Positions 1 to 37,575 of a DNA stretch of 37,575 bases are shown piece after piece. The notes beneath the pieces are model-generated. The model saw only the letters and a program-made list of their open reading frames with translations. It made no database searches and was not told the origin of the DNA. The position numbers and the translations under genes are program-made. How positions within the stretch are numbered: position 1 is the stretch's first letter; each line of letters starts with the position of its first letter. Source of the stretch: Bacteroidota bacterium (GTDB lineage: Bacteria; Bacteroidota; Bacteroidia; M30B66); assembly GCA_947459155.1 (NCBI GenBank), contig CANHCM010000003.1, positions 1 to 37,575 of the forward strand, given 5' to 3'.

Positions 1-1302
1 GGTCAAATGTCCTTTCTGCATGTAAGCCGGCAAGCCGAGATGATTCCAGGTGGCGCTTTTTTGCATGGCTTTGAGCGCCAATGTAGAATCGAAATCGCGG
101 ATGCCCTTAAACCACGAATCGGCAATTACCGAAACGCTGTGGTAGCCAATCATGCAATCGGTTTCGTTGGCTGCAAGTTCCCACACGGGCAATCGGCCGC
201 CTTGCTCGTACATCAGCAAAAAGGTCTTGATGAAATCGGCTTGTCGTTTCGGGTATAAAATGGCATACAACGGGTGCGCAGCGCGGAAGGTGTCCCAAAG
301 CGAAAATACGGAGTACACATTATGTTCGGCATAGTGAATTCGATTGTCCATGCCACGGTACTTGCCATCGTTGTCGCTCACCACATTGGGCTGCAACAGG
401 GTGTGATACAAGGCCGTGTAAAACACGCGCTTTTGCGCTTCCGTTCCGCCCTCCACCTGAATTCGGCCAAGGGCGTCGACCCAAAAATTCTTTGCCGTGT
501 TTTTGACTGCTTCGAAACTTCGGTAGTCATTTTCGGCTTCTAGGTTTTGATAGGCACCATCCATCGAGGTGAAGGAGATGCCTACACGCACTTCGAGTTT
601 TCGGTCGATGAGTTTATCGAAATTGAGCAATACGTAATCTTTGGTAAGCACTGCACCATTCGCTTGGCCTTGTGGCACAAAGGGTTCGCTAAATTCCATG
701 GCAAAGTACACGTGTTGTTCTTTCGCCCAGGCGTTGCTGATGCGGTAACCGCGGATTACCCGGTCGCTGATCCATTCAACACCGCTTCGGATGGTTTGGT
801 CGCGGTGACGAAGATCGAGCACCACGGCACCTTTGTTTTCGGCGAAAGTGTAGCGGTGAAAACCCACTTTGGGCAAGGCTGTGAGTTCGGCCTTCACGCG
901 GTGTTTGTCGAGAAACACCTCATACCAGCCGGCCCCGGCCTTTTCGCGGGAATGAGAAAATTTCGAGGCATAATCGCTTCGCTTTTCGGAGGCTTTTCCA
1001 AAAGGCATCGGCATGAGGAGAATGTCGCCATAGTCGGAAACGCCGGTTCCGCTGAGGTGGGTGTGCGAAAACCCATAAATCACCGAATCGCTGTAATGAT
1101 AGCCGCTGCAGCCGTCCCATGAGCCATCGATGCGCGTGTCGGGGCTCAGTTGTACCATTCCGAAAGGCACCGTAGCGCCCGGAAAAGTATGTCCATGTCC
1201 ACCGGTACCCACAAACGGATTCACATAGGCCGTAAAGTCGGGTTGAGCATGGGCCACTATGGAAATGGCAGCCAGAAAGAGGAGTGCAGCAAAGCGAATC
1301 AT
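1..1302 (-). CDS. GH92-family alpha-1,2-mannosidase-like secreted glycosidase (N-terminal part; runs off the left edge)
   Basis: Reading the minus strand from 1302 gives an uninterrupted frame to base 1: MIRFAALLFLAAISIVAHAQPDFTAYVNPFVGTGGHGHTFPGATVPFGMVQLSPDTR...GYHYSDSVIYGFSHTHLSGTG... The signal peptide and the NPFxGTGGHGHTFPGA / GxSHTHLSGTG motifs are typical of GH92. It is absent from the ORF track because it has no stop inside the window. Confidence 0.85.
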   Translation of the reverse strand, partial: MIRFAALLFLAAISIVAHAQPDFTAYVNPFVGTGGHGHTFPGATVPFGMVQLSPDTRIDGSWDGCSGYHYSDSVIYGFSHTHLSGTGVSDYGDILLMPMPFGKASEKRSDYASKFSHSREKAGAGWYEVFLDKHRVKAELTALPKVGFHRYTFAENKGAVVLDLRHRDQTIRSGVEWISDRVIRGYRISNAWAKEQHVYFAMEFSEPFVPQGQANGAVLTKDYVLLNFDKLIDRKLEVRVGISFTSMDGAYQNLEAENDYRSFEAVKNTAKNFWVDALGRIQVEGGTEAQKRVFYTALYHTLLQPNVVSDNDGKYRGMDNRIHYAEHNVYSVFSLWDTFRAAHPLYAILYPKRQADFIKTFLLMYEQGGRLPVWELAANETDCMIGYHSVSVIADSWFKGIRDFDSTLALKAMQKSATWNHLGLPAYMQKGHLT

Positions 1303-1350
1303 GCTTCGAAAGTACAGCAGATTTTCGCTTTTTAAGCTGGGGCGGCTGAA

Positions 1351-1438
1351 CCGGGCTTTACGCTGCTACTCCTCGCCCCGCCCTTTGGCTGCGCTCAGGG
1401 CGCCGGGCTGCGGGGTATTCGCTGCAATCCCTGCCGCC
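1351..1438 (+). repeat. Composite intergenic element, copy A (arm1 - hairpin - arm2)
   Basis: arm1 CCGGGCTTTACGCTGCTACTCCTCG (1351-1375); hairpin CGCCCT...AGGGCG (1379-1402); arm2 GCGGGGTATTCGCTGCAATCCCT (1410-1432). Same organisation as copy B at 24251-24327. Confidence 0.6.
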
Positions 1439-1506
1439 ATTTCGTTCGCCCGGGGCTTGGTGTACAACTCATTTCGACTTGAAGAAAAAAATTCCGAAAA
1501 ACGCAC

Positions 1507-1514
1507 TATTTTTG
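1507..1514 (+). promoter_or_regulatory. Bacteroidota-type -7 element TATTTTTG upstream of the porW/sprE-like gene
   Basis: Matches TAnnTTTG; GTG start at 1537. No clear -33 box. Confidence 0.45.
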
Positions 1515-1536
1515 GCTCCGTCTCGTTAAAACCCGC

Positions 1537-4203
1537 GTGCTCAATTTTCGCTACACCCTTTTCAGCAATTCGCTGTTTGCGCTCCTGGCCGCTATTGGGC
1601 TCCTGGTTAGTGGTTGTTCCACGAAAAAAAACAAGTGGACCAATCGCGCTTACCACAACACCACCTCAAAGTACAATGCCTGGTTTAATGGCAATGAGGT
1701 CATCAAAGAAATTGAGCTCAACCTCAGTACCGCGCACGTCGATAATTTTTACAAGGTCATCCCGGTTTACCGGATAGGCACTTTAGAAGACTCCAAGGCC
1801 GTTGTTCCGCTTTGCGACAAAGCCATCAAAAAAGGCTCGATGGTGATTGCCAAGCACAACATGCTGATTCGGGGCAAGCAGGCCAACCGATACATCGACG
1901 ATGCCTACATGCTTCTCGGAAAAGGGCTGTATTACAAGCGTGAATACTACGCGGCGCTCGAGATGTTTACCTACGTAACCCGCGACGCTGTAAAGAACAA
2001 CAAACGCGACCCTATCCAGCATCTGGCCAACATCTGGCAGGCCCGCGCTTATATCGACATTGGAATGGTTAGCGATGCCCAAATGGCGCTCGACCGTTCG
2101 CTAAACGACAAAGCCCTCCCGCAAAAGGCGAAAACGCCGCTTTACATGGCGCTTACCGATTTTTACCTTCGTCAAAACAACTTTCCCAAGGCACTGGAGG
2201 CCATCAGCGAAGCGGTAAAACACACCAAAAAGAAAAAACTTAAGGCTCGCCTGTTGTTCATTCAGGCACAGCTGCTTCAAAAAACCGAAGATTTGAAAGC
2301 CGCCGGGCTCTTGTATGATCAGGTTTTGAAGATGAATCCGGCCTACGACATGGCGTTTTACTGCCAAATCAACAAGGCCCGTTGTTACAACAGCGAATCG
2401 GGAAACAGCACGGCTATCAGGGCATTGCTGGCCTCCATGCTAAAAGACCCAAAAAACATAGATCTGGCCGATCAGATTTATTATGTGCTGGGCGAAATTG
2501 AAGAGAAGGAAGAGCGCATCGACAAAGCCATCGAGCAGTATAACAAATCGCTGCGCGCCAACACCACCAATACCGCTCAAAAGGGCTTGTCGTACCTGGC
2601 CATTGCAAAAATTCACTTCGCCGATAAGGAATACCGCACCGCAGCGGCATATTACGACAGCTGCATGGCTTCGCTGCCTCAGGACTACCCAGACTACAAG
2701 AAAGTGGAGAACCTGAAGAACGCCTTAGCCGCGTTGGTTAAGCGTTACGAAACCATTGAGCGTTACGACAGCTTACTTCGGATGTCGAATTTAACCGACG
2801 ATCAGCTCGAAAAGAAGCTCGAGGAAATCATCGCCAAACAAGAAGAAGAGGAGCGTAAGCGTCGCCAGCGCGAAGCCGAATTACAAGCCAAAGCCGATGC
2901 CGCCGCAGCAGCCGGGGGTAGCGGTTTGGGTTCGTCGGGCGGTGGCAATGCGCCCGGCGGCAACGGACAGTGGTACTTCTACAACCCCAGTGCTTTGGGC
3001 TTCGGTTTTTCGGAGTTTCGAAAAATTTGGGGCGAACGCAAGCTCGAAGACAACTGGCGACGGTCGAACAAGCAGATGGTTGCTCCGGTTGTGAACGACG
3101 ATCCCGATTCCCCCGGTGGAACGGTTAAAGGACAAGATCCGGACTCGATTGCCAAGCCGAAGACCCGAGCCGATAGTATAGCGGAAGCCAAGAAAAACCT
3201 AAAAAAAGCGCTGCCGGGAACCCCTGAAATGAAGAAGGCTTACGCTGATTCTGTGCGTGAGGCTTTTTATGAGCTGGGTATGATTTACCGAGAGCGGCTT
3301 TCTGACTTAAAAAAGGCCGCCGAAACCTTCGAAGATTTTCTCAAGAAGTACCCCGGAGATCAATCGGAGGCCGCTATTTATTATCAGCTTTACCGCATTT
3401 TTCTGAAGTTGCCCGATGGCGTGAAGGCAGAGCGATACAAAAACCTGTTGTTAAGTAAGTTTCCCGACACCGAATACGCTCAGCTCATCAAAGACCCCAA
3501 TTTCTTCGCCAACGAGAATCGCAGCAAGAAAGAGGCAGAGCTCTTTTACGAAGAAACGTATCGTTTGTATAAGGCGCGCGATTACAAAACGGTGCTTGAC
3601 CGCTGTCGCAGTGCTGAAATGCGTTTTGCCGGGAATGAGTTATTGCCCAAGTTTGGCCTTCTCAAAGCCTTAGCCATTGGTCAAATGCGCGATGTGAACG
3701 CCTTTAGAGCAGCCCTCCAGGAAACGGCTAAAAACCACCCGGGAGACACCGTTGAGGTGAAGGCCAAAGAGCTTCTGAAAAGTTTGGATAAAGCCCAAGG
3801 CATTGGATCGAGAGATTCGGCAACAGTGGCTAAGCCATCGTTCCGCTACAAGCCCGACACCTTGCACTACTTCGTGATTATGTTTGAAGACGTTAAGCTG
3901 AATCTGAACGACTTCAAGATCAAACTGAGCAACTTTAACAACAAGTACTTCTCACTGAAGAATTTGCAGGTGCAATCCCGATTGCAGGGAACCAACTATC
4001 AGGTTGTCATGGTGCAGTCGTTCGAAAACAAGAAAGCAGGGTTCGATTTTACCCAAACCCTCGATAGCGACGATGAGGTATTTGTTGACATTAGTTTAGA
4101 CATTGCCGATATGTTTCTCATTACCCCCAGCAACTTTCAACTGTTGATGAAAGAGGGCAATGTGAAAGACTATGTAAAATTCTATAAGCAGGTTTACGAA
4201 TAA
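1537..4203 (+). CDS. porW: T9SS/gliding-associated TPR lipoprotein, PorW/SprE-like
   Basis: GTG start; lipoprotein signal (LLVSGCSTKKN), YHNTTSKYNAWFNGNEVIKE motif, TPR-like repeats, central ...GQWYFYNPSALGFGFSEFRKIWGERKLEDNWRRSNK block, 888 aa. Confidence 0.8.
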   Translation: MLNFRYTLFSNSLFALLAAIGLLVSGCSTKKNKWTNRAYHNTTSKYNAWFNGNEVIKEIELNLSTAHVDNFYKVIPVYRIGTLEDSKAVVPLCDKAIKKGSMVIAKHNMLIRGKQANRYIDDAYMLLGKGLYYKREYYAALEMFTYVTRDAVKNNKRDPIQHLANIWQARAYIDIGMVSDAQMALDRSLNDKALPQKAKTPLYMALTDFYLRQNNFPKALEAISEAVKHTKKKKLKARLLFIQAQLLQKTEDLKAAGLLYDQVLKMNPAYDMAFYCQINKARCYNSESGNSTAIRALLASMLKDPKNIDLADQIYYVLGEIEEKEERIDKAIEQYNKSLRANTTNTAQKGLSYLAIAKIHFADKEYRTAAAYYDSCMASLPQDYPDYKKVENLKNALAALVKRYETIERYDSLLRMSNLTDDQLEKKLEEIIAKQEEEERKRRQREAELQAKADAAAAAGGSGLGSSGGGNAPGGNGQWYFYNPSALGFGFSEFRKIWGERKLEDNWRRSNKQMVAPVVNDDPDSPGGTVKGQDPDSIAKPKTRADSIAEAKKNLKKALPGTPEMKKAYADSVREAFYELGMIYRERLSDLKKAAETFEDFLKKYPGDQSEAAIYYQLYRIFLKLPDGVKAERYKNLLLSKFPDTEYAQLIKDPNFFANENRSKKEAELFYEETYRLYKARDYKTVLDRCRSAEMRFAGNELLPKFGLLKALAIGQMRDVNAFRAALQETAKNHPGDTVEVKAKELLKSLDKAQGIGSRDSATVAKPSFRYKPDTLHYFVIMFEDVKLNLNDFKIKLSNFNNKYFSLKNLQVQSRLQGTNYQVVMVQSFENKKAGFDFTQTLDSDDEVFVDISLDIADMFLITPSNFQLLMKEGNVKDYVKFYKQVYE

Positions 4204-4245
4204 AATTCTCCTGCAAAAATTCACCGTACATTTCACTAAGCCCGT

Positions 4246-4253
4246 TATATTTG
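4246..4253 (+). promoter_or_regulatory. -7 element TATATTTG upstream of bactofilin
   Basis: TAnnTTTG match; bactofilin ATG at 4294. Confidence 0.45.
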
Positions 4254-4293
4254 CGAGCTGCAATTTTTGCTAACCCTTTCTCTGTCTACGCTT

Positions 4294-4719
4294 ATGTTTA
4301 ACGCCAAGTCTTCTCAGAATCAGTCTTCCAACGAGGTTGCCGGAACCAATCAAATTATGTCGGGAACAACCCTTACCGGTGATGTTGTGTGCGACGGAAA
4401 CATTCGGATTGATGGAAATCTGAAAGGAAACTTGGTGGCCAAAGGCAAGGTTGTAATCGGACCGAACGGGAATATCGATGGTGAGTTGAACTGCCAGAAC
4501 GCCGACATTTCGGGTACCGTTAAAGGGCGTGTTACCGTTCAGGAGTTGCTCACGTTAAAAGCTACCGCAAAGCTCAACGGCGACATTTCGGCCAACAAGC
4601 TTGCCATCGAACCGGGAGCTAATTTCTCCGGAGCCTGCAGCATGGGCGGAATCGTGAAAGATTTTGCGAAACACGGCTCAGGAAACGAGAAACGCGCGGC
4701 TCAGGAAAAACTGGCTTAA
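4294..4719 (+). CDS. Bactofilin (polymer-forming cytoskeletal protein)
   Basis: MFNAKSSQNQ...GTTLTGDVVCDGNIRIDGNLKGNLVAKGKVVIGPNGNIDGELNCQNADISGTVKGRVTVQELLTLKATAKLNGDI: the classic beta-helical bactofilin repeat pattern. Confidence 0.88.
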   Translation: MFNAKSSQNQSSNEVAGTNQIMSGTTLTGDVVCDGNIRIDGNLKGNLVAKGKVVIGPNGNIDGELNCQNADISGTVKGRVTVQELLTLKATAKLNGDISANKLAIEPGANFSGACSMGGIVKDFAKHGSGNEKRAAQEKLA

Positions 4720-4738
4720 TCTATTCTCCTCAGGTTTC

Positions 4739-4756
4739 TTAATCGGCTTGGATTAA
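4739..4756 (+). terminator. Possible terminator-like hairpin after bactofilin
   Basis: TTAATC-ggcttg-GATTAA inverted repeat 20 nt after the stop; followed only by TTTG, so weak as an intrinsic terminator. Confidence 0.3.
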
Positions 4757-4767
4757 TTTGCGCAAAC

Positions 4768-4913
4768 GCAACAGTATATTTAGTTGCCCGTAAAACCGGA
4801 ATCACCTGAACGGCTCCCGAGAAAAGCTTTCAGCGACAAGAGAACCCCCAGTCAAATAAGATTTTTAGTGGGCTACCGTTCATTGTACATTCAGTATGTT
4901 TTTCGTGCTGAAT
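4768..4913 (+). ncRNA. Candidate structured RNA / leader-like region between bactofilin and PBP1A
   Basis: Several complementary segments: GCAAC(4768-4772)/GTTGC(4783-4787); TGAACGG(4807-4813)/CCGTTCA(4876-4882) plus CCC(4816-4818)/GGG(4870-4872); GAAT(4799-4802)/ATTC(4889-4892); hairpin ATTCAGTA...TGCTGAAT(4889-4913). No protein call fits here. Confidence 0.25.
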
Positions 4914-4931
4914 TCTCAAGGCAATAAATCC

Positions 4932-4939
4932 TACCTTTG
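4932..4939 (+). promoter_or_regulatory. -7 element TACCTTTG six nt upstream of the PBP1A ATG
   Basis: TACCTTTG-gcctgt-ATG(4946); predicts a leaderless or near-leaderless mRNA. Confidence 0.45.
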
Positions 4940-4945
4940 GCCTGT

Positions 4946-7210
4946 ATGAAAGGTAAAAAACCGGGAAAGGCAGCCAATGCCAGTGGCACGAACCGATTCA
5001 TCAAATGGGTTTGGCTAATCGTAGCCGGACCGGTACTGTTTCTCTTTTTGCTGGTTATGCTCACTTCGGTGGGGCTCTTTGGTAAACTTCCTACCATTGA
5101 AGACTTAGCCAATCCACGATCGAACCTGGCCTCGGAGATTATCTCCGCAGATCAGGAAATTCTCGGAAAGTTTTACGTCGAAAACCGCAGCAACAGCACC
5201 TTTCAGGAGCTTTCACCACAGCTTGTTGATGCCCTCATTTCGACAGAAGACGCCCGCTTTCATGAGCACGCCGGAATTGATATTCGCGCCTTGTTCCGGG
5301 TTGTCATCCGCACCATCATCGGAGGCGACTCCGATTCGGGCGGAGGCTCCACCTTAACCCAGCAGCTGGCCAAGAACATGTTCCCCAGGGAAGACCTGAG
5401 TAAAATCGGGGTGATTTTCCGTAAGCTTAAGGAATGGATTATTGCCGCCAAGCTTGAGCGGAATTACACCAAGAACGAAATCCTCGCGATGTACCTCAAC
5501 ACAGTAGATTTCGGAAATCAGGCTTTCGGAATCAAAAGTGCGGCAAGGGTTTATTTCGACACCACACCCGACTCGCTGAAGATTCAGGAAGCCGCAACGC
5601 TGGTGGGATTACTCAAAGGGCCATCGTTTTACAACCCGCGCCGAAACTACGAACGCTCCGTTACGCGCCGAAATGTGGTACTCAACCAAATGGTGAAATA
5701 CGGTAAGCTGAGCGAACAGGCGTACGACTCGCTTAAGGGTTTACCGATCGACCTGAGTAAGTTCCAGGCCGAAAGTCACAACGCCGGTACCGCCACGTAT
5801 TTCCGCGAGTTTCTGAGAGAATACATGACCGACTGGTGCAAGAAGAACAAGAAGCCAGACGGCAGCTCCTACAATCTCTATAAAGACGGCCTTCGTATTT
5901 ACACGACCATCAACTCTCGGATGCAAAGCCACGCTGAAGCAGCGGTTCGCGAGCACATGAAAAGCCTTCAAAAGGAGTTTTTCGCCCACTGGAAGGGACA
6001 GAAAAATGCGCCCTTCGCCTACATTCCCGAAAGTAAGATTAAGCAAATCATGCGGCAGTCGATGCTCCGAAGCGATCGCTACAAGCGCATGAAAGAAGAA
6101 GGCGCCACAGAGGCCGAAATTGAGAAAGCCTTCCGCACCAAAATCAAAATGAAGGTGTTCACCTGGAACGGCGATAGCACCGTGGTGATGAGCCCGATGG
6201 ACTCTATTCGCTACAGTAAATTCTTTTTACGCACCGGCGTGATGGCCATGGAGCCGCAAACAGGATACGTTCGCGCCTGGGTTGGCGGCATCAACCAGAA
6301 GTACTTTAAATACGATCACGTTTACACCGGGAAGCGACAGGTTGGCTCCACGTTTAAGCCTTTTGTTTATGCCATCGCCATGCGCGAAGGATGGTCGCCT
6401 TGTACACAAGTTCCAAACATTAACATTTGCATTCCAACACCTTCAGGAGCCTGGTGCCCGTCGAATTCCTCCAAAGCCTACGAAGGAGCCATGGTGCCCT
6501 TGCACGCAGCATTGGCGCACTCCATCAACAAAGTTTCGGCGTACCTGATTAAGCAGTTTGGGGTTCAGCCGGTTATCGACATGGTTCGGCACATGGGAAT
6601 CAAAGGACATATAGATCCGGTTCCTTCAATTTGTTTGGGAACCGCCGACCTTTCGGTGTTTGAGATGACCGGCGCCATGAGCACCTTTGCCAACAAGGGC
6701 GTGTATCTCGAGCCCACGTTCATCACCCGCATCGAAGATAAAAACGGCAACGTTCTGGCCGACTTTGTGCCCCGCACCGACGAAGCCATGGACGAGCAAA
6801 CCGCTTATCTCGTTATTGAATTGATGAAAGGCGTTGTTGAAGGCGGAACCGCAACCCGTTTGCGTGGAAAGTACGGTCTCACCATGCCCATCGCCGGAAA
6901 AACCGGAACCACACAAAACAACTCCGACGGTTGGTTTATGGGCTTAACACCCGAATTGGTTACCGGTGTTTGGGTTGGATGTGAAGACCGCGCCGCCCAT
7001 TTTAGATCAACGGCCCTCGGACAGGGCGCCAATACGGCCCTTCCAATCTGGGGGCTGTTCATGAAAAAGGTGTATTCCGACAATAAGCTTAAGGTTTCTC
7101 GGGCCGACTTTGAACGCCCCAAGACCCTTAGTGTAGAGACCAATTGCAGTCAATACAATCAAACCATCAGTTCGCCCAACAATGGCGAAAACTTCGACGA
7201 TATACCATGA
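4946..7210 (+). CDS. pbpA: Class A penicillin-binding protein 1A (transglycosylase/transpeptidase)
   Basis: Cytoplasmic N-tail plus TM; GT51 motifs ([52 protein letters not shown]); transpeptidase STFK, SIN, KTGT. Confidence 0.92.
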
Positions 7211-7905
7211 ACAAAGTAGTACACAGTGCCGATGAGGCCATCCACGACATTCCCGACAATGCGGTTTTGGGATTGGGTGGTTTTGGACTCTGCGGAATTC
7301 CGGAAAACAGCATTTCTGCACTCATCCGCAAGGGAACAAAAGGGCTTACCTGCATTTCAAACAATGCGGGGGTTGATGACTTTGGCATTGGCCTCATGTT
7401 GCAAACCCGACAGGTGAAGAAGATGATTTCTTCCTACGTCGGTGAAAATGCAGAGTTTGAGCGGCAGCTGCTCAGCGGTGAGCTGGAAGTGAGTCTCATC
7501 CCGCAGGGAACCCTCGCCACACGACTCCTTGCGGCCGGATACGGCATGCCAGCCATTTTTACACCGGCCGGAGTAGGAACCGAAGTGGCCGAAGGCAAGG
7601 AGGTGCGCCGGTTTAACGACAAAGACTATTTGTTGGAGATGGCCTTCGACATTGATTTTTCGATTGTCAAGGCCTGGAAAGGCGACACCCACGGCAATTT
7701 GATCTTTCGAAAAACATCCCGAAACTTCAATCCACTCATTGCTATGGCCGGAAAAATCACCATTGCCGAAGTGGAAGAACTCGTTCCCGCCGGTGAGCTC
7801 GACCCCGACCACATTCACCTACCGGGCATTTACGTGCACCGGATTTTCAAAGGCTCCGGCTACGAGAAACGAATCGAACAACGCACCATCCGCCCGCGGC
7901 AGTAA
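7207..7905 (+). CDS. scoA: 3-oxoacid (succinyl-CoA:acetoacetate) CoA-transferase subunit A
   Basis: [39 protein letters not shown]...; ATGA overlap with the upstream PBP1A stop; followed by the B subunit. Confidence 0.9.
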
Positions 7906-7928
7906 TCACCCCATAACGACAGAAAATC

Positions 7929-8585
7929 ATGCTCGATAAAAACGGCATTGCCAAACGCATCGCAAAGGAAGTAAAGCAAGGTATGTATGTGAATTTGGGG
8001 ATTGGCATTCCCACCCTGGTGGCCAATTACATTCCTGCTGGTATGGACGTGGTTTTACAATCAGAAAACGGGCTGTTGGGCATTGGGCCTTTTCCGTTTG
8101 ATGGCGACGAAGACCCGGATTTGATTAACGCCGGAAAGCAAACCATTACAACCGTTCCGGGCTCTTCATTTTTCGACTCGGCTATGAGTTTCGGAATGAT
8201 TCGGGCCGGAAAGGTTGACCTTACGATTCTCGGAGCCATGGAGGTTTCGGAGACCGGCGACATCGCCAACTGGAAAATTCCCGGCAAAATGGTTAAAGGC
8301 ATGGGCGGCGCAATGGATCTTGTGGCTTCGGCGCGGAACATCATTGTGGCCATGCAGCATGTGAACAAAGCCGGAGAATCGAAGCTGCTTCCTCAGTGCG
8401 AATTGCCGCTTACCGGAATTCGTTGCGTGAAGAAAATCGTAACCGAGTTGGCCGTGCTCGATGTGTTGCCAGAAGGCGGCTTCAGACTGCTCGAACGAGC
8501 TCCCGGAATTTCAACCGAGCAAATTCGAAATGCCACCAAAGGGAAACTGATCGTAGAAGGCGAAATTCCCGAGATGGTCTTGTAA
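7929..8585 (+). CDS. scoB: 3-oxoacid CoA-transferase subunit B
   Basis: YVNLGIGIPTLVANYIPAGMDVVLQSENGLLGIGPFP: glutamate active-site SENG motif of the B subunit. Confidence 0.92.
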   Translation: MLDKNGIAKRIAKEVKQGMYVNLGIGIPTLVANYIPAGMDVVLQSENGLLGIGPFPFDGDEDPDLINAGKQTITTVPGSSFFDSAMSFGMIRAGKVDLTILGAMEVSETGDIANWKIPGKMVKGMGGAMDLVASARNIIVAMQHVNKAGESKLLPQCELPLTGIRCVKKIVTELAVLDVLPEGGFRLLERAPGISTEQIRNATKGKLIVEGEIPEMVL

Positions 8586-8594
8586 TCGAGCCCA

Positions 8595-9986
8595 TTACAT
8601 ATCCAGTCCCAACAAAGTCAACTTGGCATTGCCCAGCAGATTGAGGGCAATGTCGAATTGGTTTTCGCCCACATAGATATCCTGCACCTCCATTTTCTGG
8701 AGATTGCCATTCAAGCGCATCACGTTCTTGTATTGGTATTGGCGCAACGACTCCGACAGGCTCTTTCGGATGGCATTCATTTCGGGCGCAAAAGAAAACC
8801 GGAGTTTTTCCTGGAGCAAATTTCGGAAGGTGCTGCTAAGCAACCAGCTGCCGGCCTTCACCAGCACGTTTCGCGTTTGAATGTCGTAGTCGAGCTCCTC
8901 CAGACTTAACTCATCGGTTGCCGTGTTGTAAACCGGCTTGCCCGACAAATAAAACTCACCCTTCAACGAGCCCGACACCACCAGGTGGACAATGGCGCGT
9001 TCGCCTTTTCCATACACGCGAATGCCTTCCACCTTTAATTTACGCTTTCCATACGAAAATTCCTGTCCAAGCATTTGGCGGGAGGCAATGTCGCTGGCTT
9101 CGTTGAAACCCAGAACGGCCCGCACCTGAACGGTAAACCCGGGGCTGCTTTTTGCGCTTTGACGCAATTCCGGAAGCAGCTTCTTCTCCAGCAACTCCGG
9201 CTTTCGTCCAATGTGGCCTTCGATATACGACTCCAATCCAAATTGCATGAGAATCGATTCCTTGTTGCTGCTAACCGGCGCCATCACCAAAGCGCTGGGG
9301 TTGATTTGAAGCCAGGTTTGTGTGCTATCGTCGAGTAGTACTGGTTCCTGCGCGAGTGCCCAAAGCTTCTCGATTTCCGAGCGGAGGTTAATGGCAGAAT
9401 TCACCTGCCGGTCAACATCGCGGGAGACCGCCTCGAGCTGATCTTCAATAACATCTTCCAACAATCGGTCAATGGGAACATTGATTGGCCCCAACGAAAT
9501 TACCGGCTTGGTTTTCCACTCGAAACCACCCGAGCGAGCGCCTAATGCGAAAGAGTAATCTTTTCGAATTTCAGGTCTTGCCCTCAAAAAAACATCGAGA
9601 TCGAAGCGCGTTTCCTTTTCAACGGCCGGACAAAACGAACAAGGATCCCAACGCCCCAAGGCCCAAATATTTACCGGTACGGTGAACAACAAGTCGCCGC
9701 CCGAAATGCTCAATCGGATGGGCTTCTTGCGCAATACAATCATCTTTAGATTATCGGCTGCCGGACTCGTAAAACTGTTGTCTTCGTAAAGCAAGGTTCC
9801 CACTTTCTTGTTCACCTGGTCCTCAATAAGCTTAATAGGCAGCTCTATCGGGAGGTTAACCGTACTCAAAACACTGCGGAATCGCTTGGTACTCACCGCA
9901 AACTCAGGTTCGGGGGCTTTTACCGTTTTGCAGGAGAAAATCAGGCTAAGCCATAGAAAACAGAGTGCAGACCAATACCTTCGCAT
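8595..9986 (-). CDS. DUF4403-like lipoprotein
   Basis: MRRYWSALCFLWLSLIFSCKTVKAPEPEF (lipobox), STVNLPIELPIKLIEDQVNKKVGTLLYED: pattern typical of DUF4403. Confidence 0.7.
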   Translation of the reverse strand: MRRYWSALCFLWLSLIFSCKTVKAPEPEFAVSTKRFRSVLSTVNLPIELPIKLIEDQVNKKVGTLLYEDNSFTSPAADNLKMIVLRKKPIRLSISGGDLLFTVPVNIWALGRWDPCSFCPAVEKETRFDLDVFLRARPEIRKDYSFALGARSGGFEWKTKPVISLGPINVPIDRLLEDVIEDQLEAVSRDVDRQVNSAINLRSEIEKLWALAQEPVLLDDSTQTWLQINPSALVMAPVSSNKESILMQFGLESYIEGHIGRKPELLEKKLLPELRQSAKSSPGFTVQVRAVLGFNEASDIASRQMLGQEFSYGKRKLKVEGIRVYGKGERAIVHLVVSGSLKGEFYLSGKPVYNTATDELSLEELDYDIQTRNVLVKAGSWLLSSTFRNLLQEKLRFSFAPEMNAIRKSLSESLRQYQYKNVMRLNGNLQKMEVQDIYVGENQFDIALNLLGNAKLTLLGLDM

Positions 9987-10001
9987 GCCGAAATATTTGC
10001 A

Positions 10002-10009
10002 CAAAACTA
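10002..10009 (-). promoter_or_regulatory. -7 element TAGTTTTG (minus strand) for the DUF4403 gene
   Basis: Plus-strand CAAAACTA; the ATG of the minus gene is at 9986. Confidence 0.4.
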
Positions 10010-10013
10010 CACT

Positions 10014-10562
10014 TTGGATTTCAACCTGCTCGATTATCTCATTTTGGCCTGGCTGATTTGGGGCTTTATTGCCGGCTTTCGTCGTGGTTTAGTCATGGAG
10101 CTGGCTCTTTTGGCCGGCGTTTTTTTAGGTATTTGGATGGCCATGCGTGGTTCAGGCTGGCTTGCCCAATGGCTTGAAAAAGAGCAAGACCTTAGTGGTC
10201 CGTGGATTTCACATCTGGCGTTTGTGCTGGTTTTTGCCGGGGTTTATGTGCTGGCCTGGATGGCCGGAAAATCGCTCTCCTTAGCCCTCAATCTGATGAT
10301 GCTGGGCTTGTTCAACAAGCTGGCCGGCGGTGTTTTTGGGCTGGGCAAAGCCCTGATGTTATGTGCCGTTCTTCTGGGTGTTTTTCGCTCCTTTCAGCTT
10401 TCCGCGCTCAGCAAAAATCAGGAACAGGGTTCACAGCTTTATTCCTCACTCAGTGGCCTTGTTCCAGCACTGTACCCCGATCTGAAAAAACGCTGGGAAA
10501 GCTTTGACGATCAACCCTCAATAAAAGCCGACGATTCCGACCGCGCCGAAAGCAATCAGTAA
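10014..10562 (+). CDS. CvpA family membrane protein
   Basis: MDFNLLDYLILAWLIWGFIAGFRRGLVMELALLAGVFLGIWMA..., four predicted TM segments; probable TTG start. Confidence 0.8.
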   Translation: MDFNLLDYLILAWLIWGFIAGFRRGLVMELALLAGVFLGIWMAMRGSGWLAQWLEKEQDLSGPWISHLAFVLVFAGVYVLAWMAGKSLSLALNLMMLGLFNKLAGGVFGLGKALMLCAVLLGVFRSFQLSALSKNQEQGSQLYSSLSGLVPALYPDLKKRWESFDDQPSIKADDSDRAESNQ

Positions 10563-10681
10563 CGCGCTTTTTGGGGTAGAATGGTTCTTGTTGCCGGAAA
10601 TGAATTGAACACTCGTCCGCAATTGGGTGTTTTGATTAAACAGGTCTCTGGAAAAGCGAACCTTGACGACCCGAATTGAAT

Positions 10682-10689
10682 TAGTTTTG
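10682..10689 (+). promoter_or_regulatory. -7 element TAGTTTTG upstream of mrp
   Basis: TAnnTTTG match 16 nt before the ATG at 10706; a TTG lies upstream at 10663. Confidence 0.45.
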
Positions 10690-10705
10690 CCAAAATTCTG
10701 AACGA

Positions 10706-11785
10706 ATGATCACTCCCGATAAAGTAAAAGAAGCCCTCAGTAATGTAATTGAGCCCGATTTAGGGAAAGACCTCGTTACCCTAAACATGGTAAAAGACAT
10801 TGCAGTGGATGGCCGCAAAGTGTCGTTCACCGTTGTGTTAACAACCCCGGCCTGTCCGCTGAAAGAACTCATCCACAATGCCTGTGTAAATGCCGTTAAG
10901 CACTATGTGAGCCAGGAGGCCGAAGTGGAGATTACCATGACGGCTAATACTTCCTCCGGAAAAGCTGGAAAATCGGGTATTCCGGGAGTAAAGAATATCA
11001 TTGCAGTGGCATCGGGCAAGGGTGGCGTAGGTAAGTCGACCGTTGCCGCGAACCTGGCAGCCGCCTTAAGTCAGTTGGGGGCTCGCGTAGGCCTGGTTGA
11101 TGCCGACATTTATGGTCCTTCCATGCCAATCATGTTCGACGTTGAAGAAGAAAAGCCCGGTGTGCGCATGATTGATGGGAAACAGATGATGATTCCGGTT
11201 GAGAGCTACGGCGTTAAAATCATGTCGATTGGTTTCTTTGCCGAAACCTCTCAGGCCATCGTGTGGCGTGGGCCGATGGCTTCCAAGGCTTTAACACAGC
11301 TGTTTAATGATGCCCATTGGGGCGAACTCGACTATCTCATCGTCGATCTTCCGCCCGGAACCGGCGATATCCACTTGACTTTGGTGTCGGGCATTCCGCT
11401 TACCGGAGCCATTGTGGTAAGTACACCGCAGAAAATTGCACTCGCTGATGCCGAAAAAGGGGTGGCGATGTTCCGCTTGCCCAACATCAATGTTCCGGTA
11501 TTAGGCATTGTTGAAAACATGGCCTGGTTCACGCCTGAGGAGCTGCCGGAAAACAAATACTACATCTTCGGAAAAGACGGCGCCAAAGAGCTGGCCGCTC
11601 GATTGGGGGTTCCCGTTTTAGGCCAAATTCCACTCGTTCAAAGCATCCGCGAAGGCGGAGATGTGGGTCACCCGGTAGGCCTTCAACAAAGTGGAGCCCT
11701 TTCGGATTTGTTTATTCGGCTTGCCGGTGCGGTTGCTCAGCAGGTGGCCATTCGAAACGCCCAGCCGCAAACCGCCGAAGTCTGA
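10706..11785 (+). CDS. mrp: Mrp/NBP35 (ApbC-type) iron-sulfur carrier P-loop ATPase with N-terminal MIP18-like domain
   Basis: VASGKGGVGKSTVAANLA deviant Walker A, VDLPPGTGDIHLTL, N-terminal MITPDKVKEALSNVIEPDLGKDLVTLNMVKDI. Confidence 0.93.
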   Translation: MITPDKVKEALSNVIEPDLGKDLVTLNMVKDIAVDGRKVSFTVVLTTPACPLKELIHNACVNAVKHYVSQEAEVEITMTANTSSGKAGKSGIPGVKNIIAVASGKGGVGKSTVAANLAAALSQLGARVGLVDADIYGPSMPIMFDVEEEKPGVRMIDGKQMMIPVESYGVKIMSIGFFAETSQAIVWRGPMASKALTQLFNDAHWGELDYLIVDLPPGTGDIHLTLVSGIPLTGAIVVSTPQKIALADAEKGVAMFRLPNINVPVLGIVENMAWFTPEELPENKYYIFGKDGAKELAARLGVPVLGQIPLVQSIREGGDVGHPVGLQQSGALSDLFIRLAGAVAQQVAIRNAQPQTAEV

Positions 11786-11819
11786 ACATTTATATTTACT
11801 TTCACCACGGCAAGACACC

Positions 11820-12086
11820 ATGACAACGGAAGAAAAAGCACTGCTGATTGCGCGAGTTGAGCAAGCCATTGAAACCCTGCGCCCTTATTTGGAAGCAGAT
11901 GGAGGCAATATTACGGTTGATGACATTCAGGACGACCTCACCGCTGTTGTGAGGCTTCATGGAGCCTGTAGCAGTTGCAATATGAGTGTGATGACACTCA
12001 AGGCCGGTGTGGCAGAAGCAATCCGCCATGCCGTTCCCGAAATCCGCGACGTGGTTGCCGTGAACATGCCCGTTTTTGAACCCTAA
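11820..12086 (+). CDS. NifU C-terminal domain protein (Fe-S scaffold)
   Basis: IETLRPYLEADGGNITVDDI...VVRLHGACSSCNMSVMTLKAGVAEAIRHAVPEI: NifU CxxC domain. Confidence 0.92.
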   Translation: MTTEEKALLIARVEQAIETLRPYLEADGGNITVDDIQDDLTAVVRLHGACSSCNMSVMTLKAGVAEAIRHAVPEIRDVVAVNMPVFEP

Positions 12087-12090
12087 GCCT

Positions 12091-13311
12091 ATGATAACAA
12101 ACCGATTCTCCGCACTGCTTTTTTTACTCCTTTTCAAGGGCTCGTTGATGGCCCAATTTAGCTGCGAAGGAGGCCGGTTTTGGGAAGAAATTTTTAGTGA
12201 AGTAACCTTAAGCTCCGACATTACCTATGGATCGGCAGTAAATGTTACCGGAGCAAATCAAAGTCTGCAGCTCGACATTTACGAGCCGGCCGGTGATACC
12301 GCAACGCGGCGACCACTGCTCATTCTGGCCCATGGAGGCTCTTTTGTTTTTGGGAACAAGACCGGTCCCGATGTGGTTCCGATTTGCGCCAAATATGCCA
12401 AAATGGGTTACGTGGTGGCTTCAATTAGCTACCGACTCGGTTATGAGAACTTTTTTCCCAATCCGGTAACGGCCGTACAAACCGTTTACCGCGCTTCGAG
12501 CGACATGAAGGCCGCCATACGTTACTTCAGGGCTCAGGTAGACGCCGGAAACAACACCTTCCGAATTGATCCGGATTACATTTTTTCGGGAGGCGTTTCG
12601 GCCGGAGCCTTCACCGCTTTGCACGCAGCCTATCTGAATGAGGCGTCAGAAATTCCGGCTGAAATTAATCCGGCTGAATATGGAGGCATCGAGGGAAATA
12701 GCGGAAACCCCGGATTTTCTTCTGCGGTAAGAGGCGTGGTGAATTTGTGTGGCGCCATTGGCGATACCAGCTGGATTGTTGCCGGAGATCCGCCCTGCGT
12801 TTCTGCCCACGGCACCGCCGATAATACCGTTCCTTACGGTACTGCTGTAATCAATGTGCTGGGACAAAACCTGCTCACCGTGGATGGCAGTGCATCGATT
12901 GTTGCCCGACTCGAAAATCTGGGTATCGACAACCCCTTTGCTTCGTGGCCGGGCGTTGGACACACGCCTTTTGTTACAGATGACATTTACCGCGATTCGG
13001 TGTATCAGATTGTAACGCCTTTTTTGGCCCGGCTGGTAGGGTGCGAAACCCCATCGGGAATTCAAAGCGCGCAAAGCCCTCCGGCTGTTTTCCCCAATCC
13101 GTTTGAAAGCAATGGGTTTACGGTGCGTAGCTCAGTGCATTGGACAAAAGGCCGGATTACCGACCTTTCTGGGAGAACAGTGATTTGCTTGGAGAACCCC
13201 AACCGTTCGAAATCCTTCCTCGTTGTAGAGTCTCTGAACTCCGGAGTGTATCTACTTCAGTTAGAGCAGGAAGATGGCCGAACGGCTTGGTGTAAAGTCA
13301 TCCGGCGTTAG
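12091..13311 (+). CDS. Secreted alpha/beta hydrolase (esterase-like) with C-terminal T9SS type A sorting domain
   Basis: Signal peptide; oxyanion HGGSFVFG; nucleophile elbow GGVSAG; C-terminal VFPNPFESNGFTV...SGVYLLQLEQEDGRTAWCKVIRR. Confidence 0.82.
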   Translation: MITNRFSALLFLLLFKGSLMAQFSCEGGRFWEEIFSEVTLSSDITYGSAVNVTGANQSLQLDIYEPAGDTATRRPLLILAHGGSFVFGNKTGPDVVPICAKYAKMGYVVASISYRLGYENFFPNPVTAVQTVYRASSDMKAAIRYFRAQVDAGNNTFRIDPDYIFSGGVSAGAFTALHAAYLNEASEIPAEINPAEYGGIEGNSGNPGFSSAVRGVVNLCGAIGDTSWIVAGDPPCVSAHGTADNTVPYGTAVINVLGQNLLTVDGSASIVARLENLGIDNPFASWPGVGHTPFVTDDIYRDSVYQIVTPFLARLVGCETPSGIQSAQSPPAVFPNPFESNGFTVRSSVHWTKGRITDLSGRTVICLENPNRSKSFLVVESLNSGVYLLQLEQEDGRTAWCKVIRR

Positions 13312-13313
13312 CC

Positions 13314-14408
13314 TTACTTTTTAGCGCCTGCTTTACTTACCGGACTGTTCACAGAAACATCGGTGTAGTACTCAATGATGGTTCTCGACTTGATCAACTT
13401 TTCAGGTTCTGAAGCCTTAACCGTTAATACTTCGGTGGTGCGTCCAAAGTCATCGTAACGCCAGGTGGTGACTTCGATTTGAGTGCCTGCAGCATCGCGT
13501 TTAACCTCCTTAATAATTTCGCCAAAACTGTTGTAAACCCGCTCGGCGCTGCCTTTGTTTTCAAGCTTTTTTTCGGGGCATGCGCAAACCTTGAAATAGG
13601 TTGAGGTGATGGATGAATCGGTGTACAAAAGTTCTACCCGTTCTGTTTCCTGCTGATCTTCGTTGTAGCCGTGGCGGCGGATGATTCGGTAGTCGTTGTC
13701 GAGCTGGTATTTGAAATACACCCAGCTTAGCATTTTACGACGCTCCTTATTGTTGTAAACGGTGGTTTGAAGGATGGTTCCCTGATCGTCGAACTCGTTC
13801 ACAGTAAGCGGATATTGCCCGGGCACGCGCGCTCCGGTCGAATCCAAAGCATAGTGGCAGGTCTCAATCAAATCGCCGCGTGAGGAACGCTTGTCTTCAA
13901 AAAGCCGCTTTCCAAGCGATTTTTCACCGCGGAAATCTTCTTCCGAAACCGGATAAGCCTGATCATCATAGGTGTAAACCGTATATGTAAGAAGTGTGTC
14001 GCCTTTGGTGCGCATCTCTCGTTTTTCTGCTTGCCCCGAGGCACTGTACAGCATCACTTCCTTCAGGTTTTTACCAATGTATTTGGTTTCTCGTTTTTGC
14101 AGTTTGCCACTTGGATCAACCGTATATCGGATGTCGGCCGACTTGTTTCCATCTTCGGAAAACCGCCCTGAGCTTTTCGGATTGCCTTTATTGTCGAACA
14201 GGTCTTGCTGCATCAAGTACTCCCGGCCGGAGGTTTGTCCCACACCGAATTGATATCGGGTTTTCATCACCGGCGAAGGTTTGCGTTCCTGCTTTTTGAA
14301 CAACTTTCCGGCATCTTTTAAGATGCAGGCATCCTGAGCGATGCTAAATGTGCTCAAGGCCAGAGCCAGAGCGGAAAGTAAGACGCTTTTAGTGTGAAGA
14401 TGTTTCAT
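13314..14408 (-). CDS. Secreted hypothetical protein with YD/RHS-like beta repeats
   Basis: Signal peptide MKHLHTKSVLLSALALALSTFSIAQ; recurrent patterns such as YTVYTYDDQAYP, VNEFDDQGTILQTTVYN, WRYDDFGRTTEVLTV. Confidence 0.6.
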   Translation of the reverse strand: MKHLHTKSVLLSALALALSTFSIAQDACILKDAGKLFKKQERKPSPVMKTRYQFGVGQTSGREYLMQQDLFDNKGNPKSSGRFSEDGNKSADIRYTVDPSGKLQKRETKYIGKNLKEVMLYSASGQAEKREMRTKGDTLLTYTVYTYDDQAYPVSEEDFRGEKSLGKRLFEDKRSSRGDLIETCHYALDSTGARVPGQYPLTVNEFDDQGTILQTTVYNNKERRKMLSWVYFKYQLDNDYRIIRRHGYNEDQQETERVELLYTDSSITSTYFKVCACPEKKLENKGSAERVYNSFGEIIKEVKRDAAGTQIEVTTWRYDDFGRTTEVLTVKASEPEKLIKSRTIIEYYTDVSVNSPVSKAGAKK

Positions 14409-14469
14409 GGTTCAGCGCTTTTTAGTCGAGTAAAAGTAATTCCCACAAGTGTGAAAAACAAGCAATTAA

Positions 14470-14477
14470 CAAAGTTA
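14470..14477 (-). promoter_or_regulatory. -7 element TAACTTTG (minus strand) upstream of the 13314-14408 gene
   Basis: Plus-strand CAAAGTTA; lies within a pair of direct repeats ATTAACAAA. Confidence 0.3.
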
Positions 14478-14536
14478 TTAACAAACCATACGAATAAACC
14501 TTGATTGAGGTTTTGTTTCGGTGTTGTGTTGCGATG

Positions 14537-14544
14537 TAATTTTG
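14537..14544 (+). promoter_or_regulatory. -33/-7 promoter (TTTG N21 TAATTTTG) for the 14558 gene
   Basis: TTTG at 14512-14515 and TAATTTTG at 14537-14544; ATG at 14558. Confidence 0.45.
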
Positions 14545-14557
14545 AATCTCAGTTCGG

Positions 14558-14959
14558 ATGAAAAAAGATATTGAATACCCCACAGTAACTGATGTTGCCA
14601 TTGCCGTGGTAAAGGAAGAAGTGGATGGGGAAGAAGGCTGGGCAGTGTATCTGCTCAATCTAAAGGAAATCGAGATTACCGGTGTATTGGTAAGCTCAAA
14701 GGGTTATGGAAAGGTAGATGGTGAAGACGTCAAAACTTCGGTGCTTCGTCATTTCATCGACACCGTTCCGGCCAAAAGTGCTGCTCGGGTGGAGCCGATT
14801 ATGGAGAACGTTTTCCACCTGAACAACGAATACTGGGTGAGCTTTTATGTTGGGGAGTTGATTCACGACAAGAAGTTCATCTTCTTACCCGGAACCATTG
14901 ATGAAGCCTTTTTTTCGACAGTTCCGGTGCTTCAAAAACGCGGTGTCTTAATCGCCTGA
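14558..14959 (+). CDS. Conserved hypothetical protein, Bacteroidota type
   Basis: 133 aa ORF with -7 promoter: MKKDIEYPTVTDVAIAVVKEEVDGEEGWAVYLLNLKEIEITGVLVSSKGYG...; function unrecognised. Confidence 0.7.
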   Translation: MKKDIEYPTVTDVAIAVVKEEVDGEEGWAVYLLNLKEIEITGVLVSSKGYGKVDGEDVKTSVLRHFIDTVPAKSAARVEPIMENVFHLNNEYWVSFYVGELIHDKKFIFLPGTIDEAFFSTVPVLQKRGVLIA

Positions 14960-15002
14960 GCTGAGTTCCGATGTTGTTCCGGTAATCTAAACAAACCGGA
15001 AT

Positions 15003-15692
15003 ATGATACACCACATTGCAAAAGAGTCGGTTATTTTTATCGACATTGAAACAGTACCTGCAGCCCCGGAGTTTGCCCAACTCCGTCCGCTCTGGCAATC
15101 GCTGTGGGCCGTCAAGCACCATAGCCTTGGTCGCACCGATTCTCCTGAAGAATCTTATGAAAGAGCCGGCATTTATGCAGAATTTGGAAAGATTATCTGC
15201 ATCTCTCTCGGCTACTACACCCGAAAGGGAAACACCCGTAGGCTCATCTCATTTTATGGTCACGAAGAGCAGGAGTTGCTGAATGGCTTTTTGCGTTGGT
15301 TAAAGAAAAACTACACCGGACATCATCGTTTTTGTGCCCACAACGGGAAGGAATTCGACTACCCCTGGCTTTGTCGACGGATGCTCATTTTAGGTGTCGA
15401 GCTTCCGGAATGTCTTCAACTGATGGGCAAGAAACCTTGGGAAATCAATCATCTCGACACTTTGGAGCTTTGGAAATTTGGCGATTTCAAGCATTATACT
15501 CCTCTGCGGTTGCTTGCAGCTGTATTCGGCGCCGACGATCCCAAGCAAGGCATGGATGGCAGTGCGGTTTACTCGAAATACTGGCTCGAAAGCGATCTTG
15601 AAAGCATTCGTGAATACTGCGAAGCGGATGTTCTCACACTCATGTCGATTTTTGAAGCCATGCAGGGTAGAAACATCCCAAGCGAAACCTAA
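15003..15692 (+). CDS. Predicted 3'-5' exonuclease, DEDDy ribonuclease H-like fold
   Basis: VIFIDIETVP (DxE), CAHNGKEFDYPWLCRRM, SIREYCEADVLTL (YxxxD-type ExoIII motif). Confidence 0.8.
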   Translation: MIHHIAKESVIFIDIETVPAAPEFAQLRPLWQSLWAVKHHSLGRTDSPEESYERAGIYAEFGKIICISLGYYTRKGNTRRLISFYGHEEQELLNGFLRWLKKNYTGHHRFCAHNGKEFDYPWLCRRMLILGVELPECLQLMGKKPWEINHLDTLELWKFGDFKHYTPLRLLAAVFGADDPKQGMDGSAVYSKYWLESDLESIREYCEADVLTLMSIFEAMQGRNIPSET

Positions 15693-15738
15693 CAAGGTTT
15701 GCCGCTTTCTCGTAAATTGCGAGCTTCGTAACAACACC

Positions 15739-16269
15739 ATGAACCGAAACGCCCAATTGATTCTTCCCGTTGTTTTACTGCTTTTGTGGTCGTGCAAAGG
15801 AAATCTGGAAAAGTACGGTGAAGATTTTGCCAATCTCATGCGCAGCAATCACGGCCTGTTCAGGGATTGTGAACTGGGCGACACTCCCGATAGAGTGAGG
15901 CAAAACGAAGGCACGGCACCCTCTTCATTTACCGACAATAGCCTCAGCTACGAGGGCCGATTGAACGAAAACGCCGATTATCTGATTCAGTACGGCTTCG
16001 AAAACGAAAGGCTCTACGAAATACTCGTAGAAGTGAGCTTTCAAAATCCGGCCGAGGGACAAGCGTTGCTCAATGGTTTCAAAGCCTTCTTCAACCAAAA
16101 GTATGGCGCATACACTCCCGGAAATGGCTTTCTGGTTTGGTCTACCATTTCAGGAAACACCCGCGCTCGCATCGAAATGGTCGATGAAAGTCAGCTTTCT
16201 GACTTTGGTCAATTCTCCTTGAGCTTTTACAAAGAAAATCCCGAGTCGGGCGAAACCCCAGCACTGTGA
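15739..16269 (+). CDS. Hypothetical lipoprotein
   Basis: MNRNAQLILPVVLLLLWSCKGNLEKYGEDF (lipobox), 176 aa; GTGA overlap with the downstream ABC ATPase. Confidence 0.65.
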   Translation: MNRNAQLILPVVLLLLWSCKGNLEKYGEDFANLMRSNHGLFRDCELGDTPDRVRQNEGTAPSSFTDNSLSYEGRLNENADYLIQYGFENERLYEILVEVSFQNPAEGQALLNGFKAFFNQKYGAYTPGNGFLVWSTISGNTRARIEMVDESQLSDFGQFSLSFYKENPESGETPAL

Positions 16270-18011
16270 AAACTCCAGTTTTAGCGGTATCGGCACTGTC
16301 TGTTCACTTCAAGAATAAGCAGGGCAATGTTGTGCCGGCCGTGAATAAACTGTCGTTCACCTTGAATCGGGGCGAGATTCTGGGAATTGCCGGAGAATCG
16401 GGGTCGGGAAAAAGTGTTACAGCTCTGGCTCTGATGAATCTCTTGTCGCCCGAGCTGGCCATTGTACAAAGCGAAAAAATTAGCTTTTTCGATGCGAATA
16501 ACAAGGAGACCGCACTCAATCGCCTCAACCAAAAGCAATATGCCCGCTTTCGCGGCGAGCACCTCTCCATGATCTTTCAGGAACCAGGGTCTGCTTTAAA
16601 CCCTGTAATGCGCTGCGGAGAGCAGATAGCAGAAATGTTCCTCACCCACCGGAGACACACCCGGCACATGGCCAAAAACGAGGCCTTGAAACTGATTGCC
16701 GAGGTATTGCCCGACAATCCCGATAGGATTTACTCCTCTTATCCACATCAACTTTCGGGTGGACAAAAGCAACGGGTGATGATTGCCATGGCCATGGCCT
16801 GTAAACCAGAAGTGCTGATTGCCGACGAGCCCACCACGGCTTTGGATGTGAGTACTCAAAAGAACATCCTGATGCTGATGAAAAAACTGCGCGATCAGCA
16901 TGGAACCGCAATTCTGTTCATCTCACACGATTTAAATCTATTGTCTGGCTTCGCCGATAGCGCCCTCATTCTTCAAAATGGCGCGTTGGTAGAATCTGGC
17001 CCGGTTGATCATGTGTTTATGCATCCGTCGGCGTCGTACACCCGCGGATTAATCAATTGTCGTCCGCCTTTGGAAAAAAGACTGTTTCGACTGCCAACCC
17101 TACAGGATTATCTTTCTGAAGAAGCGGTCGAAAGTCGCTTTAACCCGAATCACCCATCGAATATTATTGACCCGGCCGAGCGCGTGGCAAATCACGCCAA
17201 GCTTTACAGCCAAGAGGCTTTACTCGAGGTGAAGAATATCCATATTGGCTACACACAACGAAAAACGATATTCTCCAGAAGCGTCGAAGAAATTCGCGCG
17301 GTTAACAACGTTTCTCTCAAGGTTTTTCCCGGCGAAACGCTTGGTTTGGTGGGCGAGTCGGGCTCTGGGAAAAGCAGCCTCGGCAGGGCCATCCTTAAAT
17401 TGGAAGAGCCGCTCAGTGGAGAGCTTTGGTTTGATGGCCAAAACATCACTAAACTAAGTCAGGCGCAATTCAGGCCACTCAGAAAACGGATGCAAATGGT
17501 TTTTCAGGATCCTTATCAGTCGCTGAATCCTTCGCTTACCGTGGAAGAAATGTTGGCAGAACCACTGTTGGTGCATCGTTTATGTCCCGATAAAGAGAGT
17601 CTCAAAAGGCGCGTACAGGAGTTGCTTGATCGGGTGCATTTGCCCCGGAATTTCAAACGTCGCTTTCCTTCTGAGATGTCGGGAGGGCAACGTCAGCGAC
17701 TTTGCATTGCCCGAGCGCTTTCGGTACAGCCCGATTTTTTAGTCTGCGACGAGGCCGTTAGCGCACTCGACGTATCTGTCCAAGCCCAGATTATCAATCT
17801 AATCAACGAGTTGAAGCGGGAAATGGGCTTCACCTGCCTGTTCATCTCCCACGACATTGGCGTTGTGCGCTTTGTTTCAGACCGTATTGTGGTTTTGCAA
17901 AAAGGGGAGGTTGTAGAAGAAGGCGAAGCCGACAAGATTTGCCAAACACCCGAGCACCCTTATACACGCAGCCTGTTGGATGCTATACCCCAAGGAAATT
18001 TCTCATTATGA
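16266..18011 (+). CDS. Fused dual-ATPase of a dipeptide/oligopeptide ABC transporter (DppD-DppF / YejF type)
   Basis: Two Walker A (GESGSGKS), two signatures ([16 protein letters not shown]), two Walker B; oligopeptide-type C-termini; GTG start. Confidence 0.9.
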
Positions 18012-18610
18012 TCATCCGTTCTGCCAGTTTTGTCATCAGCAACAGCTCCGTGAAAGGTTGCCCCGCTCCCAAGCTCCCGGAGTACGCATTTATCGGTCGG
18101 TCGAATGTGGGAAAAAGCTCACTGATCAATATGCTCACGAGGCAGAAAGGCCTGGCCAAAACATCAGGACGGCCGGGAAAGACACAATTGATCAATCACT
18201 TTCTAATCAACAACGCCTGGTATCTTGTCGACCTTCCAGGTTATGGATATGCCCGCACCAGTAAGGCTTTGCGAAGCGGTTTTGCCCAAATCATCTTCGA
18301 TTACATTGCCGGTCGCAGCAACCTCATGTGTTTGTTTGTTTTGATTGATGTACGGCTCGAGATGCAAGAAATCGATCGCAAGTTTTTTCATTGGCTCGGC
18401 GAAAATGGAGTGCCGTTCCACATCGTATTTACGAAGGCCGACAAACTGGGAACCACCGCCCTGCAGTCGAATTTGGCTGCTTATAAGCGCGAAATGTTAA
18501 AAGAATGGGCCGAAATGCCCCCTCATTTTGTGAGCTCAGCAGAGTCGGGCCTGGGTCGCGATGAATTGTTACAGTTTATCGATCAGACGAACCCTTTGTT
18601 CAAAGGCTAA
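18008..18610 (+). CDS. engB: Ribosome biogenesis GTPase EngB (YihA/YsxC)
   Basis: FIGRSNVGKSSLINMLTRQKGLAKTSGRPGKTQLINHF, VDLPGYGYA, FTKADKL; ATGA overlap with the upstream gene. Confidence 0.94.
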   Translation: MIIRSASFVISNSSVKGCPAPKLPEYAFIGRSNVGKSSLINMLTRQKGLAKTSGRPGKTQLINHFLINNAWYLVDLPGYGYARTSKALRSGFAQIIFDYIAGRSNLMCLFVLIDVRLEMQEIDRKFFHWLGENGVPFHIVFTKADKLGTTALQSNLAAYKREMLKEWAEMPPHFVSSAESGLGRDELLQFIDQTNPLFKG

Positions 18611-18648
18611 GCCCTGCATTTTTGGCCCCTTCGCCAGAAGAGTGATTT

Positions 18649-20337
18649 TTAATAAAACACCGAAATGCTGCCTCGCTTTTCATAGCTTGTACCGTCGCCG
18701 GCCGCACGCAGCAGTAAGAAGTAAGTGCCTGCCGGAACAAGTTCACCGCCCGGACTTTTCCCATCCCAAAACGTTTGAGCCTGGTTGCTTTCAAAAACCA
18801 GATTTCCCCAGCGGTCGAAAATGCGAACTTCAATTTCCTTAAGCCCTCCATTTTTCAACAGAAATACATCATTAACCCCATCGCCATTGGGTGAAAAGGC
18901 ATCGGGAATTTCCAAGCCTTCCAGCACGGTAATCTTGGCCTGTGCCGTGTCGCGGCAACCGGCTTCCGACTCGCCCACAAGGCTTACTATATAACCGCCC
19001 TGACCGTCGTAAGTAGCACTAAATGACGGCCCCAAACCGGTTAATCCACCACCCGACTCCCAGTAGAAGACCGTAGCGCCGCTAAATTCGGCTGTAAACG
19101 ACCAAATTTCGCCGGGGAAAGGATATTCAGGAGCAATAACATTGATATCAACAGAGGGCAATGGGTGCAGCGTTACGGGTAAGCTTCCTCCCAATGAGCT
19201 GCATCCATTGCCGGCAGTAGACACAACCGACACAACACCGGGTGGTTGATCGCCCCAGTTGATTTCCACTTCCGGGCCATCCTGGAAGACCAGGGCGCCG
19301 CCTGTGATGTTCCACAAGTAGTTTACCCCAGTTTGTGGATTGCTAACCGAGTAGGCCACAGAAGCGCTAAGCGAACAAAGACTGTCGGGACCCACTACTA
19401 AAGGGGTTTCAGGACGAAGCGCATAAAGCGAAAGCGCTGCCGGGCCCTGAAGCACATCGCTGAATGCAAGTTCCAGCGAGTCGCCGGGAGGCACAAGGCT
19501 TGAGTTCAGGCGCGACCAGCCATCGCCCGCGTTCAATCCACGAAGGGCCCATCCGGCTTGGCCGTTGAAAAAAGAGGGCGGAAATGTGGTGTTGAACGAG
19601 ACCTCTCCCGACTCCGGATAAATGCGATAATTAAACTGAGGATCGATGGAGCAAATCAGGGGGTCGCTGAGGAAAACCGGCAAGCCCTCCGAAACGGCTG
19701 AAGCTTCCGAATAACGCAATCCAATTACCGAAGCGCTTGGGGTCTCCAACAGAATCGGGCGGTATCTCAAACTATCACCAACCGGAAAGAGAAAAGCGTC
19801 AGATGCCGAAAGGCTTCGAAAAAAGGCGCCATTCAAGCCACTGATTACCCAGCCTTCCGACCGGCTCAGGCTGTTTGGGGTGTTTCCCTGCAAACGCAAG
19901 GCAAAGTTGCCGGTAAACAGCTTCACGCTGTCGAGGAGGAGCTGCTGAACAGATACCTCTCTCAGAATCCGACGTATGCCCGACCCTGAATTTTCCCAAA
20001 TACCCAGCGCGATTGAAGAGTCGCCACTCAGTATATGAATATCGCCGGCAGTTACGAGCCTGGATGAGCCAGCCGCATTCATCACTCCCGATTGAACAAG
20101 ATTTTCGCCGAGAATAAGGTCACCCGTCAATTCGAAAAGGCCCTTGTTAAAAACCGATTTACCTACCCTGATTTCTCCGCTGAGTATAAGTTCGGCCAAG
20201 GGTTCTATTTTCAGGCTGTCGTTGATCAACAATTGGGCATCGCTCTGAACATGAAGCAAGCAGCCTGGTGTTAGAACCAGTTGAGTCATCCCCCGAAAGG
20301 GGAAAACCAGCAACAAAGCCAGAACGAACCGATGCAT
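18649..20337 (-). CDS. Secreted protein with PKD-like region and gliding-motility-associated C-terminal domain (T9SS type B sorting, CHU_C)
   Basis: Signal peptide; C-terminal IPDAFSPNGDGVNDVFLLKNGGLKEIEVRIFDRWGNLVFESN...WDGKSPGGELVPAGTYFLLLRA. Confidence 0.85.
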   Translation of the reverse strand: MHRFVLALLLVFPFRGMTQLVLTPGCLLHVQSDAQLLINDSLKIEPLAELILSGEIRVGKSVFNKGLFELTGDLILGENLVQSGVMNAAGSSRLVTAGDIHILSGDSSIALGIWENSGSGIRRILREVSVQQLLLDSVKLFTGNFALRLQGNTPNSLSRSEGWVISGLNGAFFRSLSASDAFLFPVGDSLRYRPILLETPSASVIGLRYSEASAVSEGLPVFLSDPLICSIDPQFNYRIYPESGEVSFNTTFPPSFFNGQAGWALRGLNAGDGWSRLNSSLVPPGDSLELAFSDVLQGPAALSLYALRPETPLVVGPDSLCSLSASVAYSVSNPQTGVNYLWNITGGALVFQDGPEVEINWGDQPPGVVSVVSTAGNGCSSLGGSLPVTLHPLPSVDINVIAPEYPFPGEIWSFTAEFSGATVFYWESGGGLTGLGPSFSATYDGQGGYIVSLVGESEAGCRDTAQAKITVLEGLEIPDAFSPNGDGVNDVFLLKNGGLKEIEVRIFDRWGNLVFESNQAQTFWDGKSPGGELVPAGTYFLLLRAAGDGTSYEKRGSISVFY

Positions 20338-20676
20338 TTATGGTTGGGCTGGAGGGTCGAGTAAATCGAGTTTTTCGGCGTAATACTGACCAAAGTCGCG
20401 CATGGTTTCGGCCATGATTTTTTCGCCCGTAGCGCGTTCCAGGGTGTCGGCCATCATCAGCAGGCTTTGATGGATGAACTTTTTCATCTCATCGACCGTC
20501 ATTTCTTTCGTCCACAAATCAACCCGCAACGCGTTTTGTTCGGCGGGGTCCCAAACAGAAAGCATAACCGCGTTGGCTGGCCTGTTTTTCACATTGTTGT
20601 CGGTGGCGTCCCAGTGGATTTGCTCGGGCACCTTATGCTGGTCGAGCTTAACTTTAAAGAGAATGTCGGAGGTCAT
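20338..20676 (-). CDS. gldC: Gliding motility protein GldC
   Basis: SDILFKVKLDQHKVPEQIHWDATDNN..., WTKEMTVDEMKKFIHQSLLMMADTLERATGE; directly after gldB. Confidence 0.9.
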   Translation of the reverse strand: MTSDILFKVKLDQHKVPEQIHWDATDNNVKNRPANAVMLSVWDPAEQNALRVDLWTKEMTVDEMKKFIHQSLLMMADTLERATGEKIMAETMRDFGQYYAEKLDLLDPPAQP

Positions 20677-21716
20677 AGTTTTGCAGGCTTGTAGCCCGAT
20701 GATTTAAACAGTTGGTGGGCATCGGTGTTCGCCATTAATTCGGCAAGGCCCATTTTTGGATTTCTATCCATGTAGCTTTTCACGATTTGCCATCCCAGCC
20801 AAACACCGATTTTCGGAGGCGAATCTTTAGGGAATCCCGGCGTGAAAGGTCCATCGTTGATAAAGCTTACCTGATCGTTGAAGTCGGTAGAGTAAAACAG
20901 CTTTTTATCAATAAAGAGCGACCAAATGCGCCCTTCGTTGGCCTTACACCAATCGAGCTGAGCTTTGTCGTAGCCCAAAAAGTGCTCGGGTGGCGTATCC
21001 GGCAAAAGCTGAGTACAGAAGTACTGCACTTTACCATGGTATACCATGTACGAAATCAGGTCTTCCTGTTTTTGGCTAAAGGGATGACTTGCCGTTACAA
21101 AGCCACGAATCGCATCGGCTACGATCATCTCGCGGTGCATGTTTTTTACCTTGTATGATGGCATCGCCAACCACTCATAGAATTGACTCTTCTGGCCGAG
21201 GTACATATCAAGGCCGATGGCCAACACAGAGTCGGTTGCCGCAACAGAGTAATTAAAACCCGAAACCATCGTCACAACCCGGGGAATCAACGAATCAGGA
21301 AACACCCTGTGATAACGGTTAAGCCCCTCGCTGATGGGCTTTTCCATAAACCCGATGTCGGGGTATTGCTTTTGAACCTCTGCGTAAACTGTTTTTATGT
21401 CGGGATCGTTGATGAACCCCAGCACATTTTCCCGAAACAAAGGCTGATCCGGGCTTCCGGTGCGGAGAATTTTTGCGGAGAACAGTGCGGGGAAGTCTCC
21501 GTAGCGCTTAAACAACTTCTGCGTATCGGCCGTAAATGTCTCCTTCCTCAACGCAAACCAGTCGCGATCGAACCGATCGAACCGGATGCGAATGTCGGGT
21601 GTTTCGACTTCTGTAGCCTCCGGAATACGGGTGGCCGTAGAGGAATCGCCGCCTCCTGCACAGGCTGAAAACACTGTTAAAAAAATGAAGAATAGGCCTT
21701 TGGTGAACTCCGTCAT
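20673..21716 (-). CDS. gldB: Gliding motility lipoprotein GldB
   Basis: Lipobox FSACAGG; IRFDRFDRDWFAL; IGLDMYLG; ATGA overlap with gldC. Confidence 0.88.
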   Translation of the reverse strand: MTEFTKGLFFIFLTVFSACAGGGDSSTATRIPEATEVETPDIRIRFDRFDRDWFALRKETFTADTQKLFKRYGDFPALFSAKILRTGSPDQPLFRENVLGFINDPDIKTVYAEVQKQYPDIGFMEKPISEGLNRYHRVFPDSLIPRVVTMVSGFNYSVAATDSVLAIGLDMYLGQKSQFYEWLAMPSYKVKNMHREMIVADAIRGFVTASHPFSQKQEDLISYMVYHGKVQYFCTQLLPDTPPEHFLGYDKAQLDWCKANEGRIWSLFIDKKLFYSTDFNDQVSFINDGPFTPGFPKDSPPKIGVWLGWQIVKSYMDRNPKMGLAELMANTDAHQLFKSSGYKPAKL

Positions 21717-21732
21717 ACTTTGCCCAGATAGC

Positions 21733-21740
21733 TATCTTTG
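21733..21740 (+). promoter_or_regulatory. -7 element TATCTTTG for the PorT-like/nadE unit
   Basis: TAnnTTTG match; CDS start 21799. Confidence 0.4.
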
Positions 21741-21752
21741 TGCAATAACGGC

Positions 21753-21760
21753 CAAAATTA
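21753..21760 (-). promoter_or_regulatory. -7 element TAATTTTG (minus strand) for gldBC
   Basis: Plus-strand CAAAATTA; gldB ATG at 21716. Confidence 0.4.
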
Positions 21761-21798
21761 GTAAACAATACTTCCCATCTGGCATTTCATCAAAACCT

Positions 21799-22563
21799 AT
21801 GAAAAAGCTCCTTCTTTTATCGCTCCTACTTCCGGCATTCGTTTTCGCTCAAGAATCCGGCGGGCGCCGTGTTCGCTTCGGACTTAAAATCGCCCCAATG
21901 GGTTCATGGATGAAGCCTGATTTTGATACTCAAGGCGCTTCTTCTCAATACCAGGCCGAAGGCGGAGGGCTCCGCTTCGGGTTTAGCTGGGGCCCGACTG
22001 TAGAATTTCGCCTTGATGAAAACTTCCTCGTAGGAACAGGTATCGACATCAACTACTTCAACGGTCGGCTCCAAGGGCGCTCATCGCTAAACCCAGCCTC
22101 AGGAAGTGTGTTGCCCCCTATCGTGTATGACTGGGAAAACACCTACAAGGCCCGCTATGTAGAAGTTCCCCTCATGATTAAAGGCCGCACCAAGGAAATC
22201 GGCGCCCTTCGTTACTTTCTCAACTTTGGACTCAGCGCGGGCTTCCGCTATAAGTCAAGCGCCGAATTCACCGATGTAATCGGAAACCAAAGTAGCGTTA
22301 TCTCCTACAACGATGCTTCCAGCTTCATGAATAGCTTTCGTGGAGCACTGCTCGTAGGTGGCGGTGTAGAATATAACCTCAGTGGTAACACTTCGCTGGT
22401 GGCCGGAATCCAATTCAACAATGGCCTTACGAACCAGCTGAAAAACCAGGTAAGATTGGTAGATCCGGAACTGGCCACCAATGGATACACCGACGATTTC
22501 AACACCGTGAAAGAAAGCGCCATCCTCAACTACCTGCAACTGAACGTAGGCATCCTGTTCTAA
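21799..22563 (+). CDS. PorT-family outer membrane beta-barrel protein
   Basis: Signal peptide MKKLLLLSLLLPAFVFAQ; FGLKIAPMGSWMKPDF...; YVEVPLMIKGRTKEIG; C-terminal aromatic (LNVGILF). Confidence 0.78.
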   Translation: MKKLLLLSLLLPAFVFAQESGGRRVRFGLKIAPMGSWMKPDFDTQGASSQYQAEGGGLRFGFSWGPTVEFRLDENFLVGTGIDINYFNGRLQGRSSLNPASGSVLPPIVYDWENTYKARYVEVPLMIKGRTKEIGALRYFLNFGLSAGFRYKSSAEFTDVIGNQSSVISYNDASSFMNSFRGALLVGGGVEYNLSGNTSLVAGIQFNNGLTNQLKNQVRLVDPELATNGYTDDFNTVKESAILNYLQLNVGILF

Positions 22564-22566
22564 CCC

Positions 22567-24222
22567 ATGAAAATTGCCCTCGCCCAGATCAATTGCCTGA
22601 TCGGCGATTTTGAAGGCAATACCGCACAAATCCTTTCTGCCATTCGCCGCGCCGAAAGCGATGGAGCAAACCTCGTGGTCTTCCCCGAACTCGCCGTTTG
22701 TGGTTACCCACCCCTCGATTTTCTCGAATTCAACGATTTTATCACCCGCTGCCAGGAGGCCATCAATACCATTGCCCAAGCCTGTACAAGCGTTGCTGCC
22801 ATCGTTGGGGCCCCATCCGTCAACCCAAACATCGAGGGAAAAAACCTCTTTAACTCCGCATTTTTCCTTCAGAATGGGAAAATTGCCCAGGTAGTCCACA
22901 AAACACTGCTGCCCAATTACGACGTGTTCGACGAGTACCGGTACTTTGAACCCAACACCCAGTTCAAATGCATCTCGTTTATGGGTAAGAAAATCGCCCT
23001 CACCATTTGTGAAGACCTTTGGGACGTCGACGAAGACAAAATGTACGTTCGTTGGCCAATGGACGAACTCATCAAGGAAGCGCCACAGCTGATGATCAAC
23101 ATCGCGGCCTCACCGTTCAACTATCGCCACGCCGAAAGCCGCAAGCGCATCCTTCATCAAACCTGCCTCAAATATGCGCTCCCGGTTTTCTACGTGAACC
23201 ACGCCGGAGCGCAAACAGAACTCATCTTCGACGGAGGCTCGCTCGTGATGAACAAAGAAGGCAACGTAGTGAGCGAAATGGCTTATTTCCGCCCCGACTA
23301 TCTGCTATACGACCTCGACTGGGTAAAAACCGCACGCAGCGTGCCTTTCGGCGCCGAGCTTAACCTCTCGCACCCCGACATTGAAATCGAACGCATCTAT
23401 CAGGCGTTACTGCTTGGCATCCGCGACTATTTCCGCAAGCTGGGCTTCTCCAAAGCTATTCTGGGTCTCAGTGGTGGCATCGACTCGGCAGTGGTTTACG
23501 CCCTCGCCATCGAAGCCCTCGGCCCCGAAAACGTACTCGGCGTAATGATGCCCTCGGCCTACTCTTCCGACCATTCGCTCAGCGACTCCATAGAGCTGGC
23601 CAGAAACCTCAACGGAAAAACCGAGAAAATCCCTATCGAATCGGCATTCTCCGCCTTCGAATCAAGCCTCAGTACGCAGTTTGCCGGCAAAAGCCCCGAC
23701 CTCACCGAAGAAAACCTTCAGGCCCGAATTCGCGGCGTTCTCCTCATGGCCATGAGCAATAAATTCGGCTACATTCTGCTCAACACCTCCAATAAAAGCG
23801 AAGCCGCCGTTGGCTACGGCACCCTCTACGGCGACATGTGCGGAGGGCTTTCCGTCATTGGCGACCTTTACAAAACACAGGTTTACGCGCTCGCCCGTTA
23901 CATCAACCGCGACCGCGAAATCATCCCGAAAAACATCCTCACCAAAGCGCCAAGCGCCGAGCTCCGCCCCGGACAAAAAGACTCCGACTCCTTGCCCGAG
24001 TACGATCAGCTCGACCCCATTCTCTATCAATACATCGAACTTCGAAAAGGCCCACGCGAACTTATCGCCGCCGGTCATTCCGAGGCCCTTGTCAATCGCA
24101 TCCTAAAACTCGTCAACACCAACGAGTACAAGCGTTACCAAACGCCTCCCGTATTGCGGGTTTCTCCAAAAGCCTTTGGCTCCGGTCGCCGCATGCCCAT
24201 CGTTGGGCGCTATTTGAGCTGA
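22567..24222 (+). CDS. nadE: Glutamine-dependent NAD+ synthase
   Basis: N-terminal nitrilase-type domain (FPELAVCGYPPLDFL) plus synthetase GLSGGIDSAVVYALA; KAPSAELRPGQKDSDSLPEYD. Confidence 0.95.
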   Translation: MKIALAQINCLIGDFEGNTAQILSAIRRAESDGANLVVFPELAVCGYPPLDFLEFNDFITRCQEAINTIAQACTSVAAIVGAPSVNPNIEGKNLFNSAFFLQNGKIAQVVHKTLLPNYDVFDEYRYFEPNTQFKCISFMGKKIALTICEDLWDVDEDKMYVRWPMDELIKEAPQLMINIAASPFNYRHAESRKRILHQTCLKYALPVFYVNHAGAQTELIFDGGSLVMNKEGNVVSEMAYFRPDYLLYDLDWVKTARSVPFGAELNLSHPDIEIERIYQALLLGIRDYFRKLGFSKAILGLSGGIDSAVVYALAIEALGPENVLGVMMPSAYSSDHSLSDSIELARNLNGKTEKIPIESAFSAFESSLSTQFAGKSPDLTEENLQARIRGVLLMAMSNKFGYILLNTSNKSEAAVGYGTLYGDMCGGLSVIGDLYKTQVYALARYINRDREIIPKNILTKAPSAELRPGQKDSDSLPEYDQLDPILYQYIELRKGPRELIAAGHSEALVNRILKLVNTNEYKRYQTPPVLRVSPKAFGSGRRMPIVGRYLS

Positions 24223-24250
24223 GTCTTTTTTTGGGGCTTTGCCTACGGCA

Positions 24251-24327
24251 CCGGGCTTTCCATTACAAGTCCTCGTAGCGGACGGCAAAAAAGCCGCCTC
24301 TACTGCGGGCTTTTCATTTCAATCCCT
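24251..24327 (+). repeat. Composite intergenic element, copy B (arm1 - hairpin - arm2)
   Basis: arm1 CCGGGCTTTCCATTACAAGTCCTCG (24251-24275); hairpin GTAGcGGaCGGC-AAAAAA-GCCGCCtCTAC (24275-24303); arm2 GCGGGCTTTTCATTTCAATCCCT (24305-24327). About 19/25 and 18/23 identity to copy A arms by hand alignment. Confidence 0.6.
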
Positions 24328-24340
24328 AAGCCGCGCCCGC

Positions 24341-26809
24341 CTAGAACTTCACGTTCAACTGAATTGCCGTGGTACGCGGCGACTCTATCGACATCGGCCG
24401 TAAGGCATACTCCTTATTCATCAGGTTGTTCACCACGAAAACAAGGCTCACCGTTTCGGAGGCGTTAAACACCAGCCGCGCATCGAGCACCCAAACACCT
24501 TCGTTGTTCTCGCGCCGGTAAGCCTTCAGCCCTGGCTGTGGTTGCCCCAACAGTCCGAGAAAGTCATCCAAATCCTCAAAAATCTTATCCACATTCCGCA
24601 TAAAGCTATTGTACCGGGCACTGAAACCAATGGCCCACTTGCCGCGGCTCAGTTCTATGTCGGTTTTGAACAAATGCTGAAAACGGTATTTCAGAATGTT
24701 ATCGGTCGAATCAGAAGACGAGGTCGCATAAGTAACCGGCTTTCCACTCAGCTGTACCGGGTAGCCAAGCTGCGGCTCAAGGGCGATCGGTAAAGTGTAC
24801 GTGTAGCCACTCAGGAGGGCGATTCCGGTTTTGCCAATTTTTCCCTGGCCAACCAGAGAGGCATCCCATCCACTTACCCGCGTGCGGCCAATATTGAGCG
24901 AGGCAAAGCCCAAACCGAAGAACTGCGCCGGGTCGAGCGGACCAAACAAGCCAAAGTTGAATTCGATGTTGTCTTCAAATTGCTGTAAAAAGTAAACCAC
25001 GTCGAGATACCCCTGGAAATTCCCGATTTTAAACCCTTGTTTAATGCCCGCCTCCGCATTAAACGAGCTCTCTGAGCGAATGCTGTCGTTGGGGTAAATC
25101 TGTATCGGCCCTACCTGCGTACGAATAAACTTCTCGGCAATGGTCGGGAAACGGTAACCCTGACCAAACGAGGCCCTGAAGAACGTAGCCTTGTGCAGCT
25201 TTAGGTTCATTCCCGCCCTGAACACAGGCCGGCCCTCGCGGGTGTAGGTTGCGCTGTCGTTTTGGTTGTACCGCGGACTGCTAATGCTAAAATGTTCATA
25301 CCGCGCTCCGGCCGATAGGGTTAATCGTTCCCAGAAGGTGCGCTCAAGCTGCAGGTAGGCCGCAATATTTCGGTTGTCGGAAAAGGCCTGCTGGTTAAGG
25401 GTGTCAGACAAGTTTCCTTTGTAAAGCTCCGAAACACCTCTGGTGTAGGAATGCAGTGCTCCGGCAGTGAGTATTAAGCCTTTGAGCGGGCCGTTTTCAT
25501 AACGCTTCTGCAGCTGGTACTCACTAAAAAACAGATTGCTTTTGTTGCTTTGATTGTTGTCGTTGTTGTTGTCGAGGTGAAACCAGCGGTTGCGGAGCAC
25601 GTGTCGGTAGCCTTTTTTACCTAAGTATTGTACAAAGGGATCCACATAGGCCGCCGTTTGCAAGGTTAAGGTAAGCGATCCTGGGTAGGCGCGGTACATG
25701 CCCGAGTCGGCATTCAGCCACAACAAGGCGCCAGTCGAGCGAGAAAGCATCGCGTTGGCATTCAGCCCAACACTCAATCCTTCTACCTTTTTAAAGCGAT
25801 ACCTGAGGTTCATATTCAGCCTTCCCCGGTTCTCGAATTCGCCACGCTGCTCTGCCAATGGGTTAAACGTGGTGTCGCTAATATCAATCGGTGCTGGGCC
25901 TTTGAACCCGTTGTCGTTGAAGAAGTTGCCGCCAACCACCAAATCGAGGTTCCCCACTTTTCGGGAGTGAAAAAAGTTAAGCCCGGTATACGTCGGGTTG
26001 TTATCGCCCCAGTAAATCGCCTCCCGATTGCGCGGGTTGTTGTAGACGCCCGAAAAAAGGCTGATTTTCGTTTGAGGTACATCCCGTGGATACGCTGTAC
26101 GGATGTTCAACACTCCGCTTAAAGCGGCCGATCCGTACAACACCGAGGAGGCTCCTTTGATGACTTCAACCTGTTCGATATTTTCTACCGGAATAAAACC
26201 CCAGCTCGGCCTGCCGGCATCGCCCGACAGAATGGGTAAGTCATCCACCAAAATCATTACACGGCTTCCGGCCCCGAATGAATAACCACTGCCGCTTCTA
26301 ATCTGTGGTTCACTGTCAACAATGGTCATTCCGGGTACCTGCTGCAGCGCATCATCAATCGAGGTGGTGTTTTTGTTTTCAATGATGTTGGGTTTTAAAA
26401 CCTCCATACTCACAGTGAGTTGCTCAATGTTTTGCTCATATTTCCCGGCCGTTGTCACGAAGGTCTTCAGCTCTGTCGAGCTCGATCTGAGCACAATGTC
26501 TACCCTTCGCTCTTCTCCGGGATTGATCGAAAGTTCCAGCTCCCGGGTAACAAAGCCAATTTGCTGAAATACCACCGTGCGGCTGCCAGGCATGAGCATA
26601 AGTAGATACTCGCCCTCAACCGAACTCACCACTCCAGCCGTTTCACTGCCCCTTGCAAACACCGCTACCGAAACCAATGGCTCGCCCTTCTCATCGGTAA
26701 TTTTACCCCTAAGCTTTGCCCGCTCTACCTGCGCACTGACAATTACAGTGCTGAAGGCAAAAAAAATGGCGAATAACGACAGGGTTCGGCGATTTGTAAA
26801 CAGTTGCAT
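24341..26809 (-). CDS. TonB-dependent outer membrane receptor with carboxypeptidase-like regulatory domain
   Basis: Signal peptide; AKLRGKITDEKGEPLVSVAVFARGSETAGVVSSVEGEY; plug GSSVLYGSAALSGVLNIRT; C-terminal TTAIQLNVKF. Confidence 0.92.
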   Translation of the reverse strand: MQLFTNRRTLSLFAIFFAFSTVIVSAQVERAKLRGKITDEKGEPLVSVAVFARGSETAGVVSSVEGEYLLMLMPGSRTVVFQQIGFVTRELELSINPGEERRVDIVLRSSSTELKTFVTTAGKYEQNIEQLTVSMEVLKPNIIENKNTTSIDDALQQVPGMTIVDSEPQIRSGSGYSFGAGSRVMILVDDLPILSGDAGRPSWGFIPVENIEQVEVIKGASSVLYGSAALSGVLNIRTAYPRDVPQTKISLFSGVYNNPRNREAIYWGDNNPTYTGLNFFHSRKVGNLDLVVGGNFFNDNGFKGPAPIDISDTTFNPLAEQRGEFENRGRLNMNLRYRFKKVEGLSVGLNANAMLSRSTGALLWLNADSGMYRAYPGSLTLTLQTAAYVDPFVQYLGKKGYRHVLRNRWFHLDNNNDNNQSNKSNLFFSEYQLQKRYENGPLKGLILTAGALHSYTRGVSELYKGNLSDTLNQQAFSDNRNIAAYLQLERTFWERLTLSAGARYEHFSISSPRYNQNDSATYTREGRPVFRAGMNLKLHKATFFRASFGQGYRFPTIAEKFIRTQVGPIQIYPNDSIRSESSFNAEAGIKQGFKIGNFQGYLDVVYFLQQFEDNIEFNFGLFGPLDPAQFFGLGFASLNIGRTRVSGWDASLVGQGKIGKTGIALLSGYTYTLPIALEPQLGYPVQLSGKPVTYATSSSDSTDNILKYRFQHLFKTDIELSRGKWAIGFSARYNSFMRNVDKIFEDLDDFLGLLGQPQPGLKAYRRENNEGVWVLDARLVFNASETVSLVFVVNNLMNKEYALRPMSIESPRTTAIQLNVKF

Positions 26810-26843
26810 AGACAAGCGTGGTCGATTAGTAATTTGCAATGTA

Positions 26844-27971
26844 ATGTACAATTCTTCAACTACACAAGACGAGTCCGAAATTCAGTGCCTTCTGGCCCTT
26901 TCTCTCATTGCGGGTATTGGTCCGGTTACAGCGCGCAAAATACTGATGGAATTTGAAACGGCTACCGCCTTTTTCTCAGCCTGGAAAAGAGCCCGCGAGG
27001 GAGTGCTCAGGAAGGGGCCGTTGCTCGAAGCCAATGTTTGGCCGGCTATTCGACACGCCGAGCAGGAGGTGAAACGGGCCGAAAAACACAACATCAGTTT
27101 GTTGGGCATACACGAAGCCGATTACCCGCGAAGGCTCAAGGCCTGCGAAGACAGTCCGCTCGTTCTCTTCGCTAAAGGCCGGCTTCAACTCAATGCGCCA
27201 CGGGTGGTTTCGGTCGTAGGCACGCGAAACGCCACTCACTATGGCGTTGAGGTAACTGAGGCTCTGGTGTCGGAGATTCATGCCCTGGGAGGCTCATTGG
27301 TAAGTGGTTTGGCCTACGGCATCGACACCGCCGCACACCGCGCTGGTCTGCAAGTTGGAGTGCAAAACATTGGTGTTCTGGCCCATGGGCTCGACCGCGT
27401 GTATCCAACTTCCAACCAAAATCTCGCATCTCGAATGGAAGAAAACGGAGGGCTCGTATCAGATTTTCCAACCCAAACCCGCCCCGACCGCGGTAACTTT
27501 CCCATGCGAAACCGCATCATTGCCGGGCTTTGCGATGCGCTCGTTGTGGTTGAAGCTGCCGAAAGTGGCGGGGCGCTCATTACTGCCGGCTTCGCATTAG
27601 GCTACAACCGCGATGTGTTTGCCGTTCCCGGCAGAATTGGCGACGCGTATGCCGCCGGTTGCAATAAGCTGATTCGCAACAACAAAGCAGCAATACTCAC
27701 CACCGTGTCTGATTTGGCCTGGCACCTGGGTTGGAAAACCTCCGACGACACCAAAAAGCTTAGTACACAGCTGAGTTTACCCATCGCCGCAAGCGAACCG
27801 GAAGAAACCCTGCTCAACATCATTCGGAAGGGTACGCACGAGCTCGACTTGATCGCCTTTCAGGCGGAGATGGCCGTAGGCGCGGCATCGGCACTACTGC
27901 TTTCGATGGAGTTTAAAGGTATGGTAAAGAGCTTGCCGGGGAAGCGATTCGAATTAACCGGCTCCTTCTAA
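26844..27971 (+). CDS. dprA: DNA processing protein DprA/Smf
   Basis: VVGTRNATHYGVEVTEAL, GGSLVSGLAYGIDTAAHRAGL, FPMRNRIIAGLCDALVVVEAAESGGALITAGFALGYNRDVFAVPG; C-terminal winged-helix-like tail. Confidence 0.93.
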   Translation: MYNSSTTQDESEIQCLLALSLIAGIGPVTARKILMEFETATAFFSAWKRAREGVLRKGPLLEANVWPAIRHAEQEVKRAEKHNISLLGIHEADYPRRLKACEDSPLVLFAKGRLQLNAPRVVSVVGTRNATHYGVEVTEALVSEIHALGGSLVSGLAYGIDTAAHRAGLQVGVQNIGVLAHGLDRVYPTSNQNLASRMEENGGLVSDFPTQTRPDRGNFPMRNRIIAGLCDALVVVEAAESGGALITAGFALGYNRDVFAVPGRIGDAYAAGCNKLIRNNKAAILTTVSDLAWHLGWKTSDDTKKLSTQLSLPIAASEPEETLLNIIRKGTHELDLIAFQAEMAVGAASALLLSMEFKGMVKSLPGKRFELTGSF

Positions 27972-29891
27972 AGCCTCACGTCGCGAAACAGCCTCTTCCC
28001 ATTCAGTCATCAAGGTATCGAGGTTCGCCTTTGCCTTCGCATGCTCTGCCAATAAGGTAGCAGATGCCGAGCGGTCGGCATACACTTCCGGATCGGCCAG
28101 CTTTTCTTCAAGCCCCGAAACCTCGGCCTCGGCCCCCGAAATGCGCTCTTCCAAATTGCGTATTCGCGTATCGAGCTGCTTCCTTTCCTTGTCGCTTTGC
28201 TGCTGGGCTTGACGATTCTGGCGGGGCTCCTCCTTTACCTTTACGGGAGCTTGTTTTACGGCAACTTCCAGCGCTTTCAGGCTCTCGAGCTTTCTACTTT
28301 GCAAAAACTCAAAAATACCACCCGGAAACTCCTTGATATTGCCACCGGAAAACTCGAAAACCTTGTTGCACAGGCCATCCAGAAACTCCCGGTCGTGAGA
28401 AACCAAAATCAAAGTGCCGTCATATTGCTTCAGGGCCTCTTTGAGAATGTCTTTCGAGCGCATGTCGAGGTGATTCGTAGGCTCATCGAGCACCAGGAAA
28501 TTCACAGGCTCCAGCAATAGACGGGCAATGGCCAAACGCCCTTTTTCTCCTCCCGATAAAACCTTAACCTTCTTATCTACTGCATCGCCACCAAAGAGGA
28601 AAGCCCCCAGCAAATTCCGAATCTGCTGAGTAGTGGTGTTTCCGGCCACTTGCTCAAGGGTTTGCATCACGGTGATGTCGGGATTGAGCATATCGGCCTG
28701 ATTTTGAGCAAAATAACCCAGCTTTACGTTGTGCCCCGGCTCCAGTGTTCCTGTTGAGTCGAGCTGACCTGTAATAATGCGCGACAACGTTGTTTTTCCC
28801 TCTCCATTCTTTCCCACAAAAGCGATTTTTTCGCCTCGTTCTACAAGAAAATCCAAGGGTTTGAGAACGGGTTTTTCGCCAAACGTTTTGCTAATCCCGC
28901 TTGCGGTTAATACCACTTTGCCCGAACGAGGGGCGGGTGGAAATCTAAAGTGGATGGCTGAGGTGTCTTCGTCTTCAACCTCAATCCGGTCAACTTTATC
29001 CAACTGCTTGATGCGCGATTGAACCTGTACGGCTTTGCTGGCCTTGTACCGAAAGCGTTCGATGAACTTCTCAGTATCCTCGATCATTTTCTTTTGGTTC
29101 AGATAGGCCGCCATTTGTTGCTCGCGGCGCTCCTTTCTTAATTCCACATATTTGGAATACGAGGCCTTGTAATCTTCAATTTTGCCCAGGGTAATTTCTA
29201 TGGTTCGGTTGGTAACCGCATCCAAAAATGCACGGTCGTGCGAAACCAACACAACGGCTCCGGGGTAATCGCTCAGGAACGACTCCAACCACTGGATCGA
29301 CTCAATGTCGAGGTGGTTCGTGGGCTCATCGAGCAGCACCGCATCGGGCATTTGCAAAAGGATTTTCGCCAATTCAACACGCATTTTCCATCCACCCGAA
29401 AACTCATCCATCTGCCGGTCCATGTCTTCCTGCTTAAACCCGAGCCCACTAAGCACTTTCTCCGTTTCCCCATCGATGGTTCCCGAACCCAGCAACGAAA
29501 GTCTTTGGCTGGCTTCACTAATGCGATCGATGATTTTATGGTAAGCCTCGCTTTCGTAATCGGTCCGTACTTCCAGCTCTTTCCCCAATCGGTTGAGTTC
29601 CTCCTCCAACGAAAGCACTTCGGCAAAGGCGGTTTTGGCTTCCTCAAAAATGGTCTTACCCGAATTGTGCTTCATTTCCTGAGGCAAATAACCAATCCGA
29701 TAACCCTGCGGAACAGACACCGTTCCACTGCTCGGCTCTTGCTTCCGGGCAATGATTTTCAATAGGGTCGACTTGCCGGCCCCATTCTTTCCGGTTAAAC
29801 CCACTCGGTCGCGGGCTTGAATCATAAACGAGATCTCCTCAAACAAAGGAACCCCTCCAAACAACACCGATAAATTGCCAACCGTTATCAT
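27954..29891 (-). CDS. ABC-F family ATPase (Uup/YdiF-like)
   Basis: Two ABC domains (GKNGAGKST, FSGGWKMRVELAKILL; GKNGEGKTT, LSGGEKGRLAIARLLL) with inter-domain linker and C-terminal coiled coil. Confidence 0.93.
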   Translation of the reverse strand: MITVGNLSVLFGGVPLFEEISFMIQARDRVGLTGKNGAGKSTLLKIIARKQEPSSGTVSVPQGYRIGYLPQEMKHNSGKTIFEEAKTAFAEVLSLEEELNRLGKELEVRTDYESEAYHKIIDRISEASQRLSLLGSGTIDGETEKVLSGLGFKQEDMDRQMDEFSGGWKMRVELAKILLQMPDAVLLDEPTNHLDIESIQWLESFLSDYPGAVVLVSHDRAFLDAVTNRTIEITLGKIEDYKASYSKYVELRKERREQQMAAYLNQKKMIEDTEKFIERFRYKASKAVQVQSRIKQLDKVDRIEVEDEDTSAIHFRFPPAPRSGKVVLTASGISKTFGEKPVLKPLDFLVERGEKIAFVGKNGEGKTTLSRIITGQLDSTGTLEPGHNVKLGYFAQNQADMLNPDITVMQTLEQVAGNTTTQQIRNLLGAFLFGGDAVDKKVKVLSGGEKGRLAIARLLLEPVNFLVLDEPTNHLDMRSKDILKEALKQYDGTLILVSHDREFLDGLCNKVFEFSGGNIKEFPGGIFEFLQSRKLESLKALEVAVKQAPVKVKEEPRQNRQAQQQSDKERKQLDTRIRNLEERISGAEAEVSGLEEKLADPEVYADRSASATLLAEHAKAKANLDTLMTEWEEAVSRREALEGAG

Positions 29892-29897
29892 AAGCGG

Positions 29898-29905
29898 CAA
29901 AGGTA
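29898..29905 (-). promoter_or_regulatory. -7 element TACCTTTG (minus strand) six nt upstream of the ABC-F ATG
   Basis: Minus strand reads TACCTTTG-ccgctt-ATG; same arrangement as PBP1A. Confidence 0.45.
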
Positions 29906-29954
29906 ATCCGATACTCCGTGAGAATGGTCACAAACTACACCTCGGCCTATTCCG

Positions 29955-29962
29955 TAACTTTG
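29955..29962 (+). promoter_or_regulatory. -7 element TAACTTTG upstream of the DUF983 gene
   Basis: TAnnTTTG match; ATG at 29984. Confidence 0.4.
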
Positions 29963-29983
29963 CCCCAATCAAACATCGAAACT

Positions 29984-30403
29984 ATGAATGCCCTGGGAAT
30001 GAAACTGCGCTCCGTTCTTGGCCAATCCTGTCCACGCTGCCATCAGGGAGACTTGTTCATCAACAAGAACCCCTATAAAGTCGAAAACTGGGATAAAATG
30101 CACGCCGACTGCAGCCATTGCGGTCTCCACTTCGAAATGGAGCCCGGTTTTTTTCAGGGCGCTATGTACGTAAGCTATGCCTTAGGCGTGGCCTTTAGTG
30201 TAGCGGTAGTCATCGTTAATGTGTTGGTTGGATTTAACCCTCTGGTATATTTCGTAGCCAATACCGTAGTGCTGATTCTTTTGGCACCATTCATCTTCCG
30301 CTGGTCGCGTGCGCTGTATATGAACTTCTTTATTGGCTATGATGCCAGCCTGGCTAAGTCGGCCAAGTCTTCGGATTCCTTAATCCAAACGCCCGGAGTC
30401 TGA
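29984..30403 (+). CDS. DUF983 family small membrane protein with zinc-ribbon-like N-terminus
   Basis: SCPRCHQGDLFINKNPY...DCSHCGLHFEMEPGFFQGAMYVSYALGVAFS: typical DUF983. Confidence 0.88.
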   Translation: MNALGMKLRSVLGQSCPRCHQGDLFINKNPYKVENWDKMHADCSHCGLHFEMEPGFFQGAMYVSYALGVAFSVAVVIVNVLVGFNPLVYFVANTVVLILLAPFIFRWSRALYMNFFIGYDASLAKSAKSSDSLIQTPGV

Positions 30404-30981
30404 CTCAATCCAAGGCCAACCATAGCGCTTGCTACAGTTGAGGCCTCCACTACACGATAGCGTTTGGGAATTAAGCCATTCATCGCTCGCATCAGCGCCA
30501 AACCTATCCGTTCTCCGAAACGAAATTCGGAGCGTCGTCCACCCAAAATAGACGGCCGCACTATGTAAACGCCTTCGAACCCGAGCGAAGCACAAAGCTT
30601 TTCCGCTTCGGCCTTGCAGCTTAGGTAAAAGTTGCCGCGGGGCTTATCGGCGCCAACCGACGATTGCAAAACAAAATACCGGGCTCCGCACTGTCGGGCA
30701 AAGTGAGCAAAATCAGAAACAAGTCTTACATCAACATCTTTAAAGGCTTCCCGGCTTCCTGCCTTTCGAATGGTTGTTCCGAGTGTGCAAAACGCAATTG
30801 ATACAGAAGGAATTTGAGGGTTACTACCCTCCATAAACCCGAGATGCACAAGTTTTTCAGTTTGGCGCTCCAACGGCCGCCGCCCCCAGGTTAACACACG
30901 GGTAATTTTAGGGTTTTCAAGGAGCTGATCAACAAGGAACGCTCCGGTTAAACCGGTGTGACCTGCCACAAGGACATTCAT
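30337..30981 (-). CDS. NAD(P)-binding Rossmann / SDR-like oxidoreductase (HTATIP2-like)
   Basis: VLVAGHTGLTGAFLVDQLLENPKITRVLTWGRRP...CTLGTTIRKAGSREAFKDVD...YIVRPSILGGRR. Confidence 0.85.
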   Translation of the reverse strand: MNVLVAGHTGLTGAFLVDQLLENPKITRVLTWGRRPLERQTEKLVHLGFMEGSNPQIPSVSIAFCTLGTTIRKAGSREAFKDVDVRLVSDFAHFARQCGARYFVLQSSVGADKPRGNFYLSCKAEAEKLCASLGFEGVYIVRPSILGGRRSEFRFGERIGLALMRAMNGLIPKRYRVVEASTVASAMVGLGLSQTPGVWIKESEDLADLARLAS

Positions 30982-31742
30982 CGCTTTTTTAATTTCTTCA
31001 CGTAATACTTGTAGCCCCTGTTGCGATCAGAATAGTACTTGTTGAATTTATACACAGCACTTAGTGTGGCGTGTGCCCACGCCCGATGTGTAGGCGCGTA
31101 GTGTTGTATTTGATCTGAATTAAGCATTACGTCTGAAAATGAATACCCCATCCGAAAAGTACTCACCATGGCGAAGCGCTCTGTAAAATTGTAAAAGCAT
31201 CCGATTCCTAAAACAGCAGAAAATATGGTGCTCCTAAAATCAGATTTGTCGAGGTTGGGGTAGAGCGGGTTGCTTACTCTCGACTCCTCAGGAACCATCA
31301 TGGCATTGCGCAAGAACGAAACCTGTGGACCAACATCCAAGGTGAATCCTTGATGGTGGGTTGGACAGAAATTAAACAGCAAAGGCACGTCGATGTAGGA
31401 GAGTCGTGCTTTATACTGGTAAAAAACATTAGGGTTGGCCGGACCTCCGCCCGGAAATACCTTGTAGGCCTGGTTCACGGTTGAGAAGTTCAACTCCGTC
31501 TTAACGCCGTACATCTTACGGTAGTAATAGCCTCCAAAGTCGAAGTAAAAGGCGGCCGATAAGCCCGCAGAACGACCTGTTGAAAAAACATACACGGTGT
31601 CCTGGCCTTCAAAGTCGATGTTCGCGTTCAGCAAGTAATTAATCCCATACGATCCATTTGCCCCAAAATGAAAGGTTTGAGCCTCCGCACGAAAGCTCAA
31701 AAGCCCAATAATGAAAAGCAAAAAGAGTAGAGTTTTTTTCAC
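30978..31742 (-). CDS. Outer membrane beta-barrel (PorT-like) protein
   Basis: Signal peptide MKKTLLFLLFIIGLLSFRAEAQ; GVKTELNFSTVNQAYKV; LSYIDVPLLFNF; GTG start; ATGA overlap with the SDR gene. Confidence 0.78.
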   Translation of the reverse strand: MKKTLLFLLFIIGLLSFRAEAQTFHFGANGSYGINYLLNANIDFEGQDTVYVFSTGRSAGLSAAFYFDFGGYYYRKMYGVKTELNFSTVNQAYKVFPGGGPANPNVFYQYKARLSYIDVPLLFNFCPTHHQGFTLDVGPQVSFLRNAMMVPEESRVSNPLYPNLDKSDFRSTIFSAVLGIGCFYNFTERFAMVSTFRMGYSFSDVMLNSDQIQHYAPTHRAWAHATLSAVYKFNKYYSDRNRGYKYYVKKLKKR

Positions 31743-31814
31743 GTCCTTGATACAATTGGCAACTTACCAAAAGATATTCACAAGGTCATGATTGTTTAAT
31801 TTGATTTTAAACGA

Positions 31815-31846
31815 AAAAGCCCCGAAAACTTACTTCCGGGGCTTTT
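31815..31846 (-). terminator. Rho-independent-type terminator after groEL
   Basis: AAAAGCCCCG-gaagtaagtttt-CGGGGCTTTT on the minus strand, 10-bp perfect stem with T-tract, 26 nt after the groEL stop. Confidence 0.85.
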
Positions 31847-31872
31847 GGTGAATGAAGATCAATATTTAGCTG

Positions 31873-33806
<1,934 letters not shown>

Positions 33807-33850
33807 ATTACAAGTGTTTTGGGTTAGAATTGAAGATTTCGCCCGCCGCT

Positions 33851-33866
33851 TGCGAAGGATGTGCCA
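33851..33866 (-). promoter_or_regulatory. Sigma-54-like -24/-12 promoter upstream of groESL
   Basis: Minus strand TGGCACATCCTTCGCA; GG-N10-GC spacing exact; compare TGGCACG-N4-TTGCA. No TAnnTTTG seen in the interval. Confidence 0.4.
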
Positions 33867-33897
33867 AGTGGCCAGGGCAAGGAGAAGTTGGAAATTT

Positions 33898-33914
33898 TGA
33901 CAGCGGTTCTGCCA
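33898..33914. promoter_or_regulatory. Imperfect palindrome TGACAG-CGGTT-CTGCCA upstream of groESL
   Basis: 6-5-6 inverted repeat with one mismatch; related in sequence to the palindrome at 33942. Confidence 0.4.
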
Positions 33915-33941
33915 AAAAACAGCAAAACGCGCCGGGCTGTC

Positions 33942-33954
33942 TGTCAGCCTGACA
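33942..33954. promoter_or_regulatory. Perfect palindrome TGTCAG-C-CTGACA upstream of groESL
   Basis: 6-1-6 perfect inverted repeat; centre 42 bp from the centre of the 33898-33914 palindrome. Confidence 0.5.
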
Positions 33955-33986
33955 CGTTTTGAATACTTTGACGGTTTTGTATTGAC

Positions 33987-34340
33987 TTATTGCGCAGGAG
34001 CCGCAGGAGCCGGAGCTGGTGCTGGCGTTGGAGCAGGCTTGGCCGCTGGTGCCGGAGCTGCAGTGCCTCCTTCCTCCGCTTTACGCGTAGAAATGGTTTC
34101 GCGGCTGGAATCTTCGGGTGTCATTGTGCTGGCCGTTGAAGCCAAACACAACACAATGAGGGCTGCCGCTAAAACCCAGGTTGACTTTTCCAAAAAGTCA
34201 GCAGTCTTTCTCACACCCATCACTTGGTTGGAGGAAGCAAAGGTGGATGACAAGCCGCCACCCTTTGAGTTCTGTACCAGAACAATCAAGATCAGTAGCG
34301 CACAAACAACTAAAATGAGAATCGAAAAGATTAAAGACAT
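33987..34340 (-). CDS. secG: Preprotein translocase subunit SecG with Ala/Pro-rich C-terminal tail
   Basis: LIFSILILVVCALLILIVLVQNSKGGGLSSTFASSNQVMGVRKTADFLEKSTWVLAAALIVL; tail APAPAAKPAPTPAPAPAPAAPAQ. Confidence 0.9.
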   Translation of the reverse strand: MSLIFSILILVVCALLILIVLVQNSKGGGLSSTFASSNQVMGVRKTADFLEKSTWVLAAALIVLCLASTASTMTPEDSSRETISTRKAEEGGTAAPAPAAKPAPTPAPAPAPAAPAQ

Positions 34341-34345
34341 GGGAC

Positions 34346-35395
34346 TTAGCTCGGTTTTACAATTTTTTCAACAAGGGCGGCAAAGTAAGCACTTTTTTCA
34401 GGATATAACAAACTTAATTTATGATAGATGCGTATCGCACGGGCAGTATCGCCCTGACTTAAATACACTTTAGCCAAAGTTTCTGTAACAAGATCGTCGC
34501 GGTCTTCAACGCTTTTCCGAGCCATTTCAATCGGATTGAAAAAGCTGGCTTTTGGCGCAGTTCGCTCCTCCATTTGTACGTTCAACAATCCCTTTTCCAC
34601 AGAAGGCTTGGTTTGGCCTGTTTGAGCCGTCCCGGCTTGAGTCGCCTTTAACCATTCTGTAAAGCGTCGTGGTTCTTCAGCAGGCTTTTTTTCTACAAAC
34701 TCAGTGAGCGCAGGGGCTTTGTTTTCGGGGCTTTCGGCGCTCTCTTTTTCCGTTTCACTTTTCCCCAGTTCGGGGTAGGCCAAAATTTGCGATAGAATAT
34801 CATTCGGAGCCTCGATGGCCTGATCGGGATTCCAGTTAATTCGAGGCTTTCGCTGGGTAGGAGCGTTTGTTAATGGTGTTTGTTCAGCTTGAGCAGGCTT
34901 TGCGTTTTCAGGGTATGCCACACTCGGTGCCGACAATGCCACAGGCGCTTCATTGGTGGCCAGCGCTTCAGGGCTTTGTGGTGATGACATTACGGTTTCC
35001 TGAAGCTCCGGCTTTATCTGCTCTACTACGATATCTTCAGATTTGTGCCGGTCTGCCGACGTTTGCACCGAATCGGTTTCGGGTACGCTCTGGTCATCCG
35101 CCGTTGAGGCGGCCAAAGGCTCTTCGATAACCAATGAAGACGTGGCTTTTTGCATTTCGCCGGCCTCGCGTTCCACAAAAAGATAAAGCGCCTTTCGGTC
35201 TGAGCAATGAACCGCGGCTTGTTTCAATTGCTCCTGGAAGCGATAATCGCCGTGCTCACGAAGCTTCCGAAGCAGGGCAAAACGGCCGGCCTCAAAATAT
35301 GGGTAGCGCAACAATACAGCTTCGCCATCTTCGGGTTTTAAAGCCGATTCGTGGTTTAAATCCAGCAACATGGCCACGATGGAGTCCGCGTTCAT
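34346..35395 (-). CDS. Conserved Bacteroidota hypothetical protein with C-terminal TPR-like motif
   Basis: LLRYPYFEAGRFALLRKLREHGDYRFQEQLKQAAVHCSDRKALYLFVE...; C-terminal ETLAKVYLSQGDTARAIRIYHKLSLLYPEKSAYFAALVEKI. Confidence 0.7.
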   Translation of the reverse strand: MNADSIVAMLLDLNHESALKPEDGEAVLLRYPYFEAGRFALLRKLREHGDYRFQEQLKQAAVHCSDRKALYLFVEREAGEMQKATSSLVIEEPLAASTADDQSVPETDSVQTSADRHKSEDIVVEQIKPELQETVMSSPQSPEALATNEAPVALSAPSVAYPENAKPAQAEQTPLTNAPTQRKPRINWNPDQAIEAPNDILSQILAYPELGKSETEKESAESPENKAPALTEFVEKKPAEEPRRFTEWLKATQAGTAQTGQTKPSVEKGLLNVQMEERTAPKASFFNPIEMARKSVEDRDDLVTETLAKVYLSQGDTARAIRIYHKLSLLYPEKSAYFAALVEKIVKPS

Positions 35396-35901
35396 TACCA
35401 GTTAATCAAGGCCTTGTTAAAAATATCCTGCGAAAGCTGTTGGTTGATCTCCCGAATCAATTCGGTTTCTACCGATGTGAGGTTGCTCGAGGACGGAAAG
35501 TCAGCAAATCGGCTAAAGCTGGTTTCGAAGTCTTTTTCCGCATCCAAAGTATTGGTAAACTGAACCATTACCGTGATGGTTAGGCGGTTCGATTGTGCCC
35601 CTCCGGTGCTTACGCCTACCGGATTTACCCGATAATCGGTAATGGAGCCCTCAATGCGCAAATCGCCACCCTGAGGCACTAAGGTTAACCGACTTTGGGT
35701 TTGAAAAAAGTTTCGCAAATCTTCGGTAAACGCCTGGCTGAGTGTTGGTTGCACAAGGCTTGAGTTGTTCTGAAAAAAAGCAATGCTGATGGTTTTGGCA
35801 TTTCCGGCATCTCCGGCATTCAATGAAATACGGCAGGCTCCCAGCAATAAAAGCATGCAGAGCATTAGAATACCAGGCCATTGTCGGAGAAGAAATGCCA
35901 T
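35395..35901 (-). CDS. lptE: LptE-like LPS-assembly lipoprotein
   Basis: Lipobox LLLGACRISLN; ISIAFFQNNSSLVQPTLSQAFTEDLRNFFQTQSRLTLV...DLRIEGSITDYRVNPV; position between the sigma-54 activator and the TPR/secG genes. Confidence 0.82.
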   Translation of the reverse strand: MAFLLRQWPGILMLCMLLLLGACRISLNAGDAGNAKTISIAFFQNNSSLVQPTLSQAFTEDLRNFFQTQSRLTLVPQGGDLRIEGSITDYRVNPVGVSTGGAQSNRLTITVMVQFTNTLDAEKDFETSFSRFADFPSSSNLTSVETELIREINQQLSQDIFNKALINW

Positions 35902-35905
35902 CAAC

Positions 35906-37150
35906 CTACAAGTTTATACCGTATTCTTTGATTTTGCGATACAATGTGCGCTCAGAAATGCCCAATTCGCGGGAAGCATTTTTCCGGCGCCCCCGATATT
36001 TTTCAAGGGCCTTAATAATGAGCTCTTTTTCCCGGTCCTCTAAAGAAAGACTCTCTTCTTCCAGTTCCTCGTGCTCGGTGATTGGCGAAGAAACAGGGCT
36101 CACAAATGAAACGGGCTGCGATACGGGACTTACCACCGGCTGAGCGACGAAAGAACTAGGCTGCACTTCTTGCTGAAGCTGAGAAAAAAACTGTGCGTGA
36201 TTCTCCCGGATGTGCATGTCGGAGCTTTGTCCGCCAATGACCTCGGCCAAAATTTTCTTCACTTCTACCATGTCGCGCTTCATGTCGAACAACACTTTGT
36301 AAAGGATTTCCCGTTCCGAAAGTTCCGATTGCTGATCGGGTCGGCTGAGGGCCGGCACCATACTGCTTCCGTGTCCGGGCAGGTAACGGCTAAGCACTTC
36401 AGCTCCAATCATTCGTTCGTTTTCTATGATGGAAATCTGTTCGGTAACGTTTTTAAGTTGACGTACATTGCCCGGCCAGCGGTAGCTCAACAACAACTGA
36501 GTCGCCGATTCATCCAGTCGGATGGCCGGCATGCGGTATTTTTCAGCAAAGTCGGAGGCGAATTTCCGAAACAGCAGCAAGATGTCGTTGCCCCGTTCTC
36601 TCAAAGCCGGGATTTGAATCGGTACGGTGTTGAGTCGGTAATAGAGGTCCTCGCGAAATTTCCCTTTTTCGATGGCATTCGGAATATTCACATTGGTGGC
36701 CGCCACGATGCGCACATCGGTTTTTTGTTGTTTCGATGACCCTACACGAAGGAATTCTCCGGTTTCTAAAACCCGAAGCAGGCGCACCTGTGTTTGCAAA
36801 GGCAGTTCGGCGACCTCATCTAAAAAGATGGTTCCCCCGTTTACCACTTCGAAATATCCTTTTCGGGCCTCATTGGCCCCCGTAAACGAGCCTTTTTCGT
36901 GTCCGAAAAGCTCAGAATCAATTGTTCCTTCGGGGATGGCCCCACAGTTAACCGCGATAAAGCTTCCATGCTTGCGGGCCGAATAGCTGTGGATGAGCTT
37001 AGAAAACACCTCTTTTCCGGTTCCGCTTTCACCGGTGATGAGCACGCTCAAATCGGTTCCGGCCACTCTCCACGCGGTATCGATGGCTCGGTCGAGCAAT
37101 GGCGCATTACCAATGATGCCGAATCTGTTTTTGACTTCGTTCAGGTTCAT
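35906..37150 (-). CDS. Sigma-54-interacting AAA+ transcriptional activator (PspF-like architecture, Fis-type HTH)
   Basis: ITGESGTGKEVFSKLIH Walker A, ELFGHEKGSFTGA (GAFTGA-loop variant), GTIFLDEVAELP, RWPGNVRQLKN, C-terminal NASRELGISERTLYRKIKEYGI; no N-terminal receiver/GAF domain. Confidence 0.93.
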   Translation of the reverse strand: MNLNEVKNRFGIIGNAPLLDRAIDTAWRVAGTDLSVLITGESGTGKEVFSKLIHSYSARKHGSFIAVNCGAIPEGTIDSELFGHEKGSFTGANEARKGYFEVVNGGTIFLDEVAELPLQTQVRLLRVLETGEFLRVGSSKQQKTDVRIVAATNVNIPNAIEKGKFREDLYYRLNTVPIQIPALRERGNDILLLFRKFASDFAEKYRMPAIRLDESATQLLLSYRWPGNVRQLKNVTEQISIIENERMIGAEVLSRYLPGHGSSMVPALSRPDQQSELSEREILYKVLFDMKRDMVEVKKILAEVIGGQSSDMHIRENHAQFFSQLQQEVQPSSFVAQPVVSPVSQPVSFVSPVSSPITEHEELEEESLSLEDREKELIIKALEKYRGRRKNASRELGISERTLYRKIKEYGINL

Positions 37151-37575
37151 GACTGATTGCCGGTGTAAGTAGTGATGCGTTCAACCGCTTTCCCCAGAAG
37201 AGTAGCAGCCGTGCAGCTTTCCACCATAACATCCACCACATCGCCGGCCTGAAAGTGCTCCTTAGGGAAAACCACCACCTTGTTTTGTGTATTCCGACCG
37301 GAGAGAAAATCCTCAGATCGCTTTGAACGCCCTTCAACCAACACCCGGTGAACTTTTCCAACATCCCGTTGATTGCTTTCCAGCGAAAGACGGTTTTGTA
37401 ATTCTATCACCTCATTTAAGCGGCGTAGCTTTACTTCTTCCGGAATGTCATCCTTGTATTTACGCTCTGCCAGGGTTTTGGGGCGCTCAGAGTATCTAAA
37501 CATGTAGGCAAAGTCGTAAGCCGACAGTTCCATCATGCTCAGCGTTTCGGCATGCTCTTCTTCGGTTTCCGAGCA
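37147..37575 (-). CDS. miaB: tRNA-2-methylthio-N6-dimethylallyladenosine synthase MiaB (C-terminal part; runs off the right edge)
   Basis: FCSETEEEHAETLSMMELSAYDFAYMFRYSERPKTLAERKYKDDIPEEVKLRRLNEVIELQNRLS plus C-terminal TRAM domain; the frame stays open to base 37575. Confidence 0.92.
   Translation of the reverse strand, partial: CSETEEEHAETLSMMELSAYDFAYMFRYSERPKTLAERKYKDDIPEEVKLRRLNEVIELQNRLSLESNQRDVGKVHRVLVEGRSKRSEDFLSGRNTQNKVVVFPKEHFQAGDVVDVMVESCTAATLLGKAVERITTYTGNQS

Follow-up and report, generated by a model that had tools for sequence, protein, structure and literature searches.

Chaperonin Locus and Its Predicted Promoter

The window, the whole 37,575-nucleotide stretch of DNA that we analyzed, belongs to a draft Bacteroidota genome of 2.8 Mb and 86.6% completeness (G000). 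Its minus strand carries, in this order, a TRAM-domain gene that appears to be the end of a miaB-like gene, a gene for a sigma-54 activator of the enhancer-binding protein (EBP) type, lptE, a gene for a 349-aa protein, secG, groES, and groEL (Table 1). The groES gene is the only one found in the genome; a gap of 20 bp separates it from groEL, and the two are probably cotranscribed.

Table 1. Features of the groESL locus, in the order of minus-strand reading
Feature	Position	Strand	Evidence or remark
Sigma-54 enhancer-binding protein (EBP), 414 aa, proposed activator	35906..37150	-	Pfam domains
lptE, between EBP and groES	35395..35904	-	PF04390, E = 3.9e-20
secG, upstream neighbor of groES	33987..34340	-	PF03840, E = 7.3e-21
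Hairpin after secG, probable intrinsic terminator	33923..33961	-	RNA fold and T-run
Distal repeat TGTCAGGCTGACA	33942..33954	-	Center at about -108; within 5' arm of secG terminator hairpin
Proximal candidate activator site TTTTGGCAGAACCGCTGTCAAAA	33895..33917	-	Center at about -66; conserved in relatives
Predicted sigma-54 (-24/-12) promoter TGGCACATCCTTCGCA	33851..33866	-	Sequence and conservation
Predicted groES leader, 34 nt	33807..33840	-	+1 at 33840, from box position
groES (Cpn10, 92 aa)	33528..33806	-	PF00166, E = 3.1e-34
groEL (Cpn60, 544 aa)	31873..33507	-	PF00118, E = 7.3e-82

Upstream of groES, the first-pass annotation had described a sigma-54-like promoter, and its placing of the box TGGCACATCCTTCGCA was right to the base: it matches the GG-N10-GC spacing exactly and departs from the motif at one base, having TCGC where TTGC is expected. 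The start near 33840 and the leader of about 34 nt that it gave are also the values predicted here from the box position. An extended form of the box, TGGCAYNNNNNTYGCWA, occurs a single time in the 2.8-Mb assembly, at groES. The annotation had further seen neither CIRCE nor a TAnnTTTG box upstream of groESL, and our motif searches agreed: no CIRCE was returned anywhere in the window, and 33807–34000 holds no TAnnTTTG even with one mismatch allowed. Counting against the promoter reading, the -12 element in the window's family is TCGC and not TTGC. Matches to the box with at most two mismatches numbered 28 in the window, compared with 43 expected from shuffles in these single-sequence statistics; by sequence alone the box is no more than chance would give, whereas its position and conservation place it far beyond chance. 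Within the leaders themselves, a TTTAAC(A/C)CTAAA-like element is conserved about 15–35 nt before the groES ATG in many genomes (e.g., loci L012, L013, L031, and L035).

Conservation of the Box across Bacteroidia

We collected groES upstream regions from 90 Bacteroidia genomes representing about 58 families and found TGGCAY 40–95 bp before the groES ATG in 84 of them, in comparison with 3.1 (maximum 8) in dinucleotide shuffles. Two of the genomes outside the 84, G045 and G083, have the near-matches GGGCAT and TGGCAG, respectively, and all 10 members of the window's own family share TGGCA without variation. A second set, which overlaps the first in that a few of its loci come from genomes already sampled there, was collected via the activator and not via groES; groES was present in 58 of its 80 named contigs. 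In all 58 of these loci a box with its -12 G precedes groES; among 585 other genes that these loci contain, 3 have one. For the class as a whole the consensus reads TTGGCAYA-N5-[TC]G[AC]. Its -24 half is nearly invariant, and its -12 half is TG[AC] or CG, with TGA frequent in place of TGC, which also counts against the promoter reading; the window's family typically has TCGC(T/A)A. In two loci where no groES match was found (L220:8624 and L224:8610), the box TTTGGCACAAAATATGTCA and two CTGACA words lie directly before groEL. The motif upstream of groESL, whose presence in related genomes the first-pass annotation had left to be seen, thus turned out to be conserved nearly class-wide: almost all Bacteroidia share a putative sigma-54 start signal before the chaperonin genes.

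These numbers bear on the simplest alternative, that the housekeeping sigma-A drives groESL and the GG-N10-GC match arose by chance. Although the box in the window sequence alone is no rarer than expected, the contrast between the groES loci and the control genes and the absence of a TAnnTTTG box within one mismatch upstream of groES argue against it, as does clpC, which in the same family has a clear TAnnTTTG promoter and no conserved box. We consider this explanation exceedingly improbable and retain sigma-54 as the reading for groESL.

Distribution of rpoN, HrcA, and RpoH

Absence of rpoN had been named by the first-pass annotation as evidence against sigma-54 control, and the gene is present in the window genome (G000:C108:4474; PF04552, E = 1.6e-51). 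It was found in 114 of 119 relatives; G025, G039, and G112, in which it was not found, all have the groES box, and the missing genes there are likely gaps in draft assemblies. The heat-shock regulators of other bacteria show a different distribution. HrcA, a repressor that acts at CIRCE, an inverted repeat near the start, is found in only two of the 119 genomes, G047 and G086, and the HrcA search returned none in the window genome. The same two genomes are the only sampled ones without the groES box, and both have CIRCE with one mismatch before groES (L069 and L125, respectively); rpoN is present in G086 and was not found in G047. HrcA/CIRCE has the same regulatory place at groES in these two genomes, and it is absent from the window genome. 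Sigma-32 was not found in six genomes tested: the best match to the RpoH equivalog model reached 165.7 bits, where the cut-off is 323.1, and is presumably the primary sigma factor.

A further natural experiment is offered by G033, a reduced genome of 0.49 Mb and 21.8% GC, to judge by its size probably of an endosymbiont, which retains rpoN. It holds a single EBP, which is orthologous to the activator encoded in the window (51% identity, residues 2–412), and apart from apparent rRNA repeats its intergenic boxes are just two, one lying 63 bp upstream of dnaK and the other 56 bp upstream of groES.

The Linked EBP as Candidate Activator

The EBP encoded upstream of lptE consists of an AAA+ sigma-54 interaction domain (residues 12–179; PF00158, E = 3e-68), a lid (184–261), and a C-terminal Fis-type helix-turn-helix (HTH; 369–410; PF02954, E = 5.1e-15), with no N-terminal receiver domain. 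Orthologues were found in 114 of the 119 genomes. L001 and L002, the remaining two full EBPs of the window genome, combine a receiver with an AAA+ domain and have no HTH, so that among the three only the linked protein could bind the upstream repeats specifically; as the assembly is 86.6% complete, a further HTH-bearing EBP could be missing from it. Throughout the class the turn and recognition helix of the HTH, GISERTLYRKIK, hardly vary, as expected if the binding site is conserved. Between the AAA+ domain and the HTH lies a SERE-(I/L)LYK-LFDMK-(D)-LKK segment (36120–36400; residues about 262–345), a possible signal-input or dimerization element, which is still conserved in the reduced G033, diverged in family f17, and lost in family f51 (G068 and G104). 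CTGACA near the groES box is also absent in f51, where the box itself is kept and the recognition helix is unchanged despite both losses.

The suggestion of the first-pass annotation that this protein acts at groES gains support from its HTH, its linkage to the chaperonin genes, its retention in G033, and the upstream repeats, and the EBP is the best candidate activator of groESL. On the other hand, L001 and L002 both have intact sigma-54 interaction domains, and EBPs without an HTH can activate without specific DNA binding, as the Chlamydia and Helicobacter activators do. One of them could thus activate a sigma-54-driven groESL from solution, with the TGTCA repeats serving otherwise. G033, however, has neither HTH-less paralogue, yet it carries the boxes at groES and dnaK, and such an activator would explain neither the strong conservation of the repeats nor the presence of an HTH in the linked protein. 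We regard activation from solution as quite improbable and keep the linked EBP as the candidate.

Upstream Repeats and the secG Terminator

Two palindromes 42 bp apart, with centers about 66 and 108 bp before the predicted start, had been noted in the first-pass annotation. Both TGNCA repeats are present with that spacing, the proximal one being TGGCAGAACCGCTGTCA at 33914–33898. The distal repeat is part of a hairpin, probably the secG terminator, with a predicted fold of -30.7 kcal/mol (71 nt, z = -4.5) and a GUUUUUU run after it, and the distal palindrome may therefore serve twice. Relatives more often have a direct repeat TGTCAnnnTGTCA, usually TGTCAGnnTGTCA, at the same place, which makes the perfect distal palindrome of the window a local variant; TGTCA direct repeats of this form with an 8-bp period are the commonest arrangement (21 cases). 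L010–L013 and, less exactly, L017 share the proximal element, GNCAG-N5-CTGNCAAAA, which is the better candidate activator site. As the unit conserved in relatives is the CTGACA half-site with variable spacing, the 42-bp phasing holds for the window and was rejected as a general rule.

CTGACA/TGTCAG occurs upstream of groES in 70 of 89 sequences, in comparison with 5.3 in shuffles, and TGACA in 89 of 89 (25.4 expected). The half-sites of relatives spread over about -40 to -130, and activator-binding sites of sigma-54 promoters are looked for about 80–150 bp upstream; the enriched words are candidate enhancer sites by position, and the CTGACA repeats are probably the activator's site. Partial use of the TGTCA repeats as terminator stems could inflate this enrichment. 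Taken further, the repeats could be mainly secG terminator stems, the sigma-54 box being real and its upstream activating sequence lying elsewhere. Such a role would agree with the position of the distal repeat within the terminator hairpin and with the TGTCAG...CTGACA hairpins followed by T-runs that many relatives have at the same place. What a terminator requires, however, is a stem and no particular word, and a direct repeat with an 8-bp period plays no part in a stem; moreover, CTGACA is found outside hairpins, beside half-sites of the AAAATTTGTC type, and before dnaK, where no such hairpin could be seen by eye. Repeats that are chiefly terminator stems are in our judgment unlikely, and we continue to treat them as activator sites.

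Other Chaperone Genes

All seven genomes examined of the window's family have the box, of the GGTGGCATAATGATTGAAA type, together with TGTCA/TGACA half-sites before dnaK. The grpE boxes are of the TGGCACTAAGGTTGCAA type, and in the window genome grpE has the box TGGCAGGATGATTGCTT with TGTCATTCTGTC upstream. A heat-shock role of the circuit is suggested by these target genes. Of clpB and clpC, the two genes considered as further targets, clpC was rejected because of its TAnnTTTG promoter and the lack of a conserved box in the window's family. Besides that promoter, the clpC upstream regions of this family (L274 and relatives) contain a conserved CTGTTTG(A/T)AATTAACAA block about 100 bp away.

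Discussion

It is highly likely, judged from the sequence comparisons, that groESL is transcribed by sigma-54 polymerase opened by the linked EBP bound at the TGTCA/CTGACA repeats, and that the same applies to dnaK and grpE. In the mechanism that we propose, sigma-54 RNA polymerase would wait at the box as a closed complex, and a hexamer of the activator would bind the repeats, about 45–130 bp upstream, via its Fis-type HTH. DNA looping would then bring the activator to the polymerase, with ATP hydrolysis opening the promoter, and the same pair would also drive dnaK and grpE. We infer binding, looping, activation, and leader length alike. In Bacteroidia this circuit would take the place of HrcA/CIRCE or sigma-32 of other bacteria. 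A wider claim seems to us reasonably likely: that this EBP without a receiver is a master activator dedicated to the Bacteroidia chaperone regulon (groESL, dnaK, and grpE), that it works with sigma-54 via TGTCA repeats, and that it replaces HrcA and sigma-32 in the role of core heat-shock regulator of the class.

The closest known systems each share part of this arrangement. In Bradyrhizobium, NifA and sigma-54 control groESL, one paralogue among several, as part of nitrogen-fixation control. The window locus resembles it in the sigma-54 box and the upstream EBP sites, which are candidate sites here; unlike it, the window groES is the only one found in its genome and belongs to a general chaperone regulon. 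PspF, the activator of the phage-shock genes, is likewise an AAA+ domain with a Fis-type HTH and no N-terminal regulatory domain, and is held by PspA. The window EBP has the same architecture and differs in its proposed chaperone targets and in the segment conserved between AAA+ and HTH. As for PspF, its lack of a receiver domain leads us to expect that it is controlled in trans or through its level.

The first-pass annotation knew of no RpoN control of groESL in this lineage, and here it was wrong, as two reports show. In the fish bacterium Flavobacterium psychrophilum, sigma-54 (SM4) starts were mapped in 2021 by 5'-end RNA-seq at groESL, dnaK, grpE-dnaJ, htpG, and lon (PMC9723704). That species shares with the window its phylum, gene set, -24/-12 element, and number of PF00158 proteins (three); in the accessible text of the study the authors did not single out an activator, and no upstream site is described (PMC9723704). 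Predicted sigma-54 regulons published in 2025 place GroES, GroEL, GrpE, DnaK, and DnaJ in a Bacteroidota chaperone cluster, based on PSSM prediction by COG and enriched in Flavobacteriia, Bacteroidia, and Cytophagia; unlike the present analysis, the accessible part of the report gives no activator or enhancer site (PMC12316311). For sigma-54 dependence of B. thetaiotaomicron GroES it cites its reference 80, which is listed as a Blattabacterium genome paper, and we therefore do not take the statement as experimental proof (PMC12316311). We found no published activator or binding site in the literature searched, which was mostly non-subscription; an earlier report is possible, and what appears to be new is that an activator and a site for it are named. 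The chaperonin being under sigma-54 control, as the first-pass annotation had proposed, is strongly supported by the conserved box, the presence of rpoN, the lack of HrcA and RpoH in the window genome, the exchange for HrcA/CIRCE in one genus, and the start mapping in F. psychrophilum.

Bacteroidia are a large class with gut, oral, soil, and aquatic bacteria among its members. As they generally lack HrcA and no sigma-32 turned up in the six genomes tested, the control of their main chaperones had been a puzzle. Use of sigma-54 was known from one species, and the comparison now indicates a neighboring gene as the switch. The loss of CTGACA and the linker segment in f51 with an unchanged recognition helix deserves follow-up. 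With a conserved activator adjoining groESL and a DNA site for it, the question becomes answerable by a single gene deletion, and, if true, the activator circuit would explain why a genome reduced to 0.49 Mb has retained rpoN.
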